In this document: positions 1 through 64,000 of the stretch, one piece after another
Layout of the letters: each line of letters starts with the position of its first letter
Numbering within the stretch: the first letter of the stretch is position 1
Source of the DNA: Malassezia japonica
Taxonomy: Eukaryota; Basidiomycota; Malasseziomycetes; Malasseziales; Malasseziaceae
Direction: 5' to 3'
Assembly (NCBI RefSeq): GCF_029542785.1
Contig: NC_083370.1
Location: 372,001-436,000, forward strand
Length of the DNA stretch: 64,000 bases
Notes under the pieces: model-generated
Seen by the model: only the letters and a program-made list of their open reading frames with translations
What the model was told of the DNA's origin: nothing
The model's database searches: none
Translations under genes and position numbers: made by a program

Positions 1-1004
1 TCATAGATGGCTTGAATCACGTTCGAGGGAGCGCCAATGAGCGTCGTGCCGGTATCGACCGCCACCAAATTGTCCGAGCCGAGGTTGACGTTGTTGCCAT
101 TCACCTGCATGGCGTCCATCTTGATACCCCAGTAGCCCATACCCTGCGAGCCGAAGCGCGAGGCAAGCTTGACCCACGCAATGTCGCCCGAGAACTGCTG
201 GTCATCGAGGTTGCCGAGCGTGAAGACACCGCCGGGATTAATATCTTTGGCCGACTTGGCGTGCTCCGCATTCGTCGCAAGCTGGAACGAAAAGACGGGG
301 TCCTTGACCTTGCCCTGGATCGCCACAACCTCCCAGAAGGGCGAGCTGCCACTGCTTGAAAGGGACTCGAATCCCATGCCCATCAGGCCCGACACGGGGC
401 TCTGGATGGTGCCTTGGGCGAGCTGCTTCGCCTGCCCAAGCGTCAGACCCGCCACCTTGTAGCCCGCCATGGTCACATCGTCCGCACCCAGCGTACCAGC
501 GACGGCGCCCGAGCCGTAGGGCACCTGGAAATTTTGGCCACTGCCTTTGTAGGTCGAGCTCTTGGACGCATCGAACTGCGTCAGACCAGCGCACGACGAG
601 CAAGACGAGTCTGCAATCCAAAAGTCGGACGATCCAGTGTCCAGCACGACGTTAAACGTGGTCGAAGGCGAGCCAACGCCAATCTGTGAAAAGTAAAACG
701 TATCGGGGCCCACGTCACCCAGACCGGCCATCTGACGCGCCTCCTTTTTGGAGTTCTTGCGGTTCTTCTTTTTGTACTTGCGCTGGAGGTGACCACGCTC
801 CCGCGCCATCCAGGCCGCGAGCGTGTCATTGCCCACATTCTTGTTGCGCGGATGCAGCGCGCGCTTGTTGGTGTATATGGGCAGCGAAATATGGGTGGCC
901 TCCGGCGACGGCGCCGCAGTGGACGTCGCCGACGGAAGGGCACTAGCGCACATGGCCAGAGCACCCAGAGCCAGGAGCATGCTATGCATGCTGGCCACAA
1001 CCAT
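1..1004 (-). CDS. Secreted aspartyl protease (SAP family), C-terminal part beyond the window
   Basis: Pepsin-family (A1) endopeptidase, expected to be secreted and to cleave extracellular host or environmental protein. Start at 1004 gives a hydrophobic signal peptide, a propeptide with the motif HPRNKNV, and a basic stretch ending in EARQM before the mature enzyme. The first catalytic aspartate lies in LDTGSSDFW and the second in VAVDTGTTLIG. About 334 residues are visible and the frame runs open off the left edge, so the C-terminus and any GPI signal cannot be judged. No intron is seen. It is the third member of a same-strand array with the genes at 1908 and 3908, sharing the propeptide motif, which points to tandem duplication. 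Confidence 0.92.
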   Translation of the reverse strand, partial: MVVASMHSMLLALGALAMCASALPSATSTAAPSPEATHISLPIYTNKRALHPRNKNVGNDTLAAWMARERGHLQRKYKKKNRKNSKKEARQMAGLGDVGPDTFYFSQIGVGSPSTTFNVVLDTGSSDFWIADSSCSSCAGLTQFDASKSSTYKGSGQNFQVPYGSGAVAGTLGADDVTMAGYKVAGLTLGQAKQLAQGTIQSPVSGLMGMGFESLSSSGSSPFWEVVAIQGKVKDPVFSFQLATNAEHAKSAKDINPGGVFTLGNLDDQQFSGDIAWVKLASRFGSQGMGYWGIKMDAMQVNGNNVNLGSDNLVAVDTGTTLIGAPSNVIQAIY

Positions 1005-1350
1005 TGTGAGTGTGGGGCGAAGAAAGAGCGGAGCCAAGCACGGGTGGGACGCGACAGTGCACTGCCTGGCGAAACGCGCCACAAATTCCCATTTACCCGC
1101 CGCCGCCACGTGGGGTACAGGTGCGAGGTGGTGGCGTAGAAGCGCAGTGCCGAGCCTTGGGAGTGTCTTGGCATACGAATCATTGCGTAACTATGAATCG
1201 ACAGAGTGGCTATGCCAATGTTCGTTAGGGTCTGCAAATAGAGCGTTGTGGCATAGGTCCATGCCCTGCGGCGGACAAACAAGCGCAGTCGCACAAATCT
1301 GCAAAGAGATGCACGCATCCCTGCTACGCCACCCAAGCACCTTGCGACCA
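1005..1350. other. Intergenic region, protease promoter side
   Basis: Between the start of the first protease and the end of TIM10. I see no coding frame with protein-like continuity, no tRNA and no repeat; it should hold the protease promoter and the TIM10 terminator. Confidence 0.6.
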
Positions 1351-1710
1351 TTAACCAAACATGCGGCCGCCGGGGGCACCGGCGCCAGAAGCCTGCTGGC
1401 CGATAGCCTGCATCTGCTCGCCGACCTTGGCGTTGACGGCAAAGAACTTGCTCACGCAACTGATGTCAGAATAGGTAGACATACCGATCAATGCACACGC
1501 TTTCACCCTTAAGCAGATCGGGCTCCGCGTAGCGCGTGCTGATGCACTTCTTATGGCACGACTCCACAAGACGGTTGAACACGTCCGTGATCATATCGAG
1601 CTGGGGTATAAGAATGTCTGTATGTATGAACGTACTTCTGCAGTAGCAGCCTCGAGCTGCGCCGAGTTGGCCGCGGGGGCCGCGCTGCTTCCACCTCCGA
1701 AAAGCGGCAT
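1351..1710 (-). CDS. TIM10: Mitochondrial import chaperone Tim10
   Basis: Small Tim chaperone of the mitochondrial intermembrane space that escorts hydrophobic precursors to the TIM22 and SAM machineries, normally as a Tim9-Tim10 hexamer. Three exons: 1636-1710, 1485-1600 and 1351-1459, with introns of 35 and 25 nt. The spliced product is 99 residues. It carries the family signature of twin CX3C motifs: CHKKC in exon 2 and CIDRC built across the second splice junction. The flanking sequences LDMITDVFNRLVE and KFFAVNAKVGEQMQ match Tim10 closely. Start chosen at MPLFGGG, which places the first CX3C at the usual distance from the N-terminus. Its introns are longer than the 22-nt class prevailing in the rest of the window. 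Confidence 0.93.
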
Positions 1711-1907
1711 GACTGTGTCTGGAAGGTGCCGACGTTCTCCTTCGCGACCGCTGCGGTTGCTGACTAAAATGAGGCGTGCGTGCTCCACTTGCGATACGTG
1801 GAGCAAATGCATGTCGCCCAGCCTGGCGTCGTGTCCATGTCATTGATCGTTGCTACGAAAAGGGATCCATAAAAAAAAAAGATTAAAAGAAAAGTTCATT
1901 ACCAAGA

Positions 1908-3536
1908 TTAGCACAGGACGCATGCCAGTGTCACGGAAAGGAGGACAATATAGAGTGCAAACTGGATCGAATAGGCACGGTGCGCTCCCGAGGTGGCCGT
2001 CGGTGGTCTGTACACGCTGAGGGGCTGGATCGAGGGGCTGTGCACCTCAACTGAGGCCATAGAAAGTACACTGGCAGCAGTAACTCCAGTCTGCTTTGTG
2101 TTGGCGGAATCCGAAGTGATAGATGGGAGGTCAGTCAGGTGCACCTGCGCCGCATTGCCCGAGAAGGAGGGCGCCAGAGGGACCGACGTAGTCGGGAGCA
2201 CCTGGCCATCCTTGCTCGATAGACTCGCGAAGCCGACACGTTCGGGCTTCCAGCTGAATACGGAAAATACCGTCTTGAGGAAGGTATCACCGAGCAGCCA
2301 GCGCGGCGTATAGCCATCGCCGAGGAAGACGTACAGCGCGCTGACGCACATCTTGTCGTCGTCGTCGGCGGGGCCCAAGTTCAGTTGCTCGTTGGTCAAC
2401 GTAAAGTTCCTTCCACCGAACGCAAAGTCCACCTGAAACTGTTGCTCGCAAGGGATGAGGTAGGAGTACTCAAAGTTGTAGTACTGCTTCGACGCAGGAG
2501 TTGAGCCCGGAATCTGGTCGTACACAGCCTCGACAACGTTAGCCGGACCACCAATGTGCGTCGTACCCGTGTCCACAGCAACGACGGTTTCGCCGCCCAG
2601 GTCGATATTGTTGCCATTCACCGACAACGAGTCCATCTCGACCGCCCACCATCCATAGCCCTTAGAGCCGTACTTGGGCGCAATGTGCATCCACGCAATA
2701 TCGCCCGTGTACTGCTGATGGTCAAGGTATCCGAGCGTAAACACACCACCAGGCGTCAGATCCGTGCGGTTGTGCGTGGCGTTGTAGTTGTCCGCGATCT
2801 GCACGGTAAAGACGGGGTCTTTGGTCTGGCCCTGGATCGAAATGACTTGCCAGAAAGGTGTGATGGGGTTCTTGTTCAGCGTTTGAAAGCCTAGACCCAT
2901 CAGCCCGCTGATGGGAGCTGGGAACATGTCGTTCGAATAGAGCTTCAACGCGCGCGCAAACGAAAGGCCCGAGACATCGTAGCCGGCGAACGTCACGTTT
3001 TCCGTTCCAAGAATACCATAGATCGTGGTGTTAGGATAGCGAATTTCATACGAAATATTACTCGACTGGGCGGACGAGCTCTTGGAAGCGTCGTAGCGGG
3101 GCGTCGTAGCCTCACAACCGTCCGCAGGCGTGCAACTCGTGTCCATAATCCAGAAATCCGAGCTACCCGTATCAAGTGCGACATTATACGTCAATTGCGG
3201 TGTACCCATACCGATTTGAGAGTAGTAGAGATCGTCGCGACCTTGGTCACCGATAGGTGCCATCTGGCGTGCCTCAATCTTGCCATTCTTGGACTTTGGC
3301 TTAGAGGAGTACTTTGACGCAAGGTGCTTCTGCTCACGTTGAAACCACTCCAGTAGCTCAATTCCGCGTACGTTCTTGTTCCGTGGGTGAGATGCGTTCC
3401 GGTTTACGAGGATGGGTGCCTGGAATCCCTTGGCATTGTGCGTAGAAACCGCCGGTTGGGTTGGCGTCGGCTCCGCAAACACATGCGTGGCCAGGGAAAA
3501 TGTCCACGCTGCGATTACCGTGGTAGCAAACCGCAT
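1908..3536 (-). CDS. GPI-anchored secreted aspartyl protease
   Basis: Pepsin-family protease, about 542 residues from the methionine at 3536. That start gives a cleaner signal peptide (MRFATTVIAAW..., ending near THVFA) than the in-frame ATG at 3566. The propeptide has HPRNKNV and a RQM cleavage-like site. Catalytic motifs are ALDTGSSDFW and VVAVDTGTTHIGG; the residue after DTGTT is His where the two sister proteases have Leu. A Ser/Thr-rich C-terminal region precedes a terminal hydrophobic stretch (FALYIVLLSVTLACVL), which fits a yapsin-like GPI anchor signal. Single exon. Middle gene of the three-protease array. Confidence 0.92.
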   Translation of the reverse strand: MRFATTVIAAWTFSLATHVFAEPTPTQPAVSTHNAKGFQAPILVNRNASHPRNKNVRGIELLEWFQREQKHLASKYSSKPKSKNGKIEARQMAPIGDQGRDDLYYSQIGMGTPQLTYNVALDTGSSDFWIMDTSCTPADGCEATTPRYDASKSSSAQSSNISYEIRYPNTTIYGILGTENVTFAGYDVSGLSFARALKLYSNDMFPAPISGLMGLGFQTLNKNPITPFWQVISIQGQTKDPVFTVQIADNYNATHNRTDLTPGGVFTLGYLDHQQYTGDIAWMHIAPKYGSKGYGWWAVEMDSLSVNGNNIDLGGETVVAVDTGTTHIGGPANVVEAVYDQIPGSTPASKQYYNFEYSYLIPCEQQFQVDFAFGGRNFTLTNEQLNLGPADDDDKMCVSALYVFLGDGYTPRWLLGDTFLKTVFSVFSWKPERVGFASLSSKDGQVLPTTSVPLAPSFSGNAAQVHLTDLPSITSDSANTKQTGVTAASVLSMASVEVHSPSIQPLSVYRPPTATSGAHRAYSIQFALYIVLLSVTLACVLC

Positions 3537-3627
3537 CCCTAGCCTTGGATATCTAGTACAATGCACATTTTATCAGGGCCCTTCGTACTGAGCAGCTCTA
3601 TCTTGGTTTGGTACGGATTGATGATCC

Positions 3628-3633
3628 CACGTG
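3628..3633. promoter_or_regulatory. CACGTG E-box
   Basis: Palindromic CACGTG about 92 nt upstream of the protease start at 3536; one of two in this intergenic region. Confidence 0.4.
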
Positions 3634-3771
3634 TTAGTTCCAAAGGCGCGTTCCACATTCTAATTTGAGGACTTCGAAATTATCCGCGTCCAGCTGCAGA
3701 TTAAATTCACCTAATATAGAATTCGCAAATAATGCTTTGCGCGCGCAGAATGTGCTCAAGTGCCTTGCAGC

Positions 3772-3777
3772 CACGTG
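3772..3777. promoter_or_regulatory. CACGTG E-box
   Basis: Second CACGTG upstream of the protease at 1908-3536, about 236 nt before its start codon. Confidence 0.3.
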
Positions 3778-3907
3778 TAGTCGGAAGCTAATGTCGGTAG
3801 CTGTATAGGGGTCCGGGGATGCTAGAGTGATATTGCACAATGCAAGCTCGAGCGGAGCTGAGTGCGATTATGGTGAAACAGGGAGAGATTGGACCTTCGT
3901 AGAGTCA

Positions 3908-5593
3908 TTATACCAAAAGGAAGACAAAGGGCATGAGAAAAATGGAAAAGAGGAATGTGCGAGGGGCATGCGGCGCGCGAACCGGGGCGCCATTGAAGCT
4001 GAATCCCGCAAGCCTACTGCTCTCAGAGGCACTGCTCTCAGAACTAGCTGAAACCGCGCTGGACGAGGACGATTGTGTACTTGTGCTGCTCGGGGACGAT
4101 GCCTTCGATGTGCTTGTCGACGTGCTCTGGATATTTCGGGCTGAGCTGGAAGATGCCGCCCCACCGTTCGGGGCGCTTGCCACAGAGGGCGTGGGTAGTC
4201 CATTGACCACTGGCAAACTAGCCTGATTGGCTGGGGCGTTGGAAGCACTTACGATGGGTGCCCCCGCCGCGTCGGGTGAGGTCTTGGCACCACCTTCGGG
4301 CAGCGCTGCGAACCCGATCCGTTCGGGGCTCCAGCTAAAGACGGTGTAGACGGTGCGCAGAAAGGCATCACCCAAGATCCACCCAGGCATCCCTGCACTG
4401 GCATCATTATCAGCGATAAACAGTGCGCTGGCGCACTGATCACCTTTTGTTGAAATGGCGCCAATGTTCAGCGTGGTACTGTCGAGAGTAAATGCCTTGC
4501 CGCCCAGGGTCAGTTCCAGCTTAAAGGACTGCTTGCACGGGAAAACATAATACCCACGTCCGCCCAGGACATTTTCCGGCGCCGGTTTTGCGTTGGGAAT
4601 GTTGGCATAGATGGCCTTGACGAGCTCGGCAGGACCGCCGATCAACGTTGTACCTGTATCGACGGCAGCGACGTTGTTGGAGCCGAGCGAGACGGTGTGG
4701 CCATTGACTTGGATTTTATCCATGGGGATGGCCCAATATCCCGTTCCTTTCGACCCAAACTGAGAAGCCGTATGAACCCAGGTAATATCGCCCGAGTACT
4801 GTGAGTCGTCCAGCTTGCCCAGCGTGAAGATGCCACCGGGATTCGTGTCCGTGGCGGACCTGACATTCCCAACATTGGAAACTAGCTGGAACGAGAATAC
4901 AGGGTCGATGAATTTCCCACTGGCCGCCACCACTTGCCAAAATGTCGCTGCGGATGCGCTGGACAGCTTCGAGAAGGCCATGCCCATCAGGCCAGCAGCC
5001 GGAGCACGAATCGCATTGTTAACGAGTTTCGTTGCACGGCCAAACGTAAGGTCGTTGATCTTGTAATCGGCCATGCTCACGTCGTCTGCTGCTAGTGTCC
5101 CTCCGACCGATCCGATTCCGTACGGCACCGAAAAAGGTTTGTTGCTGCCATGATACGAGGAGCTCTTTGATGCGTCGTACCGATCCATGCCATTGCATCC
5201 TCCGCATCCCACATCGGCGAGCCACACGTCGGCAGAGCCCGTGTCGAGGATCACATTGAACTTCTTTTCCGGGGTACCGATGCCGATCTGCAAGTAATAA
5301 AACCCGTCCGCACCGACATCGGTCAAACCAGCCATCTGGCGCGCTTGAATAGAGCTCTGTGATGAATTCCTCCTTCCATATTTGGACTGGAGGTGGTTGC
5401 GTTCACGATCCATCCAATCTACCAATGCATCGCCCTGTACGTTCTTGTTGCGGGGATGCAAGGCATGTTTATTGGCGAGAATGGGTACGGTAATACTCGC
5501 ATTCACACTCGAAACATTGTGTGCTGTATAGTTCAGTGCGGACACGCCGACGACCCACGCCACCAAACCAAGAAACAGTCTGGCATGCCCCAT
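3908..5593 (-). CDS. GPI-anchored secreted aspartyl protease
   Basis: Pepsin-family protease of 561 residues, single exon. It begins with a signal peptide (MGHARLFLGLVAWVVGVSA), then a propeptide with HPRNKNV and ARQM. The active-site aspartates lie in ILDTGSADVWL (a conservative S-to-A change within DTGSS) and AAVDTGTTLIGG. A long tail of Ser, Thr and Ala (about residues 430-530) is followed by a hydrophobic C-terminal end (FLFSIFLMPFVFLLV), expected to act as a GPI attachment signal and hold the enzyme at the cell wall. It is the promoter-distal member of the array. Confidence 0.93.
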   Translation of the reverse strand: MGHARLFLGLVAWVVGVSALNYTAHNVSSVNASITVPILANKHALHPRNKNVQGDALVDWMDRERNHLQSKYGRRNSSQSSIQARQMAGLTDVGADGFYYLQIGIGTPEKKFNVILDTGSADVWLADVGCGGCNGMDRYDASKSSSYHGSNKPFSVPYGIGSVGGTLAADDVSMADYKINDLTFGRATKLVNNAIRAPAAGLMGMAFSKLSSASAATFWQVVAASGKFIDPVFSFQLVSNVGNVRSATDTNPGGIFTLGKLDDSQYSGDITWVHTASQFGSKGTGYWAIPMDKIQVNGHTVSLGSNNVAAVDTGTTLIGGPAELVKAIYANIPNAKPAPENVLGGRGYYVFPCKQSFKLELTLGGKAFTLDSTTLNIGAISTKGDQCASALFIADNDASAGMPGWILGDAFLRTVYTVFSWSPERIGFAALPEGGAKTSPDAAGAPIVSASNAPANQASLPVVNGLPTPSVASAPNGGAASSSSARNIQSTSTSTSKASSPSSTSTQSSSSSAVSASSESSASESSRLAGFSFNGAPVRAPHAPRTFLFSIFLMPFVFLLV

Positions 5594-6028
5594 CGTACCG
5601 AAACCTAGCCTAAATTACCCCCTTGTGTACCGTGTTTCATTTTGGTCAGATTACGTTGACCACGTGTGCAGACCCCTGCTTCGCTTGCTTGATGCAAGTG
5701 TGTATCTTACGCGCGGCCGGCGCACGCCCGCCGGTGATCCGGTGCAGTGCGTCGCGAACGCAGCGCATTCTCTATAGCCGGACGCCTGTAGCACCCAAGC
5801 CACGCAGTTATTCATATGCAACATTGCAAGTATTGATTATTCTAAGGCATTTTGGTGGACCCGTTGACGGCTAAGAGCGCCAGCTCGACGCGACATAAAA
5901 AGAGCTCGAGGCCATTGTTCGCGTGCCATCAAGAGGCAGTCGTTCCGCCAGGACTAGGAAAACCTAGGCATGGAAAGTGCTTTCAACAGAGTAGGACTCT
6001 GTTTGGGACCACTTCAAAGACGAGTAAC
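5594..6028. other. Intergenic region, protease promoter and RPS10 3' side
   Basis: No gene recognised. One CACGTG (5661-5666) lies upstream of the protease start at 5593. The remainder is mixed-composition sequence without a long protein-like frame or a recognisable RNA. Confidence 0.55.
5661..5666. promoter_or_regulatory. CACGTG E-box
   Basis: CACGTG 68 nt upstream of the aspartyl protease start at 5593. Confidence 0.4.
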
Positions 6029-6460
6029 TTACTCGCGGCGGCCGAAGCGAGGGCGGAAGTCGCCGCTGGGCGCGCCGTCCTTCTTGTCACCGTCGTCGCG
6101 GCGGCGGTACTCGCGGTCACCGCCCTGGCGGCCACCGCGGAAACCGTCGCGCTCACCAACAACAGCGCGCTGGGGGCGAACGGGGCGCTTGTGGGTGGTG
6201 GGCACAATCTCGGCGGGGAGGTGCAGGTACTCGCGGAGGTACTCGAGACCCTCGTCAGTGAGCACGTAGTAGTACCACTGCCAGTTGAACTGGGTGTGGA
6301 CGAAGCCCTTCGAGTTGAGCGACTGCATGGCCTTCACAACCTCGAGGTTGGGCACGTCGAGGTTGGGGTGCTTCACCTCGAAGTTCTTGGGGGCGACAAG
6401 CACACCCTCCTGGAAGAGGGCGGTGTAGATCGTGCGGCGGTTCTCCTTCGAAATGATCAT
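6029..6460 (-). CDS. RPS10: 40S ribosomal protein S10
   Basis: Small-subunit ribosomal protein eS10, 143 residues. The N-terminal winged-helix domain is complete and typical ([12 protein letters not shown], then [19 protein letters not shown] and [11 protein letters not shown]); the C-terminus is the usual Arg/Gly-rich tail. The coding region is uninterrupted. Immediately upstream of the start, the minus strand reads GTGCGT...CTTACCCTAG then ACCATG, so a 5'-UTR intron of about 30 nt (6464-6493) is likely. Divergent from RPS30, sharing a roughly 220-bp promoter with two CACGTG sites. Confidence 0.96.
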
Positions 6461-6463
6461 GGT

Positions 6464-6493
6464 CTAGGGTAAGTAAACGTCGCAACTACGCAC
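6464..6493 (-). other. Probable 5'-UTR intron of RPS10
   Basis: Donor GTGCGT, branch-like CTTAC and acceptor CCTAG occur just before the RPS10 start codon. Inferred from splice signals alone; there is no protein continuity to test it. Confidence 0.45.
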
Positions 6494-6547
6494 GTCGTTG
6501 GCGGTACAGGCAAGCAGCGGGGGCGATCTTCGGACAGGAATATAAAA

Positions 6548-6553
6548 CACGTG
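6548..6553. promoter_or_regulatory. CACGTG E-box in divergent RPS10/RPS30 promoter
   Basis: First of two CACGTGAC sequences 30 bp apart between the two ribosomal protein genes. Confidence 0.5.
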
Positions 6554-6577
6554 ACCCATCTAGTTTTGGTAATTACA

Positions 6578-6583
6578 CACGTG
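6578..6583. promoter_or_regulatory. CACGTG E-box in divergent RPS10/RPS30 promoter
   Basis: Second CACGTGAC in the shared promoter, 30 bp from the first. Confidence 0.5.
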
Positions 6584-6639
6584 ACGTGATCCTGACCTTT
6601 TGCGCGGGGCGCCTGGCTCTGTTCTCCTACAAACGAACG

Positions 6640-6674
6640 GTGAGTAGGCCTGGGTGGCGAGTGCTAACGTTTAG
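6640..6674 (+). other. Probable 5'-UTR intron of RPS30
   Basis: GTGAGT donor at 6640, CTAAC branch-like sequence and TTAG acceptor ending four bases before the RPS30 start codon; 35 nt. Typical of ribosomal protein genes but inferred from signals only. Confidence 0.5.
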
Positions 6675-6678
6675 CAAC

Positions 6679-6901
6679 ATGGGTAAAGTCCACGGATCCC
6701 TCGCTCGTGCCGGTAAGGTCAAGTCTCAGTGCCCCAAGGTCGAGAAGCAAGAGAAGCCCAAGATGGCCAAGGGCCGCGCGCACAAGCGCCTCTTGTACAA
6801 CCGTCGGTACGTATCCCGGCCCGAGTCCTAACATTAGCTTCGTCAACGTCCAGGTCGGCCCTGGTGGCAAGCGCCGCATGAACTCCAACGCGGACAAGTA
6901 A
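6679..6901 (+). CDS. RPS30: 40S ribosomal protein S30
   Basis: Small-subunit protein eS30, 63 residues, made without the ubiquitin-like FUBI leader seen in animals. Exons 6679-6806 and 6838-6901 flank a 31-nt intron (GTACGT...CTAACATTAG). Splicing joins LLYNRR to [15 protein letters not shown], restoring the conserved RRFVNV core. The start [15 protein letters not shown] is invariant in the family. Confidence 0.96.
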
Positions 6902-7606
6902 ACTAAAATACCTTGACAGCGCCTGCTGTGTGACAACCGTCCCAACAGGCTGCGCCTCGCGCTTGTATTGGCAGGTGCACATCACGATGTTTCTGTATTG
7001 TGCCTGCTTGGATGGCCGCTCTTGGCTCATCCAGTTCGCCGTGGACCGATGTATACTGTCCTCGTGTGGGCTATAGCTATCTGACGTCGATCGATGCGGC
7101 TCAAAATGGAAATGCATTACTGCAGTGTTTGGGTATATGGTTTCATGTACCTGTGTGGCGTGTAACGAAGAAAAGCAAAGGGGGAGGGAGGGGTATGGCA
7201 TAAGAGGGGAGGTGAGAGGCGAAAAGTGTCGTGAAAGAGGCTGGCGAGGTCACTGTACGGCATCTCGTGGCCATGTCAGTACAGTGTCGATTTTTTAGGG
7301 CGCGGCTTTGAGCATCGTAGTACGAAGGCCAACATCCGGATGCATATTGTTGTGCACAGTGCCGGGTCCTGTTGTTAAAGCCTCGATGCGTCGCGCAGCG
7401 AGCACTGGTCGAGTGCCTTGGACAGTACTTGAGCAAGCATGTCGTCAGACGCCTATCCAGGCATGGCCAGCAATGCAGCCTGTCTTCCAAGAGGCACATC
7501 CAAGCCCAAGGCATAGCAAAAAGCGCAAGGCATTGCAAACACCCCACATAGAACAGCGCCTTGCTCGTATAGTCAAATCATGCTTGCCTCGGGTAGAGCT
7601 TCATCC
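6902..7606. other. Long intergenic region with no recognised gene
   Basis: About 700 bp between RPS30 and RRG7, both of which end or start elsewhere, so it carries 3' regions only. It contains a purine-rich run near 7168-7220 and a short T tract near 7291. Small frames on both strands look like noise (rich in Cys, His and Arg, no domain). I cannot exclude a non-coding RNA. Confidence 0.5.
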
Positions 7607-8230
7607 TCACGCGACTTGGACCCCGTCGCGGTACAGCGCCACGCGATTTTCTAGCCTGCCGCGCGGCCGTGTACGGTGCTCGATCCATGCGACGTCAAAG
7701 CGGCCCTGGAGCGGCCCCTGCGACGCAGCCAATGCCTCGTTCCATACGAATCCGGCGCACTGGAGGTCCGCAAAGTCGGCCTTTTGCGAGGTAAGGTGCA
7801 GCAACAGCAGAGGCAAGCGACTTGACCGTGCCTGCATCATAGCCTGCTTGCTGAATCCCGACAAGGTCGCTAGAACGCCTACCAGAGGAGCTTCGTGCGC
7901 CGACAAAGGCGCGGCGCTCGTGTGCATCTCGCTCGGCTGAAACTTGTCCCATACAGCACGCACGAGCGTCCCTTCGAGCTCGCGCACAATGCTTGGCCCC
8001 GCTGGCTTGGCCTCGGCCTTGCACTGGACAATGACGCGCATGCGATCCGCTGCTTCCAAAGGTGCTGTCTCTGTGTCGCGCCGCGCCTGCATGGCGTGCG
8101 GCGCCCACCACCCACACAGATCCATCCCTCTATCGTTTGCGCCTCCTGTGCGGTACACCTGCATGCGGAGCCAGCGCTCCAGCGTCTGCAGGCACGCCAG
8201 CTCGTACTGCGTCCCCCGCACCGTCGTCAT
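7607..8230 (-). CDS. RRG7: RRG7-like mitochondrial protein (DUF2034), restriction-endonuclease fold
   Basis: Family named for 'required for respiratory growth 7' in budding yeast; located in mitochondria, exact role unknown. 207 residues. The sequence contains a clear Mrr-like nuclease core: GGANDRGMDL (acidic D-x-G-x-D motif, about residues 29-38) followed by VIVQCKAE (Q-x-K motif, about residues 67-74). These are the metal-binding and catalytic positions of the PD-(D/E)xK fold, so nuclease activity is plausible but not shown. Divergent from DAD2 with a CACGTG 8 bp upstream of its start. Confidence 0.8.
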   Translation of the reverse strand: MTTVRGTQYELACLQTLERWLRMQVYRTGGANDRGMDLCGWWAPHAMQARRDTETAPLEAADRMRVIVQCKAEAKPAGPSIVRELEGTLVRAVWDKFQPSEMHTSAAPLSAHEAPLVGVLATLSGFSKQAMMQARSSRLPLLLLHLTSQKADFADLQCAGFVWNEALAASQGPLQGRFDVAWIEHRTRPRGRLENRVALYRDGVQVA

Positions 8231-8237
8231 AAATGTC

Positions 8238-8243
8238 CACGTG
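8238..8243. promoter_or_regulatory. CCACGTGGC E-box, RRG7/DAD2 promoter
   Basis: Extended CCACGTGGC between the divergent starts of RRG7 (8230) and DAD2 (8305). Confidence 0.5.
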
Positions 8244-8304
8244 GCTTACGCGTCGCGTAAGCAACACGATGGCGCCGCTGAGCCAGAGGAGCAGCGTGGC
8301 GCCG

Positions 8305-8693
8305 ATGTCGCGCGCGCGCATGTCGGTCGCGCCCGGCGGCTCGAATGCGCGTCTCGCCGCAAAGCAGGCGGAGCTGCAGGCCCTCCAGCACTTGCGGAGC
8401 GAATCGGCGAACCTTGCCCACGAAATGGCGCAGCTCGGCGACCGCGTGGATACCCTCGTCGCCGGTGGAAGCAGTACGTATTCATGCTCATGTAGCCGTC
8501 TCCTCGGTCATGGCGAGCTGGCAAGGCGTATTCCGTGCGATTCAGATCGCGCAAGGTACGTTTCCCCTCTTACCCAGCGACGATCCACGTCTCGCGCGAC
8601 GCGTCCGAACAAGATACCGAGTCGCCCGATGCGCGGCAAGTGCCGGACGCGCTTGTGCGTATTCCCATCCAGCAGAGTGAACAGACGCAGTAG
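8305..8693 (+). CDS. DAD2: DASH complex subunit Dad2
   Basis: Component of the fungal DASH/Dam1 ring that couples kinetochores to microtubules. Exons 8305-8473, 8496-8555 and 8578-8693, both introns exactly 22 nt. The spliced 114-residue product has the family core: ARLAAKQAELQALQ, a coiled region, then VMASWQGVFRAIQIA, whose continuity requires the first intron to be removed. The second intron leads into a short hydrophilic tail ending SEQTQ. In-frame ATGs also exist at 8233, 8269 and 8320. I chose 8305 because it lies downstream of the CACGTG element and leaves a family-like N-terminus; 8320 is equally possible. Confidence 0.82.
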
Positions 8694-8698
8694 ATGTA

Positions 8699-10138
8699 CT
8701 ATGTATGCCCCGATGCAGCGCCGTTGCCTGGCCGCAGCGACGGAGGAGGCGCCGTCGCATCCGTGACGACGCGGTGCAAATGATCGTGGATCGTGCCCGT
8801 GCTCCGTGCGGCGAAGCGCAGGTTCGTCGCCACGAGTACGTCCAGGATGCTCGTCGGAAGCACGGCGAGAATCGATGCCCATAGATAGCCTAGCGCATGC
8901 CCAAGGCGCGACGTGCCCCGCACGCGGTACGTCGGCCACAGCGGCGTTCCGCGCGAAAAGAGCAGCTGCGCGACCTTGTCGAGGATATCGCGCGGCTTCT
9001 TTGGCGCAGGCGGCGCGCGCTTTGGCCCGACCAGCTCGCGCGAGTCGCTCGGCTGCACCTGCGAAAATGGCGCGCTGCGGGTCGCGTCGACCTCGACGAG
9101 CGTCCAGCGCAAAGGACGCTGCTGCGTCTGCCGGCTGGTCCCGAGCCACGTCCAGGCGAGGGGGTGGTTGGTGCGCTGCGCAAGGTACTGCTGATCGCTC
9201 TCGCGGCGCAGTGTCGAGATGCCTGCGCGCACCGACTGTGCAATGATCGGCGCGGCGCCGTGCAGCGGCTGTGCAACCTGCACGTCCGGCAAGGAGATGA
9301 GCGAGAGGATCAGTGCCGGGGTCTGCTCCTCTGGGCGTTGGACGCGGTTCGGCAGCGCGGTCAACAACGCAAGAAGGCGGTTGATGGTGCTGAGCGGCGT
9401 CACGACGTGCGTACGCAGAGCCTCTTCCAGGCGCGCCGGCGTGCTCCTTGCCAGTGCGTCGGGGACGTCTGCGTCCGGCGCAAAGCTCAGCGCGTTCACC
9501 ACACCAATTACCTGGACGTTTTCGCCCGGGCGTGCGTACGGATCGCCGGCCGTCGTAATAGGATAGCGCATGCACAGCGCGGCGTGCACGGCATGCACAA
9601 ACTTGTCCTCGGCGCTGGTAGGGTCGTTGGCGTCGAGGACAAGCGCCTTGACGTACCCCTTGGACGGCGGCGGCACTTCGAACTCGAGCGCGCGCTTCGC
9701 CTGGTCGTTCGACACCGACGGCAGGACAATCAGGTCGCGCGCCGCCAGCGAGAGCGTGAGAGCGCGGCCGAGCGGCGAGTCGCCGCCGAGCACAATCACC
9801 GCCTGCGTGCGGCGCCCTTCGACGACCGTGCCCGAGGTTGGTACCTGCGGGCGTGCACGGTGCAACGCAATGCCGAGTCCCACGACTACCGCGCCGCCGA
9901 GCGCATATGCCGCGAGCGTGCGGTGCCGCACGAGCCATGTTCCTGCCTGCTCGCCGAGCGACGGCGGCGGCGGCGGTGGCGGATCCGCCCAGTTGTGCAC
10001 CTTTCCTATATATTTCCCTGCGCGCTCCTTCCACGCCGATGCAAATGCCGGCAGCTCCATCGGCGGGCCATACTCGTTGAGCGAGCCCGAGACGCGATCC
10101 GCGCCGACGCGCACCGCTTCGGCCACGTCCTGCCACAT
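8699..10138 (-). CDS. DUF1776 family protein with SDR-like fold
   Basis: Fungal-specific family distantly related to short-chain dehydrogenases; function unknown. About 479 residues from MWQDVAEAV at 10138, chosen because the upstream in-frame ATG at 10219 lies beyond the shared CACGTG and inside the neighbour's frame. One membrane span (about [18 protein letters not shown]) follows a proline run, and then a Rossmann-like segment ([21 protein letters not shown]). The C-terminal part includes hydrophobic segments near the end ([15 protein letters not shown]). The stop lies five bases from the DAD2 stop; its 5' end is divergent from SGF73. Confidence 0.7.
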
Positions 10139-10150
10139 TGTGGTGGAGTC

Positions 10151-10156
10151 CACGTG
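10151..10156. promoter_or_regulatory. CCACGTGGC E-box, DUF1776/SGF73 promoter
   Basis: Extended CCACGTGGCTT in the 35-bp gap between two divergent start codons (10138 and 10174). Confidence 0.55.
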
Positions 10157-10173
10157 GCTTCCCAGCGTCGAGG

Positions 10174-11133
10174 ATGGGGGATGCACCGGTGGGGTGGGAC
10201 GCGATCTTCGACGGGACACAGAGTGCGCCTACGTCGCCAAACGCCACGCCACAGAAGCGGCCATGGCAGATTGACGAGCGTGATGTGACCGAGTTTGGCG
10301 GATTTTCGCTCGACGATGATGTCGATATTGTCGAGTGCGTCGACTGCAAGAAACCGGTCCTGCGTGAAGCGTACGAGTTCCACCAGGCAAACTGCGCGAT
10401 GGCGCGCGATATCGCGTCTGGGCGCCTCTCGCCAAGTGTCCTGCAGGATGCAAAGGCCCAGGCGATGGATGTCGACGAAGGGCGCGACGCGCCCGATGCC
10501 AAGGACGCGCCTGACACGCCGCGCCGCAAAAACTTTGGCGGCAAAAAGAACCGCGGGCCGATCAACCTGGACCGGCAGTGCGGTGTGATCAACAACAAAG
10601 GCCTGCCGTGCTCGCGCTCGCTCACTTGCAAGTCGCACAGCATGGGCGCAAAGCGCAATGTCCAGGGCCGGACACAGCCCTACGATACGCTGCTCTTTGA
10701 ATGGCAAAAAGCGACCAACCCCGCGTTTGTCGCGCGCCTCGAGGAGAAGGAAAAGGCGATTGCCGCCGCCAAGGCCGCTGCAAGTGCCTCGAAAGAAAAG
10801 AAGCGCAAGTCGAACCAGCAAGGCGACCGCGCACGCGACCCCGCCGAGCAGGAGCATGCGCGCGGCCATGCGATCGACGGGGGCAACGATATGTACGCCG
10901 CGAATGCCTCCTACCAGGATGTCGAGAGCGATATGCGCGCCGTCCTGCAGACGATCCACATGTCTGCGACGCGCGACCGCACCACCATTCTGCCTATGGC
11001 TGTACGGGGCTTTGCGGGGCAGTACACGACGCGCACCAAGCGCTTCCGTGTCCTGCGCCAGTTTCTTGCGCAGGGTCTCAGTGGCACTGCGCATATGCGC
11101 GCGCGCCGCTCCGAGGCCGAGACGAAGCCGTAG
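10174..11133 (+). CDS. SGF73: SAGA deubiquitinase-module subunit Sgf73 (ataxin-7-like)
   Basis: Links the histone H2B deubiquitinase module to SAGA. 319 residues from [12 protein letters not shown]. It has an N-terminal C2HC-like zinc site ([20 protein letters not shown], about residues 52-71) and a central SCA7 domain with [16 protein letters not shown] and [13 protein letters not shown], the best-conserved block of the family. A basic Lys/Ala-rich region follows, then a C-terminal segment. Single exon. Start chosen at the first methionine after the CACGTG. Convergent with DHX35, the two stop codons being ten bases apart. Confidence 0.92.
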
Positions 11134-11143
11134 TGTACATCTA

Positions 11144-13295
11144 TTAATACCGCCGTGGGGGGCGTTGCAGTTCGTAATAGTGGGGCCTGGGTCAGCAGGG
11201 CGACGTACGCAAGCTCAAGCAGCCACGCTTGGTCAATCACGGTGATATCCCGCATCATGGCCTTGGTGGTGTGCGTCACTTCCTGGAACACGACCCACCG
11301 CTCGGGGGGCGCGCGCGTAAACATCACCGACGACGGGTGTGCGTGCAGCACCGCATTGTGCCGCGCGCTGCGGTAGCTCCCGTCGTCCATGCGCTGGGCA
11401 GCGTTCTTAAAGAGGCCCGCGACGAGGCACTTGCGTACTTTTGTCCCATCGTCGCTGCTCTCCAGCGGGAGCTGCCAGTGGAGCGTCACGTATTTTTTGA
11501 GCTGCGCACGGATCGCCTGTGCACGCCGCAGCGACGCATAGGAGAGGGCGTACTTGGCCGCCCACTTGGGCGACTGCTGCCCGATGCGGGGATGCACAAA
11601 TGCGTTGTACACGTTGAGCAGCGTGAGGTGGTCGCCTTCTTCGGCCACAAACTTGCGCCGAGAAATCTCCGCCGCGACGTCCATCGAGGGGCCGTACTCG
11701 AACGCGGTAAACGGCGAGGCGACCGACGTCATCGCCGCAATGGTCAGCATCTCTTCGGTGCACCCGACCTGCGCTGCGTAGAGGAGCTGGGTAAGTCGCG
11801 CGACGTACTGCACGGGCCATCATCGGATCGAGCGGCGCCTCGGCCAGGCGCTCGCCCAGGGGAAGGAGCCGGCCGTGCTCGTCGAGCGCCTCGAGCGAGG
11901 CGAGGTACGTAAGCGCGCTGGCCATTGCATCTGCGCTCGGCGCGGGGGGAACAAAGTCGAAGCGCGCGAGGTTATCAATGCCGAGCGCCTTGAGCTGCAA
12001 GAGGTACGGCGCAACGTCGCAGCGCACCAGCTCCGGCACCGGCCCTTTTGGCAGGCTCGCCAGCTGCGATTCCGGAAAGAGGCGTAGGCACTTGCCCGGC
12101 GCGGTGCGCCCGGCGCGGCCCGCGCGCTGAGCGAGGGCGGCCTGCGATGCGGGAACGACGGCCAGGACGTCCATACCCGTCGCAATATCCAGCTGCTTTT
12201 CCTTTGTAAAGCCTGCGTCAATCACATAGACGATGCCGTCGATCGTGACACTCGCCTCGGCGACGTTCGTCGCGACAATCACCTTGCGCGTCCCCCGCGG
12301 CGCCGGCAAAAAGACGGCACCTTGCTCGCTCGGCGCCAGGCCAGCGTACAGCGGCAGGAGCAGCATCGGCAGCGAGCCCGGAGGGAGCGCCGTGTACCTG
12401 TCCTGGAGCGCCTGCAGCGCCGTCTGGATCTCGTCGCGGCCGGTGAGAAAGACGAGGATATCGCCGATCGGCTGCGTCATATGAATGCTCCATGCGGCCT
12501 CGACGGCGGCTGCGACATAGTCTGGCACCGGCGTCGGCGTGTAGGCGACTTCCACGGGGAACGAGCGCCCTTCGAGGGAGAGGATCGCGACGTTTTCTGT
12601 CGGTTTGCCCGCGTACGCCGGGTCAAAGTAGCGCGCGAATGCCTCGGCGTCCATCGTCGCGCTCGACACAATGATGCGCAGCTCGGGGCGCATGCGCCGG
12701 ATCTTTTTGAGGAGCGCCACCAGCAGATCGGTGTACACGCCCCGCTCGTGCGCCTCGTCGACCATAATCACGCTGTAGCGCGAGAGAAGCGGGTCGCGCA
12801 TGCATTCGCGAAAAAAGAGACCGGGCGTCGTGTACTTGAGCCGCGTGTGCAGTGGATGCGTGCAATCCTCGAACCGCACAGCGTACCCTACCTCCTCCCC
12901 GAGCTTGGTCGCGGTCTCGCTCGCGACACGCGCCGCGACCGACGTGGCGGCCACGCGCCGGGGCTGCGTGCAGACAATCTGGCGTCCGTCGGCGGCCCAC
13001 CCCGCCTCGCGCACGTACTGGGGAATTTCTGTTTTAGTGTCGCAACCTACGTGTCGTCTTTCCGCAGCCGGTATGGCCCACAACAATCACCACGCCGTGC
13101 TTCTCGAGGAGGTACAGCAGCTCGCTTTTGTGCTGAAAGACGGGCAGGCGCTCGCGCTGCCCCGCATCGACGTACGCGCTCTGCGCCAGATCAATACCGA
13201 GATCCTGCTCGCGCACCGATGCACGGTCCAGCGCACTCGCTGCGTCAGCGCGTCGACCTACCTGGCCGCTCCGCCCCCGGCTTCCAAAACGCCAT
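11144..13295 (-). CDS. DHX35: DEAH-box RNA helicase, DHX35 family
   Basis: Spliceosome-associated DEAH helicase. Five exons: 13262-13295, 13051-13239, 11809-13028, 11209-11786 and 11144-11186. All four introns are exactly 22 nt. The 687-residue product starts MAFWKPGAERP, typical of DHX35. Motif I is GHTGCGKTT; its continuation QIPQYVREAGW is restored by intron 2. Also visible are the DEAH box, SSATMDAEAF, and QRAGRAGR. The end, LLELAPHYYE, is only recovered by removing intron 4. Divergent from CHMP7 with 21 bp between start codons. Confidence 0.93.
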
Positions 13296-13316
13296 CGAGT
13301 TCACCACGACCTCCAC

Positions 13317-14777
13317 ATGTCGCTCGCGGCGTACGTCCAAAGTCTGCCCGAGGCGCGGGGAAGCGGCGACGCGCTCGTGTCGCTGTACGCGGACCTCTCT
13401 GGGACGCGCGCGTCGAATCCGGGGGCATTTCGCGCAAAGGTCGAGTGGTGGGCGCGCACCCTCGGCCACGTCCTCTGGACCGGGCTGCTGCCCTCGGCCG
13501 TGACGCTGGCGGTGGACGAGGCGCTGCCGAACGCGTTTGCGCTCGCCTCAGCGGGGCGGCCGATGTGCATCGCGGTAGTATTGGTACGTAGCGTTGCTTA
13601 CGCAGGACGAGCTCGCACGCGAGGGCAAGGTGATGCGGCGCAGCGCGTTTCTCGAGCGCGCACCGCTCCAGCAACGTGCTTCGTTCGCCTCGACGTTGGT
13701 CGACTATCTCGCCAAGCCCGCGTGGCGCGCCGCCGCGCGTCTCTGGACGGAAAGCGAGGCGATTGGCGACGAGGCTGTGTGGGCGGAAATGCGGGGCGAG
13801 TGGGTATTCCTGCACAATGTCGAGGTACGTGGTCCTGCTCACAAAGCGTGCCGCCGAGCTCTACCGCAAAAAGATGGACCGCATCGCGAGCGTGCTGGAC
13901 ACGGTCGTGACGCGCACCGAGCTCTACGCCCAGCTTGCTGCGCTGCGCGACGAGTCCGGGCACCCTCATCTTTCGCCGCGCGACTGCGAAGTCGTTGCGC
14001 GCTACCTCGAGCGCGACATGCGTGTGTTGGTCGTGGATGGCGAGGTACGTCGTTGTGCTTATGCAGATTGTCAAGCTGCTCCGCCCCGGCGATGCGCGTA
14101 CCATTGGCGAGACGGAGAAAGGCGTGCTCGCCGTGCGCCAGATGCAGCAGAAGCTCACGCAGCAGGTCGACGAGCTCGAAGAGCGTGTGCAGAAAGCGCA
14201 TGCGCGTATTGTCGCTGCGCTGCGGTCCAAGCAGCCGGAAGCGACCGCCAAAGCGTATCTGCGCACCAAGAAGCAGCTCGAGGATCTGCTGGCGAAGCGC
14301 GTCGGTGCGCTCGAGACGGTGAGCAGTATGCTGCTCAAGATGGAGCAGGCTGTCGGCGATGCCGAGGTCGTGCGTACGTACGAGACGTCGGCGGCGGCCC
14401 TGCGCTCGATTCTCGCCGATCCCGCGCTGCAGCCGGAGCGCGTCGATGCGACGATGGACCAGCTGGCAGAGGCGGTCGGCGACAGCGACGAGCTGCATGC
14501 GGCGATCACGAGCGGATCCGGCGTGGACGACGAGGAGATTGCGCGCGAACTCGAGCAGCTCGCGATCGATGCAGAGGGCAAAGGACAAGGAGAGAGCAGC
14601 CTCGAGAAGCCCGCCGAGAAGCCCGCCGAGCCTGCCCAAAGCACGGCCGAGCCCGCACCAAGCACTGCCGAGCCTGCCGACGAATCCGAGCGGCGCTTTC
14701 CGTCGGCACCCCAACATACCCCCCCGTCGCAGCCGGCGCCCGCTACGTCCACCCCCTCTCGACACCTTGCTTCCTAG
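13317..14777 (+). CDS. CHM7: ESCRT-III protein CHMP7/Chm7 (Snf7 family)
   Basis: ESCRT-III family member, in other fungi and animals acting in nuclear-envelope surveillance and closure. Four exons: 13317-13583, 13606-13824, 13847-14044 and 14067-14777, with three introns of exactly 22 nt, all in phase 0. The 464-residue product has an N-terminal region with winged-helix-like content. A charged Snf7 helical domain follows (ETEKGVLAVRQMQQKL, then a KAYLRTKKQLEDLL repeat-like helix), and the tail is acidic and then proline-rich. The stop codon directly abuts that of the VAMP7 gene on the opposite strand. Assigned by domain order; Chm7 rather than Vps20/Snf7 because of the long N-terminal extension. 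Confidence 0.8.
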
Positions 14778-15377
14778 CTATGACAGCGAGTTAATAATAA
14801 AGTACAGCACGAGCACCGCGCAAAAGCCTGCAATGGCCATCACCCGCATGTTGCGCCACCACATTTCGCGGCGGAGCCCCACGGCCCTGCGGCGGAACGC
14901 GAGGCTCTGGTTCGCCGCCGAGTCTGTGCGGTCCATCAGCAGCTCGATCTGCTCGCCGCGGCTGAGGATCTGTTCGACGTTCTGCGTGATGATGTCCTTG
15001 ACAGAGCCCAGCTCGGCCTGTGCCCGCTTGATCGGATCGGATTCAGGGTCCTGGTTGAACTTTGCGCGCAGGCCATCGAGGCGCTGCTTGAACCCATCCT
15101 TGTACGGCGCCGCATTGTACTCCTTCTCCGCCTCCGACAGGAACGCAAACGGGACGCGGCGGCCGAGCTCCGCGTCGGCGACCGCCAGGAACACCTTGCC
15201 GTCCTGCGCAATATAGTGAAAGAGCCACGACTCGAACGCGTACGAAAGCCGCGACGCAGTGCTTGGATCGATCTTTTCGAGTATCGTCTCGGCGGCGCTC
15301 AGGAACCGTGCATGCTCTTCGTCGTGCGACTCCGCGACGACCTTCCCCCCGTCCGCAACGAGCGCCAGGACAATCAT
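14778..15377 (-). CDS. VAMP7-type longin R-SNARE
   Basis: Vesicle R-SNARE for fusion with the vacuole/endolysosome or plasma membrane. 199 residues from MIVLALVADGG; an in-frame ATG at 15413 is rejected because it would include the CACGTG region. An N-terminal longin domain is followed by a SNARE motif with the ionic-layer arginine in LSRGEQIELL. Then come the juxtamembrane FRRRAVGLRREMWWRNMR and a C-terminal membrane anchor (VMAIAGFCAVLVLYFIINSL). Fungal relatives include Nyv1 and the basidiomycete VAMP7 orthologues; which one cannot be decided here. Confidence 0.88.
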   Translation of the reverse strand: MIVLALVADGGKVVAESHDEEHARFLSAAETILEKIDPSTASRLSYAFESWLFHYIAQDGKVFLAVADAELGRRVPFAFLSEAEKEYNAAPYKDGFKQRLDGLRAKFNQDPESDPIKRAQAELGSVKDIITQNVEQILSRGEQIELLMDRTDSAANQSLAFRRRAVGLRREMWWRNMRVMAIAGFCAVLVLYFIINSLS

Positions 15378-15386
15378 GGTGGAGGT

Positions 15387-15392
15387 CACGTG
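15387..15392. promoter_or_regulatory. CACGTG E-box, VAMP7/ErdS promoter
   Basis: TCACGTGAG in the 65-bp gap between the divergent starts at 15377 and 15443. Confidence 0.45.
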
Positions 15393-15442
15393 AGTTGCCA
15401 CCCGTCGCCGCACCGCATTTTGCCTACCTACGCACGGGCGAC

Positions 15443-18352
15443 ATGAGTGGGTCGGGATCGTCCTCGACGCGGTCTAAATCGATGCCGCGCGGCAATCTTT
15501 TGGGTTCGCTTATTCACCGCAAGACGCGCAGTGTCTCAAAAGGACGAAGCGCTAGCGACCAGCCCTCCAACAGCGACCGGAGCGATGTGACGGACAAGTC
15601 CGATCTCCGCGAGGTCGAAAAAGAGCGCAAGGCGGAGGAGCAGCGCGAGTTCGAGCGCCAGGTCCAGCTGCGACGCCGCCTTTCGGAGGAGCGTGCCGCG
15701 CAGATCGAGACGCCCGAGCAGCGTGCGCGCTACGGACGCCACGGTGTGTACAGCGTCGAGGAACAGCCGCTCGACGCGCTCTTTGACCTCGCGCAGGCGA
15801 ACGAGGCGGTGAAGGAGGACCCCGCGATGCTCGCGGACCTCGCGGGGGAGTCCCGCCGCTTCCGCGCGCGCGTGCACGTCGTGCGCCCGCTGGGTCCCCA
15901 CCTCGTCTTTATGGTGATCCGCGAGCGCACCATCACCCTGCAGACGGTGCTGTCGGAGAAGGCGGGCGACTTGACCGCGCATATGATGCACTGGGCCAAG
16001 CGCCTCCCGACCGAGTCGCTAGTGACCGTGCAGGGTGTGCTACAAAAGCCGCGCGATGTCATCCACGGCTGCTCCATCACGCACATGGAGCTCAAAGTGA
16101 CGCATCTCTACCTTGTTTCGCCGAACAATGAGCAGCTGCCCTTCAGCGTGTACGCCGCTGAGCGTGCCGCGAACCATGCGCTCGAAGAGCACCACGACCT
16201 GGAGGACACGGGCAGCAACACCGATCACTCGGGCAGCGACGCGCACAGCACCGACCACACCCCGATCATTTCGCAGCGCACACGCCTGAACAACCGCCTG
16301 ATTGATCTGCGCACGCCGACCTCGCAGGCCATCTTCCGCGTGCAGTCGGCAGTGTGCACGGCCTTCCGCCAGTACCTCATGAGCCAGAGCTTTATCGAGA
16401 TTCATACACCCAAGCTCCAGGGCGGCGCGTCGGAGAGCGGCGCGAGCGTCTTCCAGGTCGGCTACTTTGGGCGCTCGGCGTTCCTTGCGCAGAGTCCGCA
16501 GCTGTACAAGCAGATGTGCATTGCGGCGGACATGAAGCGCGTGTTTGAGATTGGGCCCGTGTTCCGCGCAGAGAACAGCAACACGCCCCGCCATATGACC
16601 GAGTACACCGGCCTGGACCTGGAGATGGAGGTGAACCACTACTACGACGCGGTGCGCGTCATTGACGGCATGCTCAAGCACATCTTTGGCGTGCTGAAGT
16701 ACGAGTGCCACGACATGGTCCAGCAGGTGCAGCAGCTCTTTCCTGCGGCCGAGCTCGAGTGGCTGGACGAGACGCTCGTGCTTCCGTTCCCGGAAGGCAT
16801 CCGCATGCTCAAGCAGGACGGCTACCGGGAGGAGGACGGGAGCGAGCCGAACGAGTTTGAAGACCTGCACACGCGCGCCGAGATCCGCCTCGGTGCGCTG
16901 GTCAAGGAGCAGTTTGGTACCGACTACTATATTCTGGACAAGTTCCCGACGGCCGCTCGTCCGTTCTACGCGCTGCCCGACGAAAAAGACCCGCGGCGCA
17001 CCAACTCGTTTGATATCTTTGTGCGTGGCCAAGAGATTTGTACGGGTGGCCAGCGCATCCACGACGCCGAGATGCTCGAGGAGCGCATCAAGGAGATGGG
17101 CATCGACACGCACGGCCTCGAAGAGTACCTCGAGGGCTTCCGCCTCGGTGCGCCGCCCCACGCCGGCTGCGGTATCGGTCTGGAGCGCTTCGTGATGCTC
17201 TACCTCAACCTCGACGACATTCGCCTCGCCTCGCTCTTTTACCGCGACCCGAAGAGCTTTGCGGTCAAGCGCCGCCAGGAGCTGCGCCACCCCGAAGCGA
17301 GCACGAACCCTCCTCCGTGGCGCCAGCGCGCCGAGCACAGCTCGTACGTCTCGCCCGCGTCGCCGTTGACGTCCGCGATGCCCACGCTGCAGCCCCTCGA
17401 GAAGCTGATTGCCAACTACGGCGACTCGTCCAACACCTCGTGGCTCGACGACCGATTCACGATCTGGCGCGACGACGACACCGGCGCGGCGATCGGCTAC
17501 TCGACGCGCCGCCACTATGCCTTTATCGTCGGCAACCCATTGTGCGATGCGTCGCAGTACTCGCGCGTGATTACGCGCTTTTTGCACTTTGTCAAGGCGC
17601 AGTTCCTCAAACCCGTGTGGCTCATGGCCAGCGAGCCGGTCGAGCAGATTCTCGGCGGCCGCCACGGCTGGTGCACGCTCACCTGCACCGCCGACCAGCG
17701 CGTGAAGGACGTGCGGAAGAACGCCGCGCGCCACGATCCCGAGATCCAGCGCAAGGTGCGCCACGCCGCCAAGGTCGGCGTCACGATCCAGGACGTGCCG
17801 CTGAACCAGGGCGTGCCGCGGGAGCTGCAGCACGAGTGCGACCAGCGCATCGAGCTCTGGCATGCGAACCGCAAGGGCGCGCAGGTCCACCTCACCGAGG
17901 TCAAGCCGTGGGTCGACCAGCTGCACCGCAGCTACTTTATCGCGCGCGACGCGGACAAGACCATCTGCTGCCTCGTGGTCCTTGCGCAGCTCTCGCCGGA
18001 AGCCGGCTACCAGGTCAAGTGGGCGATGAGCTTCCCCGACGCGCCGTCCGGCGCGATCGAGATGACCATCCTGCACGCGCTCGAGACGGTCAGCACGTCG
18101 TCCGTGACCTTTGGCACGGCCGCGACGGCGCGCCTCACCGCCGTGTACGGTTTGAGCGGCATCGCGTTCAAGGTCTTGTCGCGTGTCTACCACAACGTCG
18201 TCGAGCGCACGCACCTCCTGAACAAGGGCGAGTTCCGCGAGAAGCTTGGCACGCAGAACGACCCGACGTACATCTGCTACCCCAAGGGCGGTCTCTCGAT
18301 GCTCGGCGTGCGCGATATTATAGACTTTTTCCGCGACAGCCCCGCATCGTAG
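15443..18352 (+). CDS. erdS: Aspartyl-tRNA synthetase fused to DUF2156: ergosteryl-aspartate synthase (ErdS-like)
   Basis: 969 residues, no intron. Residues about 90-620 form a class IIb AspRS. An anticodon-binding OB fold (FRARVHVVRPLGPHLVFMV) is followed by the catalytic core, with motif 2 around FRAENSNTPRHMTEYTG and motif 3 GCGIGLERFVMLYL near residue 575. The last 320 residues (from about 650) are a second domain of the DUF2156/GNAT-like type found in bacterial aminoacyl-tRNA-dependent lipid aminoacylases. In fungi this exact fusion has been described as ErdS, which charges tRNA-Asp and transfers Asp to the ergosterol 3-hydroxyl. By homology this protein should do the same; whether it also supplies cytosolic Asp-tRNA for translation is not visible here. 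Start at 15443 follows the CACGTG. Confidence 0.9.
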   Translation: MSGSGSSSTRSKSMPRGNLLGSLIHRKTRSVSKGRSASDQPSNSDRSDVTDKSDLREVEKERKAEEQREFERQVQLRRRLSEERAAQIETPEQRARYGRHGVYSVEEQPLDALFDLAQANEAVKEDPAMLADLAGESRRFRARVHVVRPLGPHLVFMVIRERTITLQTVLSEKAGDLTAHMMHWAKRLPTESLVTVQGVLQKPRDVIHGCSITHMELKVTHLYLVSPNNEQLPFSVYAAERAANHALEEHHDLEDTGSNTDHSGSDAHSTDHTPIISQRTRLNNRLIDLRTPTSQAIFRVQSAVCTAFRQYLMSQSFIEIHTPKLQGGASESGASVFQVGYFGRSAFLAQSPQLYKQMCIAADMKRVFEIGPVFRAENSNTPRHMTEYTGLDLEMEVNHYYDAVRVIDGMLKHIFGVLKYECHDMVQQVQQLFPAAELEWLDETLVLPFPEGIRMLKQDGYREEDGSEPNEFEDLHTRAEIRLGALVKEQFGTDYYILDKFPTAARPFYALPDEKDPRRTNSFDIFVRGQEICTGGQRIHDAEMLEERIKEMGIDTHGLEEYLEGFRLGAPPHAGCGIGLERFVMLYLNLDDIRLASLFYRDPKSFAVKRRQELRHPEASTNPPPWRQRAEHSSYVSPASPLTSAMPTLQPLEKLIANYGDSSNTSWLDDRFTIWRDDDTGAAIGYSTRRHYAFIVGNPLCDASQYSRVITRFLHFVKAQFLKPVWLMASEPVEQILGGRHGWCTLTCTADQRVKDVRKNAARHDPEIQRKVRHAAKVGVTIQDVPLNQGVPRELQHECDQRIELWHANRKGAQVHLTEVKPWVDQLHRSYFIARDADKTICCLVVLAQLSPEAGYQVKWAMSFPDAPSGAIEMTILHALETVSTSSVTFGTAATARLTAVYGLSGIAFKVLSRVYHNVVERTHLLNKGEFREKLGTQNDPTYICYPKGGLSMLGVRDIIDFFRDSPAS

Positions 18353-18356
18353 TTGC

Positions 18357-18362
18357 CACGTG
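18357..18362 (+). promoter_or_regulatory. CACGTG E-box upstream of the ketopantoate-reductase-like gene
   Basis: GCCACGTGC only nine bases before the start codon at 18371 and five bases after the ErdS stop, so it lies in an 18-bp intergenic gap. Confidence 0.4.
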
Positions 18363-18370
18363 CTACCATC

Positions 18371-19397
18371 ATGCCCCACGTCCTGGTTGTCGGTGCAGGG
18401 GCCGTCGGCGCGTTTTACGCGAGCAAGCTCGATCCGGTAGGTAGCTGTGCTAATGTAGAATGCAGCACACGTCGCACTTGTCTGCCGCTCGAACTACGAC
18501 GTGGTGAAGCAGCACGGCTTCCAGATGAAGACGCACAGCTTTGGTGACTATGCGTACAAGCCGCACGAGGTGTACCCCTCGGTGGACGCGGCGGCGGCGC
18601 AGGAGTGGGACTATGTCGTGGTTGCGACCAAGGCACTCAACATGTCGCCGGACACGGCGTCGTTTATCGCGCCGGTCGTGACGAGCAAGACGACCATTGT
18701 TCTGGTCCAGAACGGCGTCGAGGTCGAGGCGCCGTACCGCGCGCGCTTCCCGGACGCGCCGATCGTCTCGGCGGTGACGGTGGTGAGCGCGGCGCTGGTC
18801 GAGCCGTCGGTCCTCGTGCAGTACCGCTGGACGCGCATCTCCCTGGGGCCGTACACGGACCTCTATGGGACGCAGACCACCGATACACAGCGCGCACTGA
18901 TCGAGCGGGGCACCGCCGGCGTCGAGGAGCTCGTGCAGCTCTTTACGGCCGGCGGCATCCGCGACGCGGAAGCCTACGATGCGCTCGGCCTGCAGCAGGT
19001 GCGCTGGCACAAGCTCGCGATCAACGCCTCGATGAACGTCTCCGGCGTGCTCTCAGGGTGCCTAGGCAATGACGTCATGGTCAAGGACCCGATCCTGCGG
19101 CCGCACCTCGAGGCGTGCATGCACGAGGTGCTCGACGCGGCGCCCAAGATCTTTGGCAAGCCTCTCCCGGAAAAGTTTGCTTCGCCAGAGCTTTTGCTGA
19201 AGAGCACCGAGCGGAACGTGAACAGCAAGTCGAGCATGGTGCAGGACTGGCAGGGCCACCGCGCGCTCGAGCTCGACGCGATCCTCGGCAACGCGCTCCA
19301 GGTGGCTGCCAAGCACAATGCACCGATGCCGCGCCTCGAGTCGATGTTTGCACTGCTGCAGAGCGCGCAAAAGGTGCATTTGGACAAGTCTACCTAG
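18371..19397 (+). CDS. 2-dehydropantoate 2-reductase family protein (ApbA/PanE-like)
   Basis: Rossmann-fold NADPH reductase family whose type member reduces ketopantoate to pantoate in coenzyme A synthesis; fungi carry several paralogues, so the substrate is uncertain. Exons 18371-18436 and 18459-19397 with a 22-nt intron. The 334-residue product opens with VLVVGAGAVGAFYASKL (nucleotide-binding loop). Splicing then joins LDP to NAAHVALVCRSNYD, giving the expected second beta strand. The conserved KLAINASMN segment (catalytic Lys region) is present. The TAG stop directly abuts the opposite-strand stop of TMA7. Confidence 0.85.
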
Positions 19398-19575
19398 TTA
19401 CTTCTTGCCCTTCAGCTTCTCGACCGCGGCCTTTTTGGCGGCAGCCTCCTCCTTTTGCTTCTTCAAAAAGGCGAGGTCCTGAATTAGGTAGTATACGTAC
19501 GTCCTCATCAATGTCCTTCTGCTGCTTCTTTCCCTGCTTGAGGGGCTTGAGCTTGCCTCCCTGGCGTCCCGACAT
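19398..19575 (-). CDS. TMA7: Translation machinery-associated protein 7
   Basis: Tiny ribosome-associated protein (51 residues). Exons 19501-19575 and 19398-19478 with a 22-nt intron. The N-terminus MSGRQGGKLKPLKQGKK and the DEDDLAFLKKQKEE junction formed by splicing match Tma7 closely; the C-terminus is Lys/Ala-rich and ends in GKK. Shorter than the usual 60-65 residues, because the Gly-rich tail is reduced. Convergent with the reductase gene with no base between the stops. Confidence 0.9.
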
Positions 19576-19716
19576 TGCAAGCACGTAAGCGCAGTCGCGG
19601 CGAGAAAAGACGCCGTGGCGCAATGCTGACTAAAAAGAGAACCGCGAGGGTCACGACAACCCAAAAGGTAGGGGACGCGGCGTGTGCGGCGCGTGCGGCC
19701 CCGCCGCCCCGTCCCA

Positions 19717-20590
19717 ATGCCTTCGACCATCGGACCGCGTACGCGGAGGTCCGCCATGACTGCCGCTGAAAAAAAGATCGCGCAAGACTCGCCGCCGGCG
19801 CCCAAGCGTCGGGCCCGTGCGCCGCACCGCAAGACGGACCACTCGGTCATCGAGCGGCGGCGGCGCGAAAAGATCAACGACCGCCTCTTGCAGCTGCAGC
19901 AGCTTGTGCCGGCATGTCGTGCACAGGCGCTCGAGTACTTTGAGAAAAAGTCGCCGGACGGACCCGAGGACCAGATCCGCACCGAGCTCGTGCTGGAAAA
20001 GCTGTGTGTCATTGCACACACCGTCGGTACGTGGCGCTGCTCACACAGACTATGTATCCCAGCTCCAGACACAGCTCGAGGCGTACCGCGCCCAGTGCCA
20101 GTGCGAGCCGAGCATTCCGGCGCCGGTGCCGGACGGCGACGCACACGCAGATATTGCGCACGACGACAAGCACCAGTGCGTCGCGCCGAGCGGTTCCGAG
20201 ACAGAGAGCCTCTCGCTCTCGCCCAAGAGCGAGTCACACGAGGAGGCCGGCACGCCGCAGCGGCCGAGCCCCGAGCCAGCCGAGCTGGCATGCGACGACG
20301 ACACATGCATCGCCGACGAGCCGCCCAAGTACGAGTGGCCAGTGTACGCGGTGCCGCCGTGGGACGGGCGTGCGTTGGAGGTATGGCCCCGCACATGCTA
20401 CGCCCCGCCGTGGCCACGGCCGTGCATCCACCGCCCCCGGCCGTTTCATAGACACGAGGTGTGGCATCGCGACGCGCACCGCTCCTACTGCCTGTGTCCT
20501 CCGGGACCATGGCACGACGAGCCGCGCCGCGCGCACCGCTGCGTCGCGCGCCTCGATTTTCCCAAGCGCTCCGCGCACGGCCGTCGATAG
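19717..20590 (+). CDS. bHLH transcription factor
   Basis: Exons 19717-20026 and 20049-20590 with a 22-nt intron inside helix 2. 283 residues. The basic region and first helix read HRKTDHSVIERRRREKINDRL, with His, Glu and Arg at the positions (H-x3-E-R-x-R-R) that in class B bHLH proteins read CACGTG. The second helix LEKLCVIAHTVDYVSQLQTQLE is completed by splicing. The C-terminal half is Cys/His/Pro/Trp-rich with no known domain. I cannot assign it to Cbf1, Pho4/NUC-1 or Ino-type factors. Start at 19717 is a choice; 19756 is possible. The next gene begins only 19 bp after its stop. Confidence 0.85.
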
Positions 20591-20609
20591 CAAGTGGAGG
20601 CTTTCTACC

Positions 20610-22301
20610 ATGTGGAGCGTCGTACGAAGAAGCGCGCTGCGCGGCGGCGCGGCGTGGCGGGGCGTCGCCGGCCGCCGCTGGGCGTCGAGTAAGCCGTACT
20701 ATGTAACGACGCCGATCTTTTACGTGAATGCCGAGCCGCATATCGGGCACCTGCACTCGGACGTGCTCGCAGACGTCCTGTGCCGGTACCAAGGGCTGCG
20801 CACCGGCGGCTGGTCGCGAACGCCGGGCGACGTGTACCCCCCCCCGACCCGCGCGCAGTTCACTACTGGCACGGACGAGCACGGGATGAAGGTGCAGCGC
20901 GTGGCCGAGTCGCAAGGCATCGAGCCGCGTGCGCTGTGCGACCGTGTGAGCCAGCGTTTCGAGGCGCTGGCGGATGCCGCCGACATTGCGTACACGCGCT
21001 TCATCCGTACCACCGACGCGGACCATGCCGGGGCGGTCGCCGCATTCTGGAAGGCGCTTGCGGACAATGGCCACCTGTATGTCGGCCAGCACGAAGGATG
21101 GTACGCCGTGTCTGACGAGGCATTCTACCCCGAGAGCCAGGTGCGCAAAGTGAGCCACAACGGCGAGACGTACCACGAGTCGATCGAGAGCGGGCAGCGC
21201 GTCGAGTGGACGACCGAGGTGAACTACAAGTTCCGCCTCTCGGCCTTCCAGGCGCCGCTTTTGGAGTGGCTCGAGGCGAATCCGGATGCGGTGCAGCCCA
21301 AGAGCATGTACGAGCATGTGGTGGCCGAGGTGCGTGCGGGCCTGGCCGACCTGTCCGTCTCGCGCCCCCGCTCGCGCCTGAACTGGGGCATTCCGGTGCC
21401 CGGCGATGCGGAGCACACGATCTACGTATGGGTCGATGCGCTGGTCAACTACCTGACGGCCATCGGCTATCCGAATGCGAACCCCCCCCCGGCGTGGCCG
21501 GCAGACGTGCACGTCGTCGGCAAAGACATTGTGCGGTTCCACGCGGTGTACTGGCCAGCGATGCTCATGGCCGCGGGCCTCGCCCCACCCCAAACCGTCG
21601 TGGCCCACGCGCACTGGACCGTGGAGAAGGCCAAGATGTCCAAGTCGCGTGGCAACTCGGTGAACCCGTTCGAGGTGCTGTCGACCTACGGCGCCGACAC
21701 GATCCGGTGCTTTTTGATGCGCGCCGGCGGCAACCTGACGACCGATGCGGACTATTCCGCGGCGCAGCTGCACGAGTTCCAGCGCAAGTACCTGCAGGGC
21801 CAGCTCGGCAACCTCTTGTCGCGTGTGCTCGCGCCCAAGATCCAGGCGCGCCTCGTGGACCGTGCTGTAGACGGCGCGGTGGCCGCGCCGATGCTCGTCG
21901 AGGACGACGCGCCGCTTGCGGCGGCCGTCGCCGCGCTGCCCGCCGCGTTTGACGCGCACGTCGCGCGGTTTGAGCTGGGCCGCGCGCTGCAGAGCGTCTT
22001 TGACGTGCTTGGCCTCGCGAACGAGCACGTCCAGCGCAATGCGCCGTGGTCTGCCGAGACGTCGGTCGACGGCGTGCACCGCTCCGTGTACCTCGCGTGC
22101 GAGACGCTGCGGATCTGCGGCACGCTCCTCCAGGCGGTGATGCCAGAGGCAATGACGCGCATGCTCGACCTGCTGCAGGTGCCTACCGAAGAGCGCCGCT
22201 ACGCTGCGCTGTTCCTCGACGGCGAGGCGGCGCTCCGTGCGTCGCTGCCGCTGTACACGGCGAGCAAAAAGATTCCGCCGCTCTTTCCCCGTATCGAATA
22301 G
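20610..22301 (+). CDS. MSM1: Mitochondrial methionyl-tRNA synthetase
   Basis: Class I aminoacyl-tRNA synthetase for mitochondrial translation, 563 residues. An arginine-rich N-terminus (MWSVVRRSALRGGAAWRG) is a likely mitochondrial presequence. The catalytic core follows with FYVNAEPHIGHLHSD (HIGH motif) and KAKMSKSRGNSVNPF (KMSKS loop). Between RYQGL and FTTGTDEHG there is an extra 20-residue Pro/Gly-rich stretch that most relatives lack. C-terminal anticodon-binding helices are present. Single exon. Its TAG directly abuts the stop of the gene on the opposite strand. Confidence 0.93.
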   Translation: MWSVVRRSALRGGAAWRGVAGRRWASSKPYYVTTPIFYVNAEPHIGHLHSDVLADVLCRYQGLRTGGWSRTPGDVYPPPTRAQFTTGTDEHGMKVQRVAESQGIEPRALCDRVSQRFEALADAADIAYTRFIRTTDADHAGAVAAFWKALADNGHLYVGQHEGWYAVSDEAFYPESQVRKVSHNGETYHESIESGQRVEWTTEVNYKFRLSAFQAPLLEWLEANPDAVQPKSMYEHVVAEVRAGLADLSVSRPRSRLNWGIPVPGDAEHTIYVWVDALVNYLTAIGYPNANPPPAWPADVHVVGKDIVRFHAVYWPAMLMAAGLAPPQTVVAHAHWTVEKAKMSKSRGNSVNPFEVLSTYGADTIRCFLMRAGGNLTTDADYSAAQLHEFQRKYLQGQLGNLLSRVLAPKIQARLVDRAVDGAVAAPMLVEDDAPLAAAVAALPAAFDAHVARFELGRALQSVFDVLGLANEHVQRNAPWSAETSVDGVHRSVYLACETLRICGTLLQAVMPEAMTRMLDLLQVPTEERRYAALFLDGEAALRASLPLYTASKKIPPLFPRIE

Positions 22302-23114
22302 CTAGCATACTACGCACCCTGCGCCCTTCTTTTCACCGCTCATTACCACCATCAGGCGCCCCGTGGTGGTGCTCAGCTCGCAGACGTCGCCGCGCTTCCC
22401 GTTGCCGGTCATCCACGCAGGCAGGTCGGGGTCGACGACCATCTTGGCGGTGCCTTGGCGCTTGTTCGTGCCCGCATCCACGCGCTTGGCGTGCGACGTG
22501 ACGCCGGGCGACATTTGAAACGTGCCAGTTTCGACGCGCCACGAGAGCATGCCGTTGAACGAGTGGGGCAGCACCACCGTCACGTTCCCTGTGGTGGACT
22601 GGCACCGGATATGCAGCGGCCGCCGGCCGACGTACTGCGGCACATGCACCGTGACCGAGTTGCGCACGCTCTTCGCACTCACAAACACGGTGTTTTTGCG
22701 CATGCTATCCGAGAGCAGCGCGGGCGACACTTGCGGCGTTTCGCGCATGTGCGGCGTCTGCGGCGTGTACGGCGAGTGGCCGCCGTGGCCGTGCACCACG
22801 TTCACCGTGACCTGGATCGGGCTCGTGCGCGAGTGGAAAACGGCCGAGGCCGCATTGTCCTGCACCACCTCGCGCAGAGGCATGTCGTACAGGGGTGGGG
22901 AGACGTCCGGCACGCTCGCCCCGATCGTATACGTGCCTTTGATTGAGGCGCCGGGCCAATCGATGTACAGATGGCGCACGGGCTGGTCGCCGTCCTCATC
23001 GAGGATCGCGCGGTGCGGCGCATCGTCAATATCAGCAGGAACGCCATCGTCCGTCTCGATCTGTGGTATCATCACCGAGCGCCGGTGCTCGGCGGTGCTA
23101 GCATGACTCGCCAT
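22302..23114 (-). CDS. Uncharacterised fungal protein ending in a CaaX box
   Basis: 270 residues, single exon, start MASHASTAEHRRS at 23114. The N-terminal half is hydrophilic and the C-terminal 150 residues are predicted beta-rich (VTVHVPQYV, NVTVVLPHSFNGMLSW), reminiscent of the fungal DUF7330 class, but I am not certain. The last four residues are C-V-V-C, a possible CaaX prenylation signal. The stop abuts that of MSM1. No function can be given. Confidence 0.6.
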   Translation of the reverse strand: MASHASTAEHRRSVMIPQIETDDGVPADIDDAPHRAILDEDGDQPVRHLYIDWPGASIKGTYTIGASVPDVSPPLYDMPLREVVQDNAASAVFHSRTSPIQVTVNVVHGHGGHSPYTPQTPHMRETPQVSPALLSDSMRKNTVFVSAKSVRNSVTVHVPQYVGRRPLHIRCQSTTGNVTVVLPHSFNGMLSWRVETGTFQMSPGVTSHAKRVDAGTNKRQGTAKMVVDPDLPAWMTGNGKRGDVCELSTTTGRLMVVMSGEKKGAGCVVC

Positions 23115-23171
23115 GGTGGTCCGTGGGAGCCAAAAAGGCGTGGCCAATGAAATTGTGTGTGGAGTTCTACG

Positions 23172-24515
23172 ATGGCCGCACCGCCGCTGGCCGCGAGCGT
23201 TTGGGGCACGCCGGGCGTGCTGCCCTCGCTGGATCCTGCCTCGCTGTACGCCGAGGCGCTGCTGCAGCTCGCGTACGGGTCGACGCATGCCGTCTATGCG
23301 CTCGAACCGCGCACATGGCCCCACTCGGACACGGTGCCGAGTCTGTACGCCGCCGAAGGCGACCAGCACCGGGTGCTCGTCGGCGACCCGCTCGCCACGA
23401 CGCCAGACGCAATCCGCGCATACCTGCGTGAACACTCGCCACTTGATGCGCCGCTGCGTCAGGCGCCGCTCGCCGCGGCGCGTGCGCAGGCGGCGCAGGC
23501 GGTGCTCGACGACGCCCTCGCGGACCTCGTCCTGCACGCCCTCTTTTCGCTCCCGGCCAACTTTCAAAAGGTGACTGCGCCGGGCCTCGCGGAGCCGCGC
23601 CGACATGTGCTGCCCTCGTCGCTGCCGCGCCGCCTGCGTGCGGCGGTGCGCGCACGCCTCGAGAGCCCGTCGATCGGTCTGTGGGGCCTCGGCGGGAGCT
23701 GGGAGCGCGAGGAGCGCCTCGAGGCGCGCCGCTGGAACGCGACCGCAGGCCTCGCAGAGGCGCGTGATCCCGCGTCGCAGCTGCCCAAGACGGGTATGGC
23801 GCAGCACCCCGGCCTTGCGAGCGACGTCAAGGAGCAGTGGGAGCGTTCGCGCATTGCTGCGCGCGCGCGCGAGCTGTTTGCGACGCTGCGTACGATGCTC
23901 GGTGAGGGCGAATTCCTCGTGGGGTGCGCGCAGCCGACGTCTGTCGACGCGCGGATGTACTCGCTCCTCGCGCCGCTCGTGCTGTCTGTGCCGCGGCTGC
24001 CGATCGATGTGCTGCCTGCACTCCTCGACGCCGAGTTTCCCGAGCTCGTGCGGCACACCAAGCGCATGCACACGCACCTGTGGGGCGTCGCGCCGAAAGA
24101 GATGTGGGCGTGGCAGCGGCCCAAGGCCGAGTACAGCCAGCCCGCGCTGACGCTCGCGCCGCTCTGGGACGCGCTCTCGCCGAAGAAGTGGATGGCCGAG
24201 TGGCGTGCGGAGAAGAAGAGCGAGGAGCGCCTGCCGCCGACGCTGCGGTACGGCCGCCTGGCGTTTGGGCTGTGGGCGGTCTTTGGCTCGCTCGCGTACA
24301 TTGCGCTGACTGGCCTCATTACGATTGAGTACGACGAGGAGGGCGAGGAAGACGAGGTCGACCCCGACGAGGTCGACCCCGAGATCCACCCCGAAGAGGT
24401 CGACCCCGACGAGGTGGAGCCGGCGACCTATCCTCCCCCCGAAGAAGGGCCGCCGGACATGGGCACGATCGACCCGTCCGAGTTCCTCGAGGACGGAATG
24501 GAAGACGACGAGTAA
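23172..24515 (+). CDS. SAM37: SAM complex subunit Sam37/metaxin
   Basis: Mitochondrial outer-membrane sorting and assembly component that inserts beta-barrel proteins with Sam50 and Sam35. 447 residues from MAAPPLAASVWG. A thioredoxin/GST-like N-terminal region is followed by the C-terminal GST helices (FLVGCAQPTSVDARMYSLLAPL matches the metaxin signature). One membrane span comes next (LAFGLWAVFGSLAYIALTGLITI), and then a very acidic tail with repeated VDPDEV units, probably facing the cytosol or intermembrane space. Single exon. Confidence 0.82.
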   Translation: MAAPPLAASVWGTPGVLPSLDPASLYAEALLQLAYGSTHAVYALEPRTWPHSDTVPSLYAAEGDQHRVLVGDPLATTPDAIRAYLREHSPLDAPLRQAPLAAARAQAAQAVLDDALADLVLHALFSLPANFQKVTAPGLAEPRRHVLPSSLPRRLRAAVRARLESPSIGLWGLGGSWEREERLEARRWNATAGLAEARDPASQLPKTGMAQHPGLASDVKEQWERSRIAARARELFATLRTMLGEGEFLVGCAQPTSVDARMYSLLAPLVLSVPRLPIDVLPALLDAEFPELVRHTKRMHTHLWGVAPKEMWAWQRPKAEYSQPALTLAPLWDALSPKKWMAEWRAEKKSEERLPPTLRYGRLAFGLWAVFGSLAYIALTGLITIEYDEEGEEDEVDPDEVDPEIHPEEVDPDEVEPATYPPPEEGPPDMGTIDPSEFLEDGMEDDE

Positions 24516-24541
24516 TTCGTAACTCGTTCATAGCTATACCA

Positions 24542-25226
24542 CTATGCCTTTTGCTTCTTGCGTGTCTTGGACTCGCTCGTGCTCTTTTTGCGCTTCTTTA
24601 TCCGCTCCGCGTCGCCGTCGGCCTCTTTTTCGCTCTTTTTCGAGGCGAGTGCGCCCATGGGAATACTGGGTGAGTGTAGGCACGTACAATTTGCCTTGGA
24701 GGCGCTCCCACGGCTGGACATGCGGGACGTGCGGCACCGCGTGCAGGTCCGCCGGCGCGTCGCTGCTCGGCGCGCGGCGCGCCATGTACATCCGGCGGTG
24801 CATCTTCTTCGGCGCGATACGCAGGGTATTGGAAGAGGTCGGCAGGAGCGGCACGATGCCGCTCAGGTCGGTCGCGATCCCGACGCCGTTCGTATGCTCA
24901 AAGTAGTCGTGGTCGACAAACAGATTCTTGCGCGAGGCGCCCGCCATATCGATGAGTTGCGACGCTTCGTCTCCGTGCTCCGTACGCCGCGTCGACGCGC
25001 TAAATAGGTCGTAGATATCCTTGCCGACGTCGACCGACGCCAGCGGCGCACGCGACGAGCCCTGCAGCGCCGCAAGCGGCAGCGTTACGCCATCGAGCTT
25101 CGACACGTCCACCTCGTCCGGCACACGGATCACCCACAGCTCGTGCTGGTCATCGCCGGCGTCCGCGGCGAGCGTCGCACGCTGGTAGCCGTCCGGCGCC
25201 ACAAAGCTCTCCGATGCATCTGCCAT
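24542..25226 (-). CDS. RNA polymerase I subunit RPA34-like
   Basis: 220 residues from exons 24688-25226 and 24542-24665 with a 22-nt intron. The N-terminal half has the A34.5 family pattern ELWVIRVPDEVDVSKLDGVTLPL; the C-terminus, reached only after splicing (LQGKF joined to IPMGALASKK), is the Lys-rich tail typical of this subunit (KRIKKRKK-like). A34.5 pairs with A49 and resembles TFIIF, supporting Pol I elongation. Start MADASESF chosen because the longer frame to 25328 has no family similarity. Moderate confidence because the family is poorly conserved. Confidence 0.7.
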
Positions 25227-25277
25227 GGCCAAGAGCAAGCGTTCAAAAAAAGCTGAGTCAGCATTCCGCCCCGTAAC

Positions 25278-26346
25278 ATGGGCCGTGTCGAAGTGGGGAG
25301 TGCATTGTTGGGCCTGGTGGTGCTGCACCTGGTGCTGCGTGCGCTGCGTACGTCGTCAAAGCGCAACAAGAAGATTGCTCCGAAGCATGAGCGTGTCGTG
25401 ATCCTCGGCGCGTCGACCGACGACGGCCTCGGCGCCGCGTTCCTGCAGCAGTACCTCGAGCGGGGTACGCGCCAAGTCGTGATTGTCGGCCGCCGCCTAG
25501 GCGCGCTCGAAGAGGTGCGTGCCAAGGTCCTCGAGCGCACCGCCGGAAAGCGCGCCGAGTCTGCCGAGGTGCATGTGTTTGCCGCCGACTGTACCAAGTC
25601 CAGCGACGTGATTGCCCTGCGCGACTTTGTCCAGACGACGCTCCACGGCTTCGACACGCTCCAGGTGGTGTTTGGCGTGACGTCGATCATGCCGGTGCTT
25701 GGCCTGGCGAACGTCGACCCGAAGGGCGTCAATGCGAACGGCGAGGCGTCGACCCGCGTCGACCCGACCGTCGACGGCCTCGATGCGATCGCCAACACGG
25801 TGCAGCACTCGTGCGACGGCAATGTCAAGGGCACGGCGATCGTCCTGGGCGCGCTGATCCCGGTCCTGCAGACGACGTCGATCGACCCGGTGGTCGTCGG
25901 CACCGGCTCCGTCGCCGGCCTCATTCCGGCGCCGACGCGCGCCGTGTACTGTGCGACCAAGGCCGCGCAGCACTTTTTGCTCGAGAGCGTCGCGCTGGAA
26001 TGCGATTCGCAGGCAGGCACGCCGGTTCCGGGCACCGACAAGCGCCGCGCCCTCGTGCGCTTCCTGCTTATCGCCCCGGGTCCGATCAAGAACTCGTTCG
26101 TGAAGACGTACTCGGTCGACTCGACGACGGGGCCGCGCGACAACCGCGACAAGGCGCTGGACGTGAACGACGTTGTGCGCGCGACGCTCCAGCGCGTCGA
26201 TGCGAATGGCACCGGGATCATGGTCCTGCCGCCGGCCGCCTTTGTGGCCGCGATGCTCTCCAAGTTTAATCTGACGTACGTCCTCGCTCTGCTTACCCAG
26301 CCGCGGCGTGATTGCGAAGGAGGCACACAAGCTGTATCACTATTAG
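25278..26346 (+). CDS. Membrane-anchored short-chain dehydrogenase/reductase
   Basis: 347 residues from exons 25278-26275 and 26301-26346 with a 25-nt intron near the 3' end. An N-terminal hydrophobic segment (ALLGLVVLHLVLRAL) looks like an ER or lipid-droplet anchor. The Rossmann loop is ILGASTDDGLG, and the catalytic Tyr and Lys lie in YCATKAAQH, with SVAG supplying the Ser. This arrangement resembles 3-ketodihydrosphingosine reductases and DHRS-type enzymes, but the substrate cannot be assigned. Splicing yields the C-terminus FNLTRGVIAKEAHKLYHY. Confidence 0.78.
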
Positions 26347-26351
26347 TGTAT

Positions 26352-27077
26352 TTACATGGTATCCTGTCGAACGACATGACTGTAGTGGCCAGGCGTCCGG
26401 TTTCGACACAGCTCGCAGTCCTCTCGGTATCCCATGGTGTATCGCAGCAGTGGCCTGCCGCCGGTGGGTAGCTCCGTGTGTACTCCGGGGGAATAGCGCC
26501 GCGCAGATGTCCCGGGGTCAGTGGGCGCCTCCTCGTCAGCGAGGCGCGGCACACTCGACCGCATTTTGCCCAGGTTCGACGCTGGAAGGGGGGGGCCGAG
26601 GCCCGAGTCGGGGTGGATGGGGGCGGGTGGCGCTGAGACGTCGTCTTCCATCGACAGCCGCGAAAGAGCAAGGGGCGAGGGGGTGGGGGGTTGGAACTGC
26701 GACGCCACGCCACGCTTGAGAAATTGCTGAGGCGCCGTGGCAAGGGGGAGCGTCGGCTGCGTGGGCTCTTCCATCATGCCGTCCCAGCCGCCGGTTCCTT
26801 CGGGATCGGGCGATGCAGGCGGCGCGCCGGGCGAGTCGCGGATCGCACTGGCGCGCTCGCCGACCCACACGCCGGCACGGAGCGTGTGCACGTCGTCGTC
26901 GCTGGGCGTAGGCGAGTAGCGGGCCTGCCGCTTGCGCCGGTGCGCCCAGCTCGTATAGGACGGCCGGTCCTCGATGCTCGAGTCACTTGCGGTGCTTGCC
27001 GTATCAGAGACAATGCTGTGGCTCCGTTTGTGGTTCAGTGGCCAGGGAGGCGGCGTCCCTGGCGTGTCGATTTCCAT
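26352..27077 (-). CDS. Uncharacterised disordered protein with C-terminal Cys motif
   Basis: 241 residues, Pro/Ser-rich and mostly disordered. The only ordered-looking part is the C-terminus, where GYREDCELCRNRTPGHYSHV contains a CxxC pair and a His. Such short terminal cysteine blocks recur in fungal proteins of unknown role, but I cannot name the family. The stop lies five bases beyond the SDR stop. A CACGTG (27130) lies upstream of the start. Confidence 0.6.
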   Translation of the reverse strand: MEIDTPGTPPPWPLNHKRSHSIVSDTASTASDSSIEDRPSYTSWAHRRKRQARYSPTPSDDDVHTLRAGVWVGERASAIRDSPGAPPASPDPEGTGGWDGMMEEPTQPTLPLATAPQQFLKRGVASQFQPPTPSPLALSRLSMEDDVSAPPAPIHPDSGLGPPLPASNLGKMRSSVPRLADEEAPTDPGTSARRYSPGVHTELPTGGRPLLRYTMGYREDCELCRNRTPGHYSHVVRQDTM

Positions 27078-27573
27078 CGTGACACAAGCCAGAAGTGCCG
27101 AGGGATCGGTGCACGGACGACAAAAAATCCACGTGGAATTTCACATGGACGGCGCCGTTCGCTTCACGGCATAACGCCGAGTAGGCCGAAAGGCGGTGCA
27201 CTTGCAGATGAACGCACCGAAGCGGACGTAGATCGCGTGTCAGGTCGCTGCCATAGGTGCAGCAGGGTCAATCGTTTAAACAATGGCGCATAAAAACGCG
27301 ATAGGCGAGTAGGAGAAGACAAAGCCGAGGCGCGACGCGTTGTGCACGACGGTGAGCGCGCAGCCCGCTGCGCTCCACACGCGCGCACCGCATGCGTCGC
27401 TGCGCGAGCAAGTGGCTCTCCATAGTACTGCAACTTCGCACGTCCCAGCCTGGGCACGTCCCTCGTCCTCGGGCGTGGGCACCCCTCGACACGTGGGTTG
27501 CATGCCGAGAGTGGTCGACACGCAAACGGCGCCTCACACCCTACTATTGCGTGAACGCTTCCTCCTATCCTAT
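27078..27573. other. Intergenic region between two minus-strand genes
   Basis: Holds the 3' side of the complex I 24-kDa gene and the promoter of the gene at 26352. A minus-strand frame at 27276-27521 ends in a hydrophobic stretch but has no recognisable family and no good start, so it is not called. Two CACGTG hexamers are present (27130 and near 27489). Confidence 0.5.
27130..27135. promoter_or_regulatory. CCACGTGG E-box
   Basis: CACGTG 53 bp upstream of the unknown protein that starts at 27077. Confidence 0.4.
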
Positions 27574-28423
27574 CTAGGCAAACTCAGGGACGCAGTATTC
27601 GCCCGGGCCGTACGGCTTCGTGGTGAGCGTGCGCTCGCCGCCCTCCGGCGCCGAGTTCAGGCGGTCGGTCTGGGGACCCGTCTTGGGCTGCTCGCCACGC
27701 TCCAGGGCGTCGATGATCTTGACAATCGATTCGGGCGAGAGGTCCTCCTGAGGTCAGCAAAAATACGTACGTAGTAGTCGTCGTTGATCTGGACCATGGG
27801 CGCGTTCGCGCAGGCGCCGAGGCACTCGACCTCGACCACGGTGAACTTCTCGCTCGCGTCCGTCTCGCCTGCGTGCACACCGAGGCGCTCCTCGATCGCG
27901 CCGAGCACCGAGTCGGAGCCGCAGCCACCGAGCTTGCACGGCGTGGTGGTGCAGACCTGGATAAAGTGCTTGCCGACCGGCGTACTACATTAGCAAAACA
28001 CACGTACCGGTTGAACATCGTGTAGAAGGTAGCGACCTCGTACACGCGCATCGCGGGCATCTCGAGGTAGTCCGCGACGTAGTTCATCGCCGACAGGCTG
28101 ACCCAGTTGTCGTTCTGCTTCTGCGCAAGGTGCAGCAGGGGAATCACGGCCGCCTTCTTGTAGTGGTCAGGGTAGCGGCTGACAATCTCTTCAGCCACCT
28201 TCTGGCTCTCCGCGTTGAAGGAGAAAGGAATGGAGGGGTTGTTGTACGAGGTATCGCGGTGCACAAACAGCGCATCCGAGCGCACCGGCGCGCTGCTCGA
28301 CATGCTACGCACTGCAGAACGTGCCATAGGCACAGCAGTGCGCGGCACAGCCGTGCGCTGAGCCGCAATGAGTCCGCGCGAAGCCACCGTCTGGGCCGTT
28401 TGACGCAGTGCCGAAGCCGCCAT
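27574..28423 (-). CDS. Complex I 24-kDa subunit (NDUFV2)
   Basis: NADH:ubiquinone oxidoreductase matrix-arm subunit carrying the N1a [2Fe-2S] cluster. Exons 28008-28423, 27771-27984 and 27574-27747 with two 23-nt introns. The 267-residue product begins with a mitochondrial presequence. The thioredoxin-like fold includes [16 protein letters not shown] (junction restored by intron 1), then the cluster ligands in CTTTPC and CLGACANAP. Intron 2 joins INDDYY to [12 protein letters not shown]. Divergent from the BRF1-like gene. Confidence 0.95.
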
Positions 28424-28475
28424 GCTTGTCTAAAGACTCGCCGCTGGTTGGCCGCCCGTCCCTGCTTTTCCGCGT

Positions 28476-28481
28476 CACGTG
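28476..28481. promoter_or_regulatory. CACGTGG E-box, NDUFV2/BRF1-like promoter
   Basis: TCACGTGGA in the 83-bp gap between divergent starts at 28423 and 28507. Confidence 0.45.
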
Positions 28482-28506
28482 GATTCGTGCCACGCGCGCC
28501 TCCACC

Positions 28507-29865
28507 ATGAATGCCCTGTGCGGGGGATGCGGCGGGGTGGGCACGGTGCATTTCCTGGAGGAGGCGGGGACTGAGGTGTGCACCGCGTGTGCAGCGCTCG
28601 CGGGGGAGTGTGCGCTGGATGTGCCACACAATGCGGCGGCAGAAGCGGCCGAGCCATGGCCGACCGACGCCGAGAAACACCTCCGGCACCATACCTACGA
28701 CGCAGCAGCAGCGCGGCGCGCCGCACAGCGGCGGCGCGAGGCGCAGTATACGGGCGTGATCCATAGCGCGGCGACACGGCTTGGGTATGCGTATGCTAGC
28801 GAGCGTGCCGCAGCCCTGTTTTCGAGCTGCGAGGGGCAGCGCGCTGCCGCCGCCGCCGCCGCCGCCGCCGCTGCAGCGCTCTACGCTGTGCTGCGCAGCG
28901 ACCGGCGGGCCGTGGACGCACCGGCCGTCGCGACCGCGATCGAAGTCCCGCTCGCGGCACTTGTGCGTGCATTTCGCCTACTGCGCGATCGCGCGCCGTT
29001 CCGCGACGTGTGCCTCGACGATCCATCGATCTACACGGCAGGCCATATTGATTTCCTGCTGCTCATCTCCGACCAGATACCCCACCCTAACGGCGAGCGG
29101 CTCCACGGCACAGAAAAAGAGAAAGCACTGTGGCTTGCGAATGCTGTCGCACAGAGCTGCCTGGCCTACGAGCTTACCGGGCTCGACATGCAGCCGTTTG
29201 CCTTTGCCATCGCACTGCACGCCATCGAAGGCGCATTGCAGCGCACGCTGACCATCCGCACGCTCCTTCCGTATGCTCATGGTGCCATGGCGCACCGGCT
29301 GCGCGTAGGATGCATCGCTGCACCCCCAAGCGGCTCGGCGTCGACGATCCTCGCCCGCTACGCCGAGATCGAAAAGATGCTTGTGCACGCGATCGCGCAG
29401 CTGCCGTGGGTCGCCAACCGGCCCAAGAAGCGAAAATTTGGGCGCCGCGACGTTGCGCTCTACCTCGAGGACGCGGCGCGTATGTGGGACAAGCACGGCG
29501 CGCCAAAGCCCCTCGCCGCGCAGTGGACCAAAGCCTTTCGCGCCGAGGTGCCCGAGAAGGACGATGCGCCGGCTGTGCGCCGGCCGACGATTGCCGAGCG
29601 CCTAGGCCTGACGCATGCCGCGATCGATGCGATGGGCGACGATCAGGTCGATCGCATCCTCTTTTCGCGCGAGGAGCTCTTGTCCTACTTCCGTACGCCC
29701 GAGGAGCAAGCTGTCGTGTGCCAGCTCAAGGGATGGGACGACAAAGAGGCGGCGGTGCCTGAGCCCGTCGCAAAAGATACCCCCCACCGCCTACGTAATG
29801 ACCCCGAGCTGTATATGCCGCTGAATCCCGCCGATCTTTCCGACGGCTCGGATTGGGAGGCCTAA
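28507..29865 (+). CDS. Divergent TFIIB-family factor, BRF1-like
   Basis: 452 residues, single exon. An N-terminal zinc-ribbon pattern (CGGCGG, then CTAC about 20 residues on) is followed by a cyclin-like repeat region. That region includes an Ala-rich helix (QRAAAAAAAAAAAALYAV) and DPSIYTAGHIDFLL, which resembles the BRF1 DPSIYIHRFA block. A later acidic segment (DDQVDRILFSREEL) is like the C-terminal BRF1 homology region. I read it as the RNA polymerase III TFIIIB subunit or a paralogue, but it is shorter and more divergent than usual BRF1, so the call is tentative. Confidence 0.5.
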   Translation: MNALCGGCGGVGTVHFLEEAGTEVCTACAALAGECALDVPHNAAAEAAEPWPTDAEKHLRHHTYDAAAARRAAQRRREAQYTGVIHSAATRLGYAYASERAAALFSSCEGQRAAAAAAAAAAAALYAVLRSDRRAVDAPAVATAIEVPLAALVRAFRLLRDRAPFRDVCLDDPSIYTAGHIDFLLLISDQIPHPNGERLHGTEKEKALWLANAVAQSCLAYELTGLDMQPFAFAIALHAIEGALQRTLTIRTLLPYAHGAMAHRLRVGCIAAPPSGSASTILARYAEIEKMLVHAIAQLPWVANRPKKRKFGRRDVALYLEDAARMWDKHGAPKPLAAQWTKAFRAEVPEKDDAPAVRRPTIAERLGLTHAAIDAMGDDQVDRILFSREELLSYFRTPEEQAVVCQLKGWDDKEAAVPEPVAKDTPHRLRNDPELYMPLNPADLSDGSDWEA

Positions 29866-29871
29866 TGTAGA

Positions 29872-31493
29872 CTATCCACCCGGCACTTCTTCACGGTGCA
29901 CACCCCGCGGGCGGTCCTTGCTTTTCTCGCCGGCCAGGTCGCCGTACCAGTCGCGCGAGAGACCCGCCTTGGAGCGGTCCGACTCGTTAAACGGCCCTTT
30001 GAGCTTGCCGGTAAAGTTTTTGCGGACCTCTTCGCGAAACACGTCGACGGGGCTCAGCGGCGTAGGGCTCGTGGCACACAGGTACGTCAGCCAGCGGTGG
30101 CCCGCGGAGACGTGAGTGATCTCGTCGAGGTGGATCACCTCGAGTGCCGCGACCGAGCGCGTGTCGCCGGCGACGCCAAACTTGCGGATCGTCTGTGGAT
30201 TCACATCGAGGCCCCGCGCTTCGTGGACGAGGTGGATGATGGCTGCGTGAGCGAGGATACGTACACAGGCGCGCATACAAACTCTCGGACGTCTCGACGG
30301 CCGACTCCCACAGGCCGTGGTGCACCGGCAGTGCGCCAAAGTAGCTGCCCATCTCCATGAGGCGCTTTTGCAGGAGCGTAAAGTGCTTGGCCTCGTCTTG
30401 TGCGACCTTGAGAAAGTCGGAGTAGAACTGCGTAGGGAGCGACGCAGGAGGGCGTGGATTGTCGTCCGTGCGCATCGCAGCAGCGCTCAGGCGCGGCGCG
30501 CGGGCGATAATGCTGCGTCGGTCAGTCGAGCGACGTACTCCCAAGCCAAATCGATCGCCCACTGCTCGATATTCGCGAGCGCATGGAGGAGCGCAATGCG
30601 GCTGCGCTCCGTGCCGGCCTTACCGCGCCGCCCTTCGTGGCCGGGATCGACGCGGTGCTCGGACGGGAGACGCGGCGGCCATTCCGGCGGTGTTTCTTGG
30701 TCCGGCACGGCCCACTGGCCGTTGGCGTCCCAGCGCCCGCCGCCGACCGTGCGGCACTGCCCGCTGCGAAAGGCCTCGGTCGCGTACTGTGTGTAGGCGA
30801 CCTTGGCCAGCGGCTCGGGCGTCGCGAGGATCAGCGCGGCCCAGGCACAGAGCGTGCGCGGCGCAGGCTCCGGGCGCGGCACGGCGGCCCAGTCGAACGA
30901 CGGCGGGTTGTGCGCATCGCCCTCTGGCTTCGCCTCGTGCGGCGCGTCACGGGGGGGCTGCGCAAAGGCTGCGTGAGGCGCGCAGCGTACCTTCCGAGAC
31001 AGGGCGAATTTCCACGAGCTCCCACACCGATTCTCCGTCGCGGACGTCGTCGGTCGGCGGTCCAATCAGCACATCGTCCCCTTGCACGTCCACCGGGTAT
31101 ATACACGACGACAGGCCCGTCGACGACTCGCCTGAGCTCAGCTGAAAATCATATTGCTGCGTGAGAAAAGCGACGTACATGCCACCTGCGTGAGCGCGAG
31201 CACGTACGGGCTGCGTCAGCCGATGCACGTACCAAACCACGACCAAGTCCTCTATTTCGTCGTCGCCGCGCGACTCGAGCGGCGCGCTCTCGAGCGGCGC
31301 GCCGAGATGAGGGCACGCCGCCTCCATGCAGTAATATCTCGCTTGGCCATCGTCCGCGAACGAAAAGAGCACTGCGTGAGCCAGCGCACATACAGACAGA
31401 GTGGTACGTCTGTGCCACGCTGTTGCGCAGCGTAATATGATGGCGTGCGGCGCCGTCGAGCGCCGCACGCGCTCCGATACGCACCCAGGGCAT
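29872..31493 (-). CDS. Rieske [2Fe-2S] domain fused to ferritin-like DUF455 domain
   Basis: 487 residues from eight exons: 31394-31493, 31233-31371, 31208-31210, 31179-31185, 30991-31156, 30539-30968, 30265-30512 and 29872-30242. Six introns are 22 nt and one is 26 nt. Residues about 1-125 are a Rieske domain with C53-x-H55 (ACPHLG) and C80-P-W-H83. The second box exists only after joining the 3-nt and 7-nt exons. Residues about 255-480 are DUF455 (ferritin-like) with candidate diiron ligands E273, E322-x2-H325, E372 and E405-x2-H408. The Rieske part could pass electrons to the diiron site, suggesting a self-contained oxygenase; that is inference, and the substrate is unknown. Start at 31493 follows a CACGTG shared with the DUF1748 gene; 31517 is an alternative. 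Confidence 0.85.
31157..31232 (-). other. Micro-exon cluster: three 22-nt introns flanking 3-nt and 7-nt exons
   Basis: Within the Rieske-DUF455 gene. Read on the minus strand: intron 31211-31232, exon CCC (31208-31210), intron 31186-31207, exon GTGGCAT (31179-31185), intron 31157-31178. Every intron begins GTACGT and ends GACGCAG or CACGCAG. Joining TG, CCC, GTGGCAT and CAA gives Cys-Pro-Trp-His-Gln, the obligatory second Rieske ligand box. Removing the whole block as one intron would destroy the ligands and the frame. Confidence 0.88.
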
Positions 31494-31507
31494 GCCCGTC
31501 AGAGCAC

Positions 31508-31513
31508 CACGTG
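31508..31513. promoter_or_regulatory. CCACGTGGC E-box, Rieske-DUF455/DUF1748 promoter
   Basis: Extended CCACGTGGC in the 49-bp gap between divergent starts at 31493 and 31543. Confidence 0.5.
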
Positions 31514-31542
31514 GCATCTACGCCGCTTTCCGCATCACCACA

Positions 31543-31842
31543 ATGATCGGTCGTTTGGCGCGCTATGCGACGGATGCGATGATGGTCTCGACCGTCCTTG
31601 CTGGCATCAAGCATGCTACCGGTCTGTCTCCCGATCTTGAGCGCATTTCCGAGCCAAGCATTCGGAGCGGTGTGCAGCAGTACCTGAACGCGGGCGACTA
31701 CGTGTTTGGCGCCGCCGTGTCGTTCGCCCAGAACAGCAACTACTTCCGCGCATACGCGTCGTCGGGACATGTGTCGCTCTTTGGCGAGGACGGAAACCAT
31801 TTGCGCCAGTTCCCCTCGCCGCCCAAGTCGGGCAACTGGTAA
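31543..31842 (+). CDS. DUF1748 family small protein
   Basis: 99 residues from MIGRLARYATDAMMVSTVLAG. The first 70 residues match the fungal DUF1748 pattern (a hydrophobic N-terminal helix, then GDYVFGAAVSFAQNSNYF). Probably a small mitochondrial or membrane-associated protein; function unknown. An in-frame ATG at 31492 is rejected because it lies before the CACGTG. Single exon. Confidence 0.72.
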   Translation: MIGRLARYATDAMMVSTVLAGIKHATGLSPDLERISEPSIRSGVQQYLNAGDYVFGAAVSFAQNSNYFRAYASSGHVSLFGEDGNHLRQFPSPPKSGNW

Positions 31843-32036
31843 TGCCGCCGCGATAAAATGATCGCGTCCGTGCGTACTCGCATCTGTCTGTATCTCATGC
31901 ATCTCTACGACATTATCACAATCATATCCGTAGCCATCGATAGATGGAACGAAAGCATGCCGGGTGCCGGGCGCCGCGCCCGGCGCTCGCCCTACCGTGT
32001 TGCTTGCTCCACTTGCGAAATTCGCCCTTTTCCGCC

Positions 32037-32762
32037 ATGTTGCCAGGAGGGTCGATCGCGCTGGCGCACCCCGCGGTCGACGCCGAGACGCGCCTGCTGG
32101 TGCTCCCGCACCCCAGCAGCGGCGCGCCGACGTACTTTAGCACGCCTGCAGAAGGCGAACACGAGATGTACGAGCTGCTCGTCGTGCGCGCCGAAAAGCC
32201 GAGCGCACGGAGCTGGATGGTGGCCGCCCGCGATGCGCACGCGGGCGGCAGCGTGCTCGCAGACGGCGCGCTGCGTGTCCTCTCGCCCATCGACCCCGTA
32301 TTTGTGCTGCTCGGCCTCCTCGCCGAGAGCGACGCGGAGCGCCGTTTCTGCCCCGCCGACGACCTGGCCGAGGCTGCGGCCGAGCGGCACGCCCAGCGGC
32401 GCGCGACCGAAGGCAGCGTGCGCCCCTGGCCGGACATTGCGCCGTTTCTACTACATCCCCGCATGGCAGCGCACCTCCAGCGCATCTGCGATACCCAAGA
32501 CGAGCCGTCGGCGAGCGACGGACTCGTGTACCGGCTGAGCTATGACAAGATCGGTGCGCTGCTCTCGGACAAGTGCGCGCGCCTCGCGCAGTCGGCCGTG
32601 CACGACGCTGCGCCCGAGACGCTCGGGCGCCAGGTGCGCAAAGAGCTCGCCGATGCGCAGCATGCGAGCGACGCCGAAATCCGCGCCGCGCAAGAATCCG
32701 TCGCGCGGCGTCTGGTGCAGAGCTACCTTCCGCCGGCGGTCGCAGGGCGATGGGTGTCGTAG
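32037..32762 (+). CDS. Ribonuclease H2 subunit B
   Basis: Non-catalytic subunit of RNase H2, which removes ribonucleotides from DNA and resolves RNA:DNA hybrids. 241 residues from MLPGGSIALAHPA. The N-terminal beta-barrel ends in the family signature LSPIDPVFVLLGLL; a C-terminal helical part follows (YDKIGALLSDKCARLAQ). Single exon. Start chosen by alignment with the family's opening strand; the longer frame from 31944 adds a Cys-rich stretch without similarity. Confidence 0.82.
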   Translation: MLPGGSIALAHPAVDAETRLLVLPHPSSGAPTYFSTPAEGEHEMYELLVVRAEKPSARSWMVAARDAHAGGSVLADGALRVLSPIDPVFVLLGLLAESDAERRFCPADDLAEAAAERHAQRRATEGSVRPWPDIAPFLLHPRMAAHLQRICDTQDEPSASDGLVYRLSYDKIGALLSDKCARLAQSAVHDAAPETLGRQVRKELADAQHASDAEIRAAQESVARRLVQSYLPPAVAGRWVS

Positions 32763-32782
32763 CATGATACTGTACAGTCTAT

Positions 32783-33754
32783 TTATACACGCGTGGGGAG
32801 AGTAGGGGGAATCGGGGGCTCGTTGGTAGGCGCGCAAGGGGGTGGCAAAGGCGAGAGTGCCCAGGACCATTCCGCTTCGGCGCTCGACAAAAACGTCCGG
32901 TCTTCGCTCTCGGGGGTATGCAGAGCTCCTCGCTCCAGGGCGGGCGGAGCATTCTTCTCGTCTTGGAGTTCTTTGAGGTGCTGTTCCGGCGACCAACGCC
33001 ATTCTTCGCGTTCCAGTGCCGCGTACGGAGCCAAGCCGAATCGCGAGCCCGAGTGCTCAGTTTCGCTCAGTTGCGGCGTGGTCAGTGCCGACGGGCGTGT
33101 GTTGGACGGCGACCGGCTGGGCTCGCGGCGTTCCGGCGGCCGTTCGCATACGGGCGACCGTCCCTTTTGGGGCGTGCGCGTCGGCACCTGCCACCGATCG
33201 CTTGCGCCCAGCCGCTCGGTGGCGATGCGGATGCGGCGGCGCTCGGCGTCGATGTAGCTGGGAATCGGGATGCTTTTCAGATCGAGTTTGAGGTCCATCA
33301 GGGGCAGCGACACGTTGCTCGCGTTCCCCACCCTGCGGCGCTGGAGGACTCCCGCCGCAGAACTCTCGATGCTGGACGAGGAGCGCGGCTTGGTCCCGTG
33401 CTCGTACATCCCCCACGAGGAGGCGCGCAGGTCCGGCGGCGAGAGATCCGGCGAGCACGATCCCGTCCCGTTGCGCTCTGATACTTCCAGGTCCTCGAGG
33501 CGCCTCCGCGCTGCACGCAGTCGCTCCATCACTTCTTCGTCGTCGTCATCTTCTTCCTGCTCGTACTCGTCGTCGTCGTAGAGGTCATCCGAATCGAACT
33601 CGTCGTGTATAGGCGAGACAAGCGATCGGACGATCCACTCGCGCCGCGCAAGCTCAGTCTGCGATAATGTACGTGACGGCGGTAAGAGATCTGGAAGCTG
33701 GAGCTCTGGCACGCCGGGCGACATTTGGCCACCGTCCGCGTCACGGGCGGCCAT
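32783..33754 (-). CDS. Uncharacterised disordered protein
   Basis: 323 residues, single exon. A DELAR-like basic region is followed by an acidic run (DSDDLYDDDEYEQEEDDDDEE) leading into a short coiled coil (VMERLRAARRRLEDLEV). Then come Ser/Pro-rich disordered sequence and a Trp-containing segment (EREEWRWSPEQHLKEL) near the end. No domain recognised. The protein-like composition, the CACGTG 45 bp upstream and the tight fit between RNase H2B and complex I genes support it being a gene. Confidence 0.6.
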   Translation of the reverse strand: MAARDADGGQMSPGVPELQLPDLLPPSRTLSQTELARREWIVRSLVSPIHDEFDSDDLYDDDEYEQEEDDDDEEVMERLRAARRRLEDLEVSERNGTGSCSPDLSPPDLRASSWGMYEHGTKPRSSSSIESSAAGVLQRRRVGNASNVSLPLMDLKLDLKSIPIPSYIDAERRRIRIATERLGASDRWQVPTRTPQKGRSPVCERPPERREPSRSPSNTRPSALTTPQLSETEHSGSRFGLAPYAALEREEWRWSPEQHLKELQDEKNAPPALERGALHTPESEDRTFLSSAEAEWSWALSPLPPPCAPTNEPPIPPTLPTRV

Positions 33755-33798
33755 CGTCCGAGGCGAGCGGTAGCGAAGCGGGGTAGAGGGTCCGATGT

Positions 33799-33804
33799 CA
33801 CGTG
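33799..33804. promoter_or_regulatory. CACGTGAC E-box
   Basis: TCACGTGACCC between the divergent starts at 33754 and 33917; the same 8-mer as in the RPS10/RPS30 promoter. Confidence 0.45.
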
Positions 33805-33916
33805 ACCCATCGGCCGAGCTGACGTTACGCGCGCTGAGCGGGCGGGCCGCGGACCAATCGCTGGACGGCCATTACCCAGTGCCCTACGTTGCCCGTTTAA
33901 CTTCCTCACGCTGACC

Positions 33917-34642
33917 ATGGCCTCGCTGTTTGTTCGCCGCGTCGCGGCACGCTCTATGGTGCCTGTGGCGCCTGTGCGTGCCTTTTCGATGACGTCGGGT
34001 GCGTGGGCTAAGCCGATGCCCGGCCCCGCCGGCACCACTGGCCCCACCCAGATTTCGCCGGTGCACGATGCGCTCAACACGAGCAAGGACCACACGATCC
34101 CTCACTCGCACTACGCCCGCCCGTCGGCGCACGGCCCGGACTACTCCAACGGCCCGAGTGCGTTGGAGAAGGCCGGCCAGCTCTTCCTCTTCACCGAGCT
34201 TGCGCGCGGTCTGTGGATCACGCTGGAAAACTTTTTCCGCCCGCCGTACACGATCCTATACCCTTTTGAAAAGGGACCGATGAGCCCCCGGTTCCGTGGC
34301 GAGCATGCGCTGCGTCGCTACCCGACCGGTGAGGAGCGCTGCATTGCGTGCAAGCTGTGCGAGGCGATCTGCCCTGCGCTCGCCATTACCATTGAGAGCG
34401 AGCCCCGCGCGGACGGCGCCCGCCGCACGACGCGCTACGATATTGATATGACCAAGTGCATTTACTGTGGCATGTGCCAGGAGGCGTGCCCGGTTGATGC
34501 CATTGTCGAGACGCAGACGCTAGAGTTTGCAACCGAGACGCGCGAGGAGCTCTTCTACAACAAGGAAAAGCTCCTGGCCAACGGCGACCGCGCCGAGGCC
34601 GAGATTGCGTCGAATATCTACGCGGACCACCTGCAGCGCTAA
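33917..34642 (+). CDS. Complex I 23-kDa (TYKY) subunit (NDUFS8)
   Basis: Complex I subunit carrying the N6a and N6b [4Fe-4S] clusters near the quinone site. 241 residues with an N-terminal mitochondrial presequence. Both ferredoxin motifs are intact: [12 protein letters not shown] and [12 protein letters not shown]. The surrounding [10 protein letters not shown] and [12 protein letters not shown] blocks are near-invariant in the family. Single exon. Confidence 0.97.
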
Positions 34643-34681
34643 TACCCTGTGCAGGGTCCGTAGTGCCTATAGCGCAAGCTT

Positions 34682-37249
34682 CTACGATTCAATCTGCTCG
34701 TAGACGAACGAGTGCGAGGCTTGCATCTCGGCGCTCCCCGACGAGTCGTAGAGCACGGGGTGCGCCGGGTCGAGCATGAGCGCATCGCCGTCGATGCTCT
34801 CGCCGTCGGTCAGCACGGAGTGCCCATCGTCGAGGAACGCGCCGTCGTACTGGCTCTCTTCGTGGTCGTCCTCGGCAATCGACGCGTTGCCACCGGCGTG
34901 CAGCGCGAGCTTTGCGCCCTCGCCCATCGCACTCACTTCGCGTACGCAGCGGGGATCGAGGTCGACGGCTGTCGCGAGGTGGTGCGCAATCTCGGAGGCG
35001 TACTGCCGGGGAAGGCGCGCCTCGCGCACGCCGCCACCGGGCGACGACGGTGGCGTCGCGTCGCTCGTCGCGTCGCTCGTCGTAAAGCGGCCGCCACCGA
35101 GGCGCATGTAGGAGCGCGCCAGGAGCAGGTGCACCTGCGGCTCCATCGGCGCGAGCGCACACACCTTGAGCAGCTCGGCGTGCGCCGCCGCCCGGCGCTG
35201 CGCAATCTCGCGGCCGGTCAGCGCGGCGACCTCGCCACGGCGCACCTCGTGCTGCGCCTCGTGCACAGTCTTTAGGAGGAGCTGCGCCTTTTTGAGGCGC
35301 GTCATGGCCGCCTTGGGGTTCATGCGGATCGCGCGCTGGTACACTGACAAGGCCCCGTCGAGGTTGCCGGCCTGCTCGAGGGCGTAGCCGAGCAGGTCGA
35401 GCAGCACGGGGTTGCTGCTGTTGATCAGGAACGCCTCGGCGTACGCCTCGCTCGCCAGCGCCGCGTTGCCTTCGCGCAGGTATACTTGGCCGAGGCCCGC
35501 GAGCGCGTTCCAGTGCCGCTTGTCGCAGCGGCGCGCACACCGAAAGAGGCGCACCGCACGCACGGGCTGGTCGAGCTCCAGCGCCTCGTAGCCGGCGAGC
35601 GTGTAGGCGTACGCACACTCGGGCGACACGAGCGTCGCCTGGACAAAGCACTGGTACGCCGCGTCGTGCTGGTGCTGCAGCGACCAGGTGTTGCCGGCAG
35701 CAATGTGCGCGACCGTCGCGCGGGGGTCAATCTCGAGCAGGTCCTGCGCAAGCGCGGAGAGCGCGACCTCGCGGTGCAGCTGAAAGAGCACCAGCGAGTA
35801 AATGTCCATGTGCATCAGCAAGAAAGGCTCTTGGCTCCGCGCCTGGGCAAAGTGCGTCTCGGCCAGGGCGTACTCGCTGCAGTCGTGCAGCGCACGCGCG
35901 AGCAGGCACTGCATGCTTGCGATGCGCCGGTGACACGCACGCAGCGAGCCCGGCGGCACGGCGTTGGCGTCCAGCAGCGGCAGCGCCTCGCGGCCGCGGT
36001 ACAGCCGCACCAGGCGGTACGCCTCGCCGACGTCGCGCAGCAGCTGCAGCGTGTACCGCTCGGATTCGCTCTCTGCACGCACGGCCGGACGCGCCTCGGG
36101 GCGGGGCGGCGCGTCAGTACTGCGCCGCAGGCCGCTGTCGGTGCGCGACGCGGCGCTCGCAGGGCGCATCCGCGGCTTGGCCTCGGGCTTTTTGGGCGCG
36201 GGGCGCACCGGCGGCCGCCGCTCCGGCTTGGGCGGCTGCGGCGCCGGGCGCTCGGTCGCCTGGTTGGTATTGCGCGACATGCCGAGCGTGCCGCGTGCCA
36301 TCTCCGAAGCCTGGCGCCTCGGCACGCTCGGCACGGGCGGCACCATGGTATCTTTTGGGGGAGGGGGGACCGCATTCGTGCGTGCCATGCCCGAGCGCAA
36401 CGCAGCGGCGCGCGGCGTCACGCGGCGCACCGGGCGTGTCGGGCGGGTGCTTGGGCCGCTCGGCGCGTCGTCTCGGCGGTCGTCCGGCCGCGCGCGCTTC
36501 ATCGGCTGCGGCTCAGGCCTGTCCGTCTTGCGCATGCTCGTGCTCGTGCTCGTGCTCGCCTCGGCATACGCTTCGGGGCCGCTCGGCGCCATGCCGATAT
36601 CGCACAGGCCGGTGTAGGCCCCCCAGTTGTACAGATCGTGCTGGCGCGCCTCTGCAAAGTAGGCCGCCGCGTCGCTGTACCGCGCCTGCTTCATCGCAAT
36701 GCGCCCGAGCTGCGTGTTGACCTGCGAGGCGTACGCGCCGTCTCGGTCGCGCTCCGGGGCCGTTTCGGGTGGTTGTGTCGCGTGGTGCATCGTCCACTCG
36801 AGCGCGTCCTGTGCCTCGCGGAAGCGCCCGAGCGCAGTGCAGGCCGTCGCATAGACCCGCGCGCTCTGCACGTCGGCAAACGTCGCGCTCGCGCCGCGCT
36901 GCAAGAGGTGCACGGCGGCGAGGGCGCCGGCGCGCGACGCGATGTTTGGCGCCGGCGGCGACGCGTGTCCCAGCGAGGAGGGTGCAAAAGGAAAGACGAG
37001 CTCTGCACCGCCCATCATGTAGCACGTCGCCAGCACGCGGCGCCCCTGGACGGAATCCGGCTCGAGCGCGAGCGCGTGCGACGCATAAAACGTCGCCGAG
37101 GCCACGTCGGGACTCGCGGCGGCGCCCGGCGCATCGGCTATCTGCAGGTAGCTCTCCGCGAGCCCCGCAAGATGCTGCGCATGGCGCGCGCGCGTCCCGG
37201 GCGGCAGATGCGCTGCGCTCCGCGGCGCAGCGGCACTCGCCCCTGCCAT
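34682..37249 (-). CDS. CDC27: Anaphase-promoting complex subunit 3 (Cdc27)
   Basis: TPR scaffold of the APC/C ubiquitin ligase that binds the IR tails of coactivators and Apc10. 855 residues, single exon. The N-terminal TPR block (FYASHALALEPDSVQGRRVLATC...) is followed by a disordered, basic, Pro-rich linker (about residues 230-400). A long run of C-terminal TPRs comes next (AAGNTWSLQHQHDAAYQCF, then GLGQVYLREGNAALA). The tail is acidic. Length and organisation fit Cdc27/Nuc2. Divergent from CFD1. Confidence 0.9.
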   Translation of the reverse strand: MAGASAAAPRSAAHLPPGTRARHAQHLAGLAESYLQIADAPGAAASPDVASATFYASHALALEPDSVQGRRVLATCYMMGGAELVFPFAPSSLGHASPPAPNIASRAGALAAVHLLQRGASATFADVQSARVYATACTALGRFREAQDALEWTMHHATQPPETAPERDRDGAYASQVNTQLGRIAMKQARYSDAAAYFAEARQHDLYNWGAYTGLCDIGMAPSGPEAYAEASTSTSTSMRKTDRPEPQPMKRARPDDRRDDAPSGPSTRPTRPVRRVTPRAAALRSGMARTNAVPPPPKDTMVPPVPSVPRRQASEMARGTLGMSRNTNQATERPAPQPPKPERRPPVRPAPKKPEAKPRMRPASAASRTDSGLRRSTDAPPRPEARPAVRAESESERYTLQLLRDVGEAYRLVRLYRGREALPLLDANAVPPGSLRACHRRIASMQCLLARALHDCSEYALAETHFAQARSQEPFLLMHMDIYSLVLFQLHREVALSALAQDLLEIDPRATVAHIAAGNTWSLQHQHDAAYQCFVQATLVSPECAYAYTLAGYEALELDQPVRAVRLFRCARRCDKRHWNALAGLGQVYLREGNAALASEAYAEAFLINSSNPVLLDLLGYALEQAGNLDGALSVYQRAIRMNPKAAMTRLKKAQLLLKTVHEAQHEVRRGEVAALTGREIAQRRAAAHAELLKVCALAPMEPQVHLLLARSYMRLGGGRFTTSDATSDATPPSSPGGGVREARLPRQYASEIAHHLATAVDLDPRCVREVSAMGEGAKLALHAGGNASIAEDDHEESQYDGAFLDDGHSVLTDGESIDGDALMLDPAHPVLYDSSGSAEMQASHSFVYEQIES

Positions 37250-37269
37250 GATCGACGGTGTTTGGATGC

Positions 37270-37275
37270 CACGTG
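37270..37275. promoter_or_regulatory. CCACGTGG E-box, CDC27/CFD1 promoter
   Basis: GCCACGTGGTT in the 38-bp gap between divergent starts at 37249 and 37288. Confidence 0.5.
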
Positions 37276-37287
37276 GTTCCCTCCGCC

Positions 37288-38987
<1,700 letters not shown>

Positions 38988-39008
38988 TCACCGTGCACGG
39001 TCGCCGCC

Positions 39009-42000
39009 ATGCGGGGGGGGACGCCGAGCTCGTCGAGCTTGCTGAGCGACGACCCGGCATTCCTCGAGGAGCTCGCGAGGGTCGCGACGCCGCGGGGGAG
39101 TGCTGAGGAGGGGGGGAGAGGGGTGCCGAGCGAGCCGCACGAGCCGCCACTCTCGCCGCCGCTCTCGCCGCCGCTCTCGCCGTCGCTCGAGGCGTCCCAG
39201 GGCAGGCCGGCGTACCTCGAGGGCGACATGTACAAGGCCATTGGCTTTGGCGACTGGGGGGCATACATGAGGAACAAAAGGGCCAAGCTCAAGGTACAGG
39301 AACGCGACATCGCTCCAGAAAAGGAGTCGGACGCACTCAAGGGATGCGTGATCTACATCAACGGTCGCACGGACCCGCCGTACGCCGAACTACGCAGGAT
39401 GATTGCCTTGAACGGGGGGGATCATATGCCGTACCTCGACCAGAAGCGGCCCTGCACGCATATCGTCGCAAGCCGCCTCACCCCGAAGAAAGTCGAAGAA
39501 TTTCGCAAGTACCGCGTCGTGCTCCCCGGATGGATTGTCGAGAGCTGCCAGCGGGGCGTACGTGCGGACTGGACACGGTGGCGGTGCCCAGACATGGTGT
39601 CCTCGACGACCATGCCGCTCTTTGGCGCGGTCGAAGAGAAGAAGAAGGACGAGAATAAAGCGGTGGCAAATGCATTGCTGCCCACGACGTCGTGGCGCGC
39701 GTTTGGCGCAGAGGACGACGAGCAGGATGCCGAGACGAGTGCTGGTGAAGACGAGAAAGGTGACCCCGACCAAAACGATGGGCAGCGTGAAATGGGCCGA
39801 GAAGCGGAGCCATCGCCCAGCGGGCGAATGGATTTTGCGGATGCACCCGCCGAGAATCCTCTCCCCGACGTTGCTTCTCTGTCGGACGACCTCGAAAAAG
39901 AAGAAGCTGCTCCTGAGCCGCTCGTCGATGCACTCGATGCTTTCCCTGCCGATTCTCCTCCGAAAGCCGCTCCAGATACCCCTTTGGACGCAGAAAACAC
40001 GCACGATACCCCTATACCCCCCCGCGTTCCGCCGTACGCACCTGCTACGCGGTCTTCCCATGCCGCCGCTCTCCTCTCGGATGCATCGTGGCGTGCGGAG
40101 CACACGGCCACCAATGCCGGCTTTCTCGCCGGCTTTTACTCGAGCAGCCGTCTGCACCACCTGAGCATGTGGAAAGCGACGCTGCAAGAGCTCGTGGCCG
40201 AGGCCCTGACCCAGAGCGGGCGCACCGAGACGCCGGCCGTGTCCGGCCCCCGCACACTGATGCACGTCGACTTTGACAGCTTCTTTGTCACGGTCGGCCT
40301 GCGTCTGCACCCCGAGCTGCAAGACAAGCCGGTCGCCGTGTGCCATGCGACGCGCGCCGAGCACGTCTCGAGCACGTCAGAAGTCGCTTCGTGCAACTAC
40401 CGTGCCCGCTCGTTTGGCATCAAGAACGGCATGAGCCTCGGCCAAGCCCGCCAGCTGTGTGCAGACATTGCCACGATTCCCTACACGTTTGACGCGTACT
40501 ACCAAGTCTCGCTCCAGTTTTACACGCTGCTCCTCGGAATTGGTGACGCGCTGCAAGTCGTGAGTGTCGACGAGGCGCTCATCGATGTGAGCCTTTTGCT
40601 TGAGCGCCTGCAGCAAGTCCCTGCGCCGCGGCTCCCCCATGCATTGACGGAGCGGTTTGCCAAGCACGCGACCGGGGCGACCACTGCGGCGCATGCCCTC
40701 GCCGAGGCGATCCGCGAAGCGATCCGCGAAGAGACGCAGTGCGAGGCGAGCATCGGGATTGGAGCAACGATCCTGCAAGCGCGCCTCGCGACGCGGCGTG
40801 CCAAGCCCCGCGGCGCATTTCATCTCGAGGCCGAGCACCTCCCCGCCTTCCTCGCGCCTCTCGATGTGCGCGATTTGTGGGGCGTCGGGTACTCGCTCTG
40901 TGAGCGATTCCAGGCGTGGCTCGGCACGACCAAGGTCGGCGAAATTTGTGCCATGACCGACGAGGACCAGCTTGTGCGCCATTTTGGCCCCAAGCTCGGG
41001 CGCTCGCTGTGGGAAAAACTGCACGCGGGCGGCACGGATATTGTGCAAGGCACGCGTGTCCGCCAGACGGTCGGCGCGCACGTCAACTGGGGCGTGCGTC
41101 TATCAAACACGAACGAGGTGAATGCGTTTGTGCAGCGTGTCTGCGACGAGGTTGCGCAGCGTGCCGCACGGCTGCGCGTCGTCGGCCAGCACCTCGCGAT
41201 CCAGGTCATGCAGCGTGCGCCAGACGCGCCGATCGAGGCGCCCAAGTTCCTAGGGCACGGCAGCTGCCTTACGCACCACCGCTCGGACCGCATGCGCGCG
41301 ACGAACGATGCGCATGCGCTGATGCACACCGCGTGGCCGATGGTGCTTAAACTGGCCATCCCCCCGAGCGACGTGCGTGGCCTGGCGATTTCCCTCGGCA
41401 AGCTTGCGCCGGTGCACGTCGAGCTCGAGCAGCCGCGGCTCGCCTTTCCGAAGAAGGAAGAGATCGAGGCGACGCCGCCTGGGAGCCTCTTTCAGATCCC
41501 GTCTGCGTCGCAGATCGATGTCGAGGCGATCGAGCACCTTCCGGAAAGGATGCGGCACAGCGTGCAGGCCGCGCTCGACGCGCGCACCGAGCGCCCACCG
41601 CCGACGGCGAGTTTCGAGGCGCTCGCTGCGTCGCTCGGCCTCGATGCCGACGTGCTTGGCGAGCTCCCTGCCGATCTCCGCGACGAGGTGCTGTCCGAGA
41701 TGCAGGAACGTGCCGCGCCGACGACGCCGCGTAAGCGCAAGAGTGCCACGCCTCAAGGCACGCCGACGACGCCGCGGCGCGCTGGATTCGGGCAGCGTAC
41801 GCCGACCTCGACGCCGCGCAAAAAGAGTCCGCAAAAGAGCCCCCAAAGTCGCCTCGCCGCCTTTCTCTCGCCGACCAAGTTCAAGGCCGAGACGGCGAGG
41901 CCCGCGCCGCTCAACGACGAGACGCCCGAGGCGCAGGGCCGAGTCGACGTGCCCCTGTCGCCGACGCTCCGGGCCATGTCGATCGATGTGGACGTCTTTC

Positions 42001-42587
42001 GCGCCTTGCCGCCGTCCGTGCAGGCCGAGGTGTACGCCGAGCACCTCGCCGCGTCCGAGCACCGCAGCCGACTTCGGCGGCGGCCTGAGCGCCCTGTCGA
42101 GCGCACGACGGCGGCCGTGCGGCGGCATGCCGCCGAGGCGGCCGTGCAGCACGAAGCCAAGATCCGTACGGACGCCAAGACTTTTCCGCGCGACGACCCG
42201 GTGATCTGTGCGGCGCGTACGTGCCTCGGCGAGTGCGACGGCCCCGAGCCGCGTGCGTCGCTCGTGCAAGTCGCCGCCCGCCCCCCGCCGCCGTTGCTGC
42301 ACGCGCGCCTCGACCTGGACACGTTTCGCATGCAGATCGCCGAGTGGTACCGGCAGTGTCGGCACGACGCCCCCCGCGCGCACGACGTGCAGCGACTTGA
42401 GCGTGTGCTGCTCGAGTGTGTCGACCACGCGCTCGGCACGGCCGACGGCGTGCTGCGTTGGTGGGACTATATCCTGGGCGACGACGCGCCGGCGTCCTGG
42501 CGCGACGCCTACTGCGCCGTCGCTGCCTCGGTCTACGCCGCGGTCCAAGCGCGGTACGGTGTGCCGCTCGCCCACGCCGCACGGTAG
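39009..42587 (+). CDS. REV1: DNA repair protein Rev1 (Y-family deoxycytidyl transferase)
   Basis: Translesion polymerase scaffold, 1192 residues, single exon. A BRCT domain (about residues 112-200: GCVIYINGRTDPPYAELRRM to VLPGWIVESCQRG) is followed by an acidic disordered linker. The Y-family core comes next, with MHVDFDSFFVTVG, SCNYRARSFGIKNGMSLG and VVSVDEALIDVS supplying the catalytic acidic residues. The C-terminal part has three ubiquitin-binding-motif-like helices (EHLPERM, GELPADLRDEVL, RALPPSVQAEVY) and a final helical bundle expected to bind Rev7 and other polymerases. Confidence 0.94.
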   Translation: MRGGTPSSSSLLSDDPAFLEELARVATPRGSAEEGGRGVPSEPHEPPLSPPLSPPLSPSLEASQGRPAYLEGDMYKAIGFGDWGAYMRNKRAKLKVQERDIAPEKESDALKGCVIYINGRTDPPYAELRRMIALNGGDHMPYLDQKRPCTHIVASRLTPKKVEEFRKYRVVLPGWIVESCQRGVRADWTRWRCPDMVSSTTMPLFGAVEEKKKDENKAVANALLPTTSWRAFGAEDDEQDAETSAGEDEKGDPDQNDGQREMGREAEPSPSGRMDFADAPAENPLPDVASLSDDLEKEEAAPEPLVDALDAFPADSPPKAAPDTPLDAENTHDTPIPPRVPPYAPATRSSHAAALLSDASWRAEHTATNAGFLAGFYSSSRLHHLSMWKATLQELVAEALTQSGRTETPAVSGPRTLMHVDFDSFFVTVGLRLHPELQDKPVAVCHATRAEHVSSTSEVASCNYRARSFGIKNGMSLGQARQLCADIATIPYTFDAYYQVSLQFYTLLLGIGDALQVVSVDEALIDVSLLLERLQQVPAPRLPHALTERFAKHATGATTAAHALAEAIREAIREETQCEASIGIGATILQARLATRRAKPRGAFHLEAEHLPAFLAPLDVRDLWGVGYSLCERFQAWLGTTKVGEICAMTDEDQLVRHFGPKLGRSLWEKLHAGGTDIVQGTRVRQTVGAHVNWGVRLSNTNEVNAFVQRVCDEVAQRAARLRVVGQHLAIQVMQRAPDAPIEAPKFLGHGSCLTHHRSDRMRATNDAHALMHTAWPMVLKLAIPPSDVRGLAISLGKLAPVHVELEQPRLAFPKKEEIEATPPGSLFQIPSASQIDVEAIEHLPERMRHSVQAALDARTERPPPTASFEALAASLGLDADVLGELPADLRDEVLSEMQERAAPTTPRKRKSATPQGTPTTPRRAGFGQRTPTSTPRKKSPQKSPQSRLAAFLSPTKFKAETARPAPLNDETPEAQGRVDVPLSPTLRAMSIDVDVFRALPPSVQAEVYAEHLAASEHRSRLRRRPERPVERTTAAVRRHAAEAAVQHEAKIRTDAKTFPRDDPVICAARTCLGECDGPEPRASLVQVAARPPPPLLHARLDLDTFRMQIAEWYRQCRHDAPRAHDVQRLERVLLECVDHALGTADGVLRWWDYILGDDAPASWRDAYCAVAASVYAAVQARYGVPLAHAAR

Positions 42588-42676
42588 CTCGTGCGGGCCT
42601 CTCGCGGCGCGCTGCGTTCCCGCCGGCACTGCGCGCTCCATAGCCTTGGGTCCTGACCGAAGTATTACTGCCGACT

Positions 42677-44677
42677 CTATGTCTTGAGCATCGAGTTAAA
42701 CTCGGACTCCTTCTCGACCAAGCCGATCGCCTGGTCGACCTCGAGGCGCTTGCGCGCCGCCTCGAGCCAGTCGCCGGCCAGGATTTTCGCCCAGCCGTGG
42801 AGCTGGTTGAGCTCGCGCGTGGCGCGGTCGAGGTCCTTGTGCTCGAGGTACCACTCGGCGCGCGCCACGGTGCTGGCCACGTCCTGGCCCTCGATGAGCC
42901 CCTTGCGCGAAAAGAGCAGCGGCGAGAGGGCCATCGAGGTGAGGTACGAGAGCACGCCCGCGCCCTGCTCCGGGAGCAGCGCGACGGAGCGCAGGCGCGG
43001 TGCGAGGCGTGCCGCGAACCACTCGTGGAGCGTCGGCACGCTCTCGACGCCGTCCTGCGGCGCGCCCGTCTGGTCGACGGCCGCGAGCGCTGCCTGGATC
43101 AGCTCATTGTCCTGCGCCTTGGGCGTGCGGCGGAGCGTGTCGAGCTCCTTGCTAAAGGTACGGCGCACGTACGCGTGCGCCTCCTCGCCCGTCTCCTCCG
43201 CGCCGTCGATGGCGGTGCGCAGCTTGCGCAGCGCAGCCGAGAGCGTGTGCAGGCCGATGTTGTCATCGAGCGTCTTGGCGTTGTCGAGCGACACGGCCTC
43301 GAGGCGGTGCAGCTCGGTGGCGAGCTCGTCGAGGCGCGCCAGGCGGCCGGCGCGCTCCTGCTCGACCTTGGCCTTGATCTCACGCGACCACTTGCGCTGG
43401 AGCTCGACACCCTGGGCCATGACCTCCTCGCGGAGGCGCTCGTTGATGATCGCCGACTGCGTCTCGAGCTCCTTGGCGAGGCGGCCCTTGAAGAGCGCCG
43501 TCTGCTCGGACTGGATCTTGTCGAGCTTCTTCTGCCAGTCCTTGTCGCGCTTGTCGAGGTCGCCGGTCGCCTGCTTGGCGGCCTTGGTGATCTCGGCCTC
43601 GTACTCCTTCGCCTGCTTGGCGAGCTGCTTCTCGAGCTTCTTGGCGTCGGTCTCCTTGATCTGGTCGAGGCGCTTGACGAGCTGCTGCAGGTCGGCCTGC
43701 GCCGACTCGAGCACGCCCGAAGCCACCTGGCCGGCCGGCGTGTCGCGCACAAACGCCGCGAGCTCGTCAATGGTGCCCGCGAGCTGCGACACGATCGGCT
43801 CCGAGCCGACGAGCTTGTTGAGCGACGGGGCGAGCTGCGGCAGCTTGGGCGCCTGCGGGTCCGAGCGCAGGCGCGCCTTGGCGTCCTTGGTCGCCTCGAG
43901 CTTGCGGTCGCGGCGCGGGGCCGCGTAGCCCTCGGGCGCCTCGAAGCCCACCGGGAGGTCCTCGTACAGCGGCTCACCCACCTTCTTCTCGGCGAGGGGA
44001 ATGACGTTGCGCACGTCCTCCGGGAGGCGCTCCTTGACGTCCTGGACAAGGTCCGTGGCGCGCGAGCGTACCTGCTGCACGCTCTTTTCCGCGAGCTCAG
44101 CGGCCTGCTCGAGCCACTGCGAGGAGTTCGCGCGCAGGTCCTGCACCTGCTTTTCGAGGACGTGCCCCTCGTCGCCGGCCTTGGCCTTCAGCTCGTCGAT
44201 CTGGTGCTGGATCTTGGCCTGGAGGTCGGCGGCGTGCTTCTCGACCTCTTCGCGCGTGTGCTGCACGCGCTCGTTCTGCATAATCTTGTCGGAGAGGTGC
44301 GTGAAGCCGGTGCGCACCTGGCTCGCGGCACGGGCGACCGTGTCGTCGAGGTGGAGCGAGTCGAATTCCTTGCGGATGTCGTCGAGGTCGTGGTGCTTCT
44401 CGAAGAAGTCGAGCACCTCCTTGCCGAAGTACACGCGCTCCTCAAACAGGCGCTTGTACTCGGCGTTGCGCTGCGCGACCGGCACCGAGGCGCCGTAGAA
44501 GAGCGCAGTGCCAAAGACCGTGTAGAAGACCGCGCGGCCAAAGAAGCCGCGGCGGCGCGGCTGCGGCACAGGCGTCTTGCCGGGCGGGGGAATCGCAGTC
44601 GAGTATCCCCGGGCGAGACGGTGCGCGGCGCTCGCACGCATGCGGGGCGTGTGCATCACGGCGGCAGCGCGAGACAT
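42677..44677 (-). CDS. MIC60: MICOS subunit Mic60 (mitofilin)
   Basis: Inner-membrane organiser of crista junctions. 666 residues from MSRAAAVMHTPRM; a start at 44737 is also in frame but would weaken the presequence. Presequence, then one membrane span (FFGRAVFYTVFGTALFYGASV) and a long charged coiled coil. The conserved C-terminal mitofilin domain follows (TLHEWFAARLAPRLRS, RAEWYLEHKDLDRATRELNQLHGWAK). Single exon. Confidence 0.93.
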   Translation of the reverse strand: MSRAAAVMHTPRMRASAAHRLARGYSTAIPPPGKTPVPQPRRRGFFGRAVFYTVFGTALFYGASVPVAQRNAEYKRLFEERVYFGKEVLDFFEKHHDLDDIRKEFDSLHLDDTVARAASQVRTGFTHLSDKIMQNERVQHTREEVEKHAADLQAKIQHQIDELKAKAGDEGHVLEKQVQDLRANSSQWLEQAAELAEKSVQQVRSRATDLVQDVKERLPEDVRNVIPLAEKKVGEPLYEDLPVGFEAPEGYAAPRRDRKLEATKDAKARLRSDPQAPKLPQLAPSLNKLVGSEPIVSQLAGTIDELAAFVRDTPAGQVASGVLESAQADLQQLVKRLDQIKETDAKKLEKQLAKQAKEYEAEITKAAKQATGDLDKRDKDWQKKLDKIQSEQTALFKGRLAKELETQSAIINERLREEVMAQGVELQRKWSREIKAKVEQERAGRLARLDELATELHRLEAVSLDNAKTLDDNIGLHTLSAALRKLRTAIDGAEETGEEAHAYVRRTFSKELDTLRRTPKAQDNELIQAALAAVDQTGAPQDGVESVPTLHEWFAARLAPRLRSVALLPEQGAGVLSYLTSMALSPLLFSRKGLIEGQDVASTVARAEWYLEHKDLDRATRELNQLHGWAKILAGDWLEAARKRLEVDQAIGLVEKESEFNSMLKT

Positions 44678-44734
44678 CAGGCAGCGCTCTGGAAACGGGA
44701 GACGGGGGAGCGCCGGCGCCGACCGGGCCAAAAG

Positions 44735-44740
44735 CACGTG
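44735..44740. promoter_or_regulatory. CACGTG E-box, MIC60/RIB3 promoter
   Basis: GCACGTGTC in the 110-bp gap between the divergent starts at 44677 and 44788. Confidence 0.45.
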
Positions 44741-44787
44741 TCGATAGTGGAGGCTGTGTCAGCATTCGAGGGGATCGATCGACGACG

Positions 44788-45411
44788 ATGTTTGACGCGA
44801 TCGAGGCGGTGGTCGCGGACTATGCGGCGGGCAAGTTTGTGATTATGCTCGACGACGAGAACCGTGAGAACGAGGGCGATCTGCTGATCGCCGCGAGCAA
44901 GATCACGACCGAACAAATGGCCTGGTTTATCAAGCACACCAGCGGCTTCATCTGCCTCTCGCTCACGCCGGAACGCCTCGCGCAGCTCGATATCCCCATG
45001 ATGGTGCCGAACAACACGGAGAAGCACAAGACGGCCTATACGATCACGGTTGACTATGTCCACGACACGACCACCGGCATCTCGGCGCACGACCGCGCAC
45101 TCACGGCGCGCATGCTCGCCGACCCCACGCTCGGCGCCACGGCCGCTGACTTTTCGCGCCCGGGGCACCTCAACCCGCTGCGGTACACGACGGGGGGCGT
45201 GCAGGTGCGCCCGGGGCACACCGAGGCCGCGGTCGATCTCGCCAAGGCCGCCAACCTGCCGCCGGCCGGCTTGCTGTGCGAGCTGGTCGATGCGGACGAT
45301 GCGCTCGGCGGCATTGCGGCGCGCGACGCGTGCCTCAAGTTTGCCAAGGAGCACAATATCAAGGTCTCGTCGATCGAGCGCCTGCGCGAGTGGCAGAATG
45401 CGCAAAAGTAA
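44788..45411 (+). CDS. RIB3: 3,4-dihydroxy-2-butanone 4-phosphate synthase
   Basis: Makes the four-carbon precursor of riboflavin from ribulose 5-phosphate. 207 residues, the usual length for monofunctional fungal Rib3, with no GTP cyclohydrolase II domain attached. Motifs visible: MLDDENRENEGDLLIAA (acidic, metal/substrate binding), HDTTTGISAHDRALTARM and RPGHLNPLRYTTGGVQVRPGHTEAAVDL. Single exon. Confidence 0.97.
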   Translation: MFDAIEAVVADYAAGKFVIMLDDENRENEGDLLIAASKITTEQMAWFIKHTSGFICLSLTPERLAQLDIPMMVPNNTEKHKTAYTITVDYVHDTTTGISAHDRALTARMLADPTLGATAADFSRPGHLNPLRYTTGGVQVRPGHTEAAVDLAKAANLPPAGLLCELVDADDALGGIAARDACLKFAKEHNIKVSSIERLREWQNAQK

Positions 45412-45439
45412 GTAGTCCAGTCGTCGTCCCACCCCTATG

Positions 45440-45565
45440 CCGGGGGAGGAGCATCCACGTCGATCGCAGTCGATCGCGATCGATCACGGTCGCTTACGCC
45501 GATCGATGCGGACCGCACCGATCGACACGGCGCACGCGATCGACACAAAGCGCGCGACCGACACC
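45440..45565. repeat. GATCGA-rich intergenic sequence between RIB3 and VMA1
   Basis: About 125 bp in which GATCG/CGATC recurs at least seven times (GTCGATCG, CGCGATCGATCA, GCCGATCGATG, ACCGATCGACA, ACGCGATCGACAC). It lies in the 190-bp gap between two convergent stop codons, the largest convergent gap in the window. Confidence 0.6.
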
Positions 45566-45601
45566 CTATTCTTGTACCCAATATCGCTATGGCCGGCCTA
45601 C

Positions 45602-47459
45602 TTAGTCCGAGAGGCTGCGGAACGACTCGGCCATGTCGTTCGACAGCTGATCGAACTTCTCGAGGATCGCCTTCTCGCCGTCCTTGGGGTCCTCAAACTT
45701 CTGCTGCGTGAGGCGGTAAAAGATATCCGAGGTGTGCTCGCGGATGCGCGACCAGGTCATCTCGGGGTTGTTGTTGATCGCGGCTTGTGCCTTGTCGTTG
45801 TAGTCGATCATATTCTTCAGCATACCGTTCGTCTTGTAAAAGGGGCAGAACTGGTCGTAGGCCGAAATACCGTTCTGCTGCAGGTAGTCGTCCTTGATGA
45901 TGCGCGCGACCTCGAGCGTCACCTTGTCGTTCTCGCCCAGGGCACTCTTGCCGACCAGCTGCACAATCTCGGCCAGGTCCGAGTCCTTTTGCAGGAGACC
46001 ACGCGCAGAGGCGCGCAGCGCAGGGAAGCCCGGCGAGTTCTTCTCGTAGAACGGCTCGAGGGTCTTGGCGTAGCGCGAGTAGGACACGTCCCAGTTCACC
46101 GACGGGAAGTGCTTGCGCTGCGCGAGCTTCTTGTCGAGACCCCAAAAGGCACCGACAATACCCAGCGTCGCGGTCGTGACCGGGTCCGAAAAGTCACCAC
46201 CCGGCGGCGACACCGCGCCGACGATCGACACGGAGCCGTTGCGCTCGGGCGAGCCGAGGGCAACGACCTTGCCCGCACGCTCGTAGAACGAGGCGAGCTT
46301 ACCACCGAGGTACGCGGGGTAGCCCGAGTCGGCGGGCATCTCGGCGAGACGACCGCTAATCTCACGCAGCGCCTCGGCCCAGCGCGAGGTCGAGTCAGCC
46401 ATCATGGCGACGTTGTAGCCCTGGTCACGGAAGTACTCCGAGAGGGTGATACCGGTGTAGATCGACGCCTCACGCGCCGCAACGGGCATGTTCGAGGTAT
46501 TGGCCACCAGCGTCGTGCGGCGCATAATGGGCTGCTCCTCGCCGTCGCGCTCGAGCGTGAGCTCGGGGAACTCTTGCAGGACCTCGGCCATCTCGTTGCC
46601 GCGCTCACCACAGCCAACGTAGGTGATAATGTCCGAGTTGGAGAACTTGGAGAGCGCCTGCGAAATCACCGTCTTACCGCAGCCGAACGCGCCCGGAATG
46701 GCCGTCGTACCGCCCTGGATACACGGGAAGAGCGAGTCGAGGACACGCTGGCCGGTCAGCAGCGGCGTATCCGCCTGCAGCTTCTCGGTGACCGGGCGCG
46801 GCGCACGCACCGGCCACGAGTGCATGAGCGTGTGCTCCTGCTTCTTGCCGTTGAACTCGGTCTCGAGGATGACGTCCTCGACAGTGTACTCGCCCTTCTC
46901 GGCAATAAAAGTAATCGTACCGAGGGCGCGAGGAGGCAGCATGACCTTGTGCTCCTTCACGAGGGGGTTCTCAAACACCGCACCAAAGATGTCGCCGCCC
47001 GAGATGTGGTCGCCCTGCTTGAACTTGCCGGGGGTGAACTGCCACTTCTTCTCGCGGTCCAAAGCCGGGGTGTTGATACCGCGCGGGATATAGATACTCT
47101 GGCTCTTATCCTGGATGGCCTCGAGCGGGCGCTGGATACCGTCGTAAATGTTCTCCATCAGCCCCGGACCGAGCTCCACACTCAGCGGCTTGCCGGTGCG
47201 CAGCACGGGGTCGCCGACGCACACACCGCTCGTCTCCTCGTACACCTGGATCGTGGCGCGGTCCTTGTCGATACGGATAATCTCGCCGACGAGCTCCTCG
47301 TGGCCGACACGCACCAGCTCGTACATGCTCGCACCGATCATGTTCTCAGCGACGATTACGGGGCCAGACACGCCGTACACGGCGCCAAACTGGCTCTCCT
47401 TCTCCTCATCACGGATCTTACGGGTGTCCCGCTTCGCGTTGCTCAGTGCGCCCGCCATG
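45602..47459 (-). CDS. VMA1: V-type H+-ATPase catalytic subunit A
   Basis: Catalytic ATPase subunit of the vacuolar proton pump. 618 residues from [15 protein letters not shown]-loop [16 protein letters not shown] and the downstream [14 protein letters not shown] are contiguous, so there is no intein at the site used by the budding-yeast VDE element. Non-homologous region, [16 protein letters not shown] and the C-terminal helices are all present. Single exon. In-frame ATGs upstream (47515 and beyond) lack similarity. Confidence 0.97.
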
Positions 47460-47554
47460 GTAGACTCGTCGACTGAGCGAGCCGCGCCGGGACGGGCGCT
47501 TAGTGTTGCTGACATAAGCGCACGGAGCGACGCGCGGCTCCGTCTGCCACCAGC

Positions 47555-48990
47555 ATGCCGCCCAAGCAGGACTGGGAGAAGTATACAAAGCCCGACGCGG
47601 AAACGAAGGAGGAGGATAAGATCGTGCCGCTGGATGAGGGAGATATTCAGCTCTTGCGCACCTACGGCCAGGGGCCGTACACGGGCGCGCTCAAGACGAT
47701 CGACTCGGAGATCAAAGAGGTGGAAAAGCGCGTGAACGAAAAGATGGGCGTCAAGGAGAGCGATACAGGTCTCGCGCCCCCGGACCTGTGGGATATCGCT
47801 GCGGATAAGCAGCGCATGAGCGAGGAGCAGCCGCTCCAGGTCGCACGGTGCACCAAGATCATCAAGGCCGACGAGGAGCACGCCGAGGCCGAACAGAACG
47901 ACACGGGCATCGGCGCGCTCGACAATGTGCTCGGTGCGCTGGGGGGTATGGGCGCGATGCCGGGCTCGCGCTCGGCAGAGGGCAAGGACAAGTACGTGAT
48001 CAACGTCAAGCAGATCGCCAAGTTTGTCGTGGCCCTCGGCGAGCGCGTCGCGCCGACCGACATTGAAGAGGGGATGCGTGTGGGGTACGTTGTCTATCTA
48101 GCTAACCCAGTGTCGACCGCAACAAGTACCAGATCCAGATCCCGCTCCCGCCCAAGATCGACCCGACGGTGACCATGATGCAGGTCGAGGAGAAGCCGGA
48201 CGTGACGTACAGCGACGTCGGTGGATGCAAGGAGCAGATCGAGAAGCTGCGCGAGGTCGTCGAGACGCCGCTCCTCTCGCCGGAACGCTTTGTCAAGCTC
48301 GGCATCGACCCGCCCAAGGGCGTGCTCCTCTTTGGGCCGCCGGGTACCGGCAAGACGCTCTGTGCACGTGCGGTGGCGAACCGCACGGACGCCACCTTTA
48401 TCCGCGTCATTGGCTCAGAGCTGGTGCAAAAGTACGTGGGCGAGGGCGCGCGTATGGTGCGCGAGCTCTTTGAGCTTGCGCGCACGAAAAAGGCGTGCAT
48501 CATCTTCTTTGACGAGATCGATGCGGTCGGCGGTATGCGCTTCGACGACGGCGCGGGTGGCGACAACGAAGTGCAGCGGACGATGCTCGAGCTGATCAAC
48601 CAGCTCGACGGTTTCGATGCGCGTGGCAATATCAAGGTGCTCATGGCGACCAACCGGCCGGACACGCTCGACCCGGCGCTCCTCCGCCCGGGCCGCCTCG
48701 ACCGCCGCGTCGAGTTCGGCCTGCCGGACAATGAGGGCCGTGCGCATATTCTGCGCATCCACGCGCGGTCCATGTCGGTCGAGCGGAATATCCGCTTTGA
48801 TCTGATCGCGCGACTCTGCCCAAACACGACCGGTGCCGAACTGCGCAGCGTCGCGACCGAGGCGGGCATGTTTGCCATTCGTGCCCACCGCAAGGTCGCG
48901 ACCGAAAAGGACTTTTTGACGGCCGTCGAAAAGGTCGTGCGCCAGGGCAGCAAGTTCTCCAGCACGTCGCTCTACGCCCAGTACAATTAG
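47555..48990 (+). CDS. RPT1: 26S proteasome ATPase Rpt1
   Basis: AAA ATPase of the 19S base ring. Exons 47555-48084 and 48111-48990 with a 26-nt intron; splicing joins EGMRVG to [14 protein letters not shown], the Rpt1-specific OB-domain segment. 469 residues. Coiled-coil N-terminus, Walker [17 protein letters not shown], Walker [14 protein letters not shown], arginine-finger region [14 protein letters not shown]. The C-terminus SLYAQYN ends in a hydrophobic-tyrosine-type tail. Confidence 0.96.
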
Positions 48991-49020
48991 TGAGTTGGTG
49001 CTATACCCTGTAGCATGTAA

Positions 49021-50516
49021 CTATCCATGCGCGTCTTCGCTCTCGCCGGGGCACTCTTGGACGAGCTCGTCGTAGGTGGCATAGCGGTGGCCACAGTGCA
49101 CGCAGTAGGCGTAGACGCCACGCAGCTGCGTATGCGTCAGGTCGAAACGCAGCGAGGCGGGGAGCGAGCAGAAGCGCTCCGCATCGAGGCGGCGCGAGGC
49201 AGGGGGAGGAAGGGAGGTGCGTGGGTCGGGAGAAGACGCTTGCTCAGCGTCCAGTCCCAGTGTTTTCGATGCCTTTTGGAAGCCGAGGCCCACAGGCGCA
49301 TCCGTGTCGGCATTGGCAAGGCCGAGGCCCGCAGATGCACGGGCCTCTGTTGGGGAATCAAGGCCAAAAGGCGCCTCGGCACCGGCGTTGGCCATGCCGA
49401 GGCCGGCCGACACGTCAGTATCGGCGCCCCGTTGAAAGCCAATGCCCGCCGGCCTACCAGCCTTGGCTTTGGCAAAGCCGAGGCCACCGCTTTGGCCATG
49501 GCCGGCATACGCGTCGTGGTCGTCGTGTGCCTCTTGGTCCTGCCCTGCGTTTTGCTCTTGGGCCTGTTCTTGCTGTGGTGCGCCCCCTTGCTCTGGATCC
49601 TTGTGCTCGTCCCCATGCCCTTGGTCTTCTCCTTCACCCTCTCCTCCCTCTAGCAAGGCAAACTCGAGCAAGGTCAGCGCATCCTCCGTCCCGCGCTCGT
49701 TTTCGCGCAAAAACGACTTTTGGTAGTACGCATGGCCCACAGGCAGCGACGACGGATCGAGCCACAGTGGACTGTACTGCGGTTAGCCATGCCACGCACC
49801 TCGACGCCCGCCTCCTCGTCGAGCTCCCGTAGGATCTGGCGCGCTTTTCGTAGCAGCCACTCGGTATGCTTCTGTGCCGCATCCTGCATCTTCCCCCTGC
49901 GGAACGCGTCGGCCTGCGACTCGGGGTCGGCCGGCGCGTCGCGCACGTCGGCTGCCGCCTGGGCGATGCGCCGCGAGAGGTCGGCGTGTCCAATACCGAG
50001 CCGCTTCGGCCCTGCATCGTTCGCCTTGCTAAGCCACCGCTGGTCGGGCGTGATCGGCGCGCGGTGCTCAGTATCCCCCCCCAGCGCCGTGCCCGGCTGG
50101 TATCCCATGGCAAGCATCATGCGCAGCGCCGCGCTGCTTCCGCTGCCCGCTTTCGGCGCCTCGTCGTCGTCCTCGGCGGCGGCGACGCGGTCAATGACGT
50201 TGACGGCCATCCCGAGCTCGCGTGCCTCCTGCTCACCCGCGAGCGGCCCACGCTGCCGCTTGGCGCGCCGCTCGTTTGCCTCCTCCATCTCGCGCCGCTG
50301 GCGCTCCTCGTGCTCTTTGAGTGTTTGCGCCCGTTTCTCGGCATAGGTCATTTGCCGCGGCGCGTCGCCCTGCTCGAGCTGCTGCAAGAGCGAGTCTGAC
50401 ATGTAGTCCTCATCGTCCGACGACGACGGCCGCGCGTCCTCCCCCTTCTCCGCCTCCCCCGCCTCCGCCTCGGCCTTCCACGCCGCGAGCGCGTCGGCGA
50501 GCGACCGCTTCTTCAT
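49021..50516 (-). CDS. G-patch protein of the GPATCH11 family (DUF4187)
   Basis: 490 residues from exons 49800-50516 and 49021-49776 with a 23-nt intron; splicing joins EEAGVE to YSPLWLDPSSLPVGHAY. N-terminal coiled region, a degenerate G-patch (LRMMLAMGYQPGTALGG) and the C-terminal DUF4187 zinc-like segment (YAYCVHCGHRYATYDELVQECPG). In between, an unusual low-complexity block with repeated GLG or GIG units (about residues 310-400). The human relative is linked to kinetochores and RNA helicase partners; role in fungi unknown. Starts 21 bp after the ERG10 stop on the same strand. Confidence 0.82.
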
Positions 50517-50537
50517 AGTGGAGGTTCTACGCACGGA

Positions 50538-51748
50538 CTACAAACGCTGCAGGACCACTGCCGAGGCGCCGCCGCCGCCCTGTCTTAGCCATAGTACGTA
50601 CGTTGCAGACGCTAGCCACGCCAAACTCTCCCGGCTTGAGGGCGTGTGCGAGGGTGACCATAATCCGCGAGCCCGACGATCCGATCGGGTGGCCGAGCGA
50701 GACGCCGCCACCGAGCGTGTTGACCTTGGCCACGTCCAGCCCGAGGATCTGGGCGTTGGCGAGGGCCACTACCGAGAATGCCTCGTTGATCTCAAACAGC
50801 GCGATCTGGTCGATGGAGAGTCCTGCACGCTCGAGGGCGATGGGAATCGCCTTGGCTGGCGCGATGCCAAAGTCGACCGGCGCACGCGCCGCGTCCGCCG
50901 TCGCTGGGTGAGCATGAAAACGTACCAATCACCTTGGCGATCGCCCGCAGGTTGTGCTGTGCGACTGCCTTGTGGCTCGCGAGGATCAGTGCACTTGCGC
51001 CGTCGTTGAGCGAGCTGGCGTTGGCCGCCGTCACCGTGCCGTCCTTGAGGAAAGCAGGGCGCAGCGTCGTGAGCTTGTCCTTGTTGAGCTTTTTGTACTC
51101 CTCGTCCTCCTTCACGACCGTCTCGCCCTTGCGGTCGCGGATCGTGACCGGGGCAATTTCGTCGGCGAACGCGCCGGCGCTCCAGGCGGCCGACGCGCGG
51201 TCGTACGACTGCAAGGCGTACGCATCCTGCGCCTCGCGCGTGATGCCGTGCTCCTTGGCCGTGTTTTCCGCACAGAGACCCATGTGCTGGTGGTCGAGCG
51301 CGTCGGTGAGGCCGTCCTTGAGGATCGCGTCCGAGGCCGTTGCGTCGCCAAACGCCAGCCCGCCGCGCGGCAGGTAGAACGGCGACTGGCTCATGCTTTC
51401 CATGCCGCCGACGAGCATCACGTCGCGCAGGCCCAGCTGGATGGACTGCGTCGCGAGCGCCGCGGCCTTCATGCCGCTCGCGCACACCTTGTTCACGGTC
51501 GTGGCCTCAGTCGTGTCCGGGCACCCCGCGCGGAGCACGACCTGGCGCGCGGGCGCCTGCCCCAGGTTTCCCTGGAGGACGCAGCCAAAGTAGGCCTCTT
51601 CCACGTCGCTCGGCTGGATCCCCGCGCGCTCAATCGCGGCCTTGGCCGCGACCACGCCGAGATCCACCGCACCCTGGCTCTTGAGCACACCCTGGAATGC
51701 GCCCACCGGCGTGCGCACCGCCGACACAATCAGCACCTCGTTGCTCAT
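50538..51748 (-). CDS. ERG10: Acetyl-CoA C-acetyltransferase (acetoacetyl-CoA thiolase)
   Basis: First step of the mevalonate/ergosterol pathway. Exons 50926-51748, 50602-50903 and 50538-50579, both introns 22 nt. The 388-residue product has the nucleophile Cys in KVCASGMKA, then [21 protein letters not shown] and the final catalytic Cys in SVCNGGGGAS. The last motif is created by intron 2, which falls between Asn and the Gly run. Length matches cytosolic Erg10. The C-terminus (VVLQRL) is not an obvious peroxisomal signal. Confidence 0.96.
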
Positions 51749-51777
51749 CGTTGAGATGCACCCCACACTTTCGCCGC

Positions 51778-51783
51778 CACGTG
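51778..51783. promoter_or_regulatory. GCCACGTGGC E-box, ERG10/MMS2 promoter
   Basis: Ten-base palindrome GCCACGTGGC in the 60-bp gap between divergent starts at 51748 and 51809. Confidence 0.55.
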
Positions 51784-51808
51784 GCTCGGTCCGTCGCAGG
51801 TGACCACA

Positions 51809-52294
51809 ATGGCGCAAGGTACGTGCGCGTGCTAACGCAGTCCCCCGCAACTTTCGCCTGCTCGAGGAGCTCGAGAAAGGCGAGAAAGGCCTCGGAAATG
51901 GCTCGTGCTCGTACGGCCTGGACGAGAACGACGACATTTGTACGTCTTTTCCCTAACGCAGTAATGTCCAAGTGGAATGCGACGATTCTTGGCCCGAGCA
52001 ACTCGGTGCACCAAAACCGGATCTATTCGCTGCGCCTCCTCTGTGGCGAGCGCTACCCCGATCAGCCGCCCGAGGTGTGGTTCGAGACAAAGATCAACCT
52101 GCCGTGCGTCCGCCAGGCGGACGGCAAGGTCGACCCGTCGCAGTTTGCGCCGCTCGCACGCTGGCGCCGCGACTTTACCATGGAGAGCGTTCTGACCGAG
52201 CTGCGTCGGTATGTTTTCGTGCTAAGACAGGGAAATGGCGCTGCCCAACAACCGCAAGCTGCCGCAGCCGCCCGAGGGATCTACGTATACATAG
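51809..52294 (+). CDS. MMS2: Ubiquitin E2 variant Mms2
   Basis: Catalytically inactive E2 that pairs with Ubc13 to build Lys63 chains in post-replication repair. Exons 51809-51818, 51841-51939, 51962-52208 and 52231-52294; three 22-nt introns. The first coding exon has only ten bases. Splicing gives [20 protein letters not shown], then [15 protein letters not shown], and finally [19 protein letters not shown]. 139 residues. The active-site Cys of true E2s is absent, as in all Uev proteins. The TAG directly abuts the RRP4 stop on the other strand. Confidence 0.95.
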
Positions 52295-53329
52295 CTACTG
52301 CAGGCCAAGAGCGATTTGCTCCGCGAGGCGCCGGCCCGCTGCCGACGTCGCGTCGCACGGTGTATCGCTCGCCTCGACGAGCGCGCAGCCCTGCTCGATC
52401 GCCGCCTCGGTGACCGGCAGCGAGTAGTGCGCGAGGATGGTCAGGACAAAGCATACGAGCGAGATGGCACTTCGGGTGCTGGGGGGAATCGTCTCGTTCA
52501 CATCGCTGTAGACGCCGTCGACGTCCATCGCAACCCCGCGGCCATTGGGGCCGACGATCTCGGTGACCTCGCCCTCGCCTTCCGCCTTGGTCACGTCAAA
52601 GGGGATGTGCTTTGCGACCCAGATCAGGCCATTCAAGCCCAGCACCAGGTCCACGGCGCCGTCGTGGAGCTGCGCCAGGGTCAAAAAGTGGCTCTTGTGC
52701 CGCCGCACGAGCACCGGCGGCACCGAGACCAGCGCACCGTTGCGCAGCTTGCCGTACCGCAGCGAGCGCGTATGCAGGCCTACACTCCCGTCCTGAAAGA
52801 GGGACTGGACCTCGGCAACGAGCAGATCGCCTTCCTGGAAAAAGGCGCGCATCTGCAGCTCGTCCGACTCGAGCTTTTTGCGCTGCACACCACCCGGCAG
52901 GTTGATCGACGAGAGGAGCAGCGACGCATCCGTCTTGCTCCCGATATCCACCTTCCACCGCCGCGCCTGCACCTCGGTGATGCGGCCCACGACCAGGTCG
53001 CCGACCTCGGGGCGGTAGCGCGTGCGCACCGGGCGCACGCTAATCAGCTTGTTCACACGGTCCACCGAACCGCTCAGCAGCGACACAATCTCGCTGTACG
53101 TAGGGTCAATGTAGCAGCCGTGGCCGCGCATGTACAGCGTGCTCGACGCCACGGCCTGGCCGGGCATCGCAACCAGCGATCCGCTGTCCTGCTCCTCGTA
53201 CAGCGCATCGTCCGGCACACGCTCACCCGCATCCGACGCATGCGCTGGGCCATCGCCCGAGCAGTGCACGTACGCACCGGCGGCGCCCGCATGGGCCCCG
53301 GCACGCACCACCGAAAAAGGCGCTGCCAT
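52295..53329 (-). CDS. RRP4: Exosome cap subunit Rrp4
   Basis: RNA-binding cap protein of the RNA exosome. 344 residues, single exon, start MAAPFSVVRAG. N-terminal domain (DPTYSEIVSLLSGSVDRVNKL), S1 domain (GDLVVGRITEVQARRWKVDIGS), and a KH domain with the GLNGLIWV signature. C-terminal helical part contains YSLPVTEAAIEQGC. Divergent from CWC22 with 36 bp between starts. Confidence 0.95.
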   Translation of the reverse strand: MAAPFSVVRAGAHAGAAGAYVHCSGDGPAHASDAGERVPDDALYEEQDSGSLVAMPGQAVASSTLYMRGHGCYIDPTYSEIVSLLSGSVDRVNKLISVRPVRTRYRPEVGDLVVGRITEVQARRWKVDIGSKTDASLLLSSINLPGGVQRKKLESDELQMRAFFQEGDLLVAEVQSLFQDGSVGLHTRSLRYGKLRNGALVSVPPVLVRRHKSHFLTLAQLHDGAVDLVLGLNGLIWVAKHIPFDVTKAEGEGEVTEIVGPNGRGVAMDVDGVYSDVNETIPPSTRSAISLVCFVLTILAHYSLPVTEAAIEQGCALVEASDTPCDATSAAGRRLAEQIALGLQ

Positions 53330-53365
53330 CGTCGAAAGTGGCTTAGTCAGCCATCTTCTGCGACC

Positions 53366-55633
53366 ATGGAGGAGCGGACGGCGAAGCGGAAGCGCTCCGT
53401 CTCGCCGGAGGCGACTGGCGAGGGGCTGCGGAACGCGCTTGCAAAGCTCGCCGAGACGCGTGCGGGTGGCGCGTATGTGCCGCCTGCGCGCCTCAAGGCG
53501 CTCATGGCCGAGGCCGCGCGCGCGGATCCCGGCAGTGTCGAGTTTCAGCGCATGAGCTGGGAGGCGCTGCGCAAGAGCATTACGGGTCTCGTGAACAAGG
53601 TCGCGGCCGATAACATCAAGCATATCGTGCCTGAGCTGTTTGCAGGCGCGAACCTCATCCGCGGACGCGGCCTCTTTTGCCGCTCGATCATGCACGCCCA
53701 GGAGTTTTCGTTGCCCTTTACGCCGGTGTTTGCGGCGCTCGCGGCGATCGTGAATACCAAGCTGCCGTTTGTCGGCGAGCTGCTCGTGACGCGGCTCGTG
53801 TCGCAGTTCCGCCGCTCGTTCCGCCGGAACGACAAGCCCAAGTGCCATGCGACGCTGCAGTTCTTGGCGCATCTCGTGAATCAGCGGGTGGCGCACGAGC
53901 TGCTCGCGCTCGAGATCCTCGTGCTTCTGCTCGAGCATCCCACGGACGATAGCGTCGAGTTGGCTGTCGCATTCATGCGCGAGGTCGGCCAGTTCCTGTC
54001 GGAAGAGGCGCCCAAGGCGAGCCACTCGGTCTTTGACCGCTTCCGCGCGGTGCTGTACGAAGGCGAGATCTCGCTGCGTGTGCAATACATGGTCGAGGTG
54101 CTCGCACAGACGCGCAAGGACAGGTTTAAGGATAATCCCAGGATTGCCGAGCAGCTCGATCTTGTGGAAGAGGACGACCAAATCACGCACCAGATTGGCC
54201 TCGACGACGAGCTGCGCCTGGAAGAGGGGCTGAACATCTTCAAGCCGGACCCCGACTACCTCGCGAACGAGGAAAAGTACCGCGCGATCAAGGCCGAGAT
54301 CCTCGGCGAGGACAGCGACGAGGGCAGCACGGCCGACGACGAGGAAGAAGAGGAGGACGACGAGGAAGAGGAGGAGGAGGCCGCTGCCGCCGAGACGCAG
54401 CTCGATATCCAGGACCGCACCGAGACGAACCTGGTCAACCTGCGCCGCACAATCTACCTCGTGATCATGTCGTCGCTCGACTTTGAAGAGTGCGTGCACA
54501 AGCTGCTCAAGCTCCAAGTGCGCGAAGACCTGCAGATCGAGCTGTGCAACATGGTGATCGAGTGCTGCTCGCAGGAGCGCACCTATGCCAAGTTCTACGG
54601 GCACATTGGCGAGCGCCTGTGCAAGCTGCACCGCGTCTGGTCGGGTCTGTTCGAGCAGTGTTTCCGCACCTATTACGATACCATCCACCGCTACGAAACG
54701 AACCGCCTGCGCAACATTGCGCGCTTCTTTGGCTCGCTTTTGGCCACCGACAGCATCTCCTGGTCGAGCTTTGAGATTGTGCACATGACCGAGGACGACA
54801 CGACGTCCTCGTCGCGTATCTTTATCAAGATCCTCTTTAGCGAGCTCCAGTCCTTGCTTGGCGTCAAGACGCTCGTCGAGCGCTTCTCGGAGCCGAGCAT
54901 GCAGCACGACTTTGCCAACATGTTCCCGCTCGACCACCCGAAGAATACGCGCTTCTCGATCAACTACTTTACAAGTATCGGCCTCGGTGCCATCACCGAG
55001 AACATGCGCGAACACCTCAAAAACGCGCCCAAGATGATTATGGAGCAGCGCGAGGCAGAGCTCGCGGCACGCCGTGCAGACGACTCCGAGTCGTCGCTGT
55101 CGGACTCGGCGAGCTACTCGAGCTACTCGAGCTACTCGTCCCGGTCGTACTCGCGCTCGCCATCGAGGGGACGGTCGTATTCGCGCTCGCCGAGGGGGCG
55201 GTCGTACTCGCGCTCGCCATCGAGGGGCCGGTCGTATTCGCGCTCGCCCCGCGGCCGGTCGTACTCGCGCTCGCCATCCCGCGACCGATCCTACTCGCGC
55301 TCGCCCCGAGGCCGCTCCTATTCGCGCTCCTACTCGCGGTCGCCGCGCCGCTCCTACTCTCGTTCGTACTCGCGGTCGCCGCGCCGCTCCTACACGCCGT
55401 CGCCGCGCCGATCGTATCGGTCGGTCTCCCGATCGCCGACCCGATCGCCTTCGTATCGTGATCGCCGGCGCTCGTACAGCCGCTCGCCCTCGCCGCCGCG
55501 GCGTACGTACCGCGAGCGCTCGCCCCCGCGCTCGCCCCCGCGCGACCGCGCGGCGCCACGCAGCGCCGCCCGGCCGCCGGGTCCGCCGCCGCTGCCGCCG
55601 GGCCCGCCTCCACCTCGTCCCCCGATTTCGTAG
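53366..55633 (+). CDS. CWC22: Spliceosome factor Cwc22
   Basis: MIF4G-domain protein needed for the first catalytic step of splicing and, in many eukaryotes, for loading the exon-junction complex helicase eIF4A3. 755 residues, single exon. MIF4G domain from about residue 55 to 260 (VNKVAADNIKHIVPELFAG...). An acidic linker (DDEEEEEDDEEEEEEA) is followed by an MA3 domain (about 360-480) and then a long RS domain of repeated SRSYSRSPR units (55120-55540). Confidence 0.96.
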   Translation: MEERTAKRKRSVSPEATGEGLRNALAKLAETRAGGAYVPPARLKALMAEAARADPGSVEFQRMSWEALRKSITGLVNKVAADNIKHIVPELFAGANLIRGRGLFCRSIMHAQEFSLPFTPVFAALAAIVNTKLPFVGELLVTRLVSQFRRSFRRNDKPKCHATLQFLAHLVNQRVAHELLALEILVLLLEHPTDDSVELAVAFMREVGQFLSEEAPKASHSVFDRFRAVLYEGEISLRVQYMVEVLAQTRKDRFKDNPRIAEQLDLVEEDDQITHQIGLDDELRLEEGLNIFKPDPDYLANEEKYRAIKAEILGEDSDEGSTADDEEEEEDDEEEEEEAAAAETQLDIQDRTETNLVNLRRTIYLVIMSSLDFEECVHKLLKLQVREDLQIELCNMVIECCSQERTYAKFYGHIGERLCKLHRVWSGLFEQCFRTYYDTIHRYETNRLRNIARFFGSLLATDSISWSSFEIVHMTEDDTTSSSRIFIKILFSELQSLLGVKTLVERFSEPSMQHDFANMFPLDHPKNTRFSINYFTSIGLGAITENMREHLKNAPKMIMEQREAELAARRADDSESSLSDSASYSSYSSYSSRSYSRSPSRGRSYSRSPRGRSYSRSPSRGRSYSRSPRGRSYSRSPSRDRSYSRSPRGRSYSRSYSRSPRRSYSRSYSRSPRRSYTPSPRRSYRSVSRSPTRSPSYRDRRRSYSRSPSPPRRTYRERSPPRSPPRDRAAPRSAARPPGPPPLPPGPPPPRPPIS
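55120..55540 (+). repeat. Tandem RS repeats in the CWC22 C-terminus
   Basis: Roughly nine-to-twelve-residue units of the form (G)RSYSRSP(R/S), repeated more than a dozen times and visible at DNA level as near-identical TCGTACTCGCGCTCGCC blocks. Repeat length is likely variable between strains. Confidence 0.85.
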
Positions 55634-55649
55634 CCGTCTGTGCGCCACC

Positions 55650-57296
55650 ATGTCGCGTGTGCGTGGGCCGACGTCTGCGCTCACCGAGTTCTTAAAAGTA
55701 GGTAGAATGGCTCATGGTAGGAACGAGGGATCCGTGCTCCTGCTTCGAGTCGGTACCAGCGCATTGAGCGCGAGACGCAGGGCGAAGAGGCCGACGAGGC
55801 CGACGAGGCGCAAGACGACGCACAGGATACGCCACGCGCCAAGCGCCCCGTGCCCGCTGGCTCGTCGCTCAACTTTGACGAGGAAGAGGACGAGGTGGTT
55901 GAGCTGCCTCCGCCCAAAAAGGCCAAGGCGCGCAAAGCGACCAAGGCCGGCGAGCGCGTGTCGTGCGGCCGCTGCGACAAAGCCTTCTCGGCGACGCGCT
56001 ATACCCGGCAGGACCCTACGCTCGGCCCGCTGTGCTACGAGTGCAACGCATCCGTGCCGAAGCCTGCGCCCCCGCCGAAGCCCGCGCGCCGCGGGCCACG
56101 CAAGGCGGGCAACGTCGTGGAGACGAAAGCCGTGATGCCGTCCCTGCAGTCGCTCAGTATCAACGTACGTCGCGCTACTTACGCAGGTCATTGCACAGAG
56201 TATCGATAGTATCCAGGCGCTTGGGCCGCTGAGCACACGCAACCTCGACGCGATCAGCAAGGTGATCAGCAAGAACCGCCGCCTGACGCCGCGCACGATG
56301 CAGCTTTTCTTGTCGCGCGAAGCGACGCGCCTTGCGCTGTACGACTGCAGCGCGGTGACCTCGGAAGCGTTCCAGACGATCCCGCACTTTGCGCCGAACC
56401 TCGAAGAAGTCGTCCTGCAGTACTGCGGCCAGCTCGACAATGCGGCGTTCGAGGCGCTCGGGCGGCTGACGCACCTGCAGGTCCTCGATCTGTACGGCCC
56501 TTACCTCGTGCGCAAAGAGGTGTGGCTCACATTCCTCGCCGCGCATGGCGCACGCCTGCGTGCGCTCAAGCTGCGCGAGACGCCGCGGTTCGACAAGGCG
56601 TGCGTCGAGGCGCTGGTGACGCATGCGCCGCAGCTCCAGGAGCTGGGCCTCGCGCAGATCGGTCCGCTGGACGACGCGTGCGTCGCGCTGCTAAAGGGTC
56701 TGAAGCACCTGTCCTACCTCGACCTATCGCAGCCCGGCGTGTCTGCGCCGGGCGTGCCGCCTGCATCGCTGCACGACGAGAGCGTGCTGCCGCTCGTACA
56801 GAGCCTCGCGCCGTGCCTCGAGGTCTTGCGGCTGGACCGCAATGCGGCGCTCTCGGACGCGATGGGCGCAGCCCTGGCGCAGTGCACACTGCGCGTCCTC
56901 AGCGTCGACCACTGCGGCGTCTCGAGCGAGGCGTGGGCGCAGTGCTTTGACGCAATGCCCAAGAAGCAGCTCGAAGAAGTGTACCTGAGCCACTGCGACG
57001 TGAGCGACGCGGCGCTCCACGCGCTCGTCCAAGACGCTCCTCGCCTGCGCGTGCTGAGCGTCAACAGTGCCGATGCGCTGACGCCTGCGGCGTTTGCGCG
57101 CCTCGCCGAGGTGCTGCCGCCCCTCGAGGTACTCGACGTGAGCTTTGTGCGCTGCATTGACGACGGCATCCTCACGATGCTCGCGAAAAACGTGCCGACG
57201 CTGCAGACGCTCTACCTCTTTGGTTGCAACAAGGTGACGCCCACGTTTCAGAGCGAGCACCTGACGATTATCGGTCGCGAGCGTGGCCGTAGCTAA
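55650..57296 (+). CDS. RAD7: Nucleotide excision repair protein Rad7
   Basis: LRR partner of Rad16 in global-genome repair of silent chromatin. Exons 55650-55697, 55721-56164 and 56187-57296; introns 23 and 22 nt. 533 residues. N-terminus MSRVRGPTSALTEFLKERGI (junction restored by intron 1) is the Rad7 signature. A CxxC...CxxC zinc-like element (CGRCDKAF, CYEC) follows at about residue 110-140, then F-box-like and leucine-rich repeats to the end. Begins 16 bp after the CWC22 stop; its stop overlaps that of ARP10 by two bases. Confidence 0.92.
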
Positions 57297-58515
57297 TGTA
57301 CATCTGTCCGCCATTGCGCGCGCGAAACGTGCTGGACGCCGCTCGTGCCTAGGCTTGCCGCGAGGCTCCCGCCGGTCCATGCGAGGAGGTTCGGGGGAAT
57401 CGGCAGCATGCGCGGCGCGTCGGGCGGCCCCGCATTCAGGACACGCACACGCAGCGGGGGCAGCGCGCCTTGGCCGACCTGGCCGGCGCTCGGCAGCGGC
57501 GTATTCAGCTCGTCTTCGAGGCGGTGCGCAAAGTGGGGCAGCTGTGCCGTGCCGCCCGCGAGGACCACTGCATCGAGGATGTCGCGGCGGACGTCGAGCG
57601 GCAGGCGCGTGATGCACTGGCGGACGCACGCGACAATTCCTAGCTCGTCCTCGTCGCCATTCTCCCATAGCGCCTCGCAGGCGGCCGTGCGGATCCACCC
57701 TGGGAGGCGCACCTGCCCTTTTGTCGTGCGCACCGCCACGTCCTCGGCGCGGCCCGCGCCGTATGCCTCCTTCATCGCCTCGACGTCGAGCGGCAGGGAG
57801 CAGTCGCACGATGCGGGCGGCCGCTCGCCTACGACGAGCGCCTCGGTCGTGAGGCGATGCACCACCTCGCCGAGCTGCTCGTCGAGTGGCGCGCCATCCG
57901 CCGCTCCGTACGTACCCACGAGTGCCTCGACAGCAATGTGCAGCCGGCGCCCCGCGCGCGGCGTGCTTGCGAGGCAGCTGTGCATCGGCCGCCCTGCATA
58001 GATCGGCATCACACACGTCTCCCAGTACCCGACGTCGACGACCAGCCCCGAGTTGCGCCCCGTCGCAAGGAGCGCGAGGGTATGTGTGTCCACGAACGAC
58101 ACGCTCGGCGCCTGCGTCAGCCTCGGCACCTACCCCCATGTTCCCCAGGAGGACGCCGCAGAGCGCGTCCTGCAGCGCCTCGATCCACAGCGGGCTATGT
58201 ACCAGCAGCACAGGATACGTCCGTGCATCGCACAAAAGCTCCCTGCGTCAGTCGCGCGACGTACTCTTGGTATACGCTGCGGAGGATGCGCACGAGACAC
58301 CGCACGAGATCGCGCCGCTTCTCCTGCAGCGCCCGTGCGTTTTCGGCGAGCATCCAGTTTGGCTCGTACAGCGCGTCGACGCGCCGCCCCAGCACGCGCG
58401 ACGCGGCCTGCGCCACGTCAAACAGTGCGCGGGGCGCCGCCTCGCCGCTCATCCCCGCGCGGCATACGCGGCTCCCAATCTCGAGCACGACGCGCTCGTC
58501 GGGCCGTGCGGTCAT
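57293..58515 (-). CDS. ARP10: Actin-related protein Arp10/Arp11 (dynactin pointed end)
   Basis: Exons 58265-58515, 58134-58242 and 57293-58111, two 22-nt introns. 392 residues. Opening RVVLEIGSRVCRAGMSGEAAPRALF is the actin-like phosphate-1 region in its divergent Arp10 form. Splicing provides YQEELLCDARTYPVLLVHSP and then NMGAPSVSFVDTHTLALLATG. The second phosphate loop is VVDVGYWETCVMPIYAG. In dynactin, Arp10/Arp11 caps the pointed end of the Arp1 filament. Assignment rests on divergence pattern and length, so another divergent ARP is possible. Confidence 0.8.
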
Positions 58516-58532
58516 AAGTGGAGGACTATGTG

Positions 58533-59358
58533 CTACAGGCTGGGTGAGTAGAGTGACGTACGCCGTGCCTCGTTCCACTGTGGTTAGTAGCACAACGTAC
58601 AGTTCTCGCGAATCTCTTTCGTATGTTCGTCAAAGTACTGCGTCAGTCGTTGCACGTACGCGCTTAATCTTTTTGTTAAAGTGCTTGTTCTTTTCGTTGA
58701 TATACGTGATTTCCGCGTCGGGGTCGTCTTCTCTCCGGCGGGAGCGGCGGCGGATCTGGTCCTGTCTGGGGTCAGCAAAAACACGCACTCGTTGTTCAGG
58801 TGCGAGACGAGGCGGTCGACTGCCGCGTCGTCCGGCTTGTGGGCGCCATAGGTGGCCACCGCCGCCGGGACATTTGCCTCGGCCGCCGGGACGAGGCCGC
58901 GCTCCGAGGTGCGCACGACCTGCCGCTCGTCCTCTTGCTCTTTCTGCTTTGCGTACGCCGCCGTGTCGGGCTTGAGCTGCCGGATCTGGCGCTGGTACGA
59001 CCGCTCGGCGAGGTCCTGAAAGTCTGGGTGAGTCGGGCGACGTACCAATTGCGCCCTTGTCGCGTGTCTGCTCCTTATCTTCAAGCTTCTTTTCCCATGC
59101 CTCGTTCTCCTCAATCGAGTACTGCATCGCACGGTGGCGCTCGACGTCCTTGCCGGCCTCGCGCATGTCGCGCTCGTCGAGCAGGCGCTCGGCCTTGGCG
59201 AGCTTGCGGTTCGTGCCGACGGAGTGCTTCTGAGACGACTGGCGTCGCGACGCCTGCTCTTCCGCGACATCGCTGCGGTTCGCCGACGCGGACGCGCTCA
59301 TCTTCGCCTGCAGCTGCTGCAGACGCGCGCGGCGACTCGCCTGGCGCTCGTCGTCCAT
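58533..59358 (-). CDS. SYF2: Pre-mRNA splicing factor Syf2
   Basis: Component of the Prp19/NTC complex. Six exons: 59046-59358, 58789-59023, 58660-58765, 58601-58637, 58562-58577 and 58533-58539; introns 22, 23, 22, 23 and 22 nt. 237 residues. Helical charged protein; GAIDFQDLAERSYQRQI and LNNEQDQIRRRSRRRE span junctions. The last three exons are 37, 16 and 7 nt and yield YFDEHTKEIRENLERGTAL, matching the conserved Syf2 C-terminus; without the last two introns the protein would end prematurely as ENCTLCY. Divergent from UPF3. Confidence 0.93.
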
Positions 59359-59372
59359 GTCGTGAGAAAAGC

Positions 59373-59378
59373 CACGTG
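59373..59378. promoter_or_regulatory. GCCACGTGGC E-box, SYF2/UPF3 promoter
   Basis: GCCACGTGGCTCCC in the 32-bp gap between divergent starts at 59358 and 59391. Confidence 0.55.
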
Positions 59379-59390
59379 GCTCCCTCCACG

Positions 59391-60474
59391 ATGGCCCAGC
59401 GCGTCCGGAGCGAGAAAGGGCGCAAGCGCGCGGGGCGGCCGCGGCACAAGGCGGTCGTGCGCCGCCTGCCGCCGCACCTGCCGGAAGATGTATTTTGGGA
59501 GAGCGTCGCGCCGTGGGTGCGTGGCGCGGGAAACGCGCGCGAGGCGAGCGACGACGCGCCCGCGACGGTCGACTATGCGGTGTATGTGCCCGGCACCAAG
59601 AGCGGCGAGCATGCCTCCTGGTCTACGGCATATATGCGCTTCCTAAACACCCCTGCACTGCTCACATTCTATAAGGAATTCGAAGGACACATGTACAAAG
59701 ACAAGAAGGGCGCCGAGTACGTCGCGGCCGTAGAGTACGCCCCGATCCAGCTCGCGCCGAGCGGGCGCAAGGGGCCCGCGGATACCCAGTCTGGCACGAT
59801 CGAGAAGAGTACGTATCCGAGCTGACACAGTGCCGGAGTACAAGGCGTTTGTCGCATCGCTCGAGCAGGCGCCGGCCGCGGCCGAGCCCGAGGCGGAGGT
59901 CGTGCAGGACACCACGCCGCTGCTCGACTACTTGCAAAAGAAGCAGGCGGATGATGCGGCGCGTGCGCGCAAGCAGCGCGAGGCGGCCAAGGCGAAAAAG
60001 AAGGGCAAGCCCGAGATGGACAAGGTCGTCATTTTGAAGCCCGTGCGCAAGGACGACGAGCCGCCGGCGCAGGGGCCGCCCCCGCCCGCTTCCCAGCCCC
60101 CGCCCGCTCCCAAGGCCCCCGCAAAATCCAAAGCCAAGGGAAGCAAGGACAAGGACCCGAAACCCAGAGACCCGAAACCCAAGGACCCGAAACTCCGGGA
60201 CCCCAAAAAGGGCCCCAAACCTAAAGACCCGCCCATGCCCCCCAAGCCCAAGCCCGAGGACGGGGCGAATCCCCAGGCGAAGCCGACCCACCCCGGGGTG
60301 ATTGCCATCCCCGAGGCACATAACCCCTCGCCCACGCCCGGGCGCGGCGCCCCCGCGGCCGCCGCGGCCGCGGACGTGGGCGAGGGCGGGGACGTAGCCA
60401 CGTGGCTCTCCCCATGCCACGATCCTCCGTGGGCCCCTGGGATGGAGGGCGTGCACGCAGCCAATGTAGACCAG
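59391..60474 (+). CDS. UPF3: Nonsense-mediated decay factor Upf3 (3' end unresolved)
   Basis: Exon 1 59391-59808, 22-nt intron, exon 2 from 59831. The Smg4/UPF3 RNP-like domain is clear: KAVVRRLPPHLPEDVFWESV, then MRFLNTPALLTFYKEFEGH. The junction gives GTIEKMPEYKAFVASLE. After about residue 200 the protein is Lys/Pro-rich and disordered. No stop codon occurs before 61788: the frame runs straight into the RINGv protein. I end this entry at the probable start codon of that protein; either the genes are fused or a stop is reached by an intron I cannot see. Confidence 0.75.
60399..60404 (+). promoter_or_regulatory. GCCACGTGGC E-box upstream of RINGv gene
   Basis: GCCACGTGGCTCTC 70 bp before the ATG at 60475, inside the UPF3 reading frame. 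Its presence is the main sign that RINGv is a separate gene. Confidence 0.45.
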
Positions 60475-61788
60475 ATGGACGCCCTGCAGGTCGAGGCGAT
60501 GCTCTTTGGCGTTGCTGAGCCGCAGGGCGCGGAAATACCCACACGATTCTGCCGGATCTGCCTCGAAGGCGAGGTTGACGCGTGCGATCGGCTCCTGAGC
60601 CCCTGCCGCTGCAAAGGCACGGTGCAGTACGTGCACGCCTCGTGCCTTGACCGCTGGCGCGTCTTTTCGACGCGGATGCACTCTGCAGTGCGCTGCGACC
60701 AGTGCGCGACCGAGTACCGCTTCAAGCCGACGGTGTGGATGCGGGTGCTCACCTCGCGCGCGCTCCTCTTTGTGGCCAGCGTCGTGCTCTTTTTGGTGGC
60801 GGTGTGGCTCACTGGGCTGCTCGGCGGCCAGATGATGGGGCGGTACCAGCCCGAGCTCTTCCAGGAGACGCACCCGTATGTCGTGCAGACGGCGAGCTAC
60901 CAGCCGACGCCGGAGCACGTTCCCCATCGCCTGCGCATGCTTGCGAGCGAGCAGCGCATGTCGTACGAGTCGGCGAGCAGCCTCTCGAGCTTTTGGGAGT
61001 ACATGCTGGGCCCCGCGGACGACGACAATTGGACCGACGACGACCTCGCCGAGGCGGAGACGAACGCACACATGTACTCGCTCGGCATCTTTCAGCCGTC
61101 GGTCCTCGTGCAGCTCGTGCAGGGCATGCTGCAGCGCATGCTCGAGTTGGCCACGGGATGCATCCCGTTCCGCGACGCGCCGCACCTATTTGTCCTGCGC
61201 CACACTTCGACGACGCACGTCGGCCTCGGCGAGGGCGCGTTTGCGCCGCCGGTGCGCTTCGCCTTGACGCACAGCGAGCGGCTCTTGTGGCACGTCTCGC
61301 TCGGGCTCGCGCTGCTCGGCATCACGTCGGTATTCAACGTGCTGCTCGCCGCGTCGATCGTCGGGCCGTTCCGGCTCGGGGCGCCGTTCTCGGTCGTGGG
61401 GTACTCGGTGCACCCCGCGGCGAGTGGCGCACTGGCCCATGCGCGCATCGTGTGGGAAAGCGTCAATATCCCGGGAATGCTTCTGCTCGTCGCGGTGCTG
61501 TGGGGCATCGTTCGCACCTATCTCCTGTTTTACCGGAGCGTGCACATGAGTGCGCGCCTCTTTCTCGCTCACATGCCGATGAGCATCATTGATTACGACG
61601 ACCGACAGCCGGCCCTCGGGCTTACACACCTGCCCGAGGCCGAAGCAGACGAGCTGCAGGCCGCGCCGCTGCACGCTGCTGCCTACGGCGTGGTATGGGG
61701 TACGCGGCTTGCGCGGGCAGCCGCAGGGCCGGCTTTTGGTATGAACAACCCATTCTCGGCATGGGTCTTGGCACGCGTTGGTATGTAG
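60475..61788 (+). CDS. RING-variant (RINGv) membrane ubiquitin ligase
   Basis: 437 residues from MDALQVEAMLFG. RINGv C4HC3 domain at about residues 24-80 (FCRICLEGEVDACD, CRCKGTVQYVHASCLDRW, CDQCATEYRF). Several membrane segments follow: one right after the RING (LLFVASVVLFLVAVWLTGLLG), then VSLGLALLGITSVFNVLLAA and GMLLLVAVLWGIVRTYLLFY. This is the organisation of MARCH-type and fungal Doa10-related E3s, but shorter than Doa10. Substrates unknown. It is in the same frame as UPF3 with no intervening stop. Confidence 0.75.
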   Translation: MDALQVEAMLFGVAEPQGAEIPTRFCRICLEGEVDACDRLLSPCRCKGTVQYVHASCLDRWRVFSTRMHSAVRCDQCATEYRFKPTVWMRVLTSRALLFVASVVLFLVAVWLTGLLGGQMMGRYQPELFQETHPYVVQTASYQPTPEHVPHRLRMLASEQRMSYESASSLSSFWEYMLGPADDDNWTDDDLAEAETNAHMYSLGIFQPSVLVQLVQGMLQRMLELATGCIPFRDAPHLFVLRHTSTTHVGLGEGAFAPPVRFALTHSERLLWHVSLGLALLGITSVFNVLLAASIVGPFRLGAPFSVVGYSVHPAASGALAHARIVWESVNIPGMLLLVAVLWGIVRTYLLFYRSVHMSARLFLAHMPMSIIDYDDRQPALGLTHLPEAEADELQAAPLHAAAYGVVWGTRLARAAAGPAFGMNNPFSAWVLARVGM

Positions 61789-61839
61789 ATTAGACTTGTA
61801 CATGGGACCACGGACAGTCATGCGCGCTAGTACTATACA

Positions 61840-63631
61840 TTAGCTCAACGTGCCACGCCGCGCCTTGCGGGGCGTGGGGCTGGCAGGCGCGCTGTTCTCT
61901 TTGCCGAGCGACACACGCGTCTTGGGCGGATCGGGCGACGCAAGATTCAGCAGAGAACTCGCCCACCCGGGCATGGTCTGTGCAGAGTGCTGCTGCAGGA
62001 TCGCGGCTTGGCCGCGCGGCGCAAAGGGCTTGACCGCGGGGGGGCCGTGCATCTCGAGGCGCGCAGAGGGGGGCAGCTGCCGCTTGGTATGAGGCGTCGC
62101 GCTGCGCGGCGGAGCGGCCGAGGGGGGGAAGAGCGCCTCCGGCGCGCCGCTGCGGCGGGTGCGGCGCGGCGCGGCGCGCGCAGGCGTCTGGAGCGCGGGC
62201 GCAGCCGGAGAAGGGGGCGTGGGCGCGGCGGGCGTGGGCTCGGCAAGTGGAGTCGATGCAAAAGTGGCATCGGATCCAGAGGCTGAATGCGACTTGGCAG
62301 GGACAGGTTCGGCACGCGCCTCGGCAGGTTCGGCACGCGCCGGATCCGCGACGGGCTCTGCCGACGTTGCACGCGTCTTGCGCAGCGCAGTCTTGGCGCT
62401 GCGGGGCGCTTGTGCCGGAGTCGGTGTGTGTGTGTGTGCTTGTGCTTGGGCCTCTTGCGCATCAGCCCGATCCTCGGCCTGTGCCTCTAGCTCCTGATCA
62501 TGCTCGTGCTCCGCATGGGCCTCGGGTGGGGCCTCCGTATGCGCCTCCGCTCGGACCTCTGCTTGTGACTCTTCCTGCCCGCTTTCGGGCGTAGTGCTGC
62601 GCCCACGGCCCTGGGACCGCGTGCCCTGCGAGTCTGGCTTGCGCATCTTGGTATTCAGTTTCGGCAGCGCATAGTTCACGCTCTTGCGAGTACGTCTCGC
62701 GCGGTCCGGCAGCTCGGTCACGTCGAGGTCGGGCGCGAGCGACATGCGGCTCTTGCGGCCGCGTTTCGGCGCCGGAGCGTCGTCGGGGTATGTATCCTGC
62801 TTCCGCACCTTGGGCGTCAGCGGCAGCGGCACAGGCTCCGGATCCAGCCGGGCTGCGGTGTTTTCCTGCTGCGGGCTTGGTGGCTCGGGCGTCGGCTCGC
62901 GAGGGGACGGGGTATGTGCCATCTCTGGGATGCTGTGCACCGGTGCCGGCGACGCTTCGGCGGCGCTGGCGTTGGTCTCGGCCGCCGGCTGCTCTGGGAC
63001 CTCTTCGAGGCGGTCCTCCTGCAGAGCATAGTGCGCCTCACCGAGCTCGTCCGGCACACTCCTCTCGACCTGGTGGCTGTACCGCCGCGAGCGCCGGCGT
63101 GTCACCGATGCCGGGCATTCTGCGAGGAGCGGCAGCGGCGTACGCTCCTCCTCCTCCTCGTCGATCTCTTCCATCGGCTGTACGGTCCTTGCGACATACG
63201 TGCGCCCCGCCTGGGCCTCTTCGCTCAGCGATACACGCCGGCTTCCCTCGTCGAGCGGGCGTACGTCGCCGGTGCGGGTATGTGCGTGGACGCCTGCCTC
63301 GGCGAGTCCCTGTGCCATGGTGTCCCACCCCACGCGCACGCACTCGAGCGCGTACTCGAGCCTGCGCACCTGCGCATTCTGCTGCCCCGTACGCAGCACC
63401 TGCTCGGCCCGCTCCTGCTCCAGCGCAAGCACGCGCGTCTCGAGCTCGCGGATGCGCAGGTGCGCCAGTGTGTTGGCCCGCACGATATCTCTGTTTTGGG
63501 CGATGTGTTTCCGCCGGACTGCGTCAGCCATGCAACCTACACTGCTCAAAGTTGTCCAGGATCTGTTCGAGGTTCACGCCACCGTCCAGGCCCGCCGCCG
63601 AGGCGCGCGAGTCGCGGCGCGTCACCGGCAT
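61840..63631 (-). CDS. SGO1: Shugoshin
   Basis: Centromere protector of cohesin. Exons 63541-63631 and 61840-63518, 22-nt intron. 589 residues. The spliced N-terminus VNLEQILDNFEQFRRKHIAQNRDI plus the coiled coil LRIRELETRVLALEQE is the conserved PP2A-binding and dimerisation region. The C-terminal SGO motif RRTRKSVNYALPKLNTKMRKPD is intact. The middle and the tail are Ala/Pro/Glu-rich and disordered. An apparent unspliced start at 63531 lies inside the intron and is rejected. Confidence 0.95.
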
Positions 63632-63668
63632 GGAGGAAGTAACACAACGCGGTGTTGCACGTGTAGGT

Positions 63669-63674
63669 CACGTG
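63669..63674. promoter_or_regulatory. CACGTGG E-box at the right edge
   Basis: TCACGTGGAC in the 69-bp gap between the SGO1 start (63631) and the start at 63701. Confidence 0.45.
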
Positions 63675-63700
63675 GACTCCAGCGCGTCGTGCCGACCACG

Positions 63701-64000
63701 ATGGGCGGCGGCTGGCGCGGGTGCGTGGTGAGGCTAATGCAGGCGCGTCGAGTACGATGAGGCGGACGTCGCGTATATTCTCGAGGTAATGAACCGGACG
63801 TCGCCTCCGTGGAACGTGTCGCAGCTTGCGCGCGACCTCGCGCGCGAGCGGCCGGCGCATACCTATGCAAGCTATCAGACCTTTCTGCAGAAGAACATGC
63901 TCGATCGGCTGCATCTGCAGCAGCGTCTGCGGGACGCCAAGATCGCACGGGGCGAGGATCCGAAAGGCGTGCATGTCCAGCGCACGACGCGCGCGCGCAC
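63701..64000 (+). CDS. Myb-like DNA-binding protein, possibly Rap1-type (partial)
   Basis: Exon 63701-63720, 22-nt intron (GTGCGT...CTAATGCAG), exon from 63743 running off the window. The visible 90 residues begin MGGGWRGRVEYDEADVAYIL. PPWNVSQLARDLARERP and HTYASYQTFLQKNMLDRL follow, a pattern like the Myb-type helix-turn-helix of Rap1/TERF2IP proteins (acidic-aromatic start, HTY-SY/W turn). The similarity is suggestive only; the rest of the gene is outside the window. Confidence 0.4.

Follow-up and report, generated by a model that had tools for sequence, protein, structure and literature searches.

Tandem exons of 3 and 7 nt between 22-nt introns at the predicted Rieske ligand box of a Malassezia japonica gene

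How small can the exons and introns of a gene become together, if the residues encoded at their junctions are those predicted to hold an iron-sulphur cluster? This question is raised by a locus in a 64-kb stretch of Malassezia japonica DNA (64,000 nt, hereafter the window), for which a first-pass annotation had proposed that three consecutive 22-nt introns flank exons of 3 and 7 nt, and that only the removal of all three introns yields the second pair of Rieske ligands. We found the proposed introns and exons on the minus strand at 31232-31157, in a gene predicted to encode a Rieske-DUF455 fusion protein, and describe here the structure of the cluster, its setting among the introns of this genome, the traces that it appears to have left in deposited proteins of related fungi, and the readings that compete with it.

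The Rieske-DUF455 gene and its micro-exon cluster

The gene model (Table 1) contains six introns of 22 nt and one of 26 nt, and its stop codon ends at 29872. Translation from the ATG at 31517 gives a protein of 495 aa, and translation from the ATG at 31493 one of 487 aa; judged by the N-termini of the orthologues P0010, P0012 and P0025, the second ATG is the likelier start. The ligand positions given in the first-pass annotation (C53-x-H55 and residues 80-83) are right if this second ATG is used, while numbering from the first ATG places the ligands at C61/H63 and C88/H91. The single intron of the model that is not 22 nt long (30538-30513; ...CTGACCGACGCAG) has its branch motif farther from the 3' end.

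The spliced product is a predicted Rieske [2Fe-2S] domain protein, which matches PF00355 with 31.9 bits (cut-off 20.3), contains both the C-x-H and the C-x-x-H ligand pairs, and has a C-P-W-H that aligns with the C-P-W-H of chain 3d89_A, a Rieske domain-containing protein. The DUF455 half matches PF04305 with 299.2 bits (cut-off 34.3). A whole-protein search, in which 8,000 candidates were scored, returned 1,353 relatives; the best 120 of these 1,353 share 41-77% identity with the query, and those among them with a named organism are basidiomycete fungi. The best matches are from Malassezia sp. CBS 17886 (62% identity) and M. furfur (67% identity). In a scan of prokaryote genomes, there were 34 pattern matches and four relatives from bacteria, and a search of viral contigs for relatives gave 24 pattern matches, none of them confirmed.

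Table 1. Features of the Rieske-DUF455 gene, in window coordinates and in the order of transcription
Feature	Position	Strand	Sequence	Remarks
Rieske-DUF455 fusion gene	29872..31517	-		8 coding exons, 7 introns
22-nt intron A, upstream of exon 2	31372..31393	-	GTATGTGCGCTGGCTCACGCAG	
Cluster intron 1, 22 nt	31211..31232	-	GTACGTGCATCGGCTGACGCAG	splits Cys codon TG^C, phase 2
3-nt exon	31208..31210	-	CCC	
Cluster intron 2, 22 nt	31186..31207	-	GTACGTGCTCGCGCTCACGCAG	splits Pro codon CC^G, phase 2
7-nt exon	31179..31185	-	GTGGCAT	
Cluster intron 3, 22 nt	31157..31178	-	GTACGTCGCTTTTCTCACGCAG	between His and Gln codons, phase 0
22-nt intron downstream of Rieske domain	30969..30990	-	GTACGCTGCGCGCCTCACGCAG	
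26-nt intron, DUF455 half	30513..30538	-		removal restores frame into conserved DUF455 sequence
22-nt intron, DUF455 half	30243..30264	-		

The cluster accommodates three GT-AG introns and two exons within 76 bp. Exon 2 ends in TG, the exon that follows the cluster starts with CAATATGATTTT, and the spliced junction TG/CCC/GTGGCAT/CAA reads C-P-W-H-Q and continues as C-P-W-H-Q-Y-D-F, the second Rieske ligand pair of this family. We enumerated all sets of zero to four GT-AG introns of 18-100 nt, with exons of at least 1 nt, between 31299 and 31120. Three of the 1,124 resulting sets (the empty set included) restore the box, defined as CP with C..H.Y[DNEK][FLIV], and all three use both CCC and GTGGCAT; only one of them has three introns and keeps EDLVVV, the other two depending on a further intron whose removal costs conserved residues.

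Consistent with the original proposal, all three splices are needed for the Rieske box, as partial retention truncates the protein and full retention loses C-P-W-H. Retention of one or two cluster introns gives products of 100-111 aa, skipping of the 7-nt exon gives a product of 94 aa, and a single intron of 76 nt, the structure that the first-pass annotation had itself named as speaking against its claim, causes a frameshift and a product of 93 aa. Two wrong products keep the frame, one in which all three introns are retained (517 aa) and one in which CCC is skipped (494 aa). Against the Rieske Pfam model (cut-off 20.3 bits), the N-terminal piece scores 34.2 bits when fully spliced and 16.9 bits, below the cut-off, when all three introns are retained; the CCC-skipped piece reaches 22.1 bits, which is above the cut-off, yet its cysteine ligand is lost. 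At the level of the sequence, we consider the predicted tandem micro-exon structure confirmed, with tiny coding exons, both within the 15-nt limit of a micro-exon, that lie between complete introns and that the conserved protein appears to require; that the cluster introns are in fact spliced is what we infer.

Introns of 22 nt and the probable removal of the cluster introns

The commonest intron form of this genome is exactly 22 nt long and has a rigid layout, consisting of the 5' site GTACGT, seven variable bases, a branch-like CTNAC, and then NCAG. The branch-like A, at position 17, is 5 nt from the 3' end, and there is therefore no space for a pyrimidine tract before the 3' site; the exon bases that flank the introns show little consensus. 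The strict pattern GTACGT-N7-CTNACNCAG has 1,784 matches genome-wide and none in the reversed control. The window has 28 intron-like strings with a length of exactly 22 nt, where 20 dinucleotide shuffles gave 0.15 on average. Over 264 kb of contiguous sequence (the window and a further 200 kb), 132 of the 196 intron-like strings of 14-40 nt are 22 nt long and 25 are 23 nt long, compared with one string of 22 nt and 16 strings of 14-40 nt in the reversed 264 kb. This census sees introns of the form GTRNGT ... CTNAY ... YAG up to 100 nt, with the nearest 5' site taken, and misses others, including two in the gene under study (30990-30969, which begins with GTACGC, and 30538-30513). The three cluster introns all have the form that defines the 22-nt class, and their splice-motif scores lie at the 90th, 79th and 79th percentiles among 133 introns. 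The genome-wide uniformity of this class may be more remarkable than the single gene described here.

Small exons are found elsewhere in the genome as well. Besides the exons of 3 and 7 nt, the 264 kb contain exons of 16, 18, 21 and 37 nt, and 30 loci identified with a loose pattern include exons of 8, 10, 14, 15, 15 and 18 nt between introns of 22-26 nt, the 18-nt exon being in both lists. Tiny exons thus recur in this genome, and the Rieske-DUF455 gene has the smallest among those seen with both flanking introns. Genome-wide, the loose pattern ACGCAG-N(1-20)-GTACGT is barely above chance (86 matches against 77 in the control), CTNACNCAG-N(1-20)-GTACGT has 39 matches against 11, and a strict 22-nt intron followed by GTACGT within 7 nt occurs four times against none, two of the four being in the Rieske-DUF455 gene; assuming uniform bases, about three such places are expected by chance (1,784 x 7 / 4,096). 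At two sites on contig C7 (C7:195976-196006 and C7:497177-497211), the stretch between a strict 22-nt intron and a GTACGT is 3 nt (CTC) or 7 nt long. These are possible further micro-exons, unproven because of this chance expectation.

We consider it very likely that the cluster is an ordinary spliceosomal structure at its extreme, in which intron definition acts on one short intron after another and both micro-exons are used. Each 22-nt intron would be a self-contained module that is recognised within itself, and three such modules would be spaced by only 3 and 7 nt within precisely those codons that specify the C-P-W-H ligand box. Given the size of the spliceosome, two introns with such spacing would leave no room for simultaneous engagement. 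Neighbouring modules would therefore be removed sequentially, in whichever order, and partly spliced, frameshifted messages would decay. Exon definition can reasonably be taken to be impossible at such an exon size.

The first-pass annotation stated that either pure intron definition or an ordered, recursive mechanism must apply. Sequential removal by intron definition is what we continue to infer; recursive splicing is not needed, because each intron comes with a complete set of signals (5' site, branch motif and 3' site), for which plain intron definition suffices. The 7-nt exon does start with AG/GT (CAG/GTGGCA), in which GTGGCA does not fit GTRNGT. Used as a 5' site, this AG/GT would remove the 7-nt exon and break the frame, giving the 94-aa product, and the C-P-W-H product is independent of it.

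Genes for Prp8, Slu7, Prp18 (in two pieces) and SF1 (in two pieces) were found in the genome, as was a U2AF-large-like gene, whose 224 bits are below the model cut-off of 310 and whose model is also matched by other RNA-binding proteins. The presence of these components argues for an ordinary spliceosome that works by intron definition. From work on budding yeast, one might expect a genome with such a short distance between branch and 3' site to have lost Slu7 or Prp18; this expectation failed, both being present here.

Relatives, misread proteins and alternative readings

The comparison set comprised 128 proteins, of which 120, 2 and 5 came from searches and one, P0123, is the unspliced frame of the window itself. 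The box, taken as CPWH.Y[DNK]F or any C..H.Y, is present in 112 of them and absent from 16 (P0002, P0009, P0012, P0024, P0028, P0029, P0035, P0037, P0054, P0087, P0093, P0105, P0123, P0124, P0125 and P0128), most of which, leaving out P0028, P0037 and P0087, look partial, misread or unspliced. All 128 were tested with the back-translation pattern AG/YCC/GTRNGY ... AG/NTGGCAY/GTRNGY ... AG/CARTAYGAYTTY, and both micro-exons with their introns fit five: P0123, which is the window's own, and P0124, P0125, P0128 and P0035. P0128 back-translates to introns of 28, 29 and 26 nt with exons YCC and NTGGCAY, and P0035 to second and third introns of 69 and 50 nt, intron 1 not being recovered. No shuffled version of the read-through part fitted in 5,000 trials for P0128, 2,000 for P0035 or 5,000 for P0124. 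Conservation in relatives, which the first-pass annotation had suggested checking, extends to P0128 and P0035, and the micro-exons appear to be conserved between species, as read from proteins and not from DNA.

They are not present in every relative. C-P-W-H is uninterrupted in P0010, P0025 and P0126 (P0126 has the look of a genomic frame that was never spliced), and the two extra introns are therefore not universal. P0001 (Malassezia sp. CBS 17886) has an intact box and is indistinguishable from a correctly spliced model. P0093 and P0105 start with a frame that fits AG/C CCN TGG, so that the position of the first intron may be older than Malassezia, with the qualification that the base before AG in P0105 does not fit a YAG end.

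Deposited proteins of M. furfur and M. nana carry what, by back-translation, are the errors to be expected from a micro-exon structure. The M. nana protein (P0012) can be read as TG, an unspliced 22-nt consensus intron, CCC and CARTAYGAYTTY, and TG followed by a 22-nt consensus intron and CCC was found only in P0012, P0123 and P0124 among the 128 proteins. M. furfur P0002 corresponds to TG+GTGGCAY+CARTAYGAYTTY, as CCC skipping would produce, and reads W-W-H. P0054 fits AT, a 22-nt consensus intron and CARTAYGAYTTY, a fit otherwise seen only in P0123, P0124 and P0125 among the 128. In the DUF455 half, P0002 and a relative, P0009, have the insertions EYVRRSRS and CMCLSDAA compared with the other aligned relatives; these look like short introns, a multiple of three nt long, that remained in these deposited or predicted proteins. 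The deposited M. psittaci protein P0024 (381 aa) lacks the Rieske half, possibly lost through gene prediction at the micro-exons.

The W-W-H of M. furfur also bears on the alternative that survives best, namely that CCC is skipped regularly or conditionally, giving a V-W-W-H-Q isoform that lacks the cysteine ligand and is Rieske-off beside the full form. CCC skipping keeps the frame, and the deposited M. furfur protein reads exactly as it predicts. That model, however, looks like a gene-finder artefact, with an absent N-terminus and insertions that resemble retained short introns, and excerpts of work on plants and Fusarium describe tiny exons as misannotated (PMC8831610, PMC12940212). We regard regular or conditional skipping as improbable, although it is compatible with sequential removal of self-recognised introns. 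A shade less probable is its extension to a splicing switch, in which CCC skipping would tune the protein between Rieske-on and Rieske-off in a genome without a lower limit to exon size and with self-recognised 22-nt introns; the partly spliced and 7-nt-skipped products would then end early by frameshift.

A further alternative holds that the three introns are retained, and that 66 extra bases, a 517-aa protein and a replaced box reflect a decayed Rieske site. The 66 bases are free of stop codons and in frame, which leaves the all-retained frame open, and two database proteins of source 'lgn', P0124 (10 member sequences, 3 contigs) and P0125 (1 member), carry this reading as near-identical unspliced frames, which argues against an assembly error of one genome. 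The retained product, however, has lost C-P-W-H and falls below the Rieske cut-off, the cluster introns match the genome consensus, and sequences of other lineages accommodate the micro-exons between introns that differ in length; in P0128, the introns add up to 83 nt (28+29+26), and reading through them breaks the frame. Retention is thus very improbable, and spliced micro-exons remain our preferred reading. P0125 has a V-to-M change in intron 1 that would turn the 5' site GTACGT into GTACAT, which reflects either natural variation at the splice site or an error of sequencing.

Least credible of all is a recent tandem duplication of one intron, as suggested by three similar 22-mers in a row, since their pairwise identities (17, 15 and 15 of 22) compare with an average of 14.9 for 133 introns, 18% of whose pairs reach at least 17, and since introns that fit related sequences at these positions differ considerably in length.

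Comparison with known systems

The cluster would be a natural test of minimum exon and minimum intron size together, at a site where errors would destroy a predicted iron-sulphur centre; with it, RNA sequencing can directly address steric limits, the order in which introns are removed, and intron definition. The structure may also explain why the Rieske box is absent or garbled in some deposited M. furfur, M. nana and M. psittaci proteins, and the annotation of Malassezia genomes would gain from a micro-exon rule.

The statements on other systems that follow draw, where a paper is cited, on excerpts of that paper. An exon of 3 nt is not, as had been suggested, at or near the smallest known, since 1-nt exons with transcript evidence are described in plants (PMC8831610) and in Fusarium (PMC12940212). 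The plant cases include 1-nt exons in APC11 and VPS55 and adjacent exons of 5 and 12 nt in a rice transcript (PMC8831610). Like the exons described here, plant micro-exons are conserved, occur in tandem and are widely misannotated; they have been validated by RNA-seq and by sequencing of RT-PCR products (PMC8831610), whereas the Malassezia cluster, with three introns and two exons in 76 bp, is known from sequence. The 1-nt exon of the Fusarium CYP621A P450 genes, termed the first for a fungal gene, resembles our case in being a fungal micro-exon within a conserved motif that gene finders missed and that both frame and motif require (PMC12940212). It is, however, a single exon in an intronic region of 139 nt, supported by SRA reads (PMC12940212), in contrast to two consecutive micro-exons between 22-nt introns that are read from sequence.

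Among basidiomycetes, the P450 genes of Phanerochaete chrysosporium likewise have small introns, with introns from 21 bp and a shortest exon of 6 bp (PMC1184071); there, small introns of 45-55 bp are frequent, and the excerpts report no 3-nt exon (PMC1184071). Near-minimum introns, of about 25 bp or of 18-20 bp, are known from Paramecium, Nyctotherus and nucleomorphs, where intron definition has also been discussed (PMC5014332); these are protists and nucleomorphs rather than a fungus, and micro-exons are not the subject of the excerpted text (PMC5014332). A 23-nt intron of Trichomonas has been called among the shortest known (PMC12316389).

Within Malassezia, introns have been described as very short (PMC7426719). 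For M. restricta, a median of 30 nt and a mean of 37.2 have been tabulated (PMC9241646), and the annotation of its genome accepted introns down to 15 nt (PMC6473144). No report of Malassezia micro-exons appears in the titles and abstracts of the literature matches listed. In its domain order and its C-P-H and C-P-W-H motifs, the predicted protein resembles other Rieske-DUF455 fusions of the Basidiomycota, many of which are annotated with a plain C-P-W-H, unlike the split box of the window gene. What seems to be new is that two consecutive micro-exons, of 3 and 7 nt, occur together with three introns of only 22 nt, all within 76 bp, at a cofactor-ligand motif.
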